Assembly (NCBI GenBank): GCA_945862385.1
Contig: CAMAXV010000005.1
Location: 1-64,000 of the forward strand
DNA length: 64,000 nt
Direction of reading: 5' to 3'
DNA from: Chitinophaga pinensis
Lineage (GTDB): Bacteria; Bacteroidota; Bacteroidia; Chitinophagales; Chitinophagaceae
Positions within the stretch are counted from its first letter, which is position 1. Each line of letters begins with the position of its first letter. Below are positions 1 to 64,000 of the stretch, one piece after another. The translations under genes and the position numbers were made by a program. The notes below the pieces were generated by a model. The model did not search any database. It saw only the letters and a program-made list of their open reading frames with translations, and had not been told where the DNA came from.

Positions 1-46
1 ATTCATCCCCCAAATTCCTTAACTTCAGGTTAACCAATCATCCACC

Positions 47-751
47 ATGACAACCACCCTGCAACAACACCTTCGGGATGCGGGATACGACCTCATTGAT
101 GGTCCCCTGCGCAACCACCAGCTCCTGCAACTCTGGCTCAAAAAGGGCCTCAGCGAACCTGAACTCTACTATGCTGATCTGCTGCATGCCTTTACAAGCG
201 ATGTGAAACTGAAAATCAAAAAAGATTCCGGTTTGTCGGTTTCTCACCAGCATAAAAACGACTATGCCTTCCAGATCGGCATAACACTCTTGCAGGAATG
301 GATGCAGGGTGCAGGGCTGCCTGCTGTTGACCTCAGCAGTGCTATTGGTGGAGGATCTAAAGTGAGTATTTCCTACCAGAACGCCCAAACGGAAGTGGTG
401 CCGCTCGGGGAGCTGACGCAGTTCTTCAGCCAGGCTGATTTCCTCCACCCCAACCCCGTTCTCCTACGCAATGCCAACCGCAACAATATCCTCGTGATCA
501 CCGGAATAGTAACTGCCGAGAACCTGGTAGCTGACATCACTACTACCGGTAAAATCAATACCAAGGCCATCAGCGCTTTGAAAAAACAGTCCGGTAACCG
601 CATCGAATTCTCTGGAAATAAAAACAATGCACTCCGCATGGTAGCCGGTAAACAACGATTCCCGGTTGCTGTAAAAGCCAGTCGCATTGATTTTGACAAA
701 GGCCGCTTCAACGGACTAACGCTTGTGACGGATGGGAGGGGGGTGTTTTAA
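47..751 (+). CDS. Hypothetical protein, possibly bacterial gasdermin-like (pore-forming)
   Basis: 234-aa ORF. Overall pattern resembles bGSDMs: N-terminal LRDAGYDLIDGP, a central IGITLL...G segment, VSISYQNAQTEVVPLGEL, ILVITGIVTAENLVADI, FPVAVKASRIDFD, then a short C-terminal tail. Recognised by eye only; no cysteine is present. Confidence 0.35.
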   Translation: MTTTLQQHLRDAGYDLIDGPLRNHQLLQLWLKKGLSEPELYYADLLHAFTSDVKLKIKKDSGLSVSHQHKNDYAFQIGITLLQEWMQGAGLPAVDLSSAIGGGSKVSISYQNAQTEVVPLGELTQFFSQADFLHPNPVLLRNANRNNILVITGIVTAENLVADITTTGKINTKAISALKKQSGNRIEFSGNKNNALRMVAGKQRFPVAVKASRIDFDKGRFNGLTLVTDGRGVF

Positions 752-765
752 CAGCCAGGGACAAG

Positions 766-956
766 GCACAAGGGGGAAAGGCAAGTTGAAAGAAATAAGT
801 TGAGAGTTTATTTCTCAACCCTCAACTTAATTCTCTCAACTAAATTGCAGGCAAGTTCAACTTATGTATTTCAAGGCAGGGCACAAGGGGGAAAGGCAAG
901 TTGAAAGAAATAAGTTGAGAGTTTATTTCTCAACCCTCAACTTAATTCTCTCAACT
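766..956. repeat. Two identical 76-bp direct repeats (766-841 and 881-956), hairpin-forming 'ttgagag' family
   Basis: Both copies read gcacaagggggaaaggcaagttgaaagaaataagttgagagtttatttctcaaccctcaacttaattctctcaact. Confidence 0.9.
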
Positions 957-978
957 TATCTGTTTCAAGTCAGGGCAC

Positions 979-1486
979 ATGGCTTCGATTATAGAACAGT
1001 CGCGTGTAAAAGCCATTCGCTCGGTGGATCATATTCGGGTGCGGATGTATTGGGAACTGGGCTTTATAGACAGTTTTATGTATTATTCCCAATTGCGTCG
1101 GCACTGCGGACGCAATTCAGTTGGACTCATTACAAACTATTATTAAGTGTTGTAAATCAATCACAAAGATTGTTTTATGAAGCGGAATCTATCAAAAATA
1201 ATTGGAGTTCACGCCAATTGGAGCGACAAATCAACAGCCAGTTATATGAAAGACTGCTATTAAGCAGTAAGCCTGAAGATGTGCTTGCTGTTGCAAACTC
1301 TGAAAAAAATCCTCTTGATGCAAAGGAACTCATTAAAGACCCCATGGTGCTGGAGTTTCTTGGACTGAAACCTGATGCAACCTATTATGAGAGGGATTTG
1401 GAGTCGAAAATCATTACCCACTTGCAGGAATTCCTGCTTGAGCTGGGAAATGGGTTTGCATTTATGTCAGGATTTGAGTTTTTAAA
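979..1486 (+). pseudogene. Remnant of DUF1016 / PDDEXK-type (YhcG-like) nuclease gene
   Basis: MASIIEQSRVKAIRSVDHIRVRMYWELG is in one frame; LYRQFYVLFPIASALRTQFSWTHYKLLLSV...THLQEFLLELGNGFAFM continues in another. The C-terminal nuclease part is replaced by a dispersed repeat. Confidence 0.75.
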
Positions 1487-1598
1487 CCACCCCGTCACCT
1501 GCCTTCGGCAGGCAAGCTCATTCACCGGCACTTTCAGCGCCGGTTCACTCGTGCCACCCCTCCTATCCATTCGCTTTGCTCATGGCAGGAGGGGAGTA
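1487..1598 (-). repeat. Partial inverted-orientation copy of the 'cccctcctggccaggagggg' repeat family
   Basis: ccaccccgtcacctgccttcggcaggcaagctcattc...cgtgccacccctcc matches the reverse complement of the first half of the copies at 7009 and 59744. Confidence 0.85.
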
Positions 1599-1671
1599 TG
1601 ACATCTGTTGAATCCATATTTTATTAATGTAATATCCAAAAAATTTTTGTGAAGAATAACAATTAATTCCC

Positions 1672-3204
1672 TTACTTCAACACCCTGTTTGCCCAGGGGA
1701 TGAAATGGGTGAAATTGGGGGCATCGGTATGTCCGCCATCATGCTGGCGCCAGGCCAGTTCTCCGTCCAGCAAACCGCTCAGTACGGGTGGTATTTTTTC
1801 CATCCTATAGTCATTGCTTTTGCCAAGGTCTTTTCCTCCTAATAATTTGTATACTGAACCGGCTGCAATCACGGCCATATAACTGCCTGTCTGATCAAGC
1901 CATTTGGCATCTCCCTTTTCCGGAATGCCATAACTGATGAACAGCGGTCTCGGTGCCGCCAGGGCAATCAGTTCGTGGGAATCTACAGGCAGGTCACATC
2001 CCGTTTTTTTACCGGATACCCCCTCTTCAGCGGCATAGCGGAGGTAGTTGCCAGCCATCCAATGGTATTCACCTCCTCCTGCGAGATTTTCCACCGCCTC
2101 CCCAAACACCCTTCTGTGCAGTGTAGTGCCTCCTTTGCCGGATGAACCAATCAATCCAACAGCAAACCGGGGTTCAAAAGCCATGGTCACCAGCGCCGCC
2201 TTACCATAGCGTGAAACGCCTTCAATACCCACTTTTCGGGCATCCACCAGCGGATCGGTCTCCAGGTAATCCAGTCCCCTCGCTGCACCCCAGGCCCATG
2301 CCCTGAGCGTGCCCCAGTCGTCTGGTTTACGCGGTTGCCCCTGGTTGCACAACCCAATGATGCCACGGGTGAGTCCGGCTCCGTTATCTGCCTGTATGCT
2401 GTTCGTTTCAATGGTGCAATAACCCCATCCTGCCGCCAGGAGTCTTTCCTGGGGGGTAAGTTCTGCTTCTGCTTTCGCGGGAGCAAAGAAATTCGGACCA
2501 GCAAGCCGGGTGATGGGCTGATAGGCAGGGTATTTGTCAAAGATGGCTTTTACGGGAGGATCGGCGCTGATCATCATGGTTTTAAACGCAGCATTCAGCT
2601 TGTCCATTTCATCTGGCGATGGCTGGGCCGGTGCAGGGAATACAGGTCGGCCGCCAAACATCATCAGCACAGGAACCGGACCTTTTACATTGGCCGGCAC
2701 TACCAGCATCATGTTGATCTCCACACTGATCAGCGGATATTGGCTGTTGTCAACTTTTCCAACCAGCCATTTTGCAACAACCGGAATGCGGTTGACCACC
2801 TCGCGGTCGGTGGCTTTAACGTGCCAGCTAACTGCCGGAATATTTTTTGGCAGGCGGCCATAAACCTCTTTTTCAAATAGCTCAATCAGCTCTGGTCGCC
2901 GTTGCTGCATCCAGGTTGCTGCGTTGGTCACTTTAGTGCCTTTGTTCAGCGTGAGCGCGTCGGGCAGTTCCGGACAGGGATTGGCCAGTGATTCATCATA
3001 ATTCGCATGGTCTGGTGCATTTTCATTGCCACTGCGCCCGGGCCGCAGTTTGCGGATACCCAGTTGCTGTTTCATGTGGTCATGATCCTGCTGGGCAGTG
3101 AAAGTGGTGAGTCTGGGAAACCTGCTGCTGTCGATTACTGCTGTTTGTGCAACGGACTGCTGCATGGCACCAAGTAGAAAGAAGAATACTGTCAGTTTTT
3201 TCAT
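1672..3204 (-). CDS. CE15-like glucuronoyl esterase / acetylxylan esterase family protein, secreted
   Basis: MKKLTVFFFLLGAMQQSVAQ signal peptide; GVSRYGKAAL nucleophile-type motif and SSGKGGTTLHRRVFGE. Confidence 0.75.
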   Translation of the reverse strand: MKKLTVFFFLLGAMQQSVAQTAVIDSSRFPRLTTFTAQQDHDHMKQQLGIRKLRPGRSGNENAPDHANYDESLANPCPELPDALTLNKGTKVTNAATWMQQRRPELIELFEKEVYGRLPKNIPAVSWHVKATDREVVNRIPVVAKWLVGKVDNSQYPLISVEINMMLVVPANVKGPVPVLMMFGGRPVFPAPAQPSPDEMDKLNAAFKTMMISADPPVKAIFDKYPAYQPITRLAGPNFFAPAKAEAELTPQERLLAAGWGYCTIETNSIQADNGAGLTRGIIGLCNQGQPRKPDDWGTLRAWAWGAARGLDYLETDPLVDARKVGIEGVSRYGKAALVTMAFEPRFAVGLIGSSGKGGTTLHRRVFGEAVENLAGGGEYHWMAGNYLRYAAEEGVSGKKTGCDLPVDSHELIALAAPRPLFISYGIPEKGDAKWLDQTGSYMAVIAAGSVYKLLGGKDLGKSNDYRMEKIPPVLSGLLDGELAWRQHDGGHTDAPNFTHFIPWANRVLK

Positions 3205-3270
3205 GACTGGGGTTGATGCTTCAAGGTAGTGGAAATTTACTTGCCGAAGGCAGGGTATTAGGCACGAAGC

Positions 3271-3372
3271 ATGAGGGAGGAAAGGAAAGTTGAAAGAATT
3301 AAGTTGAGAGAGTTTATTTCTCAACCCTAAACTAAATTCTCTCAACTTAAGTATTTCAAGGCAGGGCACAAG
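3271..3372. repeat. Third, diverged copy of the 'ttgagag' repeat
   Basis: gagggaggaaaggaaagttgaaagaattaagttgagagagtttatttctcaaccctaaactaaattctctcaacttaagtatttcaaggcagggcacaagg. Confidence 0.8.
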
Positions 3373-3422
3373 GTTTCGATGAAATTACCGTGAAATCAAT
3401 ATTGTAATCTGCCAATCAATAC

Positions 3423-4688
3423 TCAAGACCGCTCTCTTACATAGATTTGTGAAATCTTAATGGGTGTTTCGGGATACACAGCAATTAAATGAGAACGAAT
3501 TACAGCAAGACTGTTTTCTTTTTCTTTATTCAGTTTTACATTCAGTATCTGAGATTCTTTTTTGGGCATGTGGCAATCGATACAATTTTCCTGTAGTGTT
3601 GCAACGCCAACTTTTTCTGAGAGGGTGCAGAAATTATTTTTTTCCACGGAATGGCATTGCATGCATTTTTGAGAAAACAGGCTGACATTGCCGCGTTGTT
3701 CTTCGTGTGGATTATGGCAGGTAGTACATGTCATCATTGAAGCATTGGTAAAACACGCGCTTTTGGCAAGTAAGCCATACTGATTACCATGAACATCCAC
3801 TTTCGCCTGGAGATTTGTTTCGGAAGTGTTATGTATTAAACTATCTCCTGTTTCAAAATCCAAGGCTGGTTTAAAATCAGCAGAACTGCTGGAGTGGCAA
3901 ATGGCACAGGCATCCAGTTGTTGGTGTTGGGAAAGATTATTCGCATTCACTATAAAATTCTCTCCTTTAGCACCCGGATGTAAAGTAAAATGATCCACGT
4001 GTTTACCACCTGCACCATGACACTTTTCACAGTTTACACCAAATACAATTCTATCCTTATCAAATTGCTGTGCTTGTTGTATGTGGTTTGAAAGAATGTC
4101 CACATAACTGCTGTGGCAACCCAGACATGCGCTGTTAACTGATCTTCCAAAGTTGGCAATGTAATCAGAGTAACCCGGACTATTAGACCAGGAGTCTGCC
4201 TGTGTATAGTACGATATCGGTAACTGAAACAGTTGATTATTTTTCCAGTATAAATAAGTTTGTCCCCTCGTACCTGAACCAATCACCATATCAAAACGAT
4301 ATGCTTGCACAAAAGCCCTGTTTACATAATTAACCTGATAAAATCCTGAATCAAGATCCTTCATCACCACACCATCAAAATAGTTGTATGCATAATTATT
4401 TTCACCTTCTTCAAAGCTGCCCATGATATTGTCTTTACTGGCAGACATTGAAGTGTTTTTGTGGCTTGTCAACAGAAAATTTTTATAGATATCAGCATGA
4501 CAATTCTTACATGCACCTGATCCAACCAAACTGTTATCAGCTCTTTGGATAACAATATCCTTTTCTGTTTTTTCCTGATTGAACAAACAGGAAGAAACAA
4601 CTGAAACAAAAAAAATGATGATTGTAAAAATCAAGAAATAACGGGAATAGAATAACCAATGCTGGCTTTTGTTATATATCGATTGCAT
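3423..4688 (-). CDS. Multiheme c-type cytochrome (seven CXXCH motifs)
   Basis: CKNCH, CLGCH, CEKCH, CAICH, CTTCH, CMQCH, CIDCH; N-terminal membrane/lipoprotein-type segment. Confidence 0.85.
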   Translation of the reverse strand: MQSIYNKSQHWLFYSRYFLIFTIIIFFVSVVSSCLFNQEKTEKDIVIQRADNSLVGSGACKNCHADIYKNFLLTSHKNTSMSASKDNIMGSFEEGENNYAYNYFDGVVMKDLDSGFYQVNYVNRAFVQAYRFDMVIGSGTRGQTYLYWKNNQLFQLPISYYTQADSWSNSPGYSDYIANFGRSVNSACLGCHSSYVDILSNHIQQAQQFDKDRIVFGVNCEKCHGAGGKHVDHFTLHPGAKGENFIVNANNLSQHQQLDACAICHSSSSADFKPALDFETGDSLIHNTSETNLQAKVDVHGNQYGLLAKSACFTNASMMTCTTCHNPHEEQRGNVSLFSQKCMQCHSVEKNNFCTLSEKVGVATLQENCIDCHMPKKESQILNVKLNKEKENSLAVIRSHLIAVYPETPIKISQIYVRERS

Positions 4689-4885
4689 ATATACGATAAA
4701 GCCACTAAGTTTTTTTAATCCAATATGTTGATCAGATGGTTAAGAGACTATATACAATGAAATTAACCTTTTATGTCCAATTCACATTTTAAATCAGGTT
4801 TATGGATGAAAATCCCGTGAAATGTAGGTGAAAACACGTTGTAAAGCTTAGGTAGTTCAAAGACATTCGTTGTAAAGAATAACTT

Positions 4886-5131
4886 ATGCCTACAATTTTA
4901 TATATTTTTGGATGGCGGATTTATTTTTATTCAAATGAAAATAATGAACCGATTCATGTTCATGCACAAAAGGCAGATATGGAGTGTAAATATTGGCTAC
5001 TCGAAGAGGAAATTGAAATATCAGAAGAATTTTCATTTAACATGAATCCTGCATCCAAACGTGAAATAAAAAAAATCATTCATCAACATTTTGATACAAT
5101 TATTGATGCCTGGTACAAACATTTAAAATAA
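4886..5131 (+). CDS. DUF4160 domain-containing protein
   Basis: MPTILYIFGWRIYFYSNENNEPIHVHAQKAD resembles the DUF4160 signature. Confidence 0.8.
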   Translation: MPTILYIFGWRIYFYSNENNEPIHVHAQKADMECKYWLLEEEIEISEEFSFNMNPASKREIKKIIHQHFDTIIDAWYKHLK

Positions 5132-5368
5132 GTGGCGATGGTTATAATTCATGACATAAAAGGATTAAACTTCGATAATGAAAATATTTATCTGGAAGTA
5201 GATGGAATAAAAGTGAAGGCTCCATTGGAGAAAGTTTCGCAAAAACTACTCAATGCTTCAGATCTTCAAAAAATGATTTTTAAAATTTCACCATCAGGAT
5301 ATGGCATTCACTGGCCACTGATTGATGAAGATCTGGCAGTAGATCCGCTCTTGAAATATGCCGTTTAG
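5132..5368 (+). CDS. DUF2442 domain-containing protein
   Basis: Abuts the DUF4160 gene; ISPSGYGIHWPLIDEDLAVDPLL is DUF2442-like. Confidence 0.8.
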   Translation: MAMVIIHDIKGLNFDNENIYLEVDGIKVKAPLEKVSQKLLNASDLQKMIFKISPSGYGIHWPLIDEDLAVDPLLKYAV

Positions 5369-6288
5369 GAAAGAAATCCATTCATACTAAACCTTGCCTT
5401 TACTCCAGGCCTGCATTGTGCTAAAATGGAAATGGCTTTTGATGTAAGTCTGGCTATGCGGGGATAGCCGCCGATGGTCTGGGCATCGGCCATGAGGATG
5501 ATGGGATGTCCTTCGTTCGTTACCTGAACAATACCGGCAGTGACTGCCGTAGACAAGAGCTCTCTTTTCTCTTTCAACTGGAGGAAGGTTCCTTCAAGCC
5601 GGTATCCCATGCGGTTAGCATGGTTGGCAATGATAAAGGACGCTTCAAAAAAACGTAGCTGACTATCGGCGTCAAACCAGGCCCACTCAGGTCCGCTTTC
5701 ACATGCAATCAATACAGTTTCATTCACATGGGGCCATGGCTCCACCTGCGCCTTCCAGTTACCCACTCCGAAACCATCCTCCCGAATCACGATATCCCGC
5801 CCCCATTCCTGCATCCTGCCGGCATCTTTAAGCGGAATCTGTTGTCCGGCTTCAGGGTTCTTCCCTGCTATACCGCCAATACCGGATGGCAGGTAAGTGG
5901 AAGCACTACCGAGTTCATTTGTTACCTGCAATCCCCCTGATATGGCGATATAGGTTCTGCAGCCCTGCGGATCGGGATGCAGCTTCAACTGAGATCCTGC
6001 CACCATCCTGATGAGCTTGTTGTAATCCACCCCACAGCCATTTACGGTAGCCCTGGCACCTCCGCCGGTAAGCGCAAAGGTGATTGTTTCATCACAGGTG
6101 ATGATTGTGCCATGGAGCGTGCATTCCAGCACTGCTTCACCATCGGTATTGCCGCAGAGTCGGTTGGCAGTGATGGCTGATTCCCTATCCATCACGCCTC
6201 CCACAGGAACACCATATTGCTGGTAACCCCACCGTCCGAGGTCCTGGATGCTGCATTGGATACCGGATTTTACAATAGTGATGCTCAT
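5365..6288 (-). CDS. pxpC: 5-oxoprolinase subunit C (biotin-dependent carboxyltransferase / KipA family)
   Basis: MSITIVKSGIQCSIQDLGRWGYQQYGVPVGGVMD N-terminus. Confidence 0.88.
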   Translation of the reverse strand: MSITIVKSGIQCSIQDLGRWGYQQYGVPVGGVMDRESAITANRLCGNTDGEAVLECTLHGTIITCDETITFALTGGGARATVNGCGVDYNKLIRMVAGSQLKLHPDPQGCRTYIAISGGLQVTNELGSASTYLPSGIGGIAGKNPEAGQQIPLKDAGRMQEWGRDIVIREDGFGVGNWKAQVEPWPHVNETVLIACESGPEWAWFDADSQLRFFEASFIIANHANRMGYRLEGTFLQLKEKRELLSTAVTAGIVQVTNEGHPIILMADAQTIGGYPRIARLTSKAISILAQCRPGVKARFSMNGFLS

Positions 6289-6959
6289 GATAGTTGTTCA
6301 AATGCTTCGGTGGTGATGGCTTCAAACTGCACCAGGTCGCCTGCGGAAAGCCGGCTGCACGGTTGGGCGTTTTTATCAAAAAGTCTCCAGGGCGTTCTGC
6401 CAATGATGTGCCATCCTCCGGGTATCACAGCCGGATAAATGCCTGTCTGCCTGCCTGCAATGGCCACACTACCACCGGGTACTTCCAGCCGGGGCGACTC
6501 CCTGCGGGGCATTTCCAGCTCCGGAGGAAGGATGCCCATATAAGCGAATCCGGGAACAAAGCCAATCATGTAGACCCTGAAAGTCATGCCGGTATGGATT
6601 TCAATAATCTCCTGTATGCTGAGTCCTGTTGCTGAAGCAACCGCCTGAAGATCTGCTCCGTATGCTCCCGCATAACAGACCGGAACAATATGTTTGCGCA
6701 TTTCTCCTGTCTCAAGGGTCTCATCCTCAGTAAATTCACTAAGGAGTGTATTTAACTGGGTTGTAACCTCCTCTTTGTTTGTTTGTGCGCTGAAATAAAC
6801 GGTGAGGCTGCTGTATGCAGGCGCCGATTCAATGAAACCCATGAAGGGAGCTGCTTGCAGCCGGTGATGCAGTTGCAGCACTTGCTGGTTCGCAGTTTCG
6901 GAAATGACTTCTGAAAAGGCGATGGTCAGTGCCTGGTCGCTGATGTGATATATGCGCAT
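6285..6959 (-). CDS. pxpB: 5-oxoprolinase subunit B (KipI family)
   Basis: MRIYHISDQALTIAF...GFVPGFAYMGILP..LEMPRRESPRLEVPGGSVAIAGRQTGIYP. Start trimmed from the ORF, whose upstream part runs through the repeat. Confidence 0.88.
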   Translation of the reverse strand: MRIYHISDQALTIAFSEVISETANQQVLQLHHRLQAAPFMGFIESAPAYSSLTVYFSAQTNKEEVTTQLNTLLSEFTEDETLETGEMRKHIVPVCYAGAYGADLQAVASATGLSIQEIIEIHTGMTFRVYMIGFVPGFAYMGILPPELEMPRRESPRLEVPGGSVAIAGRQTGIYPAVIPGGWHIIGRTPWRLFDKNAQPCSRLSAGDLVQFEAITTEAFEQLS

Positions 6960-7008
6960 TGGCTTCACTGGTACTTGACGTGTTGTACTAGTAAAAACTT
7001 CAATAAAT

Positions 7009-7184
7009 CCCCTCCTGGACAGGAGGGGTGGCATGAATTCGGCTGCACCGAGGGTGCAGGCGAATGAGCTTGCCTGCCGAAGGCAGGTGCCGGGGTGGTG
7101 GATATTACAATTTGATTCCACCACCCCGCCTCAACAAACTCACTTCGTTCATTTGTCTCGGCACCCCTCCTGGCCAGGAGGGGA
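7009..7184. repeat. ~176-bp palindrome-rich intergenic repeat, full copy
   Basis: Starts cccctcctggacaggaggggtggca and ends tctcggcacccctcctggccaggagggg; nearly identical to 59744-59920. Confidence 0.9.
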
Positions 7185-7254
7185 GTTTCTCCGTTTTTTA
7201 TGACATAACACATAAGTTTACAGTTCCAGTAATGCGTTTTAATTGCATAAAAGG

Positions 7255-8382
7255 TTAGTAATTAATCACCTGCTCTTCAATGTGCGCAGGCAATTCCCGC
7301 CACTGGTATTCCTGGTTCCGCAGCTGGGGTTCGAATCCCGCTTCCCGGATGGCATCCTGCATGGATTTGTAGGTAAACCGATGGGGCGCACCTGCCGCAC
7401 TCACCACATTCTCTTCCAGCATGATGCTGCCAAAATCATTGGCACCGGCATGCAGACAGATTTGTGCTATCTTCTTGCCCACAGTGAGCCAGGAAGCCTG
7501 AATATTTTTGATATTGGGCAGCATGATCCTGCTGATGGCAATCATGCGGATGTATTCTTCTCCGGTGGTGAGGTTCTGAACGCCCCTGATTTTCGCCAGC
7601 AGGGTATCCACATCCTGGAAAGTCCAAGGAATAAAGGCCAGGAACCCATTGGCTGTTTCAGGCTTCTTAGCCTGCACTTCCCGGATTTTAATCAGGTGTT
7701 CAAAACGCTCTTCCAGGGTTTCCACATGTCCGAACATCATCGTGGCAGATGAAGTTATGTGGAGCTGATGGGCCGCAGCCATCACATCCAGCCATTCCTG
7801 TGCACCGCATTTGCCGTTGCTCACGAGCCTCCGTACCCGGTCTACCAGGATCTCCGCACCTGCACCCGGCAGGGAATCCATGCCAGCTTCCTTGAGTGCG
7901 GAAAGCACCTCGTGATGCGTCATTTTTTCCAGTTTGGCTATGTGTGCCACTTCTGGGGGCCCGAGGGTATGCAGCCTGATATCCGGAAATTCAGCCTTGA
8001 TGGCCCGGAACGTATCGGTGTAATATTTCAGTCCGAGCTCCGGATGGTGACCACCTTGCAGCAATAGCTGGTCGCCTCCCCACTGGATGGTTTCCCTTAT
8101 CTTCTGCCTGTAGGTGTCCATATTGGTGATGTAGGCCTCCGCGTGGCCGGGGATGCGGTAGAAATTACAGAATTTGCAGTTGGCGATGCACACGTTGGTG
8201 GTGTTTACATTGCGGTCGATCTGCCAGCTCACCTTGCCATGGGGCACCTGTTTTTTCCGGAGGGTGTCTGCCACATGCATCAGTTCCGTCAGGGGTGCCT
8301 CCTTGAACAGGAATAAGCCCTCTTCAGCGGTCAGAAACTCCAGATTCAGTGCTTTTTGGTATAAATGCTGCAAATCGCTCAT
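7255..8382 (-). CDS. mqnC: Cyclic dehypoxanthinyl futalosine synthase (radical SAM, menaquinone biosynthesis)
   Basis: NVCIANCKFCNFYR radical SAM cysteines; LLQGGHHPELGLKYYTDTFRAIK; GSIMLEENVVSAAG. Confidence 0.88.
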   Translation of the reverse strand: MSDLQHLYQKALNLEFLTAEEGLFLFKEAPLTELMHVADTLRKKQVPHGKVSWQIDRNVNTTNVCIANCKFCNFYRIPGHAEAYITNMDTYRQKIRETIQWGGDQLLLQGGHHPELGLKYYTDTFRAIKAEFPDIRLHTLGPPEVAHIAKLEKMTHHEVLSALKEAGMDSLPGAGAEILVDRVRRLVSNGKCGAQEWLDVMAAAHQLHITSSATMMFGHVETLEERFEHLIKIREVQAKKPETANGFLAFIPWTFQDVDTLLAKIRGVQNLTTGEEYIRMIAISRIMLPNIKNIQASWLTVGKKIAQICLHAGANDFGSIMLEENVVSAAGAPHRFTYKSMQDAIREAGFEPQLRNQEYQWRELPAHIEEQVINY

Positions 8383-8466
8383 ATTATTCTTTTTTTCAGC
8401 AACAAAGTTAGCGTAACAATGGTTTACTTTGAAAGAAGGGAATTTAACCGAATCCTGAACCGTCTG

Positions 8467-9669
8467 ATGAAAGCAATCCTGAACATCCTGTTATTCAGTA
8501 CACTACTGTCCGCTGCCCCAACCAGTGTCAGTGCCCAGGAGCAGTTCATCGAACAACCCTCCCGCTACCTTGTTTCAGTTCCATTCAAGCTCCTCACCGG
8601 CGGGGTCATTCTGCTTAAAGCCAAGGTGAACGACTACCCAGACAGTCTCAACTTCATCCTCGACACCGGCAGTGGCGGTATTTCACTCGACTCCTCCACG
8701 GTTGTCAGGCTGGGTATTACCCTCCAGCCATCAGACAAAACCATCAAGGGTATCGGGGGGCTTCGTAAAGTGTCTTTTCTTTACAATGCCACGCTGAAAC
8801 TACCCGGATTGGCAACAGGCCGACTTAATTTTCATGTGAACGATTATGAGATCCTGTCTTATGTTTACGGGATACCGATAGATGGCATCATCGGGTATAG
8901 TTTTTTCAGCAGGTATATCGTCAACCTCAATTACGATAACCTCATGATGCATGTATTTACGGTAGGTGAATACAAATATCCGGCAGCCGGGCATACCCTC
9001 AGGCCCATGTTTACCGCGCTGCCCATCCAGCAGATCAGGTTCAGGGATGAAGGGAAGTATTTCGGAAAATTTTACCTGGATACCGGAGCCGGACTCAATT
9101 TCCTGCTTTCAGAAAGTTATGCCCGAGACAGTGCAGTTTTGAAAAAGAAGCGTAGAGGTCCCTTTATCACCCAGGCAGAGGGACTTGGCGGAAAAACATC
9201 CATGCGCATCACCACCGTCAAGGAGGTTAAAATCGGACCATACCGTTTCCGGAAGGTACCCAGCTTCGTTTTCAAAGACGAATACAACGTGACCAACTAC
9301 CCGGAGGTAGGCGGTTTGATTGGCAATGACCTGATGAGGCGTTTTAATGTTACACTCAATTATACCAAGCAGGAAATACACATTGTACCCAACTCCCATT
9401 TCAGAGACCTGTTTGATTACGCCTATTCCGGCATATCTGTTTATTATATTGATGGACAGGTTTCGGTAGACGATGTGGTGCCCGGATCTCCGGCAGACAA
9501 GGCCGGGTTTAAGAAGGATGATGTAATCCTTTCTGTTAACAACGACATCAGCAACAATATCCAGACTTACAAAACCATGATGCAGACAACAGGTCAGCGG
9601 CTGAGTTTTGTGATATTGCGAAATGGTATACCGATGATGATGTCTATGAAACCTGTGAAGATATACTGA
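8467..9669 (+). CDS. Retropepsin-like aspartyl protease with C-terminal PDZ domain, secreted
   Basis: Signal peptide MKAILNILLFSTLLSAAPTSVSAQ; two D-T-G sites (LDTGSGG and LDTGAG); PDZ segment VVPGSPADKAGFKKDDVILSVN. Confidence 0.82.
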   Translation: MKAILNILLFSTLLSAAPTSVSAQEQFIEQPSRYLVSVPFKLLTGGVILLKAKVNDYPDSLNFILDTGSGGISLDSSTVVRLGITLQPSDKTIKGIGGLRKVSFLYNATLKLPGLATGRLNFHVNDYEILSYVYGIPIDGIIGYSFFSRYIVNLNYDNLMMHVFTVGEYKYPAAGHTLRPMFTALPIQQIRFRDEGKYFGKFYLDTGAGLNFLLSESYARDSAVLKKKRRGPFITQAEGLGGKTSMRITTVKEVKIGPYRFRKVPSFVFKDEYNVTNYPEVGGLIGNDLMRRFNVTLNYTKQEIHIVPNSHFRDLFDYAYSGISVYYIDGQVSVDDVVPGSPADKAGFKKDDVILSVNNDISNNIQTYKTMMQTTGQRLSFVILRNGIPMMMSMKPVKIY

Positions 9670-9690
9670 TTGAATGGTTACCTTTGCAGT

Positions 9691-10944
9691 ATGGTCAAAT
9701 TTGAACGCTTCCGGTTATCCAATGGATTAAAGGTTTTGGTTCATCCAGACACCAGCACACCCATGGCTGTGGTGAATGTCTTGTATGATGTAGGAGCAAG
9801 GGATGAGGATGAAAAGCAAACGGGCTTTGCACATCTCTTTGAACACCTGATGTTTGGCGGGTCTGTAAATATCCCCGACTATGATGAACCCCTGCAGGTA
9901 GCAGGAGGTGAAAACAATGCCTATACGACCAACGACCTCACCAATTATTACTGTCAGCTTCCTGCAGACAACCTCGAAACAGCTTTCTGGCTTGAGAGCG
10001 ACCGCATGCTCAGCCTGGCTTTCAGCAAAAAAAGCCTCGACGTGCAAAGGAAAGTAGTCTGTGAGGAGTTTCGTGAGCACTACATCAACAAGCCTTATGG
10101 CGATGTCTGGCATATCATGCGGGAGCTAGCCTATACCACCCACCCTTACAAGTGGATGACCATCGGTAAAGAACTGCCCCACATTGAAAATGCACAGCTC
10201 GAAGATGTTAAACGCTTTTTCTTCAAGCACTATACCCCCTGCAATGCCATACTGGTAGTGGCAGGTAATGTTACTGTTGAGCATGTTAAAGCACTTGCTG
10301 AGAAATGGTTCGGAGATATTCCAGCAGGCACACCTTATCAGCGTAACCTGCCTCAGGAGCCTGTGCAGACCAGCGAACGCAGGCTTACTGTACACAGGAA
10401 GGTTCCCATGGATGCCATTTACAAGACCTGGCACATGTGTTCCAGGATGGATGATCGCTATTATGCAGCAGACCTGCTCTCTGATATACTCGGAGGAGGC
10501 GCCTCATCCAGGTTGTATCAGGCGCTTGTGAAAGAGCAGCAGCTTTTTAGTGGTATCAACTGCTATCATTTTGGCAGCCTGGATGCAGGACTCTTCACCA
10601 TAGAAGGACAACTCGTGAAGGGCGTTGACATCAAGCTGGCAGAGGCAGCCATTGAGGCTGAACTCGACAAATTACGTAACCAGCCAGTCGATGAACGCGA
10701 ATTGCAGAAAGTACAGAACAAGACAGAAAGTGTGATGGCTTTCGAAGATATGAGTGTCATGAACCGTGCCGGCAGCCTGGCTTTCTATGAATTGCTTGGG
10801 GATGGAGAACTCATGAACACGGAGTTTGATAAATACAGGGCAGTTACTGCTGATCAGATTCATCAATTGGCAGCAGACATGCTTAAATCCACTAACTCCA
10901 ACACCCTCTGGTACCTTTCAGAACCCGGAGCTACAACAACATAA
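9691..10944 (+). CDS. M16 family zinc metallopeptidase (catalytic)
   Basis: HLFEHLMFGG zinc motif (HXXEH). Confidence 0.9.
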   Translation: MVKFERFRLSNGLKVLVHPDTSTPMAVVNVLYDVGARDEDEKQTGFAHLFEHLMFGGSVNIPDYDEPLQVAGGENNAYTTNDLTNYYCQLPADNLETAFWLESDRMLSLAFSKKSLDVQRKVVCEEFREHYINKPYGDVWHIMRELAYTTHPYKWMTIGKELPHIENAQLEDVKRFFFKHYTPCNAILVVAGNVTVEHVKALAEKWFGDIPAGTPYQRNLPQEPVQTSERRLTVHRKVPMDAIYKTWHMCSRMDDRYYAADLLSDILGGGASSRLYQALVKEQQLFSGINCYHFGSLDAGLFTIEGQLVKGVDIKLAEAAIEAELDKLRNQPVDERELQKVQNKTESVMAFEDMSVMNRAGSLAFYELLGDGELMNTEFDKYRAVTADQIHQLAADMLKSTNSNTLWYLSEPGATTT

Positions 10945-10952
10945 ACTATTCC

Positions 10953-12233
10953 ATGCCAGACAGAAAAAGTGCACCCCAGATAAAGGACGCCGTTGACTAT
11001 GCCATTCAGCTGAAGCATCCGGAAATACTGCAACTCAAGAATAAGACAGACCTCTACAAGGTTCAGGCCGGCACAGAAGAAGTGGTTCAGATTGAGTGGG
11101 TCTTCAAGGCCGGAAACTGGTATGAGCAGCAGAATAATGTGGCAGCAGCAGCCAATTTTCTAATCAAGAACGGTACTTCAACCCGTTCAGCTTATGATAT
11201 CAATGAGTACGTTGATTTCTACGGAGCATACCTCAACCGCAGCTGTTACAATGAAACGGCAGTGGTTACCCTTCACTGCCTCACCAGGCAGCTTCACAGC
11301 CTGCTTCCGCTGGTACAGGAAATCTTTACTGATGCCGTATTACCAGAGGAAGAACTCCATATTTTCAGGCAGAACATGAAGCAGAAGCTCGCAGTAAACC
11401 TGAAGAAATGTGATTTCGTGGCGGGCAGAAAGATTGATGCATTGCTTTTTGGAGACAAACATCCCTATGGCATTTACAGTGAGATGGCCGACTATGATGC
11501 ACTGGAAATAGAGACATTGCGCAGGTTCTATGCACAGTATTATCAGCATGGTCACTGCACCATTTTCGCAGCAGGCATCTTTCCGACAGATTTTGACAGC
11601 CTGATGGAAACACATTTCGGATCCCTTCCCTTCAATCAGAATGCACCGTCTGAGCCTGCTCACCTGCTCCAGCCCGCAGAACAGAAAAAATGGAATATCC
11701 TGAATGATACCGATGGCGTTCAGGGAGCCATCCGCATCGCCCGTCATTTTCCCAACAGACACCATCCTGATTTTCCGGGTGTGCAGGTGCTGAACACGCT
11801 TTTTGGCGGCTTCTTTGGCTCCAGGCTCATGAATAATATCCGCGAAGACAAAGGCTACACTTATGGCATCTACAGCTACCTGCAGAACCATATCCATGGT
11901 GGTGCCTGGATCATCAGCACCGAAGCTGGCCGTGAGGTTTGTGAGGCTACTGTTAAGGAAGTTTATTACGAGATGCAGCAGCTCCGATTCGGTGATATTG
12001 ATGCTGAAGAATTGCTCCTGGTAAAGAACTACCTGATTGGCACTTTGCTTGGAGACCTGGACGGTCCATTCCACATCATCGGAAGGTGGAAGAACCTTGT
12101 TCTGAACGGACTGGATATCAGTTTTTTCAACCATTCTGTTGATACCATCAAAAACATTCAGGCAGAAGAATTGAGCGTGCTGGCCAACCGTTACCTGAAC
12201 CCTGATGACTTTTATGAGCTTACAGTAATCTGA
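10953..12233 (+). CDS. M16 family peptidase-like protein lacking the HXXEH motif (non-catalytic partner)
   Basis: M16 architecture; NNIREDKGYTYGIYSYLQ; no HXXEH in the N-terminal domain; 8 bp downstream of the catalytic gene. Confidence 0.85.
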   Translation: MPDRKSAPQIKDAVDYAIQLKHPEILQLKNKTDLYKVQAGTEEVVQIEWVFKAGNWYEQQNNVAAAANFLIKNGTSTRSAYDINEYVDFYGAYLNRSCYNETAVVTLHCLTRQLHSLLPLVQEIFTDAVLPEEELHIFRQNMKQKLAVNLKKCDFVAGRKIDALLFGDKHPYGIYSEMADYDALEIETLRRFYAQYYQHGHCTIFAAGIFPTDFDSLMETHFGSLPFNQNAPSEPAHLLQPAEQKKWNILNDTDGVQGAIRIARHFPNRHHPDFPGVQVLNTLFGGFFGSRLMNNIREDKGYTYGIYSYLQNHIHGGAWIISTEAGREVCEATVKEVYYEMQQLRFGDIDAEELLLVKNYLIGTLLGDLDGPFHIIGRWKNLVLNGLDISFFNHSVDTIKNIQAEELSVLANRYLNPDDFYELTVI

Positions 12234-12315
12234 CCTTCTCCCACCAGATCTGTCAACCTGCTGCAATTTTTTGTTTTGATGCGAATGTTGTAAATTATGA
12301 TTCAAACAACACAAC

Positions 12316-14871
12316 ATGCAGCGAAGGGGATTTATTTTGTCAACCGGGATAGCAGCGGCAGGCATGTATGCAGGCAGAACAAATGCCATAGCAGGTCCGT
12401 TTAAGCCGGAAGAACTGCTCCATAACATTTCGGCAGACAAAAAGCTTGACCCCCAATGGGTGAAATCGCTCTACCGCCGCGGGTTTCCCACACGTTACCT
12501 CAAAAGCAGGAATGAGCTGAGGTACATTGGCATGCCTGTGGGCGGCTTACAAACCGGTACCCTTTACCTGGGAGGCGACGGCAGGTTGTGGCTTTGGGAT
12601 ATCTTCAACGATAACCGGGAGGGCATCAATCCCAGTACAATCGAATGGGCTTCAGATCTGCATGTGGGCAAGAAGGTGCGGTCGAGGGATGGTTCAGCTT
12701 ATGTAGCTCCCGCGCAGGATATTCGTCCGGTTGAACAAGGTTTTGCGTTCCGGATACATACAGGAGGAACAACCCTGATCAGGAAGATGGAAGCCGGCGA
12801 TTGGGATGATATCATTTTTGAGGCAACCTATCCACGCGCAACCATAACCTATGTTGACCGGCAATTGGGTGTAGACATCAGGGCAGAAGTCTTTTCCCCT
12901 TTCATTCCCCTGGATGAAAAAAACTCATCCCTCCCCTGTACCATTTATTCATTTACTGTTGTCAATAATACAGGTAAGGAAATACAAGTTGACATTGCCG
13001 GATGGCTCGGTAACAAGTTCCCTGAAAAAGGCAGCATGAGTCTTTCTGCAATGTCTGATAAAGCCACGCATCAGTCAACCTTTCGCCTGCCGGTTGATGA
13101 AGCCGGTTTTCAGACCTTTGAACCGGGAAATGCGTTTCATTCCGGCAAAACAGAAAGCATCGGAGCTGTGGCTGAAACCATGCTGCTGCAGGCAAAAGAG
13201 CAGAAACAATCCCATTACACCATAGCCTGGTTTTATCCCGATTTGAAACTGCATCCTTCCATACAGGACGGCGGCAGGAATTACAGCAACTGGTTTGCTT
13301 CTTCGGCTGATGTGGTGAAGTATGTCTGGCAAAACTTCAGTTACCTCTCTGAAACAACTGCCTTGTGGTCTAAAACCTGGCAGGATTCCACGCTTCCGCA
13401 TTGGTTCCTGGAACGCACATTCCTGAATATCTCCACCCTGGCCACTACCACAACGCACCGGTTGAAGTCGGGCCGCTTCTATGCCTGGGAAGGTGTGGGT
13501 TGTTGCGAGGGCACCTGCATGCATGTCTGGCAATATGCCCAGGCTATGGCACGGGTTTTTCCATCTATTGAAAAGGATACCCGTGAGCGTGTAGATCTTG
13601 GATTGTCTTTGCAGCCAGATGGTATGATCTGGTACCGGGGAGAAGTGGTGAAAAGTCCGGCTATAGACGGACAGGCAGGTACCATCCTCCGTTTTTACCG
13701 GGAGCACCAGATGTGCGCTGATGATACCTTCCTCCGCCAAAACTGGGAAAAGATAAAGCGGGCAACCCTGTGGGTAATCCGGCAAGACAGGGATCAGGAT
13801 GGCATGGAAGATACGCCCATTGAAAACACCCTGGATGCTGTGTGGGACGGACAAATTGCCTGGTTGGTGGGATTGTGTATTGCGGCAGTGAAGGCGGGGC
13901 AGGCCATGGCAGCGGAAATGCATGACAGCGAATTTGCAGCGATATGCAGTGCATATGTTGAAAAGGGCATGAAAAACATGGAGACGAAGCTCTTCAACGG
14001 AGAATATTTTATCCACCGTCCCGATGAAATAAGTGGCAGGAAAAAACTGGGATCTTACAATACCTGTCATATTGATCAGGTCTATGGACAATCCTGGGCA
14101 CATCAGGTGGGTCTTGGCAGGGTCATTGACAAAACACAAACTTTATCCGCGCTCAAAGCGCTGTGGAAATACAATTTTACACCTGATGTGGGTCCGTATA
14201 TCCGTGACCGGAAAGGAGGCAGACCCTACGCACTCCCGGGTGAAGGGGGTATGGTGATGAATACCAATCCTGCTAATGAAGCAAAGCCATACGGTGAAAA
14301 TGTAACCTGGCAACTGGGGTATTTTCATGAATGCATGAGTGGATTTGAACACCAGGTAGCCGCACACATGATGGCCGAAGGCATGGTGGAAGAGGCGCTT
14401 GTGCTCACCCGCATGATACATGACCGTTACCATGCAGTAAAGCGTAATCCTTTCAATGAAATTGAGTGCAGCGACCATTATGCACGCGCCATGGCGAGCT
14501 ATGGTACTTTCGTCAGTGCCTGTGGGTTTACATACCATGGTCCAAAAGGCGAACTCGGATTTGCACCTGCTCTAAAGGCGGATGATTTCAGGGCACCCTT
14601 CATTACTGCTGAAGGCTGGGGAACCTACCATCAGATCAGGGAAGGCAGAAAAATTACGGTACAATTGATCATGCAGCACGGAAAACTGCGGTTAAACAGT
14701 TTCAGCCTGGCAAACGGAGGCAAAATCCGAAATCTGGTAGCTGAGGTTGAAGGCGAAACGGTTGAGCTGAGCCACAAGATAAAGGAAGGTAAGTGTGTCA
14801 TTGATTTCAGTAAAACCATTATCTTAGGTAACGGTAAAACCCTTCATATAACAGTTACCTATGATCGTTGA
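12316..14871 (+). CDS. GH116 family glycoside hydrolase (glucosylceramidase-like), exported
   Basis: Tat-like N-terminus MQRRGFILSTGIAAAG; YIGMPVGGLQTGTLYLGGDGRLWLWDIFN; GCCEGTCMHVWQYAQAMARVFP; NTLDAVWDGQIAWLVGL. Confidence 0.82.
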   Translation: MQRRGFILSTGIAAAGMYAGRTNAIAGPFKPEELLHNISADKKLDPQWVKSLYRRGFPTRYLKSRNELRYIGMPVGGLQTGTLYLGGDGRLWLWDIFNDNREGINPSTIEWASDLHVGKKVRSRDGSAYVAPAQDIRPVEQGFAFRIHTGGTTLIRKMEAGDWDDIIFEATYPRATITYVDRQLGVDIRAEVFSPFIPLDEKNSSLPCTIYSFTVVNNTGKEIQVDIAGWLGNKFPEKGSMSLSAMSDKATHQSTFRLPVDEAGFQTFEPGNAFHSGKTESIGAVAETMLLQAKEQKQSHYTIAWFYPDLKLHPSIQDGGRNYSNWFASSADVVKYVWQNFSYLSETTALWSKTWQDSTLPHWFLERTFLNISTLATTTTHRLKSGRFYAWEGVGCCEGTCMHVWQYAQAMARVFPSIEKDTRERVDLGLSLQPDGMIWYRGEVVKSPAIDGQAGTILRFYREHQMCADDTFLRQNWEKIKRATLWVIRQDRDQDGMEDTPIENTLDAVWDGQIAWLVGLCIAAVKAGQAMAAEMHDSEFAAICSAYVEKGMKNMETKLFNGEYFIHRPDEISGRKKLGSYNTCHIDQVYGQSWAHQVGLGRVIDKTQTLSALKALWKYNFTPDVGPYIRDRKGGRPYALPGEGGMVMNTNPANEAKPYGENVTWQLGYFHECMSGFEHQVAAHMMAEGMVEEALVLTRMIHDRYHAVKRNPFNEIECSDHYARAMASYGTFVSACGFTYHGPKGELGFAPALKADDFRAPFITAEGWGTYHQIREGRKITVQLIMQHGKLRLNSFSLANGGKIRNLVAEVEGETVELSHKIKEGKCVIDFSKTIILGNGKTLHITVTYDR

Positions 14872-15352
14872 AAATAACAGAGTAGTTGCCATACACTATG
14901 TGCTGAAAGATGATGCAGGTAATGTTTTGCACGACAATACCAATTTCGCTGCCGAGGAATACCTTCATGGTGCAGGTAACATCCTGCCCGGACTGGAATT
15001 GGCCCTGCAGGATATGAAAGCCGGTCAGGAAATTGATGTCATCATACCGCCGGAATATGCGTATGGTCCGGTTGAAGCTAGCCTCATTTTCGATGTAACC
15101 GAAGAGGATCTGCCCGGATTTGAAAGCATGGCTGAGGGCGAGTTGGTCACCTTGTTTGATGGTACTGAAGTATGTGTGCTTGAAAAACATGAAGACTACC
15201 TGGTAGCAGATGCCAATCATCCACTTGCCGGCAAGACCCTTCATTACACCGTTCGGGTAGCTGCCATAAGGGATGCCCTTTCTGAGGAGATTTTACAGGG
15301 AGAACCTGTTGCTGCAACTGGAGGTTCCTGCGGACCGGCTGGATGCTGTTAA
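14861..15352 (+). CDS. slyD: FKBP-type peptidyl-prolyl isomerase, SlyD-like, with Cys-rich tail
   Basis: VVAIHYVLKDDAGNVLHDN...LPGLELALQDMKAGQEIDVIIPPEYAYG; C-terminus GGSCGPAGCC. Confidence 0.8.
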   Translation: MIVENNRVVAIHYVLKDDAGNVLHDNTNFAAEEYLHGAGNILPGLELALQDMKAGQEIDVIIPPEYAYGPVEASLIFDVTEEDLPGFESMAEGELVTLFDGTEVCVLEKHEDYLVADANHPLAGKTLHYTVRVAAIRDALSEEILQGEPVAATGGSCGPAGCC

Positions 15353-15410
15353 CCTGTATTGATTGCGGACAACTAGTTACATTATAAAATATTTAATATT
15401 ATAGTGCGTC

Positions 15411-16622
15411 ATGATAAAAAAAATTGCGAGTTTTTTTGTGGCCTTTGGTCAGATAATGGCCTGTTCCACCTCCAATGAAAAAGACATGAATATGCAACAA
15501 GGAACATTTGCGTATGATGTTGATTTTCTGAAGCAATATCACCCGGATCTGATTGAACTGGGACAAGGAGATGCAAGATTGGTTGTACTTCCCGCTTACC
15601 AGGGCAGGGTCATGACCAGCACTGCAGAAGGAGATACAGGTTTGAGTTTTGGCTGGATCAACCACGAGCTTATCGCGTCAGGAAAATTCACTGAACATTT
15701 CAGTGCCTTTGGTGGTGAAGAGCGATTCTGGCTCGGACCGGAAGGCGGACAGTTTTCCATCTATTTCAAAAAAGGGAAAGACTTTGTTTTCGACAACTGG
15801 AAGGTGCCTGAGGAAATTGATACAAAGCCTTTTGAACTTGTGCGGACAGACAGTAGTTCCGCTGCTTTTGTTAAACGCATGCAACTTGAAAATTATTCAG
15901 GAACAGTATTTAACCTGAAAGTTGACCGCAACATCAGGTTACTTGGTGATTCTGCCATCAATGCCCTGTTGCATCTGCTTCCTGCAGGTGTTAAGTCCGT
16001 TGCCTTTGAAACGGAGAATGTCATCACCAATGAAGGAACAAGGGCATGGGATAAATCCACCGGATTGCTGTCTGTATGGATTCTGAGTATGCTCAACGCC
16101 TCTGATGCCACTACAATTTTTATACCCTACAAGCAGGGCGACAGCAGTCAGTTGGGTAAAATTGTAACCGATGATTATTTTGGCAAAGTGCCGGCAGACA
16201 GATTGAAAGTGGCAGATGGAATGATCCGGTTCAAAGCTGATGGAAACTACAGAAGTAAAATAGGATTGTCGCCTCAGCGATCATTGCCTATAGCTGCCAG
16301 CTATGATGCAAACAATCAGGTGCTGACACTAGCTCAGTTCACGCTGAGTGGTTCAACGGATTATGTCAATTCCCTCTGGGAAATTCAGCAGGAGCCTTTT
16401 AAGGGAGATGCGGTGAATGCGTATAATGATGGATCTGTCAATGGTCAGCAAATGGGCCGTTTTTATGAAATCGAAAGTTCTTCGCAGGCTGCAGCATTAA
16501 AGCCGGGTGAAAGTCTGACCCATATCCACCGTACATTTCACCTAAAAGGAAGTGCCGAACAGCTTAATCAGGTGATGATGAAACTATTCGGCACAAGCCT
16601 TGAGCAGGTTATCCTTCAATGA
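15411..16622 (+). CDS. Lipoprotein of unknown function, DUF6786-like
   Basis: Lipobox-like GQIMACS; VVLPAYQGRVMTSTAEGDTGLSFGWIN; HFSAFGGEERFWLGPEGGQFSIYF. Confidence 0.6.
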   Translation: MIKKIASFFVAFGQIMACSTSNEKDMNMQQGTFAYDVDFLKQYHPDLIELGQGDARLVVLPAYQGRVMTSTAEGDTGLSFGWINHELIASGKFTEHFSAFGGEERFWLGPEGGQFSIYFKKGKDFVFDNWKVPEEIDTKPFELVRTDSSSAAFVKRMQLENYSGTVFNLKVDRNIRLLGDSAINALLHLLPAGVKSVAFETENVITNEGTRAWDKSTGLLSVWILSMLNASDATTIFIPYKQGDSSQLGKIVTDDYFGKVPADRLKVADGMIRFKADGNYRSKIGLSPQRSLPIAASYDANNQVLTLAQFTLSGSTDYVNSLWEIQQEPFKGDAVNAYNDGSVNGQQMGRFYEIESSSQAAALKPGESLTHIHRTFHLKGSAEQLNQVMMKLFGTSLEQVILQ

Positions 16623-16623
16623 T

Positions 16624-17448
16624 TTATTTCAGTGATTTCAGGTACTGCAGACTTTGCGGAACCTGTTGCATGACGCGGGTGGATTCGTCTTCAATGAAGT
16701 AATGTTTTACGCCTGCTTTTTTAGCCGCTTTCATTACATCTTTGATATTGACATCACCTTTACCCAGTACCACATTGGTTTCTTCATCGGCACCACCGGT
16801 ATCATTACAGGTAGTTCCGTGTTCGCGGTCTTTCAGGTGAAGCATCTTCATCCTGGATGGATATTTTTTTAGGTAGACAACGGGATCTGCACAACCCTGT
16901 TTTACCCAATAAACATCCAGTTCAAAGTTGATATATTCCGGATTGGTTTTGGCAACCAGGTCGTCAAAAAGGGTGCCGCTGGTGGAAGGGCGAAACTCAA
17001 ATCCATGTGGATGGTAGCATAAATCAAGTCCGGCATCTTTCAGTATTTTCCCTGCCCTGTTGAAACGGGCTGCTGCTTCATCCACATCCTTCATCCCGAA
17101 TTCATTGCCGTTGTGGCCAATCCAGAAGCAAACCACATAGGTTGCTCCAAGTGCTTTGGCCTGTTCGATGGTTTTGGTAAGGTCGCCGGTAAGTGCATTG
17201 TAATCCACACCAATGCTCACCATTTTATAGCCCATGCCATCCAGCAGTTTACGGTAGGCTTGTACATCCATACCATAGAGGTCTCCTCCCTCCAGCTCCC
17301 GGATGCCCATCGTCCGAACTTTTTCCAATGTGCCTTTGAGGTCTTTTTTCACTTCATTGCGTACAGAATAAAGCTGGATGCCGATTTCCTGTGAAAATAC
17401 GGCAACAGTAAAGAGGCTTAGCAGTGTAAAAAGGATTGTTTTTTTCAT
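16624..17448 (-). CDS. Secreted sugar phosphate isomerase/epimerase (TIM barrel, AP endonuclease 2-like)
   Basis: EIGIQLYSVRNEVKKDLKGTLEKV; GLDLCYHPHGFEF; NFELDVYWVKQG. Confidence 0.82.
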   Translation of the reverse strand: MKKTILFTLLSLFTVAVFSQEIGIQLYSVRNEVKKDLKGTLEKVRTMGIRELEGGDLYGMDVQAYRKLLDGMGYKMVSIGVDYNALTGDLTKTIEQAKALGATYVVCFWIGHNGNEFGMKDVDEAAARFNRAGKILKDAGLDLCYHPHGFEFRPSTSGTLFDDLVAKTNPEYINFELDVYWVKQGCADPVVYLKKYPSRMKMLHLKDREHGTTCNDTGGADEETNVVLGKGDVNIKDVMKAAKKAGVKHYFIEDESTRVMQQVPQSLQYLKSLK

Positions 17449-17458
17449 ACCTGAGGTT

Positions 17459-19183
17459 TTAGTACTGTTCGTTGCTTTTAAGAAGGCTGATTATTTGCGA
17501 GCCGTTGGAATACTGTATTGAAGTTACAGTTCCTTTTTTATCTGTGATGAAATTCACTTCCCTGTCCAGTTCCTTTATCCAGAAGCTGTTGCCCTGGAGC
17601 CAGTGCAGCTGTGTTCTGGTTTTAAATTCAGGGTCTTCCATATAGAGGTTACTCTTCACCTGCATGATTCGTGTGCTGCTACCCAATGCATGTCTGTAGA
17701 GTCCGGTGAAGCCAGTGAGCTGTGAACTGTCTGCCTGCGCAGGTTTCCTGACTGCAGGTACCTGATCTGCTACTTTTTTGTTGGTACGTTCCGGTCCCAT
17801 CGCTGGCAAATGCTGTTCTACAGTGAAAGAAATAACCTTTCCCTGTTCATTCCTGTTGAAACGCCAGGAGGTAAAGGGATTGCTTTTGTCGTATAGTCTG
17901 TCTTTGCCCGCCGGGGTCAGGGTTATTGCTGCACTGCTGCTCCTTTGAATGGTTACCCTGTTCAGGCTGTCTGCGCGGATGGTGAAAAAGGCCTGCAGGT
18001 CACCCATATTTTTTTGCAAACGGGAACCGCTGTTGAGGGATTCATACACGCCCTCAATTTCTTTCCATGGCTGAATCTCCTGACGTTGTTCCCTGACAGG
18101 GGCAATACCATAAAGCAGAGACATTGCCTTGTTCAGCGTAAGGCTGGAATTGGTGGTTCCGGTGTTGGAGAGCAGGATCATGTAGATATGATCATCTGGA
18201 AGACGAATGCCCTGTGCCCTGTAGCCTCCAATAGAACCACCATGCTGGATCACTGCTTTTCCGTTGAGGGTATCAACTGCCCACCCTAGTCCGTAGTTAG
18301 CGGATAGTCCTGTAGTCAGGGGAATGGCAGTATGCGCTGTTTTCAACAGTTCCGGCCTGATGAAATCTGAACCATAGAGGGCTTCATCCCACTTCAGCAT
18401 GTCGTCAACGGTACTGATGAGTTGACCGGCACCATAGGCCCAGTACCAGTCGTACTGCGTTTCCATTTTGATTTTCCCTTTGGGTGTATTTCCTGCGTAT
18501 TCTGCGGTTTTTCCCGGCAGGGCATAATCACTGCTGCCGAAACTGGTTTCAGTCATGTTCAGTTTCTTCAGGATGCGCTCACTCACAAAGTTATTGAATG
18601 GCATGCCTGTAATCTTTTCAACAATTACACCTGCCAGTACAAATCCAGAATTGGAATAGCTCCAATCAGAACCCGGTTCAAAAATGAGAGGCGACTTTTC
18701 AAAAAAACTGATCAGTCTGCTGTTCGATATTTTCTTATCGGCCAGCGTATCGAAGCCAGGCAGTTCTGTGTAGCTAGGAATCCCACTTGTATGGGAAAGT
18801 ATATGTTCAATGGTGATGGTCCTGCCCCAGGTGTTGTATTGCGGAAGGTATTTGCGGATGTCATCCTTTACGTTCAGCTTGCCTTCCTGTTGCAGGAGCA
18901 GCAGAGCCATGGCGGTTAACTGTTTCGAGATCGATCCGATGCCCATTTTGTGGTCTGTATTCATCGTCACCGGTAGCTCTATATTGGCCATCCCGTAGGC
19001 TTTTCGGAAAAATGGTTTGCCATCTTTCGCCATCAGGATGATAGCACCCGGTTCGGTTGAAGGAAAACTAAGCCTGAAAAGTGAGTCAAGGCTTTTGATT
19101 TTTGATTCACTCATTGCAGGCGACTGGCTGAAACCCGCAGCCAGCAAGAGACTGTAGCAGATGGACAAAAGAATTCTTTTCAT
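17459..19183 (-). CDS. Serine hydrolase (beta-lactamase class C-like)
   Basis: GIGSISKQLTAMA SXXK motif; YSNSGF YxN motif; signal peptide. Confidence 0.85.
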   Translation of the reverse strand: MKRILLSICYSLLLAAGFSQSPAMSESKIKSLDSLFRLSFPSTEPGAIILMAKDGKPFFRKAYGMANIELPVTMNTDHKMGIGSISKQLTAMALLLLQQEGKLNVKDDIRKYLPQYNTWGRTITIEHILSHTSGIPSYTELPGFDTLADKKISNSRLISFFEKSPLIFEPGSDWSYSNSGFVLAGVIVEKITGMPFNNFVSERILKKLNMTETSFGSSDYALPGKTAEYAGNTPKGKIKMETQYDWYWAYGAGQLISTVDDMLKWDEALYGSDFIRPELLKTAHTAIPLTTGLSANYGLGWAVDTLNGKAVIQHGGSIGGYRAQGIRLPDDHIYMILLSNTGTTNSSLTLNKAMSLLYGIAPVREQRQEIQPWKEIEGVYESLNSGSRLQKNMGDLQAFFTIRADSLNRVTIQRSSSAAITLTPAGKDRLYDKSNPFTSWRFNRNEQGKVISFTVEQHLPAMGPERTNKKVADQVPAVRKPAQADSSQLTGFTGLYRHALGSSTRIMQVKSNLYMEDPEFKTRTQLHWLQGNSFWIKELDREVNFITDKKGTVTSIQYSNGSQIISLLKSNEQY

Positions 19184-19192
19184 GGTTAAGGG

Positions 19193-19600
19193 TTAAAGTT
19201 TGAGTTGATCCGGACTGATTACAGGAATATCTGACTGCTTAAAATCCTTTGTATTTCTGGTGATGATACAATCGATTTTCGGAATACTGCCCGCACAGAG
19301 AATTTGCAATGCATCTTCAAAATCCTTGTGTTTTGATTTCAATCCCTTTCTGATCTGATCGGCATCTATGGGGATGAAGCTGAGGTATTCAGTCAGGTCA
19401 AGCAGAATCTGACGCAGCTTCTTTTCTTCCGTGTATTTTTTCAGCAGGTAATGCGTAGTAGCGATGGCGTGGGAAGAGGTAAATAATTTCACATTCTTTT
19501 TTTCTGCCTCACTGAACAAAGCAATTGCATATTTACTGAAAGGCTCCCTGTCAGCAATCAGGTCAATAATGATGTTGGTATCGACAAAAATCTTTTTCAA
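19193..19600 (-). CDS. PIN-domain toxin (VapC-like)
   Basis: MKKIFVDTNIIIDLIADREPF; conserved acidic residues in HKDFEDALQ and CIITRNTKDF. Confidence 0.82.
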   Translation of the reverse strand: MKKIFVDTNIIIDLIADREPFSKYAIALFSEAEKKNVKLFTSSHAIATTHYLLKKYTEEKKLRQILLDLTEYLSFIPIDADQIRKGLKSKHKDFEDALQILCAGSIPKIDCIITRNTKDFKQSDIPVISPDQLKL

Positions 19601-19842
19601 AAATGTTTCTTTTCCAGGTAAGCTCTTTTTTCTTTCTCCTCATCAAAGTCTGCCGGCAGACTAACTGCCCCAATGAGTTTTTTTAATTTTGGGGATACGC
19701 ATCCTTCTGCTGTTTCACCTGATGAGATTTCATCAAGGTAGCTTTCTACAATTTCAGACAGACTCTTGCCCGTGCCTTTTGCATACTTTTTTGCCCGCTC
19801 AATAATCTGGCTTTCGACAGTAAGCGTAAGCTTGGTAGTCAT
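19597..19842 (-). CDS. Antitoxin, DUF6364 / RHH-type (VapB-like)
   Basis: MTTKLTLTVESQIIERAKKYAKGTGKSLSEIVESYLD; 4-bp overlap with the PIN gene. Confidence 0.78.
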   Translation of the reverse strand: MTTKLTLTVESQIIERAKKYAKGTGKSLSEIVESYLDEISSGETAEGCVSPKLKKLIGAVSLPADFDEEKEKRAYLEKKHF

Positions 19843-19875
19843 AATACGTATGTTTTTTACAAAGATACGTGTAAT

Positions 19876-22050
19876 TTATTTTCGCTCTCCCGGACTATAT
19901 TGTTCTTCCATGTTTTTCAGGATATCTTCCTTGTAGAACAACACGTCCTTGAACTGTCCCTTGGTATACATTTCTGCCTGATCTTTGAAATGTTTCGAAT
20001 TGGCATTTCCGCTTTCACCGCCTGCGAGCAGGGATTTAGCTTTTATTTTCTTTCCGAATTCCACGGCACAGATGAAACTGTTTCCTCCGTATCCATACCT
20101 TTTTTTGCTGCCCTGGTAGGTTCTGCTGTTAAAGGACGGCAGGCTACCCCATGCGGAGGAAGCAAACGGGGAGGCTATACTTGGCTGGTTGTCGTCGAAA
20201 CGGGCATTCATGGAAGCATCAATCCGCTGAAACCTGTTGATATCGCCCCAGGGCACTTCCCAGGTACCGAAATCTGATTTGAGTTTCATCAGCACATCGT
20301 GCAGGTACCCTATTTTGGTAGCATCAGGCATTTCCTTCAGCAGTTTGGGTAATTCTGTTGGCATATCTATCGGCATTTTTTTACCTCTGGTGAGGTAGGG
20401 CACAACTCTTTCTGCCCAGTGGATTGCGATGGTGGTGGCAACAGATCCTGCTGCAGACCTGCGGTCCCATGCAGCCAGTATTTGTATGGCTTTGCTGATG
20501 TCTGGTTTGATATTTTCCGCAATGGCTGTGCGGTTGGCGCTCAGCAGGGAAGGCAGTAACACATCGAATGCCGCCAGGTAGGTATCATAGCCGGCAACGA
20601 TGAGGGTGTTGAGGTCGTATTTATTTCGGGATGCAAGTACCTTGACGGCATTGATACCCCTGAAATTTTCAGGGTCGGGAGCCATGTAGGAGGGATATTT
20701 TTTCCTTGCGATGCTTCCCGGTCCGGCCACAGTGAAGGGTGTGGCATTGCAGTTCTGCAGCCAGCCTCCAGGCGGGTTGTAGAGGTGAACGGTTTCTTCA
20801 ACAGTATGTAATCCCTGCCAGTCGGCCGCCACAATGGTGCCATCCTGTATACCGTTCCAGTCGAGGTTAGGATTTCTTTTGGGCATAAAATTACCATGCC
20901 AGTAAGCAATATTGCCCTGGTCGTCTGCATACACAGTGTTATTGGAGATATTGGAACGCAGGTCCATCAGCTGTTTGAATTCCGTAAAGGTTTTGGCTTT
21001 GGTGCGGCTCCAGGACTGGATGAGACCTTCCAGCGACCGGTTATTCGATTGCATGCTGATCCATTTGTCGTCTTGCAGGGCCATAACCGGACCATGATGG
21101 GTGCTATAGATGGAAAAATCCTTACTGGCAATCTGACCATTTGCTGATTTATACTGAATGGTGGTCTTTTGTGTTTTGACAGGTTTCTGTTTATTGTCGT
21201 GCTGGTAGAAAATCCCCTGGTTGTTTTTTACAATGGTTTCTTCGTACAGGTCAGCAACATCAGCTGCACTGGAAGTATGCATCCATCCGCAGTGTTCATT
21301 GAAACCCTGGTAGACAAAAAACTGTCCCCACGTTACTGCGCCATAGGTGTTCAGTCCCTCTTCACTCACCATGTGCACTTCCGGTCTGAAATAGAAAGTT
21401 ACGTGCGGGTTGATATAGAGCATGGCATTGCCAGATATGCTTTTTGCTGGTGCGATGGCGAAACCATTCGAACCGCTGAGGAAATCAGGATCTTTTCTGT
21501 TCAGTTTGGCCATGTCTGTGGAGATGCCGGCATAGAATTTTTTGATGTCGTTGCCGGTGAGGTCGCTGGTCTGTATGGCAGAGATGCTGCCATCGGTGTA
21601 AGTCAGTGGGTACCAGGCTTTGAACTGTTTCAGGAGGGCAGGCTTCACCTGCGGATTTTTATACAGGTAATAGTTGATGCCGTCTGCGAAGGCGTTGAGG
21701 AGTTTTTTCATCCAGTCCGGACTCCTTTCATAATCCTTCACGGATTCTGCGGAGTCTATGACCATTTTCACCAACAGGTCTTCGTAGATATCCTTTTCAC
21801 CCGTCACCTCACTGGTTCTGCCCAGCATGGTGATGTAGTTCATTTCCACACGTTGAAAATCATCCTCACATTGGGCATACATGAGTCCGAATACACAATC
21901 TGCATCCGATTTACCATAAATGTGCGGTATACCCCATTTATCGCGGATGATCTGGACCTTTTTGGCTGTTTCCTTCCAGCGTGAAAGGTCTGCAGGTGAT
22001 TGTGCAGCTGCCAATGCAGGCAGCAGGAGCAGGATTAGTATTTTTTTCAT
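19876..22050 (-). CDS. Penicillin acylase family protein (Ntn hydrolase)
   Basis: VQIIRDKWGIPHIYGKSDADCVFGLMYAQCEDDFQRVEM; SGSNGFAIAPAKSISGNAMLYINPH. Confidence 0.85.
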   Translation of the reverse strand: MKKILILLLLPALAAAQSPADLSRWKETAKKVQIIRDKWGIPHIYGKSDADCVFGLMYAQCEDDFQRVEMNYITMLGRTSEVTGEKDIYEDLLVKMVIDSAESVKDYERSPDWMKKLLNAFADGINYYLYKNPQVKPALLKQFKAWYPLTYTDGSISAIQTSDLTGNDIKKFYAGISTDMAKLNRKDPDFLSGSNGFAIAPAKSISGNAMLYINPHVTFYFRPEVHMVSEEGLNTYGAVTWGQFFVYQGFNEHCGWMHTSSAADVADLYEETIVKNNQGIFYQHDNKQKPVKTQKTTIQYKSANGQIASKDFSIYSTHHGPVMALQDDKWISMQSNNRSLEGLIQSWSRTKAKTFTEFKQLMDLRSNISNNTVYADDQGNIAYWHGNFMPKRNPNLDWNGIQDGTIVAADWQGLHTVEETVHLYNPPGGWLQNCNATPFTVAGPGSIARKKYPSYMAPDPENFRGINAVKVLASRNKYDLNTLIVAGYDTYLAAFDVLLPSLLSANRTAIAENIKPDISKAIQILAAWDRRSAAGSVATTIAIHWAERVVPYLTRGKKMPIDMPTELPKLLKEMPDATKIGYLHDVLMKLKSDFGTWEVPWGDINRFQRIDASMNARFDDNQPSIASPFASSAWGSLPSFNSRTYQGSKKRYGYGGNSFICAVEFGKKIKAKSLLAGGESGNANSKHFKDQAEMYTKGQFKDVLFYKEDILKNMEEQYSPGERK

Positions 22051-22056
22051 GGCTTG

Positions 22057-23241
22057 TTATTTGGACTGGTTGGCTTTGAAAACACGGACGAAATTGCCAC
22101 CGAGGATTTTGCGGATATCTTTTTGGCTGTATCCCCTTTTCAGCAATTCTTCCGTAATCAGTGGCATATCGGTAACATCATTCAGTTCACGTGGGGAGGA
22201 GTTGATACCATCGAAGTCTGAGCCGATGCCCACATGGTCTGTACCAATCAGCTTCACGATATGGTCGAGGTGGTCAATCAGCAGCGAGAGAGACGGCCTG
22301 ACATTGTCGATTTCATCCTTGTATTTTTCATGCAGTTTCAGGTTGGCATAGAAGTCGCTCGGATTTTGTTTCAGCAGTTCTTCTTTTTCAGCCTGGTGTT
22401 TCCGTATGAAGGCATTGTTCTTTTCGCGGAAGCTACTGTCTACAAAACCGGAGTAAAAGTTGAGGTGGATGACCCCTCCATTCTTACCGATAAGCCGGAT
22501 CTGGTCGTCTGTCAGGTTTCTGGGAACCGGACAAAGTGCATACGTGCAGCTGTGCGATGCGATAACCGGTTTGGTGGTAATGCGCAAGGCGTCATAGAAT
22601 GTTTTTTCCCCTACATGAGAGATGTCAACGATCATGCCCAGTTCATTCATCCGCTGCACAATCTTTTCGCCCAGGGCGTTCAGTCCGTATGGATGCCCCA
22701 GATCTTTCCCCGCCCTTTCATCTGCTGCAGAACTTGCCCAGGAGGTGCTGTTATTCCAGGTCAGCGTCATATAGCGAGCTCCCCTTTCGTAGAGTTTGTT
22801 GAGGAAATCCAGGTTGTCTTCTATCATGTGACCCCCTTCTACGCCAATCATCGATCCAAGTTTACCCGTATTCACTGCAGTTTTCAGTTCCGCAGGTGTG
22901 CGCACCAGCATCATTTTCCCGGGGTTGCGGGCTATTGTATTGTAGAGTGTGTCAATTTCTCTGTTGGCGAAGGCATAGGCGGTACCCATCCCATAATTTT
23001 CATCACAGAAGATGGAGAAAACCTGCACATCGATTCCACCCTGTTTCATGCGGTTAAGGTCTGAGTGGGTGATGCCTTTGAGGTCCTGATCAAAACTTTT
23101 TCCTTTTTCAATACCCGTGCTGATGAAATCGTTGTGCGTATCGATCAGCACAGCTTTTTTGTGCAGTTTCAGGTAAGCTTGTGCATCGGCAACAGCGGAG
23201 ACAGACAGGAGTAAAGCGCAAAGCAGCCATTTATTTTGCAT
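22057..23241 (-). CDS. Membrane dipeptidase (peptidase M19)
   Basis: VLIDTHNDF; GVEGGHMIEDNLDFL; DISHVGEKTFYDAL; HVGIGSDFDG. Confidence 0.88.
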   Translation of the reverse strand: MQNKWLLCALLLSVSAVADAQAYLKLHKKAVLIDTHNDFISTGIEKGKSFDQDLKGITHSDLNRMKQGGIDVQVFSIFCDENYGMGTAYAFANREIDTLYNTIARNPGKMMLVRTPAELKTAVNTGKLGSMIGVEGGHMIEDNLDFLNKLYERGARYMTLTWNNSTSWASSAADERAGKDLGHPYGLNALGEKIVQRMNELGMIVDISHVGEKTFYDALRITTKPVIASHSCTYALCPVPRNLTDDQIRLIGKNGGVIHLNFYSGFVDSSFREKNNAFIRKHQAEKEELLKQNPSDFYANLKLHEKYKDEIDNVRPSLSLLIDHLDHIVKLIGTDHVGIGSDFDGINSSPRELNDVTDMPLITEELLKRGYSQKDIRKILGGNFVRVFKANQSK

Positions 23242-23247
23242 GGGATA

Positions 23248-24504
23248 TCAGTTGATGAGCTGGTAAGTGAGAATTTTAAAACGTTCAGCGATGTCGCCGT
23301 GTTCTGTGGGATAGGCGTTCTGGAAGAATAGACCCACAACCCTTTCTTTAGGGTCAACCCAGTAAGTTGTTGCGAACATCCCTCCCCAGTCGAATGTCCC
23401 TTGATTAGCCGGAGACCTGGCGCTCCCCCTTTCGGTGGTTATACCAAAGCCCAGTCCGAACTTATTGGATCCATTGTTGATATCACCGATCTGATTTTGA
23501 GTCATCAGCCTTACAGCGCTCTTACTGAGAATTCTTACACCTTTGTATTCACCCCCGTTCAGCATCATTTGCAGGAAGATACCGTAATCCATGATGGTGG
23601 AGGATAGTCCGCCACCCCCACTGAACATCTGGAGGTTCATGATGGGGAAGTCGCGGTAAAAAGTACCGTTGATGTAAACAACTGAATCAGCTTCAGTGAG
23701 TTTACCATTCACATTGGAATAAAGGCTGACCAGACGGTTGTGTTTGGAAGCAGGCAGGTAAAAATGGGTGTCATTCATGCCCAGCGGCTGGAAGATTTTT
23801 TTCCGGAAGAATTCGTCGAGAGACATGCCTGAAACCACTTCCACCAGGTATCCCAATACATCGGTATTCAGACCATAGGTGAATTTTTCACCCGGGTTAT
23901 GGAATATTGGCAGGGGAGCCAGTCTGTTGATATTTTCTGCCAGGTTAATGTCTTTCACACCTATGCCGCCCACCACACCATTTTTGGCATAGATGGCATT
24001 GGCTTCTTTGGAGCCGATCTGGGCGTAACCGATACCCGAAGTGTGCGTGAGCAGGTCACGGATGGTGATTTCCCTTTTGGCAGCTGTGGTTGTGAAGGAA
24101 GAATCCTTTTCGTTGAAGCTCACCAGCACTTTTGGATTGGCAAATGCCGGGATGAATTTTGACACTGGTTCATCCAGCAGGAATTTGCCCTCTTCGTAGA
24201 GTATCATCACTGCCACGCTTGTGATTGCTTTGGTTTGTGAGGCGATGCGGAAGATATGGTCTGTGCGCATCGGCACTTTTTTTTCCTTGCTGGCATAGCC
24301 AAAAGCCTTGTGGTAAAGCACTTTTCCATCCTGTATGATCAGTCCTGCGCCACCTGCCATCTTGTTCTTATCTACCCATTCCTGCATGTTTTTATCGATA
24401 ATCTGCATCCGGTTGGTGAGGCTGGCAGAATTGCTGGCAGCTGGTTGTGCGAAAAGTGAGAAATAGAGGGAAGTACCCATTAACAGGGAAAACAACTTTT
24501 TCAT
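23248..24504 (-). CDS. Serine hydrolase (beta-lactamase class C-like)
   Basis: RIASQTKAIT SXXK motif; YGLNTDVLGYLVEVVSG; signal peptide. Confidence 0.85.
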   Translation of the reverse strand: MKKLFSLLMGTSLYFSLFAQPAASNSASLTNRMQIIDKNMQEWVDKNKMAGGAGLIIQDGKVLYHKAFGYASKEKKVPMRTDHIFRIASQTKAITSVAVMILYEEGKFLLDEPVSKFIPAFANPKVLVSFNEKDSSFTTTAAKREITIRDLLTHTSGIGYAQIGSKEANAIYAKNGVVGGIGVKDINLAENINRLAPLPIFHNPGEKFTYGLNTDVLGYLVEVVSGMSLDEFFRKKIFQPLGMNDTHFYLPASKHNRLVSLYSNVNGKLTEADSVVYINGTFYRDFPIMNLQMFSGGGGLSSTIMDYGIFLQMMLNGGEYKGVRILSKSAVRLMTQNQIGDINNGSNKFGLGFGITTERGSARSPANQGTFDWGGMFATTYWVDPKERVVGLFFQNAYPTEHGDIAERFKILTYQLIN

Positions 24505-24526
24505 ATGATGTTAATATGAACTGAAG

Positions 24527-25267
24527 TTAATTAAAAAGGGAATTCTTTGGCATTATACCCGATCTGAAGTATTTTGAAGCATCGAGTATGTATTGGTGGA
24601 ATTGGTATTCTTCCGAGAAGGCAACCAGTTCATAGGGCGGACGCCAGAGGAGCATAAATCGTTCGATATCTTTTTCAGGCAGAGCGGTGATTTGTCTAAC
24701 AAGGCCTTTTGTAAAGCGACTGTTGATGAACTTTTGCTGTTCTTCCTCTATCAGCCTGTTTCTGAAGCTTCGCATGGTTTTGTTCTTCCTGAATTTGAAG
24801 AGACCGATCAGGCTGTTGGGATCGATGTTTCCGGAGGAGGTGAGTTGTACACCCCCGTTTTCAAAGTTGAAGATTTTGTTGTACCGTTCCCTGTTTTCGG
24901 CAGAATCTTGCCGGTATGATTTGGCGATGACTACTACCTCCTTGAGTGTCTGGTAGCGGTCCTGCACCATTACCTGCAATGCGATATCGAAACCAGCCGG
25001 GTAGCGGATGGTACTCACTGGGAAGAAGCTCGTTGATTTGCCTTTGTAAGTGAAGCTGATAGAATCCAGTTTATCGATGGACAATCCGTACCTGCCAATG
25101 GAATCCGTGTATGTTATGAGTCCTTTTTTGCTGGTGACTTTCACAAAAGGGATGGAAACCATTCTGGTGGAGTCGTATACCTTACCTGTCAGCCACACCT
25201 GACAAATTGCTTTGCCCGAGCTTGCCAGCAGAAGAAATAGGGTGATATGAAGGATTTTTCTTTTCAA
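24527..25267 (-). CDS. Secreted protein with carboxypeptidase-regulatory-like domain
   Basis: LTGKVYDSTRMVSIPFVKVTSKKGLITYTDSIGRYGL pattern after a signal peptide. Confidence 0.6.
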   Translation of the reverse strand: MKRKILHITLFLLLASSGKAICQVWLTGKVYDSTRMVSIPFVKVTSKKGLITYTDSIGRYGLSIDKLDSISFTYKGKSTSFFPVSTIRYPAGFDIALQVMVQDRYQTLKEVVVIAKSYRQDSAENRERYNKIFNFENGGVQLTSSGNIDPNSLIGLFKFRKNKTMRSFRNRLIEEEQQKFINSRFTKGLVRQITALPEKDIERFMLLWRPPYELVAFSEEYQFHQYILDASKYFRSGIMPKNSLFN

Positions 25268-25291
25268 ACCGTAGTTTAGGTATACAATTAA

Positions 25292-26149
25292 TCAACTAAC
25301 CCAGGATTCGATGACAGCCGGGAAGTGTTCATGTTCAAGCACATGAATTCTGGCCGCCAGGGAGTCCGGTGTTTCATCAGGATGGATATCAATTGCGGTC
25401 TGGAAAATCGTTTTTCCGTGATCGTATTGTTCATCCACCAGGTGGATGGTAATACCACTTTGTTTATCTCCTGCTGCCAGAACGGCTGCATGTACATGTT
25501 CTCCAAACATACCCTTTCCGCCGAATTTTGGGAGTAAGGCCGGGTGGATATTCAGGATTTTATCCGGGTAAGCTGCTATTAGGCCAGCTGGGATCTTCCA
25601 AAGAAATCCAGCCAATACAATATGCGTAATACCCTGATCTTTAAGTATTTGTGCAAATTCACCAGCCTTTTTGAAGGTTTCTTTATCAATGAGCAGGCTT
25701 TTAACCCCCGATAATGTGGCGATATCCAGCACACCTGCACCAGGTTTATTGCAAACTATCAGGGATACATTTACGGTAAGGTGTTTATCAAAGTGTTCGA
25801 TTATTTTCCCGGCATTGCTGCCTTTTCCTGATGCAAAAATGGCTATCCGCACCTGTTTGGCCGGCAGAATACCCAATCTCCGGAGGATTTTTTTTTCATA
25901 GTTCCAGAAAAAGGGGAATTGTCCGAATAAAAAGGCTACAATTAAAATGATCACCTGATAACCAAAGATCAGGATGCTCATCCGGAGCATTAGTTTCCAG
26001 GCCCAGAAGGTTTGTTCATTGAAGCCAACCCAAGAGGTTATGCTGCGGGAAATGAATGCAGTAGTGGTTCCTGTGACGGCAAAAGTGCAGAGTATGAAGA
26101 AAAGCTGGGAAGAAGAGACCTTCCACTTTTGCTGCAGTTTGTTAAACAT
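25292..26149 (-). CDS. purN: DUF6787-like membrane domain fused to phosphoribosylglycinamide formyltransferase
   Basis: N-terminal MFNKLQQKWKVSSSQLFFILCTFAVTGTTTAFISR...FGQFPFFWNYEKKILRRLG membrane part, then VRIAIFASGKGSNAGKIIEHF...NIHPALLPKFGGKGMFGEHVHAAVL. Confidence 0.85.
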   Translation of the reverse strand: MFNKLQQKWKVSSSQLFFILCTFAVTGTTTAFISRSITSWVGFNEQTFWAWKLMLRMSILIFGYQVIILIVAFLFGQFPFFWNYEKKILRRLGILPAKQVRIAIFASGKGSNAGKIIEHFDKHLTVNVSLIVCNKPGAGVLDIATLSGVKSLLIDKETFKKAGEFAQILKDQGITHIVLAGFLWKIPAGLIAAYPDKILNIHPALLPKFGGKGMFGEHVHAAVLAAGDKQSGITIHLVDEQYDHGKTIFQTAIDIHPDETPDSLAARIHVLEHEHFPAVIESWVS

Positions 26150-26389
26150 GATGCAAAGAGAAGGAAAAATATGGTTTCAACCACAAAGCTTAATCCTAAT
26201 TCTTTGTATTGTGTGTAAGCTGAACGAATATATAACACAGTTCAACTAAACAATATATAAATGCTTGAATTGCAATATTGAGGGGCATTAAAAAAAATAC
26301 AGCGATGTTGATATATTGTTGAAATCCTGACTTAAATTTGCGCTCGATTAACTGGACATCGTCCACTTCAACCACAATCCACTGAGGGT

Positions 26390-27643
26390 ATGAATCAGAA
26401 AAGAACTGTTTTTCAAAAGTACATTCCAGCACTTGTTTTACTGGTAACACTGTGTTTGTCGTTTTCGCTTCAGGCGCAGGATGGCAAAGCTTTGTTCAAT
26501 AACAAATGTGCTTCCTGTCACGCGATAGACAAGAAACTGGTCGGTCCGGCTCTGAAGGGAGTTGAAGACCGCTGGGACGACAAAGCCATGTTGTATGACT
26601 GGGTTCGCAACAGTGCAGCGGTGATCAAAAAGGGTTATCCCAGGGCAGTAGCGGTGTATAATGAATACAATAAGGTACAGATGACAGCATTTCCTGAGTT
26701 GAAGGATGCTGATATCGACGCTATTCTAGGTTATATCAATACTGGCGGTGCCAAAAAGGATGAAGGTGCTTCAACAGCTGCGGCAGGTGGTGCAGACAAG
26801 GCCGGGGATGACGATGCAAATTTATTGTATGGTATCCTCACTTTGATTTTAGCTGTTATTGCATTGATTCTTTTGCAGGTTAACAGCAATCTCCGTAAGA
26901 TGTCTGATGAAACAGAGGGTACAGCATCAGCAGAGCCTATTCCATTTTACCGCAACAAAGCTTACATTGCCATTTTTGCCATCCTGCTTTTCCTGGGTGG
27001 TGGTTACCTGACTTTCCAGGGTGCGCAGGGACTGGGCCGTTCCAAGAATTATCAGCCTGAGCAACCAATCTATTACTCTCACACCGTACATGCAGGTGTA
27101 AATCAGATCAGCTGTTTGTATTGCCATGGCGGTGCACAAGAAAGCAAGCATGCCAACATCCCATCCGTTAACGTGTGTATGAACTGCCACATGGGTATCA
27201 ATGAATATGCAAAAGGTCCCAAGATCTACCGTGAAGATGGAACTGAGGTTGATGGAACAGCAGAAATACAGAAACTGTACAAATTTGCCGGATGGAATCC
27301 TGATACCAAGCAGTATTCAGGTGAAGGCAAGCCTATTGAATGGATCAGGATTCACAACCTGCCTGATCACGTTTATTTTAACCATGCCCAGCACGTAAAT
27401 GCCGGTAAGCAACAGTGTCAGACCTGTCATGGTGAAATACAAAAGATGGATGAGGTTTACCAGTTTTCAGACCTTAGCATGGGCTGGTGTGTGAATTGCC
27501 ACAGGGAGACCAAGGTGCAGTTCACCGACAATAAATTCTACAGCATTTATGAGAAGTTCCATGAAGACATGAAGAACAATAAGCTTGACAGTGTTACTGT
27601 TGAGAAGATTGGAGGAACTGAATGTCAAAAATGCCATTATTAA
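26390..27643 (+). CDS. actA: Alternative complex III multiheme cytochrome subunit ActA with fused N-terminal cytochrome c domain
   Basis: CASCH plus CLYCH, CMNCH, CQTCH, CVNCH, CQKCH; first gene of the act cluster. Confidence 0.85.
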   Translation: MNQKRTVFQKYIPALVLLVTLCLSFSLQAQDGKALFNNKCASCHAIDKKLVGPALKGVEDRWDDKAMLYDWVRNSAAVIKKGYPRAVAVYNEYNKVQMTAFPELKDADIDAILGYINTGGAKKDEGASTAAAGGADKAGDDDANLLYGILTLILAVIALILLQVNSNLRKMSDETEGTASAEPIPFYRNKAYIAIFAILLFLGGGYLTFQGAQGLGRSKNYQPEQPIYYSHTVHAGVNQISCLYCHGGAQESKHANIPSVNVCMNCHMGINEYAKGPKIYREDGTEVDGTAEIQKLYKFAGWNPDTKQYSGEGKPIEWIRIHNLPDHVYFNHAQHVNAGKQQCQTCHGEIQKMDEVYQFSDLSMGWCVNCHRETKVQFTDNKFYSIYEKFHEDMKNNKLDSVTVEKIGGTECQKCHY

Positions 27644-27685
27644 TATTACACACAGAAACATCTCTCATTAAGCACAACAACTGTT

Positions 27686-30600
27686 ATGAAGCAAAAAAAA
27701 TACTGGCAGAGTTTTGGTGAATTGAAGAGCAGTGAAAATTACCAGGAAAGGGTTCAGGATGAGTTTGGCGAGGACCTCTCAACAGATAATCAGGACCTCA
27801 TGGGTGCAACTGCTCCCCGCCGGGACTTCCTGAAATACCTGGGATTCAGCACTGCTGCAGCTGCGGCAGCTGCCAGCTGTGAGATGCCAGTAAAAAAGAG
27901 CATACCTTATCTTAATAAGCCTGATTCTATCATACCGGGTATACCCAATTACTATGCCACAACTTATGTTATGGATGGTGATGCAGTTCCTGTAGTTGCG
28001 AAAGTGAGAGATGGCAGGCCTATCAAAATAGAAGGCAATGAGTTGTCTGCCATTACAAAGGGCGGAACATCAGCCAGGGTGCAGGCTTCTGTACTTGGTC
28101 TTTATGATACAGCACGTTTGCGTTATCCGCTGGCTGCTGGTAAGGAAGTAAGCACTTTTGATGCTTTTGATAAACTTGTGGCTGAAGGAATGGCCAAGGC
28201 TTCAGGTTCAGTGGTATTGCTTACAGGTAGTATCAGTTCTGTAACCACCAGGCAGGTCATTGCGCAGTTTCTTGCCAAGTTTCCGGGTTCAAAACATGTT
28301 CAGTATGATGCCCTTTCTGTAAGTGGTCTGCTGAATGCGAATGCTGCAACTTTCGGTAACCGTGCAGTTCCTTCCTATGATTTCAGCAAAGCAAAAACTA
28401 TAGTGAGTCTGGGTGCTGATTTTCTTGGTACCTGGCTGAGTCCGGTTGAATACGCCAGACAATACGCAGCAGGACGAAAAATAGATCAGAAGAATCCGGA
28501 AATGAGTAAGCATATACAGTTCGAGAGTATGCTGAGTATGACCGGAGCCAATGCGGATGACCGCTTTGTTCACCTTCCTTCAGAAGAAGGTGCCGTAGCG
28601 CTCGCACTTTATGCGGCTTTGGGCGGATCAGTTTCCGCACCTGCTTTAGCAGACGAGCGTTTGAAGAAGGGAATCAACATGACTGCAGCTTCACTCAAAG
28701 CTTCAGGCTCTGCTTCCCTGGTAGTCAGCGGCAGCAATGATACACAGGTTCAAATCATTGTCAACGCCATCAACAACCTGTTGGGTGCTTATGGCAATAC
28801 GATAGATTGGAGTGCGACGCTGAATACCCGTCAGGGTGATGATGCGGCGATGGTGCAGTTGGTTCAGGAGATGAATGAAGGTAAGGTAGGTGCCTTGTTG
28901 ATACAGGGTGTCAATCCTGCTTATGACTATTGCGACAGCAAGAAATTTGAATCAGGCCTTGCTAAAGTGGCTGTATCAGTTTCCTTTAACGACAGGGAAG
29001 ATGAAACATCTGTTTTGTGCAAATTCCAGATTCCTGACCATCATTTCCTGGAGAGCTGGGGTGATGCAGAAATCAAAACTGGTTACCTGAGTTTCATACA
29101 ACCTACTATTGCGCCACTTTTCAAGACAAGAGCTTTCCAGACATCCCTGTTGAAGTGGAGTGGAGACCAGCAGGCTTATGGTGCATATTTCAAAGCTTAC
29201 TGGTTGAACAGGTTTGGTTCACAGTCGGCCTGGGATAAGGCACTTCAGGATGGTGTTGTTGAAACAGCAGCTTCTGCCAGTGCAGGTTCTTTCAATGGTA
29301 CAGCTGTATCAGCTGCTGCAACTGCAATTGCAGGTGTTAAATCACCAGCAGGCAAGCAGCTTGTTTTATATCCTAAAGTAGCGATAGGATCCGGTAAGGA
29401 AGCCAACAACCCCTGGTTGCAGGAGATGCCTGATCCGATTACTAAAGCTACATGGGACAATTACGCTATCATTTCTTTTGCAACAGCTAAAGAACTGGGT
29501 ATTGTAGTTGATGATAATTACGAGGTAGAGGTTACCAAGCCTGTGATTAAGATAAAAGTCGGACAGACTGAAATGAGTCTGCCTGTTCTCGTGATTCCAG
29601 GTATGCACAAGGATGTGATAGCAGTAGCCCTTGGTTATGGCAGGTCTGAGAAATCAGGACGTGCATCGGCCAATGTGGGACAGAATGTTTTCCCGCTTGT
29701 TTCTTTCAATGGTTCAACTTTCAGCTATGCTGCGGGTTCGGTTGCTGTTGAGAAAACAGCTACAACATTCAAGCTGGCTTACACACAAACGCACAACCAG
29801 TATGAGGGACGTGATGAAGTGGTTCGTGAATATGCGTTGTCAACTTTCAAAAAGAACCCTACAATTCTTGCAGATGAGCGCCACAAGCTTGTGGAAGACT
29901 ATGCAAGTAATACCGGAGATTATGCTGCTGAGGGTACATTATATCCAAGCCATCCTTATCCCGGAGCTAAGTGGGGTATGAGTATAGATCTGAACTCCTG
30001 TATTGGATGCGGAGCCTGTACTGTAGCATGTACTTCAGAGAATAATGTTGCTGTAGTAGGTAAATCAGAGGTACTTCGTGCACATGAAATGCACTGGTTA
30101 AGAATTGACCGTTATTTTGCTACATATCGTGATGATTCAGGTAATGATAATCTGGACGACCTCAACGTGGTATTTATGCCAATGCTTTGTCAGCATTGTG
30201 ACAATGCTCCATGTGAGAATGTTTGTCCGGTTAACGCCACCAACCACAGCAGTGAAGGTTTGAATCAGATGACTTATAACAGGTGTATCGGTACTCGTTA
30301 CTGTGCAAACAACTGTCCGTATAAAGTAAGGAGATTCAACTGGTCTGATTATATGGGAGCTGACAGCTTTGCAGACAATCAGAAAGCGATTCTGGATGAT
30401 TCAGTGATGATGATGAATGAGGACCTTACCAGGATGGTACTTAATCCGGATGTAACTGTAAGGTCTCGCGGTGTGATTGAGAAATGTTCTTTCTGCGTGC
30501 AGCGTCTGCAGGAAGGCAAGCTGAAAGCCAAGAAAGAAAACAGACCGCTCGAAACAGGAGCAGATGGCAAATGGGATATCAAGACTGCCTGCCAGCAGGC

Positions 30601-30850
30601 TTGTCCGACCAGCGCCATTGTTTTTGGTAATGTAAATGACAAAAACAGTCCGGTTACCAAAATCCGCTCAGAAGAGCAAACCAACAGGGTCTTCTACTCA
30701 CTGGAACAAATACACGTGCTGCCCGGGGTTAACTACCTGGCTAAAATCAGGAATACCGACAGGCATGTAGGCGTAGCGGAGGAAGCACACCATGCAGCTG
30801 CACCAGCCGGTGAGCATGCAAGTGAGCCAAAAACTGAAGCTGCACATTGA
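27686..30850 (+). CDS. actB: Alternative complex III iron-sulfur / molybdopterin-like subunit ActB
   Basis: [23 protein letters not shown] N-terminus; ferredoxin motifs [52 protein letters not shown]. Confidence 0.92.
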   Translation: [1054 protein letters not shown]

Positions 30851-30889
30851 TAGTATAGATTGAAGGGAAATCGCATAAACGACCAACAC

Positions 30890-32362
30890 ATGAGTGTAAC
30901 AAAGTACGAATCACAATTAAGAGAACCATTGGTGAATGGTGACAAGACCTATGGTCAGGTTACCCAAGACATCGTGCACACCATCGAAGCCAAGCCTACC
31001 CGTTTGTGGTATATTGGTTTTTATGTATCGGTTGCCTTACTCCTTTTCGGAGTTTATTCTGTTTACCGTGAAGTGGTTTACGGTATCGGACAGTGGAATG
31101 TAAACCGGACGATAGGCTGGGGCTGGGATATTACCAACTTCGTATGGTGGGTAGGTATCGGTCACGCCGGTACTTTGATTTCTGCGATCCTCCTCCTGTT
31201 CCGTCAGGGTTGGAGAACAGGAGTAAACCGCGCTGCTGAGGCCATGACCATTTTTGCGGTAATGTGTGCCGGTCAGTTCCCGATTTTCCACATGGGAAGG
31301 GTTTGGATGGCATTTTTTACTTTACCTTATCCAAATACACGCGGACCATTATGGCCTAACTTCAATTCACCTTTGTTGTGGGACGTATTTGCGATTTCAA
31401 CTTACTTCACTGTATCCTTGCTTTTCTGGTATTCAGGTCTTTTGCCTGATCTGGCAACAGTAAGAGACAGGGCAAAGACTAAATTGCGTAAACATCTTTA
31501 TGGTATAGCATCTTTCGGATGGTCTGGAAGTACAAAACACTGGCAGCGTCATGAGAGTCTTTCTCTTGTTCTGGCAGGTTTGTCTACACCGCTTGTATTG
31601 TCGGTTCATACCATTGTATCTTTTGACTTCGCCACTTCGGTGGTTCCAGGCTGGCATACAACGATCTTCCCTCCTTATTTCGTGGCAGGAGCGATATTCT
31701 CCGGTTTCGCGATGGTACAGACCCTGATGCTGATATTGAGAAAGGTCATGAACCTGCAGGATTACATCACCCTCGGTCACATTGAGGCTATGAACAAGGT
31801 AATCGTACTTACAGGTTCAATCGTAGGTTGCGCTTACCTTACTGAGCTTTTCATGGCCTGGTATTCTCAGGTTCCTTTTGAGCAGGATATCTTCTTCAAA
31901 TACAGGATTGCTGGTCCATATGGCTGGAGCTACTGGTTGATGATGACATGTAACGTAGTTTCTCCTCAGTTGTTCTGGTCAAGGAAGCTCCGGAGGAATG
32001 TATTATTCACCTTCATCATGAGTATTGTGGTGAATATCGGTATGTGGTTTGAGCGTTTTGTGATCATCGTATCATCATTGTACCGCGACTATCTTCCTTC
32101 TTCCTGGTCTATTTACTACAGACCAACTATTTGGGAAGTCGGTTTCTATCTCGGAACATTTGGTCTTTTCTTCACTTGTTTCTTCCTTTTCTCCAAATAC
32201 TTCCCGGTAATTGCCATTGCAGAGATTAAGTATGTGTTGAAAACAACCGGAGAAAGCTATAAGAATGACATGTCAACTCTTGAAAATAAAAATGTGGATG
32301 AGTTTATACATGAAATGCACGATCATCATGAAGAGGGTTCAGTAAAAGTGGTACATCATTAA
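30890..32362 (+). CDS. actC: Alternative complex III NrfD-like integral membrane subunit ActC
   Basis: Polytopic NrfD-like protein with WWVGIGHAGTLISAILLLFRQGWRTGVNRAAEAMT; position in the act cluster. Confidence 0.9.
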   Translation: MSVTKYESQLREPLVNGDKTYGQVTQDIVHTIEAKPTRLWYIGFYVSVALLLFGVYSVYREVVYGIGQWNVNRTIGWGWDITNFVWWVGIGHAGTLISAILLLFRQGWRTGVNRAAEAMTIFAVMCAGQFPIFHMGRVWMAFFTLPYPNTRGPLWPNFNSPLLWDVFAISTYFTVSLLFWYSGLLPDLATVRDRAKTKLRKHLYGIASFGWSGSTKHWQRHESLSLVLAGLSTPLVLSVHTIVSFDFATSVVPGWHTTIFPPYFVAGAIFSGFAMVQTLMLILRKVMNLQDYITLGHIEAMNKVIVLTGSIVGCAYLTELFMAWYSQVPFEQDIFFKYRIAGPYGWSYWLMMTCNVVSPQLFWSRKLRRNVLFTFIMSIVVNIGMWFERFVIIVSSLYRDYLPSSWSIYYRPTIWEVGFYLGTFGLFFTCFFLFSKYFPVIAIAEIKYVLKTTGESYKNDMSTLENKNVDEFIHEMHDHHEEGSVKVVHH

Positions 32363-32387
32363 TCAATCAACCTGTAAATTAGATAAA

Positions 32388-32972
32388 ATGGCTTTGAAAA
32401 AATTTGTTGTTGGCTGTTTTGAGGATGAGAAGGTTTTATTTCCGGCTGTAGCCAAAGTCAGGAAAGCTGGATATAAATTCCACGACATCTACACGCCATT
32501 TCCTGTTCACGGACTGGATAAGGCGATGGGATTGAGGGATACGAGTATTCATACTGCGGGATTCCTTTTCGGTATGATCGGTACAACAACAGCTGTAACA
32601 TTCATGACATGGGTGTTTACAAAAGACTGGCCTGTGAATATTGGCGGTAAGCCCAATTTTGCCTTGCCGGCCTGGATTCCCATTACCTTCGAGTTGACGG
32701 TTCTTTGTGCTGCTGTTGGCATGGTACTTACATTCTGTTATATATGCCAGCTTGCACCATTTGTAAAAAAACATACTTTTCATCCACGTGCTACAGACGA
32801 TCTTTTCGTGATGGTTATAGAGTGTGGTGAAAAAACAGATGAGCAGGAGCTTACAACATTGCTCAATAGTGTTGGTGCCCAGGAAGTCAATACACAGGTT
32901 GCTGAAGAAGGTTGGTGGATTGGCAGGTACGATCAGGAGCAGGAGTTGTACAAGGAACCCAATATTGCATAA
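32388..32972 (+). CDS. actD: Alternative complex III subunit ActD (DUF3341)
   Basis: VVGCFEDEKVLFPAVAKVRKAGYKFHDIYTPFPVHGLDKAMGLRDT. Confidence 0.9.
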   Translation: MALKKFVVGCFEDEKVLFPAVAKVRKAGYKFHDIYTPFPVHGLDKAMGLRDTSIHTAGFLFGMIGTTTAVTFMTWVFTKDWPVNIGGKPNFALPAWIPITFELTVLCAAVGMVLTFCYICQLAPFVKKHTFHPRATDDLFVMVIECGEKTDEQELTTLLNSVGAQEVNTQVAEEGWWIGRYDQEQELYKEPNIA

Positions 32973-33016
32973 TTAAAGTGAGCGGGAAGAGCAGAGATCA
33001 TAAAACACAACAACAG

Positions 33017-33601
33017 ATGAAAAGAGCAACAATTATTTTCTGTGGACTCACTGCAATGCTGATGGCAGCTGCAGGTTGCAGCGATGTGAAAAGAACCCCG
33101 GGCAAAGTATATATGCCTGATATGGCAAATAGCCGTGCCTATGAGACTTATTCGGTAAATCCTGTATTTGCAGATGGCAGAACGAGTCAGGGCCCGGTTG
33201 CAGGAACAATAAAACGCGGTGAAGAATATCCAGTTCACCTTGAAATGGATAAATTGGGAGATACTGCCAATTACTTCGCTTCACGCTCCCTTCCCAACCC
33301 CATTGATTCGCTTACAGCAGACCAATTGAAAGAAAGTGAGAGGCTTTACCTGATCAACTGTGGCATATGTCATGGTGCTAAACTTGACGGTAATGGTCCG
33401 CTTTGGAAAGATGGTGACGGACCCTACCCTTCCAAGCCTGCAGCACTTGTTGGAGATGCCAAATATGAATCTATGCCTGAAGGTCAGATGTTCTACTCCA
33501 TCACATTCGGAAAAAACCTGATGGGTAGTTATGCTTCCCAGTTGAGTGCTAAACAGCGCTGGCAGGTGATAAAGTACATCAAGACAAAACAGGGAAAATA
33601 A
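33017..33601 (+). CDS. actE: Alternative complex III cytochrome c lipoprotein ActE
   Basis: Lipobox AAAGCS; YMPDMANSRAYETY; CGICHG heme motif. Confidence 0.88.
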   Translation: MKRATIIFCGLTAMLMAAAGCSDVKRTPGKVYMPDMANSRAYETYSVNPVFADGRTSQGPVAGTIKRGEEYPVHLEMDKLGDTANYFASRSLPNPIDSLTADQLKESERLYLINCGICHGAKLDGNGPLWKDGDGPYPSKPAALVGDAKYESMPEGQMFYSITFGKNLMGSYASQLSAKQRWQVIKYIKTKQGK

Positions 33602-33629
33602 TTACAACCAACGTTTTAAATAATCAGGG

Positions 33630-34850
33630 ATGATCAAGCAACAATTCGAGATTTCGGCAGGGTATAAAAAGTGGACGAACATCCTACTCGGTGTGGGTGG
33701 ACTGGCCCTTGTGCTCGGAATCATTTTCCTCGGAATGAGCAAAGAACCGGTTGAACAGACACGTTTTTGGGCAGTACTGCTTCAGAATAGTGTTTTCTTC
33801 CTGCTGGTTGTAAATGCCAGTATGTTTTTCATTTGCGTCACCACAATGGCACATGGTGGGTGGCAGATGGCTTTCAGAAGAGTACCGGAGGCAATATCCA
33901 GTTTAGTGCCCGTATTTGGATTACTTACCCTAATTATATTTATTGCCATTGTATTTGGTCACAGACATGATATTTATCATTGGCTTGATAAGGAACATGT
34001 TGAACATGATCCTATCCTTAAAGGTAAGCGTGCGTTTCTGAATCCGGCTTTCTTCATGATCTGGTCTGTAGTTGCAATAGGCTTGTGGTCTTTTCTCGGT
34101 TCCAAGATCAGGAAACTTTCATCTGAAGCTGATGAGCAGATGGATCAGGAAACAGGACGTAAATACATCATTAAGAATACTGCATGGGCAGCTGCTTTCT
34201 TAGTTGCATTCGGATTGACTGTAGGGTCTACTATTCCCTGGTTGTGGTTAATGAGTATTGATGCACACTGGTATTCTACCATGTACAGCTGGTATACATT
34301 CGCCAGTTCATTTGTTGCAGGTATGTCTTTGGTAGCTTTATTTGTAGTTTACCTGAAAAACAGGGATTACCTGGAGTATGTTACAGAAGAGCACTTGCAT
34401 GACATTGGTAAGTTTATGTTTGCATTCTCAGTTTTCTGGACATACCTGTGGTATTCACAGTTCATGTTGATTTGGTATGCCAATATTCCTGAAGAAACTA
34501 TTTACTTTAAGCCCAGGATGCAGGGACCATACAGGGTTATTTTCTTCCTGAACCTAATCCTCAATTTCGCAGTACCTTTCTTATTGTTGATGCGCAGAGG
34601 ATCAAAAAGGAATTACACCACAATAACTGCATTAGCCGTATTGATAATTTTGGGTCACTGGACTGATTTTTATCAGATGGTAATGCCAGGCACATTACAT
34701 GAACATTATAGTCTTGGATGGTTCGAATTTGGTATATTGGCATTGTATGCGGGATTGATTATGTTCTTTGTGGGCAAAGGGTTGACTAAAAAACCACTGG
34801 TGGCTGAGCATCATCCATTCCTGAAAGAAAGTATAATACACCATACATAA
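33630..34850 (+). CDS. actF: Alternative complex III integral membrane subunit ActF
   Basis: Polytopic protein; WTYLWYSQFMLIWYANIPEET; position in the cluster. Confidence 0.85.
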   Translation: MIKQQFEISAGYKKWTNILLGVGGLALVLGIIFLGMSKEPVEQTRFWAVLLQNSVFFLLVVNASMFFICVTTMAHGGWQMAFRRVPEAISSLVPVFGLLTLIIFIAIVFGHRHDIYHWLDKEHVEHDPILKGKRAFLNPAFFMIWSVVAIGLWSFLGSKIRKLSSEADEQMDQETGRKYIIKNTAWAAAFLVAFGLTVGSTIPWLWLMSIDAHWYSTMYSWYTFASSFVAGMSLVALFVVYLKNRDYLEYVTEEHLHDIGKFMFAFSVFWTYLWYSQFMLIWYANIPEETIYFKPRMQGPYRVIFFLNLILNFAVPFLLLMRRGSKRNYTTITALAVLIILGHWTDFYQMVMPGTLHEHYSLGWFEFGILALYAGLIMFFVGKGLTKKPLVAEHHPFLKESIIHHT

Positions 34851-34901
34851 GGATTCTGTGCAGAAGAAAACTGAATTACTAACAAAATATAAGTAAAGAT
34901 C

Positions 34902-35957
34902 ATGTCGGGTTATTTCATTTTAGCAATATTAGCGCTGGCGTTTGTGGTCACATTTCAGATCGCAAAAGCAAGTGAATATGTATCCGTGTTGAAAGGAGAG
35001 GAAAAATCATTCAGACAGAACAACAAGATTAATGCCTTCCTTTTTATCATTTTTCTCGTTCTGGGTCTTGCCGGAGCATGGTGGTGCAATGAGTTGTTTT
35101 ACCATAAAACACTTTTAGCACAGCCTGCTGCTTCAGAACATGGAGAGAAGATTGATTTCATGCTGTTCATTACCATTGCTGTTACTGGTGTTGTTTTCCT
35201 GCTAACTCAGATTTTACTTTTCTGGTTTGCTTACAAATACCAGTTTAGTGAAAAAAGAACCGTTTATTATTTTCCGCATAACAATAAACTGGAGTTGCTG
35301 TGGACTGTAGTTCCGGCTATATTCCTTACCATCCTGGTTGGTTTTGGTCTGTTTTACTGGTTTAAAATTACCGGTGATGCCCCTAAGGATGCCCAGATTG
35401 TGGAGATTACCGGTAAGCAGTTCAACTGGATGATGCGTTACCCTGGTAAGGATAATGTATTGGGCAGAAAGAACTACAGGTTAACAGACGCATCTAATGG
35501 TAATGCCCTGGGTGTTGATTGGGAAGATGGCGCAAGTCATGACGATATAGAAGCTACAGAAATGCACCTTGTGGTTGGAAAGCCAGTACAGCTGGTAATT
35601 AACGCGCAAGATGTTATTCACGACGTAGGTTTGGTGCATTTCAGACTTAAGATGGACGCAGTTCCAGGTATTCCAACAACACTTTGGTTTACACCCTTGT
35701 ATACTACAGCTCAGATGAAAGAGATTACAGGAAATAAAGATTTCGTGTATGAAATTTCATGTGATCAGATGTGCGGCAGCGGTCACTATTCCATGAGGGG
35801 TGTGATTGTTGTAGAAACACAAGCTGAATATGATGCATGGATTGCTTCACTCAAACCTCAATATCAGACAGTTCAACAGGCAAGTGCACCCGCACCAGCT
35901 GCTGCTGACTCTTCTGCTGTTGCTGCAACCACTAAACCCTTGGCCCAACTGAAATAA
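34902..35957 (+). CDS. coxB: Cytochrome c oxidase subunit II
   Basis: ELLWTVVPAIFLTILVGFGLFYW; CuA motif CDQMCGSGHYSMRG. Confidence 0.92.
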   Translation: MSGYFILAILALAFVVTFQIAKASEYVSVLKGEEKSFRQNNKINAFLFIIFLVLGLAGAWWCNELFYHKTLLAQPAASEHGEKIDFMLFITIAVTGVVFLLTQILLFWFAYKYQFSEKRTVYYFPHNNKLELLWTVVPAIFLTILVGFGLFYWFKITGDAPKDAQIVEITGKQFNWMMRYPGKDNVLGRKNYRLTDASNGNALGVDWEDGASHDDIEATEMHLVVGKPVQLVINAQDVIHDVGLVHFRLKMDAVPGIPTTLWFTPLYTTAQMKEITGNKDFVYEISCDQMCGSGHYSMRGVIVVETQAEYDAWIASLKPQYQTVQQASAPAPAAADSSAVAATTKPLAQLK

Positions 35958-35981
35958 CGAAAACTGTAAAAAAGACTAACA

Positions 35982-37805
35982 ATGAGCAGCGAAACAATCA
36001 CACACGGACACACAGCGGAAGCTTCAGTTCATTCGCATGATTCTCATGAGGCGCATGGCCATGATCATCATCATGAAGAGACGTTTCTGACCAAGTATGT
36101 TTTCACAACAGATCATAAAATGATCGGAAAACAGTTTCTTATCACAGGTATTATCTGGGCTATAATCGGAGGGTTGTTCTCTGTGCTTTTCCGTCTTCAG
36201 CTTGGTTATCCTGAAATGACTTTTCCTTTTCTGGAAGACCTTTTTGGTAAATGGGCTGCAGGCGGTAGAATTTCAAATGAGTTTTACTATGCTTTGGTTA
36301 CCATGCATGGTACAATCCTCGTTTTCTTTGTACTTACAGCTGGTTTGAGTGGAACCTTTGCCAACATCCTTATTCCTCTCCAAATTGGTGCAAGGGATAT
36401 GGCATCTGGTTTTCTGAATATGCTTAGCTACTGGTTCTTTTTCCTCGCCAGTGTTGTGATGTTTGCCTCTCTTTTTATTCAAACAGGACCTGCTGCAGGT
36501 GGTTGGACAGTTTATCCGCCATTAAGTGCGCTAGGTCAGGCAAGTGAAGGATCTAAGCTGGGTATGGATTTCTGGTTGATATCTATGGCATTTTTTATCG
36601 TGTCATCTCTTTTAGGTGGTTTGAACTACATCTCTACCATCCTGAACTTAAGAACAAAGGGTATGAGTATGACGAGAATGCCACTGACCATGTGGGCCAT
36701 TTTCTTCACCGCAGTTTTGGGTGTATTGTCATTCCCAGTTTTACTTTCTGGTGCAGTGCTTCTTTTATTTGACCGAAATCTCGGAACCAGTTTCTTCCTC
36801 TCAGAAATTGTAGTGAAAGGTGAAATCCTGCCAAACGAAGGGGGATCCGCTATTCTCTACCAACACCTTTTCTGGTTTTTGGGTCATCCAGAGGTTTATA
36901 TCATTCTTCTGCCAGCAATGGGTATGGTTTCGGAAATCCTTTCTGTAAACTCCAGAAAACCAATCTTCGGTTATTTGGCGATGGTAGGATCTCTTTTTGC
37001 CATCTGTATCCTGGCATTCCTTGTATGGGCTCATCATATGTTCGTAACAGGCTTGAATCCATTCCTCGGAGCATTCTTCGTATTGCTTACGCTACTCATT
37101 GCAGTACCTTCAGCCATTAAGGTTTTTAACTGGTTAACTACATTGTGGAAAGGAAATATTCGCTTCACTCCAGCAATGTTGTTTGCAATAGGCTTTGTGA
37201 GTCTGTTTATTTCAGGTGGACTAACAGGTATCTTCCTGGGTAATTCAACACTTGATATTCACTTGCACGATACCTACTTTGTAATTGCACACTTCCACAT
37301 TGTAATGGGTGTTGCATCCTTCTTTGGCATGTTTGCTGGAGTATACCACTGGTTCCCCAAGATGTATGGTCGTTATCTTAATAACACCATGGCTAATATT
37401 CATTTTTGGGTTACTCTTGTAGGTTCTTACCTTATTTTCTGGCCAATGCACTACTCTGGTCTGGCAGGTATGCCAAGGCGTTATACCGATTGGAGCAACT
37501 GGCAGTCTTTCAATATGTTCGCTGACATGAACAGGTTTATCAGTACTGTTGCTATGATTGTTTTTGCTGTTCAGTTGCTTTTTGTGTTTAACTTCTTTTA
37601 TTCCATTTTCAAGGGAAGGAAGGTTACGACGCAGAATCCATGGGGAGCTAACACGCTTGAGTGGACTACTCCAATCAACCCCGGACATGGTAACTGGCCT
37701 GGTGATATTCCTGAAGTACACAGGTGGGCGTATGACTACGGTAAGGATGGCAGGGATTTTATCCCTCAAACGGAGCCCGTAGGCGCCAATGAGTCAAAGC
37801 ATTAA
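35982..37805 (+). CDS. coxA: Cytochrome c oxidase subunit I
   Basis: WFLGHPEVYIILLPAMGM; HDTYFVIAHFHIVMG; His-rich N-terminus. Confidence 0.95.
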   Translation: MSSETITHGHTAEASVHSHDSHEAHGHDHHHEETFLTKYVFTTDHKMIGKQFLITGIIWAIIGGLFSVLFRLQLGYPEMTFPFLEDLFGKWAAGGRISNEFYYALVTMHGTILVFFVLTAGLSGTFANILIPLQIGARDMASGFLNMLSYWFFFLASVVMFASLFIQTGPAAGGWTVYPPLSALGQASEGSKLGMDFWLISMAFFIVSSLLGGLNYISTILNLRTKGMSMTRMPLTMWAIFFTAVLGVLSFPVLLSGAVLLLFDRNLGTSFFLSEIVVKGEILPNEGGSAILYQHLFWFLGHPEVYIILLPAMGMVSEILSVNSRKPIFGYLAMVGSLFAICILAFLVWAHHMFVTGLNPFLGAFFVLLTLLIAVPSAIKVFNWLTTLWKGNIRFTPAMLFAIGFVSLFISGGLTGIFLGNSTLDIHLHDTYFVIAHFHIVMGVASFFGMFAGVYHWFPKMYGRYLNNTMANIHFWVTLVGSYLIFWPMHYSGLAGMPRRYTDWSNWQSFNMFADMNRFISTVAMIVFAVQLLFVFNFFYSIFKGRKVTTQNPWGANTLEWTTPINPGHGNWPGDIPEVHRWAYDYGKDGRDFIPQTEPVGANESKH

Positions 37806-37811
37806 TTTAAA

Positions 37812-37837
37812 GCTCAACCGGATTTTTCCGGTTGAGC
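37812..37837 (+). promoter_or_regulatory. Perfect 11-bp stem, 4-nt loop hairpin between coxA and ctaB
   Basis: gctcaaccgga-tttt-tccggttgagc; no strong U-tract follows. Confidence 0.75.
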
Positions 37838-37849
37838 ATAACATATAAA

Positions 37850-38752
37850 ATGATGCAAATGGAGGATGGACAAGTGAGTATGGCATCAGGAATCAAGCAA
37901 AAGCTGAAAGATTACCAGCAGCTGATGAAATTCACACTGAGTTTCACAGTTGTTTTCTCCTCAGTAGTTTGTTACCTGCTTGTTCCGGGGATAGCATTTG
38001 ACATCATATCAGTTCTTTTACTTTTTGCAGGTGGTTTACTGGTCACTGGCGCAGCAAATGCAATCAATCAGGTTGCTGAAAAGGATACGGATGCGTTGAT
38101 GAAAAGAACAGCTTCCAGGCCTGTAGCATCGGGCAGGATGAGTCCAGATGAGGCATCAACGTTTGCAGTTATAGCAGCTGTATTTGGCATGTTTATCATT
38201 GGACTCTGGTTCAACTGGGTTGCTGCCCTGATTTCCGGATTTAGTCTTTTTTTATATGGGTATGTATATACACCTTTAAAAAAAGTTCATTCTATTTCCG
38301 TCCTGGTTGGTGCGATTCCCGGAGCCTTACCCTGTTTAATAGGTTGGGCTGCAGGTGATCCTGAACTTGGACCAGGTGGTTGGATCTTGTTCCTTTTGCA
38401 GTTCTTCTGGCAGTTTCCTCATTTTTGGGCAATAGCCTGGATTTCACATGAGGACTATACAAAAGCTGGTTTCAGGATGTTGCCATCAGCTGGAGGTCAG
38501 ACCAAATTCGCAGCTGTGCAATCTATCCTTTATGCCATTTTACTCATTCCCATTGGTGTTTTACCCTGGGCATTTGGTATGACTGGTTTAATTAGTCTTG
38601 TGATTGTAGGCGTTTCTAACCTGATTATGTTGTGGTTCTGTGTCAAATTATTCAGAGATATGGATATAAAGGCAGCCAGAGGTGTTATGTTTGGATCGTA
38701 TATCTATCTTCCGGTAGTTTTACTTTCATTACTTGCTGATAAATTAAACTGA
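37850..38752 (+). CDS. ctaB: Protoheme IX farnesyltransferase (heme o synthase)
   Basis: NAINQVAEKDTDALMKRTASRPVASGRM; YTPLKKVHSISVLVGAIPGALPCLIGW. ATG at 37850 preferred to the TTG inside the hairpin. Confidence 0.9.
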   Translation: MMQMEDGQVSMASGIKQKLKDYQQLMKFTLSFTVVFSSVVCYLLVPGIAFDIISVLLLFAGGLLVTGAANAINQVAEKDTDALMKRTASRPVASGRMSPDEASTFAVIAAVFGMFIIGLWFNWVAALISGFSLFLYGYVYTPLKKVHSISVLVGAIPGALPCLIGWAAGDPELGPGGWILFLLQFFWQFPHFWAIAWISHEDYTKAGFRMLPSAGGQTKFAAVQSILYAILLIPIGVLPWAFGMTGLISLVIVGVSNLIMLWFCVKLFRDMDIKAARGVMFGSYIYLPVVLLSLLADKLN

Positions 38753-38790
38753 TGGCGCTGGTTGGTGATATTGAATAAATAAATAAAAAG

Positions 38791-39354
38791 ATGACTGACT
38801 TTAATCGTAAAATACATCCCCATAAGTTTACACTTTGGATAGCCATTGGAAGTATCCTGATGATGTTTGCAGGATTGACATCGGCTTACATCGTTAAGCG
38901 GAGTCAGGCAAGCTGGATAATGTTGGAGATACCAGTTATATTCTGGTATTCTACCGGAGCTATCCTGGCGAGTAGTGTTTCAGTGCATTTATCACTGAAG
39001 GCATTGAGAAACCGTGAAATGCAAAATTACCAGCGCATGTTGGGCATCACGGCACTGCTTGGAGTTCTTTTTTTATTATTGCAGGTTGTAGGATTCAGTC
39101 AGTTTGAAGCCAAGGATATCCGTCTCGTAGGAGCCGGTTCCAATGCTTCTTACTCCTTTCTGCTTGCCATCTCTGGATTACATGGGCTCCATGTACTTGG
39201 TGGGGTGGTAGCCTTAGTAGTTCTAGCTATCAAGGCATTCAGCACCAAAGTCAGAACCTACAACACCATACCTTTAGAGGTAACTGCAACTTATTGGCAT
39301 TTTGTAGATGTATTATGGATCTACTTATTTATATTTTTTAACTGGATGAAATAA
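38791..39354 (+). CDS. Cytochrome c oxidase subunit III-like protein (first paralogue)
   Basis: AISGLHGLHVLGGVVALVVL; YWHFVDVLWIYLFIFF. Confidence 0.85.
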   Translation: MTDFNRKIHPHKFTLWIAIGSILMMFAGLTSAYIVKRSQASWIMLEIPVIFWYSTGAILASSVSVHLSLKALRNREMQNYQRMLGITALLGVLFLLLQVVGFSQFEAKDIRLVGAGSNASYSFLLAISGLHGLHVLGGVVALVVLAIKAFSTKVRTYNTIPLEVTATYWHFVDVLWIYLFIFFNWMK

Positions 39355-39392
39355 ATAATCTGGTTGATTTGAACCTTAAAACAAGCAACAGC

Positions 39393-40139
39393 ATGGCAAC
39401 AGTCCAAGCACACACGGAAACCAAATGGTGGGGTGGAGGAAAGAGTCCCTTCAATATTGAGTATGGTAAACTCATGATGTGGTATTTCCTGATGAGTGAT
39501 GCATTTACATTCGGAGCATTTCTTATTTCTTATGGTACAATTCGTTTCAGCCAGAACTACTGGCCTGATCCCAACGAAGTTTTTAATGCATTCCCACTTG
39601 CTGGTCATGCCAACCTACCCTTGGCTTTCGTGAGTTTGATGACATTCATCCTTATTGTGAGTTCAGTAACCATGGTTCTTGCTGTGCATGCAGGTCATCA
39701 CAATGATAAGAAAGGTGTAATTAAGTGGATGATTTGGACTATCATTGGCGGCTTTGCTTTCCTGGGTTGTCAGGCATGGGAGTGGACACACCTCATCACA
39801 GGTGACCACGCAGCACTCATCAATGGAGAGATCAAAAATATCGGTACTACAGTAACCATGAATCCATGGGGACCAGCATCTTCAATAACCGGAGCTGATG
39901 GTCATCTTGTTAACACTACTGGTCCTGTTGCTTTTGGTGGTTATTTCTTTGGTATAACCGGATTCCATGGTTTCCATGTATTCTCAGGTGTAATGATCAA
40001 TATTGTGATGCTGATTATGACTATTAATGGCACTTTTGAAAGAAGAGGACATTACCTGATGATTGAAAAGGCTGGTCTTTACTGGCACTTTGTGGATCTT
40101 GTATGGGTATTTGTATTCCTTTGTTTTTATCTCATCTAA
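39393..40139 (+). CDS. Cytochrome c oxidase subunit III (second paralogue)
   Basis: GITGFHGFHVFSGVMINIV; YWHFVDLVWVFVFLCFYL. Confidence 0.88.
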   Translation: MATVQAHTETKWWGGGKSPFNIEYGKLMMWYFLMSDAFTFGAFLISYGTIRFSQNYWPDPNEVFNAFPLAGHANLPLAFVSLMTFILIVSSVTMVLAVHAGHHNDKKGVIKWMIWTIIGGFAFLGCQAWEWTHLITGDHAALINGEIKNIGTTVTMNPWGPASSITGADGHLVNTTGPVAFGGYFFGITGFHGFHVFSGVMINIVMLIMTINGTFERRGHYLMIEKAGLYWHFVDLVWVFVFLCFYLI

Positions 40140-40161
40140 ATCACATTCAAAATATTATATC

Positions 40162-40575
40162 ATGGAACATAGTGCACAGGAAGTTACAGTACATCACGAA
40201 CCCGGAGGTAAGGAAGTTGTTCAGAAAATCATTAAAACAACAGTCATACTTTCAGTTATCACAATCATTGAACTGGGTATGGGTCTTGCTATGTATGCAT
40301 GGCCAATGGCTGAGGGTTTAAAACTCTTCTTAAAAGGTGTTATCGTTATTCTCTCTTTGGCCAAGGCTTTTTACATAGTTGGTATTTTCATGCACCTCGG
40401 AGATGAACTGAAGAACATGATCATGACTATCGTTGTTCCACTTCTCTTATTCATCTGGTTTATTGCAGCTTTCCTGTGGGATGGCAATTCATGGAAAACA
40501 CTCCGTAATACCTATAATAAGCCTGCTGTTGAAAATGTTGCACCTGCTGCACACGGTGCTGGAGAAAAGCATTAG
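40162..40575 (+). CDS. Cytochrome c oxidase subunit IV family protein
   Basis: Small membrane protein after subunit III; LAKAFYIVGIFMHLGDELKNM. Confidence 0.82.
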   Translation: MEHSAQEVTVHHEPGGKEVVQKIIKTTVILSVITIIELGMGLAMYAWPMAEGLKLFLKGVIVILSLAKAFYIVGIFMHLGDELKNMIMTIVVPLLLFIWFIAAFLWDGNSWKTLRNTYNKPAVENVAPAAHGAGEKH

Positions 40576-40597
40576 TGATTTTAAAGATAATATAAAT

Positions 40598-40636
40598 AAG
40601 CATCTTTCGGTTTCAAACCCGGAGGTGCTTTTTTTG
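40598..40636 (+). terminator. Putative rho-independent terminator after subunit IV
   Basis: aagcatctttcggtttcaaacccggaggtgctt followed by a T-run; stem includes wobble pairs. Confidence 0.6.
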
Positions 40637-40650
40637 TTTAAACATTATAC

Positions 40651-41349
40651 ATGAAAAGTACAAAGATTATCACCCTGATCATGGTAACAGTGCTTCCGCT
40701 GGCCAGTTACCTGTTTGTGAGCAGTCTCAGCAGGGATGCTATTAAAATGCCTAGGCGTTATTTTTATGATACTGTTTTGGTTAAACAGGAAAAAGGTAAA
40801 GAGGTTAATGATACACAATGGCATAAGATCAGACCTTTCAAATTGCAGAATCAGTTTGGAAGAGAAGTTGGTTTGCAAGATCTGGAAGGAAGAATTGTTA
40901 TAGCAGACTTCTTTTTTACATCATGTCCTTCTATTTGTCCAACTCTGACCCGCAACATGAAAAAGCTCCAGACCGCCTTTAAGAAGACGGATAGCCTTGT
41001 TCGCTTTGTATCTTTTACAATAGATCCTGAACGTGACAGTGTAGCCCGAATTAAGGCATATGGAGATAAATTTGGAATAGACCATGATACCTGGTGGATG
41101 TTAACCGGAGACAGGAAAGAAATTTATGATATTGCACTCTCTGAATTCAAAGCCAGCATTGCTGCAAACGGTAATATAGATACAGGATTTATTCATACAG
41201 AAAATTTCTTTCTGCTGGATAAGGATAAGGTAGTAAGAGGCTGGTATAATGGATTGGACAGTTCAAACCTGGATAAACTTATCAAGGATGTGGTGTTGCT
41301 GAACATGGAAAGAGACAAAAAGAAAAAAAGAAACCTATTTAGAAAGTAA
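40651..41349 (+). CDS. SCO1/SenC family copper chaperone
   Basis: FFFTSCPSICPTLTRNMKKLQ; VRFVSFTIDPERDS; FIHTENFFLLD. Confidence 0.9.
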   Translation: MKSTKIITLIMVTVLPLASYLFVSSLSRDAIKMPRRYFYDTVLVKQEKGKEVNDTQWHKIRPFKLQNQFGREVGLQDLEGRIVIADFFFTSCPSICPTLTRNMKKLQTAFKKTDSLVRFVSFTIDPERDSVARIKAYGDKFGIDHDTWWMLTGDRKEIYDIALSEFKASIAANGNIDTGFIHTENFFLLDKDKVVRGWYNGLDSSNLDKLIKDVVLLNMERDKKKKRNLFRK

Positions 41350-41364
41350 ATTCAACATTGATAT

Positions 41365-41907
41365 ATGTTACCTGCATCACTTCAGAAAAACGATAAAAGA
41401 GCGAATGTGCTCATCATCTTATTTTCCATCATTGTTTTTGTAGCAGTGGTATTTCTTTCACGCGTCAAGCTGGATGTTGAATTACCTTTCGATGTTCATG
41501 TATTTGCAAAAATCAATGCACTGATCAACTCTGCGGTTTCTTTTCTGCTGCTTGTTGGATTGCTGGCAGTTAAACGCAGCAACTATGCCCTGCACAAGAA
41601 AGTAATGTTGTCTGCCATGGTTTTGTCTTTCTTGTTTTTGGTGTCTTACATTTGTCACCACCTTCTTTCAGACTCCACTACATTTGGCGGCACCGGCACC
41701 ATAAAATATGTCTATTATTTTATTCTGATAACGCATATCCTTCTTGCAGCTATAATCCTCCCCTTCATATTGTACACGAGTTACAGGGCATTGATAGCTG
41801 AATGGCCTCAACACACAAAACTGGCGCGTATAACATGGCCAATTTGGTTTTATGTATCTGTTACAGGCGTTGTTGTTTACTGGATGATTAGTCCTTATTA
41901 TGCCTAG
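41365..41907 (+). CDS. DUF420 domain membrane protein (oxidase-associated)
   Basis: Four-TM-like; ALHKKVMLSAMVLSFLFLVSYICHH; position after SCO. Confidence 0.8.
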   Translation: MLPASLQKNDKRANVLIILFSIIVFVAVVFLSRVKLDVELPFDVHVFAKINALINSAVSFLLLVGLLAVKRSNYALHKKVMLSAMVLSFLFLVSYICHHLLSDSTTFGGTGTIKYVYYFILITHILLAAIILPFILYTSYRALIAEWPQHTKLARITWPIWFYVSVTGVVVYWMISPYYA

Positions 41908-42283
41908 TAAAACGAAGGGACAAATTAAAAGGGACGAGGGTTCAGTAAAAAGCAGCCGGAATTTTTTTGAGGATGTTTTTGCAGTTGTCAGACTCATTCC
42001 ACCCGGACGAGTAACGAATTATGGCAGTATTGCGAAGTATCTTGGATCAGGACTTTCTTCGAGAATGGTGGGTTGGGCTATGAATGCTTCTCATCAGTCG
42101 GTAGAACAGGTTCCTGCCCACCGGGTTGTCAACCGCAATGGTTTACTCTCGGGAAAAAACCATTTTGAAACTCCCACTGCCATGCAGGAATTGCTTGAAA
42201 AGGAGGGTATACAGATAAAGGATAATCAGGTTGTTGATTTCAGGCAAATTTTCTGGGATCCTGAAAAGGAGCTCTCCACCTGA
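41900..42283 (+). CDS. Alkyltransferase-like protein (MGMT family, catalytic Cys replaced)
   Basis: VFAVVRLIPPGRVTNYGSIAKYLG; active-site region reads PAHRVV instead of PCHRVV. Confidence 0.85.
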   Translation: MPSKTKGQIKRDEGSVKSSRNFFEDVFAVVRLIPPGRVTNYGSIAKYLGSGLSSRMVGWAMNASHQSVEQVPAHRVVNRNGLLSGKNHFETPTAMQELLEKEGIQIKDNQVVDFRQIFWDPEKELST

Positions 42284-42329
42284 AGTCTGAAACTTGCTTG
42301 ATTTAAAGAAATCGTGAACGGATGTAAGC

Positions 42330-42542
42330 TTACTTGTTCGCTGACTGTGATTCCTGGAATTCCATCTGTTCCTTGCGTATGGCAGTTCTTTTGGCTTCCG
42401 GAACATTGATATGATCATACGGACAATTCAGACAACCGTTACCACAACAGTTTCCATTATCCAAATGGTATTTGGCAGTGAGCACCATATAGCCTTGCTC
42501 ATTGTAATAAAAGTGTTCTCCCTCAATCAGTTTCTTCTTCAT
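42330..42542 (-). CDS. DUF5522-like small Cys-rich protein
   Basis: YMVLTAKYHLDNGNCCGNGCLNCPYDH. Confidence 0.75.
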   Translation of the reverse strand: MKKKLIEGEHFYYNEQGYMVLTAKYHLDNGNCCGNGCLNCPYDHINVPEAKRTAIRKEQMEFQESQSANK

Positions 42543-43266
42543 GTTTTATTGCCCCTTCCTGTGAATCCTTTTCAGTTTCCCTGACCATTTCAGCCAGTTC
42601 ATCATCCAATGCAGGATCCAAATTACCAGTTAGTGCGAATTTAAGGTAATGTATCCTGTTGCTCCTAGCAATGTTTAACCCCTCATAGTGTGTTTTTATC
42701 AACAATTCTGGGTTTTGTGGAAGATCCAGGCTTATATCCTTGCTATCTTCAAACAAAGTTAATCCGTACAAACTGATCACCATTTTTGTGAAGTTGTAAA
42801 GCACAGGAGAATCAGTCTTCAGATGGATATAACCACCGGGTTTGAGTATTTGTTTATATTTTCTCAAAAAGCCCGGATGTGTCAGTCTTTTTTTCGACTT
42901 TGATATGCGTAGTTGCGGATCTGCGAAAGGTATCCATATTTCATCAACTTCATCAGTTGCAAAATAGCTGTTGACCATACCAATTTGCGAACGGAGGAAT
43001 GCTACATTGTCCAATTTTTTCTCCAGCACCTGTTTTGCACCTACCCAGATTCTGTTTCCTTTTACATCGATGCCGATGAAATTTCTCTCAGGGTAAAGTG
43101 AGGCTAATCCCACAGCATATTCTCCTTTGCCACAAGCCAGTTCCAGCGTTATGGGATGATTGTTTTTAAAGTGATTATGCCATTGTCCTGACATGTGTTC
43201 TGGATATTGCAAAACATGACTGAAGGTGGCAATTTCTGCAAAGCGGACTATTTTTTTTTGACCCAT
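42523..43266 (-). CDS. trmB: tRNA (guanine-N7)-methyltransferase
   Basis: LELACGKGEYAVGLASLYPERNFIGIDVKGNRIW; WIPFADPQLRISKSKKRLTHPGFL. Confidence 0.9.
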   Translation of the reverse strand: MGQKKIVRFAEIATFSHVLQYPEHMSGQWHNHFKNNHPITLELACGKGEYAVGLASLYPERNFIGIDVKGNRIWVGAKQVLEKKLDNVAFLRSQIGMVNSYFATDEVDEIWIPFADPQLRISKSKKRLTHPGFLRKYKQILKPGGYIHLKTDSPVLYNFTKMVISLYGLTLFEDSKDISLDLPQNPELLIKTHYEGLNIARSNRIHYLKFALTGNLDPALDDELAEMVRETEKDSQEGAIKHEEETD

Positions 43267-43497
43267 GATGGCTGCAAAGTTAATTGATGGCAATCATCCT
43301 TTTCGTCATTTTTTAATAGTGTCACGGTAAAAGTATTTCTTCTTGCACATAACATTTAAGTATAACAAAAAGTGCATGTGCATCATGGTGAAATAACCCG
43401 AAAAAACATGTTTTAATCTCTCAAAGAACTGTTGTTTAACCCTTTCTGACTTTTAGCAGCGGTATTACTTTTACGTTACAGTTGTTGTTGCAGCTGT

Positions 43498-43875
43498 ATG
43501 ACGCAATATCCGGACCAATGAATAACCAGTTAAAACAAATTGTATGAAAAAATTGATTTTGACCATGATGTGGATGCTCGCAGCTTTCCTAACGCAGGCA
43601 TCTGAAAATGTGGAGAAGGAAACAGGAAAGCAAAAAGAACATCAGATTGAAAATGTGACAGTGGCAATGGGAAAAAGCAATGTCAGTTTGCCCGTACTGG
43701 ATTGCAGTGTAACGCTCAAGGGTAAAGTTGATCTGGGTCCGATTGAAGCTGAAATCAGTTGTACCGTAACAGATCCAAGTTGTGAGAAAGCGCAGGTTAC
43801 TGCAGCAGCTTGTTTGAAATCAGCACTGCGTCTGTACGCAGGTGTAATCATGTAAACAGCCGGATATTGCGTCAT
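43498..43875. repeat. Perfect 16-bp inverted repeat (43498-43513 / 43860-43875) flanking a small ORF
   Basis: atgacgcaatatccgg at left, ccggatattgcgtcat at right. Confidence 0.9.
43544..43855 (+). CDS. Small secreted Cys-containing protein of unknown function
   Basis: 103-aa ORF with signal peptide MKKLILTMMWMLAAFLTQAS and three cysteines in the mature part besides one near the C-terminus. Confidence 0.6.
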   Translation: MKKLILTMMWMLAAFLTQASENVEKETGKQKEHQIENVTVAMGKSNVSLPVLDCSVTLKGKVDLGPIEAEISCTVTDPSCEKAQVTAAACLKSALRLYAGVIM

Positions 43876-43894
43876 TCATTCATAAAATAAATTT

Positions 43895-44650
43895 ATGCAT
43901 AAAAAAATCATACAGCTTATTTGCATTTTGCTTTTTACGGCAACATGCTCTTCACAGGAATCCCGGATATATATTTACCAGGGAAAATTCAACAGCAGTT
44001 TTGGCCGGGGAGATAACACCAGAATTTTTGAAGGCAGGTTGATAGTTCAGGGAGAACGTTCTTTGTTTACAATGAAAGAGGAAGGAATACATGAACACGG
44101 TCTCCAGGGAAACACCCTGAATCTCAGGCCAGACAGCATGTTTACCGTCTATAAGGATCATGCATCACAAACCATGTTGTTTGAGTTCTCGGATTTCAAT
44201 CAGCGTTCGCACTGGTATGCAGATACTATGTTTCCCATGCAATGGCAATTGATAGCTGAAGAAAAAATGATCGGGGGCATACCCTGCAGTAAAGCGGTGG
44301 GTTTTTTCAAGGGAAGAGGATATACTGCCTGGTATGCACCCTCGGTCGCCAATTCAGACGGACCATGGAAGCTTGGGGGCTTGCCCGGAATGATTTTAGA
44401 GGCTTATGATGATCATGACGACTGGCACCTTACATGGGTTTCAACAATGGAATCGCAAAAAAGCTTTGATGATGGTTTTTTCCAACGAAAAATAAACCAT
44501 GATTTACAGGGCTTCAATGGCTATGCCTCCTATGTAAAGAAAATGTTCAGCAGGCTGCAGGCTTCCATGGCGGCACAGTCGAATGCAGGTTGTGTGGGAT
44601 GTCAGACTGTACCTCAGTTAAAAATTAACGCGTGGGAGAAGATAGATTAG
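43895..44650 (+). CDS. GLPGLI family protein
   Basis: GPWKLGGLPGMILEAYDDHDDWHLT. Confidence 0.85.
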   Translation: MHKKIIQLICILLFTATCSSQESRIYIYQGKFNSSFGRGDNTRIFEGRLIVQGERSLFTMKEEGIHEHGLQGNTLNLRPDSMFTVYKDHASQTMLFEFSDFNQRSHWYADTMFPMQWQLIAEEKMIGGIPCSKAVGFFKGRGYTAWYAPSVANSDGPWKLGGLPGMILEAYDDHDDWHLTWVSTMESQKSFDDGFFQRKINHDLQGFNGYASYVKKMFSRLQASMAAQSNAGCVGCQTVPQLKINAWEKID

Positions 44651-46980
44651 TAGTATGGATCCGTCTGTTTGTGGGGATGGTTCTGGTCAGTAGCATGCTG
44701 ACCCTGAAAGTTGTTGCACAGCAAGACAGGCAAAATAAGATTCCTGATTCGCTTCATGTCAGGGACCTTTCGCCTGTGTTGATAAAGTTGAGGTTACCGG
44801 TTGCAGGAAGAAAGGGTGATACGGTGATGTATGATGCAGCCAGGTACAGGACTGCAGCAACTTTCAGGTTATCAGCTTTGTTGAATCAGATACCTGGATT
44901 TAGCGTGGATGAAAACGGACGGATCCATTACAACGGAAAGGAAATCAGCAGGGTCATGATAGATGGGGATGATTTAACTGGTGAGCAATATGGTTTGCTG
45001 ACAAACAGATTGAAAGCTGCGCTGATACGTCAGGTTCAGGTTATTGAAAAACATCAGTCCAAAAAAATCCTGCAGGGTGTTCAAACATCAGATCAGCTTG
45101 CAGTGAATCTCGTCATCAATCAAAAAGATCGCAATAAACCCAGCGTAACACTGCATCCATCCGGTGGATATAAGAAGCAACAGGTGAATGTTGATCTTTA
45201 TTTGTTGCGCAAAGAACTAAAAACTTTGATGTTTGCATCAGCTGGCAACATCAGTTTGACTCAGCAGTATGCAACAAAGTTTTCAGATGAGTATAACCTT
45301 TGGAGCGACTACACTCCGATTAGCATGCCCCGCGTAAATACTAAGGCGCAAGATTTTCTACCTCCAGCATATCAGCTGTTTAACAGGGAGCAATCAACTG
45401 AGCTGATGACATCTATGTCACTGGACTCTCTGAGACGTCTCAAAATAATTGCACAATCCCTGGGCAGACAAATAAAAGTGAATGAATCCGAAGAACACAT
45501 TTACTTTCCTGCAAATAACTTCCAGTTTCAGAGAAGTACAAATCATGATTTGGGCAGCAGCGGATTTCAGGGTAAGTTTTTATACGAGCGTGATCCCAAA
45601 GGAATGTACAGTTCAACCTTTCAGTTTATTGTAAAATACAAAAAGCATCAAACGCTGATGCAACAAAAGAGAACAGGTTATCTTACACAGACAGATGACC
45701 TGAGTGGGGATGAATCACAGGTGATTATGCAGGCTGGGCATGAAGCATATTTTAAATTCAGAAATGGTATCCTGAAACTTGAATCAGGTTACGGCATAGA
45801 CAAGATGAAGGATGTGATGCAGTTGACAGGAGCGTCTTTGGTTCAGGATTTCAGCCATTTCAGGCAAACTGCAAGAACACACTTGTCGTGGATTACCAAA
45901 CCGGTCAGGTATCAGTTCATGAATGGATTCATTGTTGTTGGAGAGCGTAATTATTCAGACATCAACTCAGCACAAAATCAATCTGCTTACATCAAGTACT
46001 ATCCGTATTTCAACCTCACCCATCAGTTCAATAAGCGGTGGAGGCAACATATTCAGGCTGCAGCAGGTATGGCACAATCAAGGGTTTCAGGGCATTCGGT
46101 TGGATATGGTATTTACCATGCAGCGGTCAGAACCGAATGGCAGCTTAAACCAACGTTCCATTATTTTTTTACAGTTCAGGCTTCGCAAAAAATTCAAGAT
46201 GGTCAGTCTATCTGGGCTGGTCCGTTTTATATTACTTCAGTAACTAAGATGTATTCTCCGGAACAGTTTGCTGTGCCCAGGGTCTTGCAAACACAACTTG
46301 GAATCGTTAAAATGAATCTCTATACAGGTCTTATGCTGAATGCATTTGCACAGGTATCCAGCAGTTCATTTGAACAAGGTTTACAGCTTACCGTCAGAGA
46401 GACTTATGAAACCCTTTCGGCATTTCAGGTTCCGAGACAACTCAGGTTTACGGGACAGTTTAATCTTGAAAAATATGTGCACGCTGTCAAAATCAAATAC
46501 AATCTCAGCGGTAGTTTAAACAGGACAAGACAGCCACAGCGCGTTAATGCAATTAACTATGACACCCGCTTCAACTATATAGTGATTGAAAACAGGATCA
46601 GCACACATTGGAAGAAGGCCATTAATCTGACGTCGTTTTATACCATTACGTTAAGCAGTAATCTATATGGGTCAGGTGATGCTGCAACTGCTATGACGAG
46701 GCACAGAACAGGCATGCAGCTTCATTACAGGATACGACAGCGTGGAGTAATCCAGATCCGGTATGGTTACGACAGGTCAAGGTTTTCCGGATATTTTCAT
46801 GCACTCGATGGCATGGGTGAGCTTTCTGTGAAAGACAGGTGGAAGCTCAGTTTACATGCATCCAACCTGTTGAATATACGTTATTACAGCATATTCCATG
46901 TTGCTGAACGCGGCAGCACTGTTTTCCGCAGACAGCTAACCGGGCGAACAGTTATGTTTGGTGTGCAGTATGTGTTTTAA
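44632..46980 (+). CDS. TonB-dependent receptor-like outer membrane protein
   Basis: Plug-like region ALLNQIPGFSVDENGRIHYNGKEISRVMIDGDDLTG; C-terminal beta-strand-rich, ending GVQYVF. May start at the Met at 44677. Confidence 0.78.
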   Translation: MGEDRLVVWIRLFVGMVLVSSMLTLKVVAQQDRQNKIPDSLHVRDLSPVLIKLRLPVAGRKGDTVMYDAARYRTAATFRLSALLNQIPGFSVDENGRIHYNGKEISRVMIDGDDLTGEQYGLLTNRLKAALIRQVQVIEKHQSKKILQGVQTSDQLAVNLVINQKDRNKPSVTLHPSGGYKKQQVNVDLYLLRKELKTLMFASAGNISLTQQYATKFSDEYNLWSDYTPISMPRVNTKAQDFLPPAYQLFNREQSTELMTSMSLDSLRRLKIIAQSLGRQIKVNESEEHIYFPANNFQFQRSTNHDLGSSGFQGKFLYERDPKGMYSSTFQFIVKYKKHQTLMQQKRTGYLTQTDDLSGDESQVIMQAGHEAYFKFRNGILKLESGYGIDKMKDVMQLTGASLVQDFSHFRQTARTHLSWITKPVRYQFMNGFIVVGERNYSDINSAQNQSAYIKYYPYFNLTHQFNKRWRQHIQAAAGMAQSRVSGHSVGYGIYHAAVRTEWQLKPTFHYFFTVQASQKIQDGQSIWAGPFYITSVTKMYSPEQFAVPRVLQTQLGIVKMNLYTGLMLNAFAQVSSSSFEQGLQLTVRETYETLSAFQVPRQLRFTGQFNLEKYVHAVKIKYNLSGSLNRTRQPQRVNAINYDTRFNYIVIENRISTHWKKAINLTSFYTITLSSNLYGSGDAATAMTRHRTGMQLHYRIRQRGVIQIRYGYDRSRFSGYFHALDGMGELSVKDRWKLSLHASNLLNIRYYSIFHVAERGSTVFRRQLTGRTVMFGVQYVF

Positions 46981-48512
46981 TTACTGATGATAATAGGATG
47001 CTGTTCACTTTCCAGACCAACCCTGTCTATTGCAGTAACCATGATGAATTTCAGTGGTGTTTTGTCTCCCGATTTTTCTGACCTCGATACAGGAAGTAAA
47101 ACTTTGTTTTCTGTTTTATTGAGGATACGGTGTTCCCATTTTTCCTGGTATTTAAAATAGAGTACCCATTTGAAAGCCTGGTTGTTTCTGGGCGTCCAGC
47201 TGATTTCAACTGTATCTGTAGCTGTCATGATGGAGACAGCAGGGCTCAGCGGTGGCGTGGATTGCAGCCACGCACTTGCAGGAACCAGTGCGGGAGATTT
47301 GTAAACACCTTCCTGCAGGGCACGAGACAGTGTAGGGTTGTTGATAACGGAGTGACCATGCCAGTGAACTACCCCGGCACTTTTGGGTACCATAGCCCGG
47401 GCAATCATGATTTCGCTGATGATTTCCTGGTTGTTGGCAATACCGTTTTTGTCTGTGCCGATATTAATGCCTGGCCAGAGGTGACGTTGGTGGGTGTTTT
47501 GTTCCTGCCACCAGCCCAGCAGTATGGGATAGCTTTGCGCTATTTTTCCTGTTGGCCAGTAAAGCTGGGGAGAAAAATAATCAATCCATCCCTTGTTCAA
47601 CCAGCGTTTGGCATCAGCATAGAGTTTTTCGTACTGGTCGAATCCTTCAATTGAGGCAGGATATCCGGGTTTCCATATTCCAAACGGACTTAGTCCGAAT
47701 TTAACATGCTTTTTTTCAGTTTTGATTTCTTTGTAGAGTCTTTCTATCAATGTATTCACGGCTTCCCTGCGCCAGTCGCCCCTAGTCAGTTTTCCACCTG
47801 CTTTCAGGTAAATGTTCCAACTGCTGTCGTCTGGGAAATCCTCATTGCCATTGTAGGATGGGTAGGGGTAAAAATAATCATCAAAGTGGATACCATCCAC
47901 ATCATAGCGTTTGATGATGTCCAAAACCACTGCAGATGTTCGGTCCTGCGTTTCTTTCAGGGAAGGGTCCATCCAGTAATAGCCTTCTTTCAGAGACACG
48001 ACCAGTTCAGGATTTTTTTGCAGGATTGACCTGCTGCTGTTGCTTTTACCCTTGAAATGGTGAGCCCGGTATGGGTTGAGCCAGGCGTGCAGTTCCATTC
48101 CCCTTTTGTGCGCTTCTTCGATCCAGAAAATCAGTGGGTCATAAAAGGGGTCAGGCAATTTGTCTTGTTCGCCCGTGAGAAAATAGGACCAGGGTTCCAG
48201 TTCACTTTGATAGAGTGCATCAGCCTGCGGACGCACTTGAAAAATTACTGCGTTGAAGTTGAGTGACTGCAGCCGGTCAAGAATACCTATTGCTTCTTTT
48301 TGTTGTTCAGCTGTGGAGAGTCCGGGTTTACTCGGCCAGTTGATATTGTCTACTGTGGCAATCCATGCCCCCCTGAATTCTTCCGGTGCCTGTGCGAAGC
48401 GTTGCCGTGTTATGCCAGGCTTTGTCAATTCAGCCTTGTCGGCATTCGTTTTAACCTGAGCTTGTGAGACCAGGGAAACCAACAGACAGCTGCCAATAAG
48501 AATTGCACGCAT
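46977..48512 (-). CDS. Family 10-like glycosylhydrolase (GHL10 / DUF187)
   Basis: EFRGAWIATVDNINWPSKPGLSTAEQQKEAIGILDRLQSLNFNAVIFQVRPQADALY; DGIHFDDYFYPYP. Confidence 0.85.
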   Translation of the reverse strand: MRAILIGSCLLVSLVSQAQVKTNADKAELTKPGITRQRFAQAPEEFRGAWIATVDNINWPSKPGLSTAEQQKEAIGILDRLQSLNFNAVIFQVRPQADALYQSELEPWSYFLTGEQDKLPDPFYDPLIFWIEEAHKRGMELHAWLNPYRAHHFKGKSNSSRSILQKNPELVVSLKEGYYWMDPSLKETQDRTSAVVLDIIKRYDVDGIHFDDYFYPYPSYNGNEDFPDDSSWNIYLKAGGKLTRGDWRREAVNTLIERLYKEIKTEKKHVKFGLSPFGIWKPGYPASIEGFDQYEKLYADAKRWLNKGWIDYFSPQLYWPTGKIAQSYPILLGWWQEQNTHQRHLWPGINIGTDKNGIANNQEIISEIMIARAMVPKSAGVVHWHGHSVINNPTLSRALQEGVYKSPALVPASAWLQSTPPLSPAVSIMTATDTVEISWTPRNNQAFKWVLYFKYQEKWEHRILNKTENKVLLPVSRSEKSGDKTPLKFIMVTAIDRVGLESEQHPIIISN

Positions 48513-48757
48513 GGGAAACTATTTCAGGCAATTTAAGGAGAAATTATCACTGGCATCTTTTATTGAACGTTTTATGGCAATGTGTTATGCTAATAGTGTA
48601 AGTGTCCCGTTTCATTTACATGTTAAGTGTTGAAAGCCTACCAGAGCAAACTAATCAATATTTAACTTTTATACAGTTTTTAGGGGTTTGAAAGATTATT
48701 TCCATATCAGCACCAAAATCAACTCAGGTTCACCGTTTCCCTGTATTTTCGTGTTTC

Positions 48758-50122
48758 ATGTCACCCTCCGGAATCCTTTCCTTTCTGCCCTTTCCCGATC
48801 CTACAACGGAGCAGCGGCAGGCACTCGAAGCCATGGAGGATTTCATCAAGCCAAACAACCCAGATCATTTCCTCATTCTCTGTGGTGCAGCTGGTACAGG
48901 CAAAACCTCCATTACCTCAGCTTTCATCCGCTTACTGAAAGAACAGAATATCCATCACCATATTGCAGCACCCACAGGACGAGCAGCACGCATCCTGGGC
49001 AACAAAACCAATGCCATTGCTGGTACTATCCACTCCCTCATGTACACGCCTGAATCAGACCGGGAGACCGGAGCAGTAACGTGGCGACTCAAGCCCAACC
49101 GTACAGAGCAGTTTACAGTCTTCATCATCGATGAGGCTTCCATGATTAAATCCCAACATGTTTCTGCCAGGGACACCCTGTTCAAGTCTGATGATTCCAT
49201 GCTGAACCACCTCATTCAGTTTATCAGAAAAGGCAATGCCAATAACAAGCTGGTGTTGTTGGGCGACAGCAACCAGTTGCCACCTGTTGAAGAAGAGGAG
49301 TCGCTGGCGCTGGATCCAGAGTACCTCATGAATGAATTCGGGCTCATGGGTTCTTATCACTATCTGAAGGAAGTGAAACGGGTGGAAGAAGACAGTTACC
49401 TGCTCAGGAATGCCATGGCTATGCGGCAGGCCATTGATGAACGAAGTGAAGAGATACCTGAAATTCATGCCCGGGTGCATCCTGGTTTCTCTTCGGTGGT
49501 GCGAGATTTTTTACAGGGATTTCAGTCGGAAGATTTTGACGCCTCCATTGCCATTGGAAGATCGCACAAGGGAAATAGGATGTTCAATCAGGAGGTGAGG
49601 AAACATTTGTTCGGGCTGGATGCAAAGGTGGTGGAGAAAGGAGACCTGCTGCTGGTGTTGCAGAACTGGAAGCGGGAAGAACAGATTCTTTACAACGGGG
49701 ATCACGTGCTGGTGGAAGACGTGGATCATGCTTCAGTTAAAATCATTGCCGGCCTGCATTTCATGCCCATACGCCTGCGGGTTCCAAGAACCGATGGCAG
49801 CTTTCAAATTATCAGTGATGTCATTTTTATAGATACCCTTGTTTCTTTGGATGGCAGTTTGCCTCGGGAGAAGGAGTTTGCATTAAGGGCATCGCGGTTC
49901 AAAAGCAACGAGGTAGTGAAGAAGAGCGGAAAGAATGAAGACGATCCTTTTCTGGGCGCCATCCGAGTGGGATATGGGTATTCGATTACCTGTCAGAAAG
50001 CCCAGGGAGGTGAATGGGACAAGGTTTATGTCAACCTCTTTGGTGTAACCGATAAGAAATGGATCTATACTGCTATGACCCGCGCCAGAAGGGAGTTGCA
50101 TGTATTTGGGCAGGGGAAATAA
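48758..50122 (+). CDS. ATP-dependent DNA helicase, RecD/Pif1-like (SF1B)
   Basis: Walker A CGAAGTGKTS; Walker B VFIIDEASM; LLGDSNQLPPV; YSITCQKAQGGEWDKVYV; YTAMTRARREL. Confidence 0.88.
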   Translation: MSPSGILSFLPFPDPTTEQRQALEAMEDFIKPNNPDHFLILCGAAGTGKTSITSAFIRLLKEQNIHHHIAAPTGRAARILGNKTNAIAGTIHSLMYTPESDRETGAVTWRLKPNRTEQFTVFIIDEASMIKSQHVSARDTLFKSDDSMLNHLIQFIRKGNANNKLVLLGDSNQLPPVEEEESLALDPEYLMNEFGLMGSYHYLKEVKRVEEDSYLLRNAMAMRQAIDERSEEIPEIHARVHPGFSSVVRDFLQGFQSEDFDASIAIGRSHKGNRMFNQEVRKHLFGLDAKVVEKGDLLLVLQNWKREEQILYNGDHVLVEDVDHASVKIIAGLHFMPIRLRVPRTDGSFQIISDVIFIDTLVSLDGSLPREKEFALRASRFKSNEVVKKSGKNEDDPFLGAIRVGYGYSITCQKAQGGEWDKVYVNLFGVTDKKWIYTAMTRARRELHVFGQGK

Positions 50123-50369
50123 ACCATTCCTTTAATTTAATGCTGAATACGACGGAAATAGTATGATGCGATGACCGTATATTTTCCAGGATTTTAGAGG
50201 TTGATACACACGCTTGAATGAGGGTAAATTCTGCTCCTGTTTATCGAATGAGAGTAAAAAATAACTGAATTTACCTTTGTATAAATGATGAGTGTAAAAT
50301 TTACACTTGAATAATCGATCGCAGGAAACTCGTCCTCAACCTGGATAGGAATTGGCGGGATGGTGTAAA

Positions 50370-50448
50370 TTAGAAATATATTTCTAAAAACATCTGAAAA
50401 GCTAAAAAAATAACCATAAATTTATATAAATTAGAAATATATTTCCAA
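50370..50448. promoter_or_regulatory. Duplicated palindromic operator, probable HipB sites
   Basis: ttagaaatatatttctaa (50370-50387, perfect palindrome) and ttagaaatatatttccaa (50431-50448) just before and touching the hipB ATG. Confidence 0.7.
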
Positions 50449-50657
50449 TGAATAATCATGAAATTGGTAAAATAATTCAGGAAAGGAGAGACTTTTTAAA
50501 TTTAACCCAAAAAGATATCGCTGAAATTTCAGGAATCACTTTTAAGTCCATTTCTGAAATTGAGTTAGGGATAAGAAACCCGTCTGTAAATACATTAAAT
50601 AAAATTTTGGAGGTGTTGGGTTTAGAATTATCAGTTCAGATTAAATCAATGTATTAA
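50448..50657 (+). CDS. hipB: HipB-like HTH antitoxin/regulator
   Basis: IGKIIQERRDFLNLTQKDIAEISGITFKSISEIELGIRNPSVNTLNKILEVLGLEL. Confidence 0.85.
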   Translation: MNNHEIGKIIQERRDFLNLTQKDIAEISGITFKSISEIELGIRNPSVNTLNKILEVLGLELSVQIKSMY

Positions 50658-50974
50658 TGAAAGCTGGAGTTTACAACAATGGTATATTCGCCGGAGTATT
50701 GGAAAAGCGACCTGATGGAACCTATTCATTTGAGTATGACATTGTGTATCTGCAAAATGATAAAAATCCATCCATCAGTTTAACCTTGCCCAAGCAGTTT
50801 GGCAAGCATGAATCTGAAAAGTTATTCGCATTTTTCTTTGGGTTATTGTCTGAAGGCGTAAATAAGAATATTCAATGCAGGTTGTTGAAAATCGATGAGC
50901 ATGATTATTTTGGCAGATTAATGCTAACGGCACAAGAGGATAATATAGGATCAATTGCAGTAAAACCTTTCTAG
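50657..50974 (+). CDS. hipS: HipS-like protein (HipA N-terminal subdomain as a separate protein)
   Basis: GVYNNGIFAGVLEKRPDGTYSFEYD...SISLTLPKQ...FAFFFGLLSEG. Confidence 0.82.
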   Translation: MKAGVYNNGIFAGVLEKRPDGTYSFEYDIVYLQNDKNPSISLTLPKQFGKHESEKLFAFFFGLLSEGVNKNIQCRLLKIDEHDYFGRLMLTAQEDNIGSIAVKPF

Positions 50975-51952
50975 ATGAATTGTCTTGGCTGTTACAAAAA
51001 AATAGAGAAAACTGAATATTGCCTTTCATGCAGAAAGAAACTATTTGATGGCAAACGTGTTTCACCTGTACTTGAATTTGATAAGCCGAAGGCAGATAAT
51101 ATAAGTATGTACAATGAGTACTCTAAAAGCATGTCTATTTCTGGCGTGCAATTAAAATATTCTTTCAGATTAGTTGGGAATAAACTTGAATTGTGTGAGA
51201 AAAATGGACAATATATCCTTAAGCCAATACCAACGGCAGACCATTTAGAACTCATGGAAGATGCTCCGGAGAATGAGCATTTGACAATGCAAATTGCATC
51301 ACAAATTTTTAATATTAAGACTGCAAACAACGCATTGATTTATTTCAAAGACGGAACACCAGCCTACATCACCAAAAGGTTTGATGTTAAAAAAGATGGG
51401 ACCAAGTTCTTACAAGAAGATTTTGCGCAAATAACCAATAGAACGCAGGAAACCCATGGTGAATCATATAAATATGAGGGTAGCTATCTTGAAATAGGAG
51501 CGCTGATAAAAAAATATGTACCAGCATCCATCATAGCCATTGAAAACTTTTTTAAGATCATTTTATTCAATTATGTTTTTTCAAATGGCGACGCGCACTT
51601 AAAAAATTTCTCCTTGATAAGGAATGAATTCCTTGAAATGGAATTGTCGCCTTCCTATGATCTAATGAGTACGATAATTCATACACCGGGTGAACGGGAT
51701 ACAGCATTGGATTTATACGATTTAGACCATGAATCCGAGTATTATGCTGCTTATGGACATTATGGAAGAAAGAATTTTATTGAATTTGCAAAGAGACTTG
51801 GGATCGTTGAAGTAAGATATCTGAGAATAATCAATGAGTTTATTGAAAAAGAGTCCGTAGTGTATGATTTTATTCAAAAAAGCACCTTATCCAAAAAGGC
51901 AGCAGATGCTTTTACCACAAACCTTCAATCAAGGATAAAAAGATTGACCTAA
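50975..51952 (+). CDS. hipT: HipT-like serine/threonine kinase toxin (HipA C-terminal domain)
   Basis: SISGVQLKYS loop; catalytic NGDAHLKNFSL; SPSYDLMST; N-terminal CLGCYKK...CLSCRKK zinc-ribbon-like motif. Confidence 0.85.
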   Translation: MNCLGCYKKIEKTEYCLSCRKKLFDGKRVSPVLEFDKPKADNISMYNEYSKSMSISGVQLKYSFRLVGNKLELCEKNGQYILKPIPTADHLELMEDAPENEHLTMQIASQIFNIKTANNALIYFKDGTPAYITKRFDVKKDGTKFLQEDFAQITNRTQETHGESYKYEGSYLEIGALIKKYVPASIIAIENFFKIILFNYVFSNGDAHLKNFSLIRNEFLEMELSPSYDLMSTIIHTPGERDTALDLYDLDHESEYYAAYGHYGRKNFIEFAKRLGIVEVRYLRIINEFIEKESVVYDFIQKSTLSKKAADAFTTNLQSRIKRLT

Positions 51953-52033
51953 CAAGGTCCTAATGGAAAAATTTATAGCCAATGATGGTAGGTATATTTT
52001 TCACATTAACTCAGGTTCACCGTATTAATCCAT

Positions 52034-52070
52034 AAAAAAAACCCCTTTCCGTAAGGAAAGAGGTTTTTTG
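52034..52070. terminator. Bidirectional-type terminator hairpin
   Basis: aaaaaaacccctttcc-gtaa-ggaaagaggtttttt. Confidence 0.8.
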
Positions 52071-52210
52071 CTGTAGGGGGAAAACACGAATCTTTCATTA
52101 TTCGTTGTTATTGAGCAGTCCATCCACTTAACAACGGCTTGGTCAGCATAACTATCATGTTACAAAGCTATTTATACAGACCTCAGTCCATTGGAGGACT
52201 TAAAATTGCG

Positions 52211-52273
52211 TGTACTGACTAAATTTGGCGTAAAATTGTCAATGTGCTGACTAAATTCGGCCTAAAATTGTCA
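52211..52273. repeat. Tandem imperfect direct repeat, 31-bp unit, period 32
   Basis: tgtactgactaaatttggcgtaaaattgtca / tgtgctgactaaattcggcctaaaattgtca. Confidence 0.88.
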
Positions 52274-52318
52274 CTATATTATCAGAATCATATAATTTTA
52301 CCCTCAAATGCAAATGGA

Positions 52319-53446
52319 ATGGTAATCAAAAGGGTTATCGAAGAACACATTTTCGATTTGTTGGGAAGCAACAAGGTCATCCTCATCTTGGGAACAAGAA
52401 GGGTAGGAAAGACATTTTTGATCAACAAGATCAGGGAACGCTATCAGGGGAAGGTCTTGATGTTAAATGCTGAAGATTTTGATGTACAGGAAATACTCAG
52501 GAAAAGATCAGTTGCCAATTATCAACGTATTATAGGTGATGCAGGTTTGTTGATCATTGATGAAGCGCAGGCAATTCCTGAAATAGGCATGGTGTTGAAG
52601 TTGATGATCGATAGCCAGACACAGTTGACTATTCTTGCAACAGGTTCATCTTCGTTAGACTTGGTCAATACTACCGGTGAGCCTCTCACGGGCAGACAAT
52701 ATCCATTTATTCTCTACCCTATTGCTCAGATGGAATTAGCGCAGGACCCAATTTCCATTAGGGCAGATTTGGAGGAGAGATTGATACTGGGTAGTTATCC
52801 GGAAGTGTTTCAACTACAGTCCGTAAAGCAAAAGGAGTCTTATCTGAAAGAGTTGGCCAAATCATATTTGCTCAAAGATATTCTGGCATATGCAGATATT
52901 AGGCATTCTGCCAAGTTGGTAGACCTGTTGCGCTTAATTGCTTTGCAGGTGGGTTCTGAAGTATCCTATAACGAGTTGTCGATTAAACTAGGCATCAACA
53001 AAATTACAGTTGAGCATTATCTGGATTTATTGCAGCAGGTTTTTGTGCTTTTCAGGTTGCCGTCATACAGTACCAACCAAAGAAAGGAAATAGCCAAAAG
53101 TTCAAAATGGTATTTTTATGACAATGGCATTCGAAATGCGGTGATCCAGGATTTCAGGCCTGCAACAATGCGAAGTGATATGGGCATGTTATGGGAAAAT
53201 TATATCATTTCAGAAAGGTTTAAACGAAATGCATATTTGGGCGAAGACAGGCAGCTATATTTTTGGCGCAATTATAATCAACAGGAAGTAGATTTGGTCG
53301 AGTCTTTTGCCGGACAGTTGTCTGCCGTAGAAATAAAATACGGTGAACGCAGTCGGAAGCAAAAGCCTAAGGCTTTTGACCAGGCATATCCTGATGCAAG
53401 TTTCAGTATTGTTGACCGCGATAATTACCTGGATTTTATTTGTTGA
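52319..53446 (+). CDS. AAA-type ATPase with DUF4143 C-terminal domain
   Basis: LILGTRRVGKTFLINKI; LLIIDEAQAIPEIG; ATGSSSLDL; WENYIISERFKR...FWRNYNQQEVDLVE. Confidence 0.88.
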   Translation: MVIKRVIEEHIFDLLGSNKVILILGTRRVGKTFLINKIRERYQGKVLMLNAEDFDVQEILRKRSVANYQRIIGDAGLLIIDEAQAIPEIGMVLKLMIDSQTQLTILATGSSSLDLVNTTGEPLTGRQYPFILYPIAQMELAQDPISIRADLEERLILGSYPEVFQLQSVKQKESYLKELAKSYLLKDILAYADIRHSAKLVDLLRLIALQVGSEVSYNELSIKLGINKITVEHYLDLLQQVFVLFRLPSYSTNQRKEIAKSSKWYFYDNGIRNAVIQDFRPATMRSDMGMLWENYIISERFKRNAYLGEDRQLYFWRNYNQQEVDLVESFAGQLSAVEIKYGERSRKQKPKAFDQAYPDASFSIVDRDNYLDFIC

Positions 53447-53512
53447 TTGCGGCTCATTCAATCTGTTGAGAAACTTTTAAGAATTACAGGGAATAAACAA
53501 ACTATACAAAAT

Positions 53513-53559
53513 AAAAAAGCCCATAAAAAATTGATAAACAATTCATTATGAGCTTTTTA
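53513..53559 (-). terminator. Rho-independent terminator for the minus-strand RNA
   Basis: On the minus strand: AAAAAGCTCATAATGAATTGTTTATCAATTTTTTATGGGCTTTTTT. Confidence 0.7.
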
Positions 53560-53563
53560 GAGC

Positions 53564-53726
53564 TGTAGGGGGAGGGATCGAACCTCCACGAGGCAGTTAG
53601 CTATAGCGCAAAGTTTCAGTGGTCGACCCTGGTCGCCTCTTGCGAGACGGCTCTACACTACGTTTATCCTGTTATCCTCACCCCCGAGACAAGAGGGCAT
53701 GTCTGCCAAAATTTCATCACCCCACA
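53564..53726 (-). ncRNA. tRNA-like RNA with Leu-type (class II) arms and an 88-nt expansion in the variable-arm position
   Basis: Minus strand: 7-bp acceptor TGTGGGG/CCCTACA; D-arm ATG-AAATTTTGGCAGA-CAT; anticodon-like CCCTC-TTGTCTC-GGGGG; T-arm GGAGG-TTCGATC-CCTCC; terminator downstream. Confidence 0.7.
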
Positions 53727-53743
53727 GTGGTAAAGAACTGATG

Positions 53744-53751
53744 CAAATTTA
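53744..53751 (-). promoter_or_regulatory. Bacteroidota-type -7 element (TAnnTTTG) for the tRNA-like RNA
   Basis: TAAATTTG on the minus strand, 18 nt upstream of the acceptor stem. Confidence 0.45.
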
Positions 53752-53768
53752 ATATAAATCAGTTTTTC

Positions 53769-53814
53769 TTGATAATATTTCAAGAAATATTTTTTATTTA
53801 TTGATAATATTCAA
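53769..53814. promoter_or_regulatory. Two ttgataatatt(t)caa sites upstream of the Lrp-family gene
   Basis: ttgataatatttcaa (53769-53783) and ttgataatattcaa (53801-53814), about three helical turns apart. Confidence 0.5.
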
Positions 53815-53858
53815 TAAATTGCATCTTTATTTGAAAGTATTAAAAAATCAATACCTGT

Positions 53859-54326
53859 ATGGCGTCAAAATTAAATCTTGACAAACTCGACCTGCAAATC
53901 ATTCAGATCATGATGGAAGATGCCGGCATTTCCTATGCAGATCTGGGCAAGCAGCTTTTTGTTTCCGGCGGAACGATACACGTACGCATAAAAAAACTGC
54001 AGGAGATTGGAATTGTCAAAGGTACGAAACTGAACGTTGACCTCAAACTTTTAGGTTATGATATTACCGCATTTGTAGGCATCTACCTGGAAAAAAGCTC
54101 ACTCTACGATCAGGTGGCTGAAGACCTGAAGCAGATTCCGGAAATCGTTCGGTTGAACTATACAACAGGTAACTACAGCATGTTCCTCGAAGTGGTGGCC
54201 AAAGACATCAATCAGCTTAAATTTGTGCTTCACGACCAGTTACAGAAAATTAAAGGTATAGAACGCACGGAAACCCTGATCTCCCTGGAGGAAAGCTTCA
54301 ACCGCAATGTTCTGGTGGCGAGTTGA
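53859..54326 (+). CDS. Lrp/AsnC family transcriptional regulator
   Basis: LDKLDLQIIQIMMEDAGISYADLGKQLFVSGGTIHVRIKKLQEIGIVKG plus RAM-like C-terminal domain. Confidence 0.9.
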   Translation: MASKLNLDKLDLQIIQIMMEDAGISYADLGKQLFVSGGTIHVRIKKLQEIGIVKGTKLNVDLKLLGYDITAFVGIYLEKSSLYDQVAEDLKQIPEIVRLNYTTGNYSMFLEVVAKDINQLKFVLHDQLQKIKGIERTETLISLEESFNRNVLVAS

Positions 54327-54328
54327 GC

Positions 54329-54500
54329 GAAGTAAGTTGAGAGAGATAAGTTGAGAGTTGAGAGGTAAGTTGAGAGAGGTAAGTTGAGAGAGATAAGTTG
54401 AGAGAGGTAAGTTGAGAGAGTTTTTTTCTAAACTTTAAACTCTCAACCCTAAACTCTCAACCCTAAACTCTAAACTCTCAACTCTATTCCCTCAACTCTT
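54329..54500. repeat. Low-complexity (a)taagttgagag tandem array with complementary ctctcaaccctaaa array
   Basis: Many short aagttgagagag units followed by aaactctcaaccc units; can fold into a long hairpin between convergent genes. Confidence 0.85.
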
Positions 54501-55640
54501 CTCCCTCCTCCCCTTCCATTCATAGCTGCCGATCAGTCCGAACCCGCCTGCAAGAACGGTGTAAAGGGAATGGAGTGGCTGGATTGGAATAAACCATGGT
54601 AAGAGGTGTGTCTTCTTAAAAAAACGGGCAATCCTGATCATCAGGGGATATTCAATCATTCCCTTCATCACTACCATGAACAACCAGACAGGCAGGTATT
54701 GTGGCATAATAATAATTGAAAGCATCATCGCTGTGAGTCCGCAATTCACCAAGTAAACCAACAACAATACGAGCTTGATACCATTGTGTCTGTAATAAGT
54801 TGATTTACTGGCCCAGCGTATGCGCTGGCGGATGAATGCCCGCCAGCTGCCGGCAGGTGCCGTTGTTACAATGGCTTCCTTGGCATAACAAAAATGAACC
54901 TGGCCCGGAAATGTTGCCGCCATCTTTTCCATCATAAACATATCATCTCCTGAAGCAATATGGTCATTGCCATCAAAACCTTCAACAGCATCATATGCTG
55001 CGCGTGTATACAGCAGGTTGGCACCATTGCACATGTTGAATAAACGGGCACTTACTGCAGCAGCTGTCACTGCTTGCAATGATAGGAAGTCGAGCGACTG
55101 AAACCTGTCGAGAAAACTTTGCTCATGGCTGTACCTTACAGGGGCAGCGACGAAAACAGCTTGTTTTTGTTGACGGAACAACAGTAGGGTATTCAACCAC
55201 CGGGAATCAAAAGTGCAATCGGCATCAGTGGTCACAATAATACCATGTTCAGCCGCAGCAATGCCCTTCCGCAATGCCGCTTTCTTTCCGGACCCATCTC
55301 CTTCGGTTAGCCTGAGCAGCTTTACACCGCGACTGGCATAAGCGGAAACTATGGCTGCAGTATGGTCATCAGAACCATCATCCACCACAATAACTTCGCA
55401 TTGTTCAGCAGGTAGCGTTTGCTGTAGCAGGCTGTCGAGGCACGCACCTATGCAGGCTTCCTCATTACGGGCAGCTATCACCACTGTAACTTCATCTGTA
55501 CTTATACCTCCGGCCTTAAACAATGGCAGCTGCATCAGGATCCTGTTACAGCGCCTGATAACAAAGGAATAAGCTGCAAAAAGCATGGCGGCAAGGAACA
55601 GCAGTGGAACCGGTATCGCTGAAATAAGTTCAGATATCAA
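54492..55640 (-). CDS. Glycosyltransferase family 2
   Basis: VTVVIAARNEEACIGACLDSLLQQTLP; VIVVDDGSDDHTAAIV; IIVTTDADCTF; FIRQRIRWASKS. Confidence 0.9.
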   Translation of the reverse strand: MISELISAIPVPLLFLAAMLFAAYSFVIRRCNRILMQLPLFKAGGISTDEVTVVIAARNEEACIGACLDSLLQQTLPAEQCEVIVVDDGSDDHTAAIVSAYASRGVKLLRLTEGDGSGKKAALRKGIAAAEHGIIVTTDADCTFDSRWLNTLLLFRQQKQAVFVAAPVRYSHEQSFLDRFQSLDFLSLQAVTAAAVSARLFNMCNGANLLYTRAAYDAVEGFDGNDHIASGDDMFMMEKMAATFPGQVHFCYAKEAIVTTAPAGSWRAFIRQRIRWASKSTYYRHNGIKLVLLLVYLVNCGLTAMMLSIIIMPQYLPVWLFMVVMKGMIEYPLMIRIARFFKKTHLLPWFIPIQPLHSLYTVLAGGFGLIGSYEWKGRREKS

Positions 55641-55809
55641 TGCATAAAAGTGTTGGTGTGCTTTGTAAATTTCATCATTTCTGCGGTTTTGAAGTTTTTT
55701 ACAGCAATAATTTATCTAATTTCAGCCGATTGCGTAACTAACTATCAACAACACTGTATGTTAGCAAGTGCTTCAGCAGGGTTATGTCAACCTTAGTTAA
55801 ACATTATAT

Positions 55810-57579
55810 ATGGAACAAGTTACCCTCACTTCAACTGCTATGAAAGGAGCCGGATGGCTCAACACCGCTCAGGATCCCACACAGGTTTTCATCCCGGAAG
55901 ATTGCATCCAGGAAGAGCTGATGATGATGAATATGTGTCATCAGTTTCTGGAAAAAGAAGTGTTTCCCTTACTGGAAAGGATTGATCAGCAGGAACCCGA
56001 ACTCCTGAAGTCCCTCATGGAAAAAGCAGCTGAAGCCGGATTAATGGGCATCAGCATACCTGAACAATATGGCGGGCTCGGCAAATCTTTTCTTTACTCC
56101 GTATTGGCTGCCGAAGCGCTGGGAGCAGGCCATTCCTTCTCCGTTGCCACAGCAACACACAGTGGCATGGGCACATTGCCGATACTATACTTCGGTACAG
56201 AAGCTCAGCAAAACAAATACATCCCCAGCCTGGTTTCCGGAGAATCGAAAGGTGCGTACGGACTTACAGAACCTAATAGCGGCAGCGACACAATGCGCAT
56301 CACGACGAGCGCTATATTGAGCAGCGACGGGAAACATTACCTGCTGAACGGACAAAAATGCTGGGTTACCAATGGGGGAATGGCAGATGTTTTCACCATC
56401 TTCGCCAAAGTGGATGGCAGTCAGTTTACAGCCTTTATCGTGGAAAGAGGCATGGAGGGTTTCTCGCAGGGACCTGAAGAACACAAGATGGGCCTGAGGG
56501 GCACTTCCACAGTACCCTTGTATTTCCAGGATTGTAAAGTGCCGATTGAAAATGTACTGGGTGAAATAGGCAAGGGCCACCACATCGCATTGAATATCCT
56601 CAACACAGGCAGACTCAAACTTTGCGCATCGAATGTGGGGGGAGCAAAAAAATACCTCGAAACCAGCGTTAAATACGCAAGGTCAAGAGAACTGCTTAAA
56701 ACACCCATAGCAGATTTTGGTGCCATCCGCCATAAGCTTGGTGAAATGGCTACGCGCATCTGGGTAGTGGAATCTGCGCTATACAGGTCCGCCAGCCTGA
56801 TAGATGAAAAAGAAAAAGAACTGCTCGCAAAAGGACATCCATTTCATGAAGCGCAGCTTGCCGCTTCGGAAGAGTATGCCATTGAATGTGCCATCCTCAA
56901 AGTAGCCGGTTCAGAACTGATCGGTTATGTTGTGGATGAGGGCGTTCAGGTTCACGGTGCTAATGGATACAACGAAGCATTTCATATTGCAAGGGCTTAC
57001 AGAGACAGCCGCATCAACAGGATTTTAGAAGGAACCAATGAAATCAACAGGTTGGTTACGGTAGATATGGTTTTCAAGAGGGCCATGAAAGGCAGGATAG
57101 ATATGATGGGTCCGGCTATAGCTGTTCAAAAGGAACTGATGAGTATTCCTGACTTCGGCGCAGCAGATGAATCGCTGTTTGCTGCAGAATTAAAAGCTAT
57201 TCAGCAATTCAAGAAAGCAGTATTTCTTGTTGCCGGTGCAGCAGTGCAAAAGCTCATGATGAAAATAGAATCCGAACAGGAAATCCTGATGCATATTGCC
57301 GATATGGCCATTGAAATCTTCCTTGCAGAAAGTGCACTGCTGCGCACCATTAAACTTGCAAACTTAAGAGGTGAAGAAGGTACTGCAAGAGAGTTGGATA
57401 TGACAAGGATTTATATGTACGATGCTGCAGACAGCATCGCAAAAAATGGCCGGGATGCCATCAATGCATTTGCTTCAGGAGACGAACAACGCATGATGTT
57501 GCTGGGCATCAAGCGGTTCACTAAAGTGACTCCTTTCAATACGAAAGATGCCCGCAGGAGAATTGCAGACGGACTCTAA
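55810..57579 (+). CDS. Acyl-CoA dehydrogenase family protein
   Basis: GAYGLTEPNSGSD; YLLNGQKCWVTNGGMADVFTIFAKV; QVHGANGYNEAFHIARAYRDSRINRILEGTNEINR. Confidence 0.93.
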   Translation: MEQVTLTSTAMKGAGWLNTAQDPTQVFIPEDCIQEELMMMNMCHQFLEKEVFPLLERIDQQEPELLKSLMEKAAEAGLMGISIPEQYGGLGKSFLYSVLAAEALGAGHSFSVATATHSGMGTLPILYFGTEAQQNKYIPSLVSGESKGAYGLTEPNSGSDTMRITTSAILSSDGKHYLLNGQKCWVTNGGMADVFTIFAKVDGSQFTAFIVERGMEGFSQGPEEHKMGLRGTSTVPLYFQDCKVPIENVLGEIGKGHHIALNILNTGRLKLCASNVGGAKKYLETSVKYARSRELLKTPIADFGAIRHKLGEMATRIWVVESALYRSASLIDEKEKELLAKGHPFHEAQLAASEEYAIECAILKVAGSELIGYVVDEGVQVHGANGYNEAFHIARAYRDSRINRILEGTNEINRLVTVDMVFKRAMKGRIDMMGPAIAVQKELMSIPDFGAADESLFAAELKAIQQFKKAVFLVAGAAVQKLMMKIESEQEILMHIADMAIEIFLAESALLRTIKLANLRGEEGTARELDMTRIYMYDAADSIAKNGRDAINAFASGDEQRMMLLGIKRFTKVTPFNTKDARRRIADGL

Positions 57580-57647
57580 AAACAAAAGCCGGTACACATT
57601 GTATACCGACTTCTTGAATAACCAACATGTGCCGTACCGGGCTATAT

Positions 57648-58370
57648 TCAGCTGCTCTTTTGCAGCTTGTAGTATTTGCTGATATCTGTTACTCCCTTTT
57701 TAAGAACATCAGGAGTATTGGTGAGTGTAAAATTTTCCCATTGTTGCATTGCGGCATTGTGTGCAGGAATACTTTGGGGAACGGTAACAACCACATCAAT
57801 TTTTGATAGTGCCAGTCCTATTGAAATCACCAGCGTGGAGATGAGTGTAACCAGCCCCAGTAACAACCTGATATCGTGTGCATGCTTAAGCGGTTCAATC
57901 AGGTGCATGGAGAGTAAAACGATGTAAGATCCAAAAGCGAATACAATACCACTGAGCATGAAAGCTTTGGTTGAATCCCTGTTTTCATAAACACTGCGCT
58001 TTACAAAGTGAATGAATAATTTTGAGGCGAACAGAAAAACCGGAACAGCGCCTGTAAGCATAACCTTCAGCAGTGTTGTTTCGCTAATACCATACATCGC
58101 GATGGCTGCAGAACTGTATGCCGCTAATAAGGTAAGGGTTAGTCCGATCAGTTTATTGAACCCCCTTCTGTCTGTAAAATTCACCAGTATCACCAGCATG
58201 AGTGGTGCCTGAACCAGTGTGGTTACTGTATTCAGCACCAGCAGGGCATTACCTGAAAGGTTGCTGAATTTCTGAACCAAACTTGCTGTAATAAAGGGAA
58301 TCAGGTAAACTGCATTTAAGGCTATCAGCTTGATGTCGCTGATCTTGAGTTGAGAATCATTGGATGGCAT
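57648..58370 (-). CDS. Polytopic membrane protein of unknown function
   Basis: 240-aa ORF with several hydrophobic segments. Confidence 0.6.
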   Translation of the reverse strand: MPSNDSQLKISDIKLIALNAVYLIPFITASLVQKFSNLSGNALLVLNTVTTLVQAPLMLVILVNFTDRRGFNKLIGLTLTLLAAYSSAAIAMYGISETTLLKVMLTGAVPVFLFASKLFIHFVKRSVYENRDSTKAFMLSGIVFAFGSYIVLLSMHLIEPLKHAHDIRLLLGLVTLISTLVISIGLALSKIDVVVTVPQSIPAHNAAMQQWENFTLTNTPDVLKKGVTDISKYYKLQKSS

Positions 58371-58553
58371 GTTGGGTAGGATTTGGATAATTGGATTTTA
58401 GTTTTCGTAGGGATAGGATTAAAAACGGGTACAGTATAGAAACGATAACTTGTTAAGACTATTATATTTTATCGTTAAAACCGCTTAAATTCAGTGAAAG
58501 TGCTCATGTCTTTACGTAGTAATACGCACTTGATTTCGTAAAAAAACTAATTT

Positions 58554-59729
58554 GTGTTCATGAAGAATATGATGGTGGTCATTTGCTGTTGTTGTTTTAT
58601 ATATACAGGATCGCACGCGCAGACAATTGTAAGAACTAAAGGGATACTGCCCTATATGGAATATGGTCCGGGTGATGACAGGCTGGGTGGTGCCAAGATG
58701 ACCTACCTTGATTCCGGCATCCTGCTTAAAGTTATTGACAGTATCGGAACTGATTATATTATTGAACTCACCAGTTCACTGCATGCCTTCATCCAGAAAA
58801 CCAGTGTGACCCCCGATACAGTAACCAAGGTCAAATCACATTACCTGAGCGGCAATTGGAAAACCTATCAGGATGACCGTTACGACCATATTGTTGTAAA
58901 CATGCCCGAGAGGCTACCTTACCGCGGTACCATGCAGGTAAATCCCAATCGCCTGATTATTGATCTGTTTGGCATTACCAGTAATACCAACTGGATAACC
59001 CAGGTAGGGCAACTCAGAGAGGTGGCCAATACCTGGTATGAACAAATGGAAAATGGCATGCTCAGGGTTTATGTAGATCTGAAAAGCAGTATGCACTGGG
59101 GTTATTCCGTTCATTACGACAGCTCCGGATCAAAACTCGATATCCGCATCAAACATGCACCGGCAAAGCATTTGAAGCAGCTTTTTGTTGCAGTTGATGC
59201 CGGTCATGGCGGTACCAATACCGGTGCTGCCGGTGATATATATGGTAAGGCTGAAAAGGTACTTACGCTTGAATATGCCAAGGCACTGGAAAAAGAATTG
59301 AAAAGAGCCGGTGTTAAAAGGGTATTCATGACCAGGATAACTGATACTTCTCTTTCCATGCCAGAACGTATCATGATGTTGCGGGATACCATGCCCGATA
59401 TCCTGCTCAGCATCCATTTCAACTCCTCCTCGGTAGATACAGTAAAAGGAACTAGCACATTTTACCGCCATATAGGCTTCAGACCGCTTACACAGGTTAT
59501 CCTGAACAGGATGAAGCAGTTGGGTCTCCAGGAATTTGGCAATGTGGGTAGTTTCAATTTTGCGCTGAGTGGTCCAACTGAATACCCCAACTGCCTGGTG
59601 GAAGTGGCTTTTTTAAGCAATCCGGCTGACGAACGGTTTATCATGCATAAAAAATCTCCCGAAAAGGTTGCGAGAAAAATCAGGGAGGGTTTGTCAGATT
59701 TCTTAAAATCAAAAGTTTTAGTCAATTGA
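58554..59729 (+). CDS. N-acetylmuramoyl-L-alanine amidase (Amidase_3)
   Basis: FVAVDAGHGGTNTGAAG; ILLSIHFNSS; CLVEVAFLSNPADE. Confidence 0.88.
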   Translation: MFMKNMMVVICCCCFIYTGSHAQTIVRTKGILPYMEYGPGDDRLGGAKMTYLDSGILLKVIDSIGTDYIIELTSSLHAFIQKTSVTPDTVTKVKSHYLSGNWKTYQDDRYDHIVVNMPERLPYRGTMQVNPNRLIIDLFGITSNTNWITQVGQLREVANTWYEQMENGMLRVYVDLKSSMHWGYSVHYDSSGSKLDIRIKHAPAKHLKQLFVAVDAGHGGTNTGAAGDIYGKAEKVLTLEYAKALEKELKRAGVKRVFMTRITDTSLSMPERIMMLRDTMPDILLSIHFNSSSVDTVKGTSTFYRHIGFRPLTQVILNRMKQLGLQEFGNVGSFNFALSGPTEYPNCLVEVAFLSNPADERFIMHKKSPEKVARKIREGLSDFLKSKVLVN

Positions 59730-59743
59730 GCATTTTACCAATT

Positions 59744-59920
59744 CCCCTCCTGGCCAGGAGGGGTGGCACGAATGAGTCTGCACCAGAGGTGCAGGCGAAT
59801 GAGCTTGCCTGCCGAAGGCAGGTGACGGGGTGGTGGAAATTAAAATCTGATTCCACCACCCCGCCTCAACAAATTCACTTCGTTCATTTGTCTCGGCACC
59901 CCTCCTGGCCAGGAGGGGAG
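59744..59920. repeat. ~177-bp palindrome-rich intergenic repeat, full copy
   Basis: Same element as 7009-7184, same orientation. Confidence 0.92.
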
Positions 59921-59967
59921 TTTTTCGTAATTCAATAGTATATGACGTTAAAATCAATGCATCACTG

Positions 59968-60945
59968 ATGGAAAAAATAATTTGTTGCGACTGGGGAACC
60001 ACTTCTTTGAGGCTGACTGTTTATAATATAGGAGCGGAAGCACCGATAGCAGCCATTGCAGCTGAGCATGGCGTGTTGGCTGTCAACCAGGAGTTTACGG
60101 CGTCAGTCGGCGCTTTGTCCAGGAAGGCATTCTTTCTGGATGTACTTAACCGCGAAATCAGCCGATTGCATGATCATGTTGAAGCAGATACACCTGTGAT
60201 CATCTCCGGAATGGCATCTGCCAACATCGGCATGGAACCTTTGCCCTATGCTCTGTTGCCTTTTGACCTTCAGGGTACGGATGCTGTTATCAGTTCTTTT
60301 CAAGACGGACAAAGACCTGTTCACCTGGTTTCAGGGTGCAGGGCTGATGCAGACATCATGCGTGGAGAAGAAACACAGCTGGTAGGTGCAGCCCGACTGA
60401 TGGAAGGCAAATGGGAAGCTGATGAGCAGGCCCTCGTAATCCTTCCCGGCACACATTCCAAACATGTTGTTATACGCGGGAGACAGGCGGTTTCATTCAA
60501 AACTTATATGACAGGAGAAATCTTTTGCCTGATGTTCAGAAAAAGTATTCTCGCCCAGTCTGTTATACAAAATGATTTTTCGACAGCCGGCTGCCAGGAG
60601 GCTTTTCTGGAAGGTGTGCAAAAGGGACTTCGGGAGAATATCCTGCATGCTCTTTTTGATGTGCGCATCAGGAGTATGCTGGGTCAGGCAGATCCACGGG
60701 TGAATTTTGCGTATTTGAGCGGACTAATGATTGGGTCGGAACTCAGGGATTTGAGCAATATAGCTGTAAAGGACTTAGTCATATGCGGTTCCGAGCAGAT
60801 GAATGAAGCCTATGCCACTGCCATAGATCAGGTTACATGGCATGGCGCAAAGCCCCGTGTTACCCGCGTTCCGGCAGCAATGGCCACAGCAGCCGGACAA
60901 CTCATGATGTATAAGTCGCACAGATTGTTTAATTTCATCCCATAA
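59968..60945 (+). CDS. dgoK: 2-dehydro-3-deoxygalactonokinase family protein
   Basis: ICCDWGTTSLRLTVYN; LVSGCRADADIMRGEETQLVGA; ILPGTHSKHVVI. Confidence 0.85.
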   Translation: MEKIICCDWGTTSLRLTVYNIGAEAPIAAIAAEHGVLAVNQEFTASVGALSRKAFFLDVLNREISRLHDHVEADTPVIISGMASANIGMEPLPYALLPFDLQGTDAVISSFQDGQRPVHLVSGCRADADIMRGEETQLVGAARLMEGKWEADEQALVILPGTHSKHVVIRGRQAVSFKTYMTGEIFCLMFRKSILAQSVIQNDFSTAGCQEAFLEGVQKGLRENILHALFDVRIRSMLGQADPRVNFAYLSGLMIGSELRDLSNIAVKDLVICGSEQMNEAYATAIDQVTWHGAKPRVTRVPAAMATAAGQLMMYKSHRLFNFIP

Positions 60946-60955
60946 ACAAAACAGT

Positions 60956-61276
60956 ATGGAACTCAGAAATACTTTTATACACCATGTATATTTTTGGATG
61001 AAAAACCCAGAAAGCAAGGAAGATTTGCAGGCGCTGATAGCAGGACTTGAAGCATTGAGTGTGGTGAAGGAAATCAAGTATTTTCACATTGGTACACCTG
61101 CTCCTACAGACAGGGAAGTGATTGACAACACCTATGCGGTTTCCTGGCTCAATATCTTTGAGACTGAAGCAGATCAGGATGTATACCAAACACATCCGCT
61201 TCACCTGAAATTCATCGAAGATTGTTCTGCGTTGTGGAGCAAGGTGAAAGTATATGATTCGATTCAGCATGGATAA
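60956..61276 (+). CDS. Dabb family (stress-responsive A/B barrel) protein
   Basis: FIHHVYFWMKNPESKEDLQALIAGLEALSVV; YQTHPLHLKFIEDC. Confidence 0.85.
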   Translation: MELRNTFIHHVYFWMKNPESKEDLQALIAGLEALSVVKEIKYFHIGTPAPTDREVIDNTYAVSWLNIFETEADQDVYQTHPLHLKFIEDCSALWSKVKVYDSIQHG

Positions 61277-61328
61277 AGAGCAGCAGATAAATGGCAGTTC
61301 TTTACAGGCATCCAACAAATAACCAAAT

Positions 61329-62558
61329 ATGTTCAGAAAAGGGAAGTCAGCAGCGCTTGGATTTATATTTATAACTGTTTTGATAGATGTGATTGGATTG
61401 GGCATCATCATTCCCGTTTTGCCCAAGCTCATTCAGGAGCTCACCGGAGGAGATATGAGTGAGGCATCCCGTTATGGAGGATGGCTCATGTTTACGTATG
61501 CCTTCATGCAATTTCTATTTGCACCTGTTCTCGGCAACCTGAGTGATCAGTATGGCCGCAGGCCGGTTATTTTGTTTTCGTTACTTGGATTTGGACTGGA
61601 TTATCTTTTGCTTGCCTGGTCTCCCAGCATAACCTGGTTATTTGTTGCGCGCATCCTGTCTGGTATCACCGGAGCCAGTTTCACCACTGCCTCAGCTTAT
61701 ATTGCTGATATAAGCACGCCGGAAAAAAGGGCACAGAATTTTGGCATGATTGGAGCTGCATTCGGACTTGGGTTCATTATTGGTCCGCTTATTGGCGGTG
61801 TATTGGGAAAATATGACCCCCGTATGCCATTCTTTTTCGCAGCAGGATTAACACTCATCAACTGGTTGTATGGATACTTTGTTTTGCCTGAGTCGCTTGA
61901 TGTCACCAAGCGCAGAAAATTTGAATGGAAGAGAGCCAATCCCGTAGGCTCACTCCTTCACCTCAAAAAGTATCCTGCTGTGGCCGGCTTAATTGTTTCA
62001 CTTACCCTCATTTACATAGGTTCCCATGCAGTCAATTCTACCTGGAGTTATTACACCATGGAAAAATTCAAGTGGGATTCAGATATGGTAGGCTATTCGC
62101 TTGCATTTGTGGGATTCATGATCGCACTCGTGCAGGGCGGTTTGATTCGTGTAGCCATACCCAAATTAGGACAATCAAGGTCACTCTTCATCGGCCTACT
62201 CATGTACACCATTGGTATGTTTCTTTTTGCCTTTGCAGCAAGTACCTGGATGATGTTTGCCTTTTGTTTTATTTATTGTCTCGGCGGTATAGCCGGACCA
62301 GCACTGCAGGGTATCATTTCAACCCATGTTCCACCCACCGAGCAGGGTGAATTGCAGGGAGCGATGACCAGCCTGATGAGTGCCACCAGTATTGTTGGTC
62401 CACTGCTGATGACTTCATTATTTGCTTTTTTTATCGCAAAGGATGCCATAGTCTATTTTCCAGGTGCACCCTTCCTGGCAGGAGCTGTTATCACCCTTTT
62501 CAGCACAATAATCAGTTATCAAAGCCTGCAGAATGAGAAAAAAGCACAACAGGCATAG
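61329..62558 (+). CDS. MFS transporter, TetA/TCR-like
   Basis: [56 protein letters not shown]. Confidence 0.88.
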
Positions 62559-62769
62559 GTGAACGGGCTGTTAAAATCTGCTTAAATGTAGAATTAGTAA
62601 GGATTTAATTACCATTTACCGATTATTGAGGTATCTTTGTTAAGTTATTTGAGTTAAGTACAGTACTCAGTAAGTGAAAGTATTTCCTGCTAAGCATCAC
62701 CTGCTAATAGTAAGTCTTCTTTACGCCTGTGTTTCTCTCAGCATTTTTATCAATCAATTGTTATTTGAA

Positions 62770-63090
62770 ATGAACATTTATGTTTCAAATTTAAGCTTCA
62801 ACGTACAGGATGAAGACTTAAAAGGTTTTTTTGAAGAATACGGAGAAGTATCTTCAGCAAAAGTTATTACTGACAAATTCACAGGTCGTAGCCGTGGCTT
62901 CGGTTTTGTTGAAATGTCAGACGATGCAGCCGCTCAGAAGGCTATCCAGGAATTGGATGGTGCAACTGTAGAAGGTCGTGCCATCAAAGTAAGCGAGGCA
63001 AAGCCTCGTGAGCAACGCCCCAGCAATGGCGGTGGTGGAGCTCCACGCCGTAACTTCGGTGGTGGCGGCGGCGGTGGAAACCGTTGGTAA
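62770..63090 (+). CDS. RRM-type RNA-binding protein with Gly-rich tail
   Basis: MNIYVSNLSFNVQDEDLKGFFEEYGEV; RGFGFVEM; RRNFGGGGGGGNRW. Confidence 0.92.
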   Translation: MNIYVSNLSFNVQDEDLKGFFEEYGEVSSAKVITDKFTGRSRGFGFVEMSDDAAAQKAIQELDGATVEGRAIKVSEAKPREQRPSNGGGGAPRRNFGGGGGGGNRW

Positions 63091-63110
63091 TCGCATCACA
63101 ACCTGATTAC

Positions 63111-63146
63111 AAGAGGCTGTCTCCTGAATGGAACAGCCTCTTTTTT
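63111..63146 (+). terminator. Rho-independent terminator
   Basis: aagaggctgt-ctcctgaatgga-acagcctctttttt. Confidence 0.88.
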
Positions 63147-63213
63147 ATTTTTATAAGCTATAGTCTGTTGAGCCCCCAAACAGAAAAGCGTAACTTTGTA
63201 CAAACTATTATAC

Positions 63214-63567
63214 ATGAGCCTGGTTACAGCATTCAATGAATACCGTGAGCGAATGAATGAGGTTATCCTGAGTAAAGGAAACCTGGTGATGAAAAGGTTG
63301 TGGAACCTAGACACCAATACATATCAGGAAGGAGCACTCGATGTTAAAACCAAGGAAATGCTCGGACTGGTTGCCAGTATGGTGTTACGTTGTGATGATT
63401 GCATTAAATATCACCTCGGAAAATGTCATGAACTTGGGTTAACAACAGAAGAGGTCTACGAAGTTTTTTCAGTAGCCAATATTGTTGGCGGAACGATTGT
63501 TATACCCCACACCCGCAGAGGTGCAGAATACTGGGAAGCCCTGCAGGATGAGGAAAAAACCAATTAA
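63214..63567 (+). CDS. Carboxymuconolactone decarboxylase (AhpD-like) family protein
   Basis: [39 protein letters not shown]. Confidence 0.88.
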
Positions 63568-63599
63568 TTTACTATATTGAGTGTCTCAATTTCTTCTAT

Positions 63600-64000
63600 A
63601 TGAGTGAACCAATGCCAACTATACCATTGACAGCCAAGGATTTTCAAACTGACCAGGAAGTACGCTGGTGTCCGGGTTGTGGTGACTACTCCATCCTGGC
63701 GCAGGTGCAGAAAATCATGCCCACATTAGGTATACCCCGTGAGAATATCGTTATTGTATCCGGTATCGGTTGTTCCAGCCGCTTTCCGTATTATATGGAA
63801 ACTTTCGGCATGCATTCAATACATGGGCGGGCAACGGCTATAGCAAGCGGATTGAAAGCAACGAGGCCCGAACTCAGTGTTTGGATTGTTACAGGAGACG
63901 GTGATTCACTCAGCATTGGCGGTAACCACACGATTCACCTGCTAAGGAGAAATTTTGATGTCAATATCATGATGTTCAATAACCAGATTTATGGTTTGAC
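63600..64000 (+). CDS. korB: 2-oxoacid:ferredoxin oxidoreductase subunit beta, partial (runs off window)
   Basis: Translation [37 protein letters not shown]...[34 protein letters not shown]...[14 protein letters not shown]. Confidence 0.9.

Follow-up and report, generated by a model that had tools for sequence, protein, structure and literature searches.

A class II tRNA family with an expanded variable arm in Bacteroidia and phages, and its probable role as a carrier RNA for asparagine synthesis

Introduction

What is an RNA that has the body of a tRNA-Leu, the triplet GUC in the anticodon position and some 90 surplus nucleotides where the variable arm should be? Such an RNA is encoded on the minus strand of a 64,000-nt stretch of a Chitinophaga pinensis contig (CAMAXV010000005.1), hereafter the window. 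An earlier note on this DNA had offered an interrupted tRNA, a tRNA-mimic regulatory RNA and a new structured RNA family as possible answers. Here the structure, distribution, identity nucleotides, genomic associations and phage copies of the RNA are described, and its possible functions are weighed.

Results

Structure of the window RNA

The window RNA is a real feature. It has the architecture of a class II tRNA, in which a body of the Leu type bears an enormously enlarged variable arm. Its parts are as follows (all on the minus strand):

53562..53727: whole tRNA-like RNA, from C-1 (53727) through tRNA positions 1-73 with expanded variable arm to an encoded C74 (53562)
53726-53563: tRNA-like body, followed by the encoded C74 at 53562
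53720..53726: acceptor 5' strand UGUGGGG (U1-G7), pairing with 53564-53570
53699..53717: D arm, 3-bp stem, Leu-type loop with G18 and G19; two of the three D-stem pairs covary in the 126-copy alignment
53680..53698: anticodon arm, 6 bp, loop UUGUCUC (GUC 53690-53688, U37 53687, C38 53686)
53588..53679: variable region, 92 nt, with covariation in every helix
53679-53676/53593-53590: variable-arm stem Va; a four-nucleotide bulge lies between Va and Vb
53671-53669/53596-53594: variable-arm stem Vb
53668-53663 and 53600-53597: internal loop GAUAAA/CUAA, strongly conserved within the family
53662-53651/53613-53601: variable-arm stem Vc, leading to a three-way junction
53649-53634 and 53631-53617: hairpins H1 and H2 of the three-way junction, distal end of the variable arm
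53571..53587: T arm GGAGG-UUCGAUC-CCUCC, seen in sequence and covariation
53562..53570: acceptor 3' strand CCCUACA with G73 (53563) and encoded C74 (53562), seen in the sequence
53508..53558: A/T-rich hairpin plus T run, seen in the sequence and not called by a G+C-based scan; probably a terminator

All five arms of a class II cloverleaf are present, with a 7/5 acceptor branch, U8, G18G19 and a T loop of the form UUCRANY. The 7-bp acceptor stem (TGTGGGG/CCCTACA), the 3-bp D stem with its Leu-type loop, the complete T arm and the CGTCTC-GCAA-GAGGCG hairpin described in the earlier note are all found in the sequence, and its remark that GUC is out of place in tRNA-Leu or tRNA-Ser is correct. The 5-bp anticodon stem with loop TTGTCTC is likewise present, and a further pair (30:48 of the RNA) extends it to six. 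The expansion reported there as an 88-nt insert (53591-53678) is real, but its extent is corrected to 92 nt (53679-53588), and what had been described as loose local helices is instead one continuous structured arm with a terminal three-way junction. The terminator reported downstream is probably the A/T-rich hairpin and T run listed above, and homologues of the RNA also have similar hairpins downstream.

The Rfam and ARAGORN searches proposed in the earlier note were run. In the window, ARAGORN called neither a tRNA nor a tmRNA, and the window RNA stayed below the gathering score of every Rfam family, the tRNA and tmRNA models included; at relaxed thresholds across the locus, other families matched at chance level only, with no intron family. 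A tmRNA identity was rejected, as neither the ARAGORN tmRNA search nor the Rfam tmRNA model matches. Among the phage contigs scanned, one short phage form (L280) was called tRNA-Asp. No description of the RNA family was found in the literature searched, the coverage of which was partial.

Distribution and covariation

Among 249 genomes of the same GTDB family as the source, approximately 174 contain the RNA as a strong match. Over all copies, phage forms included, the RNA has a total length of ~93-208 nt and a variable region of ~20 to 132 nt. The best 30 family homologues, with 87% mean column identity, gave 84 double-changed cells compared with 22.6 in shuffled and 4-31 in slid controls, and 17 pairs were double-changed, with covariation in the variable arm. 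For 126 class-wide and viral copies, in an alignment fitted to the covariance model's own structure, 887 double-changed cells were counted against 228 (shuffled) and 116-173 (slid); 96.1% of pair cells were standard, and 44 of 51 pairs had changed on both sides. Homologue collection and a covariation test of the insert had been suggested earlier as a check, and the helices of the insert do covary. It is conservation and covariation that set the RNA apart from chance; the folding energy of the window RNA is unremarkable in single-sequence folding (z -1.06) and, not being significant, was left out of the evidence.

The covariance model traced the RNA to further families of the same order and, more widely, across the class, with members mostly scoring above 74 bits and ordinary tRNA-Leu genes at most 57 bits. 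Chitinophaga, Pedobacter, Algoriphagus, Dyadobacter, Spirosoma and Saprospiraceae are among the matches listed, from a pattern scan that fixed the loop GTCTCG. These results support a new, strongly covarying RNA family, uncatalogued before and spread over a large bacterial class and phages. The suggestion of a new structured RNA family is thus borne out: homologues exist and covary, and a sizeable family went unreported by tRNA, tmRNA and Rfam tools for the window copy.

Tandem copies, as many as four, occur in some genomes; at loci L361, L362, L357 and L081, three or four lie within ~0.4 to 1 kb. The D loop of L082 and L083 (genomes G446 and G599) contains an additional insertion of about 20-25 nt that resembles a hairpin. 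At L049, two stretches near a full copy (977-1044 and 1295-1362) match part of the model, confined to its variable arm. One pattern match (L095) is in a metagenome-assembled genome labelled Ignavibacteriales, which, if correctly labelled, falls outside the class.

Identity nucleotides

Nucleotides were counted in 111 cellular copies taken from the covariance model and not picked by loop pattern; the model was itself trained on copies with that loop, and strongly deviating copies would be under-represented in these counts. G34 occurs in 110 of the 111, and U35, C36, C38, G73, U1-A72, G2-C71 and C74 each occur in all 111. Among viral copies, 14 of 15 have U1-A72. L342 (genome G566), with the loop CTCTCTC and C34 for G34, is the sole such cellular copy above 74 bits.

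Aspartate identity in bacteria rests on the set G73, G10, G34, U35, C36 and C38 (PMC9976931). Judged by sequence, the RNA carries this set except for G10, position 10 being unconserved (A in 82, G in 15 and U in 14 of 111 copies). The combination of GUC, C38 and G73 as an aspartate identity set had been overlooked in the earlier note, as had the links to GatCAB and to an AsnC-type regulator. In bacterial tRNA-Asp, G1-C72 is strictly conserved (PMC9976931); the RNA has U1-A72 in all cellular copies. The lack of a conserved G10 and the replacement of G1-C72 by U1-A72 may weaken aspartylation. U1-A72 is the main determinant for the GatCAB amidotransferase (PMC4206432, PMC4027206), and a small D loop is the second (PMC4027206). 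Only the former is found in the RNA, the D loop of which is of the Leu type and mostly 11-14 nt long.

Position 37 is U in 93, G in 9, C in 8 and A in 1 of the cellular copies (a purine in 10 of 111), and at least 120 viral stretches have U37, compared with 3 without it. Position 33 is U in 97, G in 11 and C in 3. The combination of U33 with a purine at 37 that marks a decoding tRNA is not the rule here, and because position 37 is mostly a pyrimidine, the RNA is apparently not decoding.

The ordinary tRNA-Asp of the source genome has G1-C72 and the loop CTGTCAC. Among the 30 source-genome tRNA genes read, only tRNA-Gln starts with U1, and C74 is encoded in all 30. No tRNA-Asn is among these 30, read from 33 found (the remaining three are 84 nt long), and its absence is probably an assembly gap.

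Co-occurrence with GatCAB and asparagine synthesis genes

GatCAB was scored by its GatB subunit. In 80 family genomes, GatB is present in 20 of 20 RNA-positive and 2 of 60 RNA-negative genomes (Fisher 6.5e-17, with kinship ignored; within-genus cases are the only phylogenetic control on these statistics). The source genome encodes a GatB of 486 aa. In the class sample, all 48 RNA-positive genomes have GatB, as do 227 of 296 genomes overall; many RNA-negative genomes of the class also carry it, so the RNA cannot be predicted from GatCAB alone.

The asparagine synthetase AsnA was found in 4 of the 80 family genomes, all RNA-negative, and three of them are within-genus losers of both the RNA and GatB. 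In genera g12 and g24, the genomes that lack the RNA and GatB carry AsnA and their RNA- and GatB-positive congeners do not; paired loss of the RNA and GatB was also seen in genus g95. AsnA is thus confined to genomes without the RNA and GatB, as predicted, although some RNA-negative genomes have no identified replacement. The AsnB-family model is broad: it (TIGR01536) does not separate true AsnB from paralogues in exopolysaccharide clusters. Nine genomes with an E. coli-type AsnB signature, the type being checked on two, are all RNA-negative. Six of 21 RNA-positive genomes lack both AsnA and any AsnB-family protein over the cut-off. Several other RNA-positive genomes carry broad AsnB-family paralogues over it, so a route through the RNA would not always be the sole one. 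Two RNA-negative, GatB-carrying family genomes also lack AsnA and AsnB-family proteins, and the RNA was therefore possibly missed there.

All but one of the 79 genomes tested, among them RNA-positive ones, have AsnRS (78 of 79), and GatCAB is therefore not needed just to form Asn-tRNA(Asn). Bacteroidetes have been listed among the groups with tRNA-dependent asparagine synthesis, and why many Bacteroidota keep GatCAB despite having AsnRS is a question raised in the same work (PMC4206432). GatCAB may also serve glutamine. The AspRS of the source genome is of the ordinary bacterial type. A motif search of ~2.0 of the 3.1 Mb of this genome did not find GlnRS or tRNA-Asn; GluRS was likewise missed, which makes these two absences uninformative.

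The AsnC-type regulator and the upstream region

Three features lie upstream of the RNA:

53859..54326, plus strand: Lrp/AsnC-family regulator gene, divergent from the RNA
53744..53751, minus strand: TAAATTTG (TAnnTTTG), Bacteroidota -7 promoter element
53765..53787, no strand assigned: perfect inverted repeat TTTCTTGA-N7-TCAAGAAA, candidate operator

The solved structure nearest to the window regulator is E. coli AsnC (2cg4, 5e-31), followed by a next best match at 6e-21. Of 201 loci, 131 have an Lrp/AsnC-family gene that is transcribed away from the RNA, at a median distance of 156 bp, and many of the other loci are short-flanked. In the window, the region between the two genes is 131 bp long. 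In the RNA-negative genomes examined, no relative of this gene was found beside AsnA or AsnB. E. coli AsnC is an activator of asnA whose effect is lost in the presence of asparagine (PMC4482635).

The -7 element had been spotted in the earlier note, and it lies at 53751-53744 as TAAATTTG. Of 125 homologous upstream regions, 56 contain TAnnTTTG (4.3 in shuffles) and 16 contain TTTG-N6-CAAA (0.2 in shuffles).

Phage copies

At least 120 viral stretches in IMG/VR carry the loop pattern, and all 80 viral loci searched match the covariance model, two of them being cut by the end of the stretch. Several viral copies lie inside large tRNA arrays in which ordinary tRNA-Asp and tRNA-Asn also occur; examples are the arrays of L257 (a tmRNA and 25 tRNA calls) and L273 (24 tRNAs). 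L226 carries terminase and portal genes and L212 a portal gene, so at least these contigs are phages. In the shortest phage copies, of 93 nt, the variable region is down to 20 nt, and the nucleotides of the acceptor and anticodon persist. Plasmids gave no BLASTN match to the window copy, nor did named phage records to two viral copies; the phage evidence therefore rests on the IMG/VR contigs.

Discussion

Proposed function and alternatives

As the best explanation of these results, we propose that the RNA is a non-decoding tRNA that would be charged with aspartate by AspRS and amidated to asparagine by GatCAB for asparagine supply, a reading to which we assign a probability of roughly two in three. 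It draws on the computed structure and covariation, identity invariance, GatB co-occurrence, AsnA exclusion in the family sample, AsnC-type linkage and phage presence. The fuller account, with slightly better than even odds, is that of a dedicated non-decoding tRNA, distinct from tRNA-Asn and tRNA-Asp, that serves AspRS and GatCAB as the site of asparagine formation, is controlled by an AsnC-type regulator that would here govern the RNA in place of an asparagine synthetase gene, and is carried by phages as a non-coding metabolic gene.

In this pathway, a paralogous class II tRNA would have left decoding. The RNA would be transcribed from its own promoter, probably under the control of the divergent AsnC-type regulator, and would be processed like a tRNA, with C74 encoded and CA added. 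An ordinary bacterial AspRS could then charge it with aspartate through G34, U35, C36, C38 and G73, followed by recognition of U1-A72 by GatCAB and amidation of the bound aspartate to asparagine. Finally, the asparagine would be released or passed on, and used by AsnRS. Asn-RNA(GUC) may be prevented from inserting asparagine at Asp codons by the pyrimidine at position 37, a relaxed position 33 and the giant variable arm.

The main alternative, which we consider unlikely, is that the RNA acts as a scaffold or regulator that holds AspRS and GatCAB in a complex or titrates AspRS, with ordinary tRNA-Asn as the real substrate. The same identity elements and GatB co-occurrence would be expected, a large structured arm with a conserved internal loop would suit such a role, and a complex held together by tRNA-Asn, the transamidosome, is known (PMC9976931). 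However, AsnRS makes an indirect route to Asn-tRNA(Asn) unnecessary for decoding, G73, the encoded C74 and U1-A72 have been retained, as one would expect of a 3' end in use, and phage copies drop nearly the whole arm while keeping the acceptor and anticodon nucleotides. The tRNA-mimic regulatory RNA of the earlier note is retained as a minor rival.

It is improbable that the RNA is an ordinary extra tRNA-Asp that decodes GAC/GAU and is also supplied by phages to boost translation. The GUC anticodon, G73 and the location in phage tRNA arrays would agree with this, whereas the rarity of a purine at position 37 in cellular and viral copies would not; a normal tRNA-Asp (loop CTGTCAC) is present in the same genome, phage arrays also hold tRNA-Asp, and the co-occurrence with GatB would be left unexplained. 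Still less probable is a relative of seryl or leucyl class II tRNAs, such as an allo-tRNA, charged by SerRS or LeuRS irrespective of its anticodon. The Leu-type D loop, long arm and G73 point that way, and SerRS uses G73 and the long arm (PMC7609411), yet an irrelevant anticodon would drift, and GUC with C38 is (nearly) invariant. The ordinary tRNA-Leu genes of these genomes have A73, and bacterial serine identity sets list C72 and C11-G24 (PMC9976931), where the RNA has A72 and mostly U11-A24. An interrupted tRNA with a spliced-out insert is the least probable reading, and very unlikely. The ~90 extra nucleotides within a tRNA body would suit it, but they prolong a class II variable arm, are conserved and covary, and match no Rfam intron family; their length grades from 132 nt down to ~20 nt in phage copies, a behavior not expected of an intron.

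Comparison with known systems

Set against the tRNA-Asn of tRNA-dependent asparagine synthesis (AspRS and GatCAB; Deinococcus, Bdellovibrio), the RNA shares U1-A72, G73, a genomic GatB with AsnRS alongside, and the lack of an asparagine synthetase in some genomes. It differs in its Leu-type class II body, giant variable arm and GUC in place of GUU, with which an ordinary AspRS could charge it. With bacterial tRNA-Asp it has G34, U35, C36, C38, G73, G2-C71 and a closely similar anticodon loop (CUGUCUC/UUGUCUC against CUGUCAC) in common; it departs from it in a mostly pyrimidine position 37, in its class II form with a 20-132-nt variable region, in U1-A72 for G1-C72, in the lack of a conserved G10, and in a 3-bp D stem with a long loop. 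Bacterial tRNA-Leu, whose ordinary genes are the weak matches of the covariance model, has the same D arm and loop pattern and the same 2 nt between variable arm and T stem, whereas the RNA has G73 instead of A73, a GUC anticodon and the expanded arm. The allo-tRNA and selC-like long-arm tRNAs (PMC7609411) likewise combine a long arm with a mismatch of anticodon and body, with GUC among the reported anticodons; the RNA has a 7/5 acceptor branch, fixed GUC and C38, a much larger arm, a home in another phylum and ties to GatB and an AsnC-type gene. As in E. coli asnC-asnA, the AsnC-type regulator lies beside and divergent from its partner, but the partner here is an RNA gene and not an asparagine synthetase gene.

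If the proposed function is correct, much of a bacterial class synthesizes one of the protein amino acids on a carrier RNA built for the purpose. The carrier would combine parts of different tRNAs, with GUC for loading by AspRS, U1-A72 for GatCAB and anticodon-loop features that act against translation. This would help to explain the retention of GatCAB in many Bacteroidota with AsnRS (PMC4206432). It would also mean that a non-coding gene adjoining an AsnC-type regulator is an amino-acid biosynthesis gene, and that phages carry such an RNA gene in their tRNA arrays.

Neighboring genes

In the window, an AAA_14/DUF4143 ATPase gene (52244-53446, plus strand) is convergent with the RNA. Further along, adjacent Couple_hipA (HipA N-terminal) and HipA_C kinase-like genes (50657-51952, plus strand) make up a split HipA.
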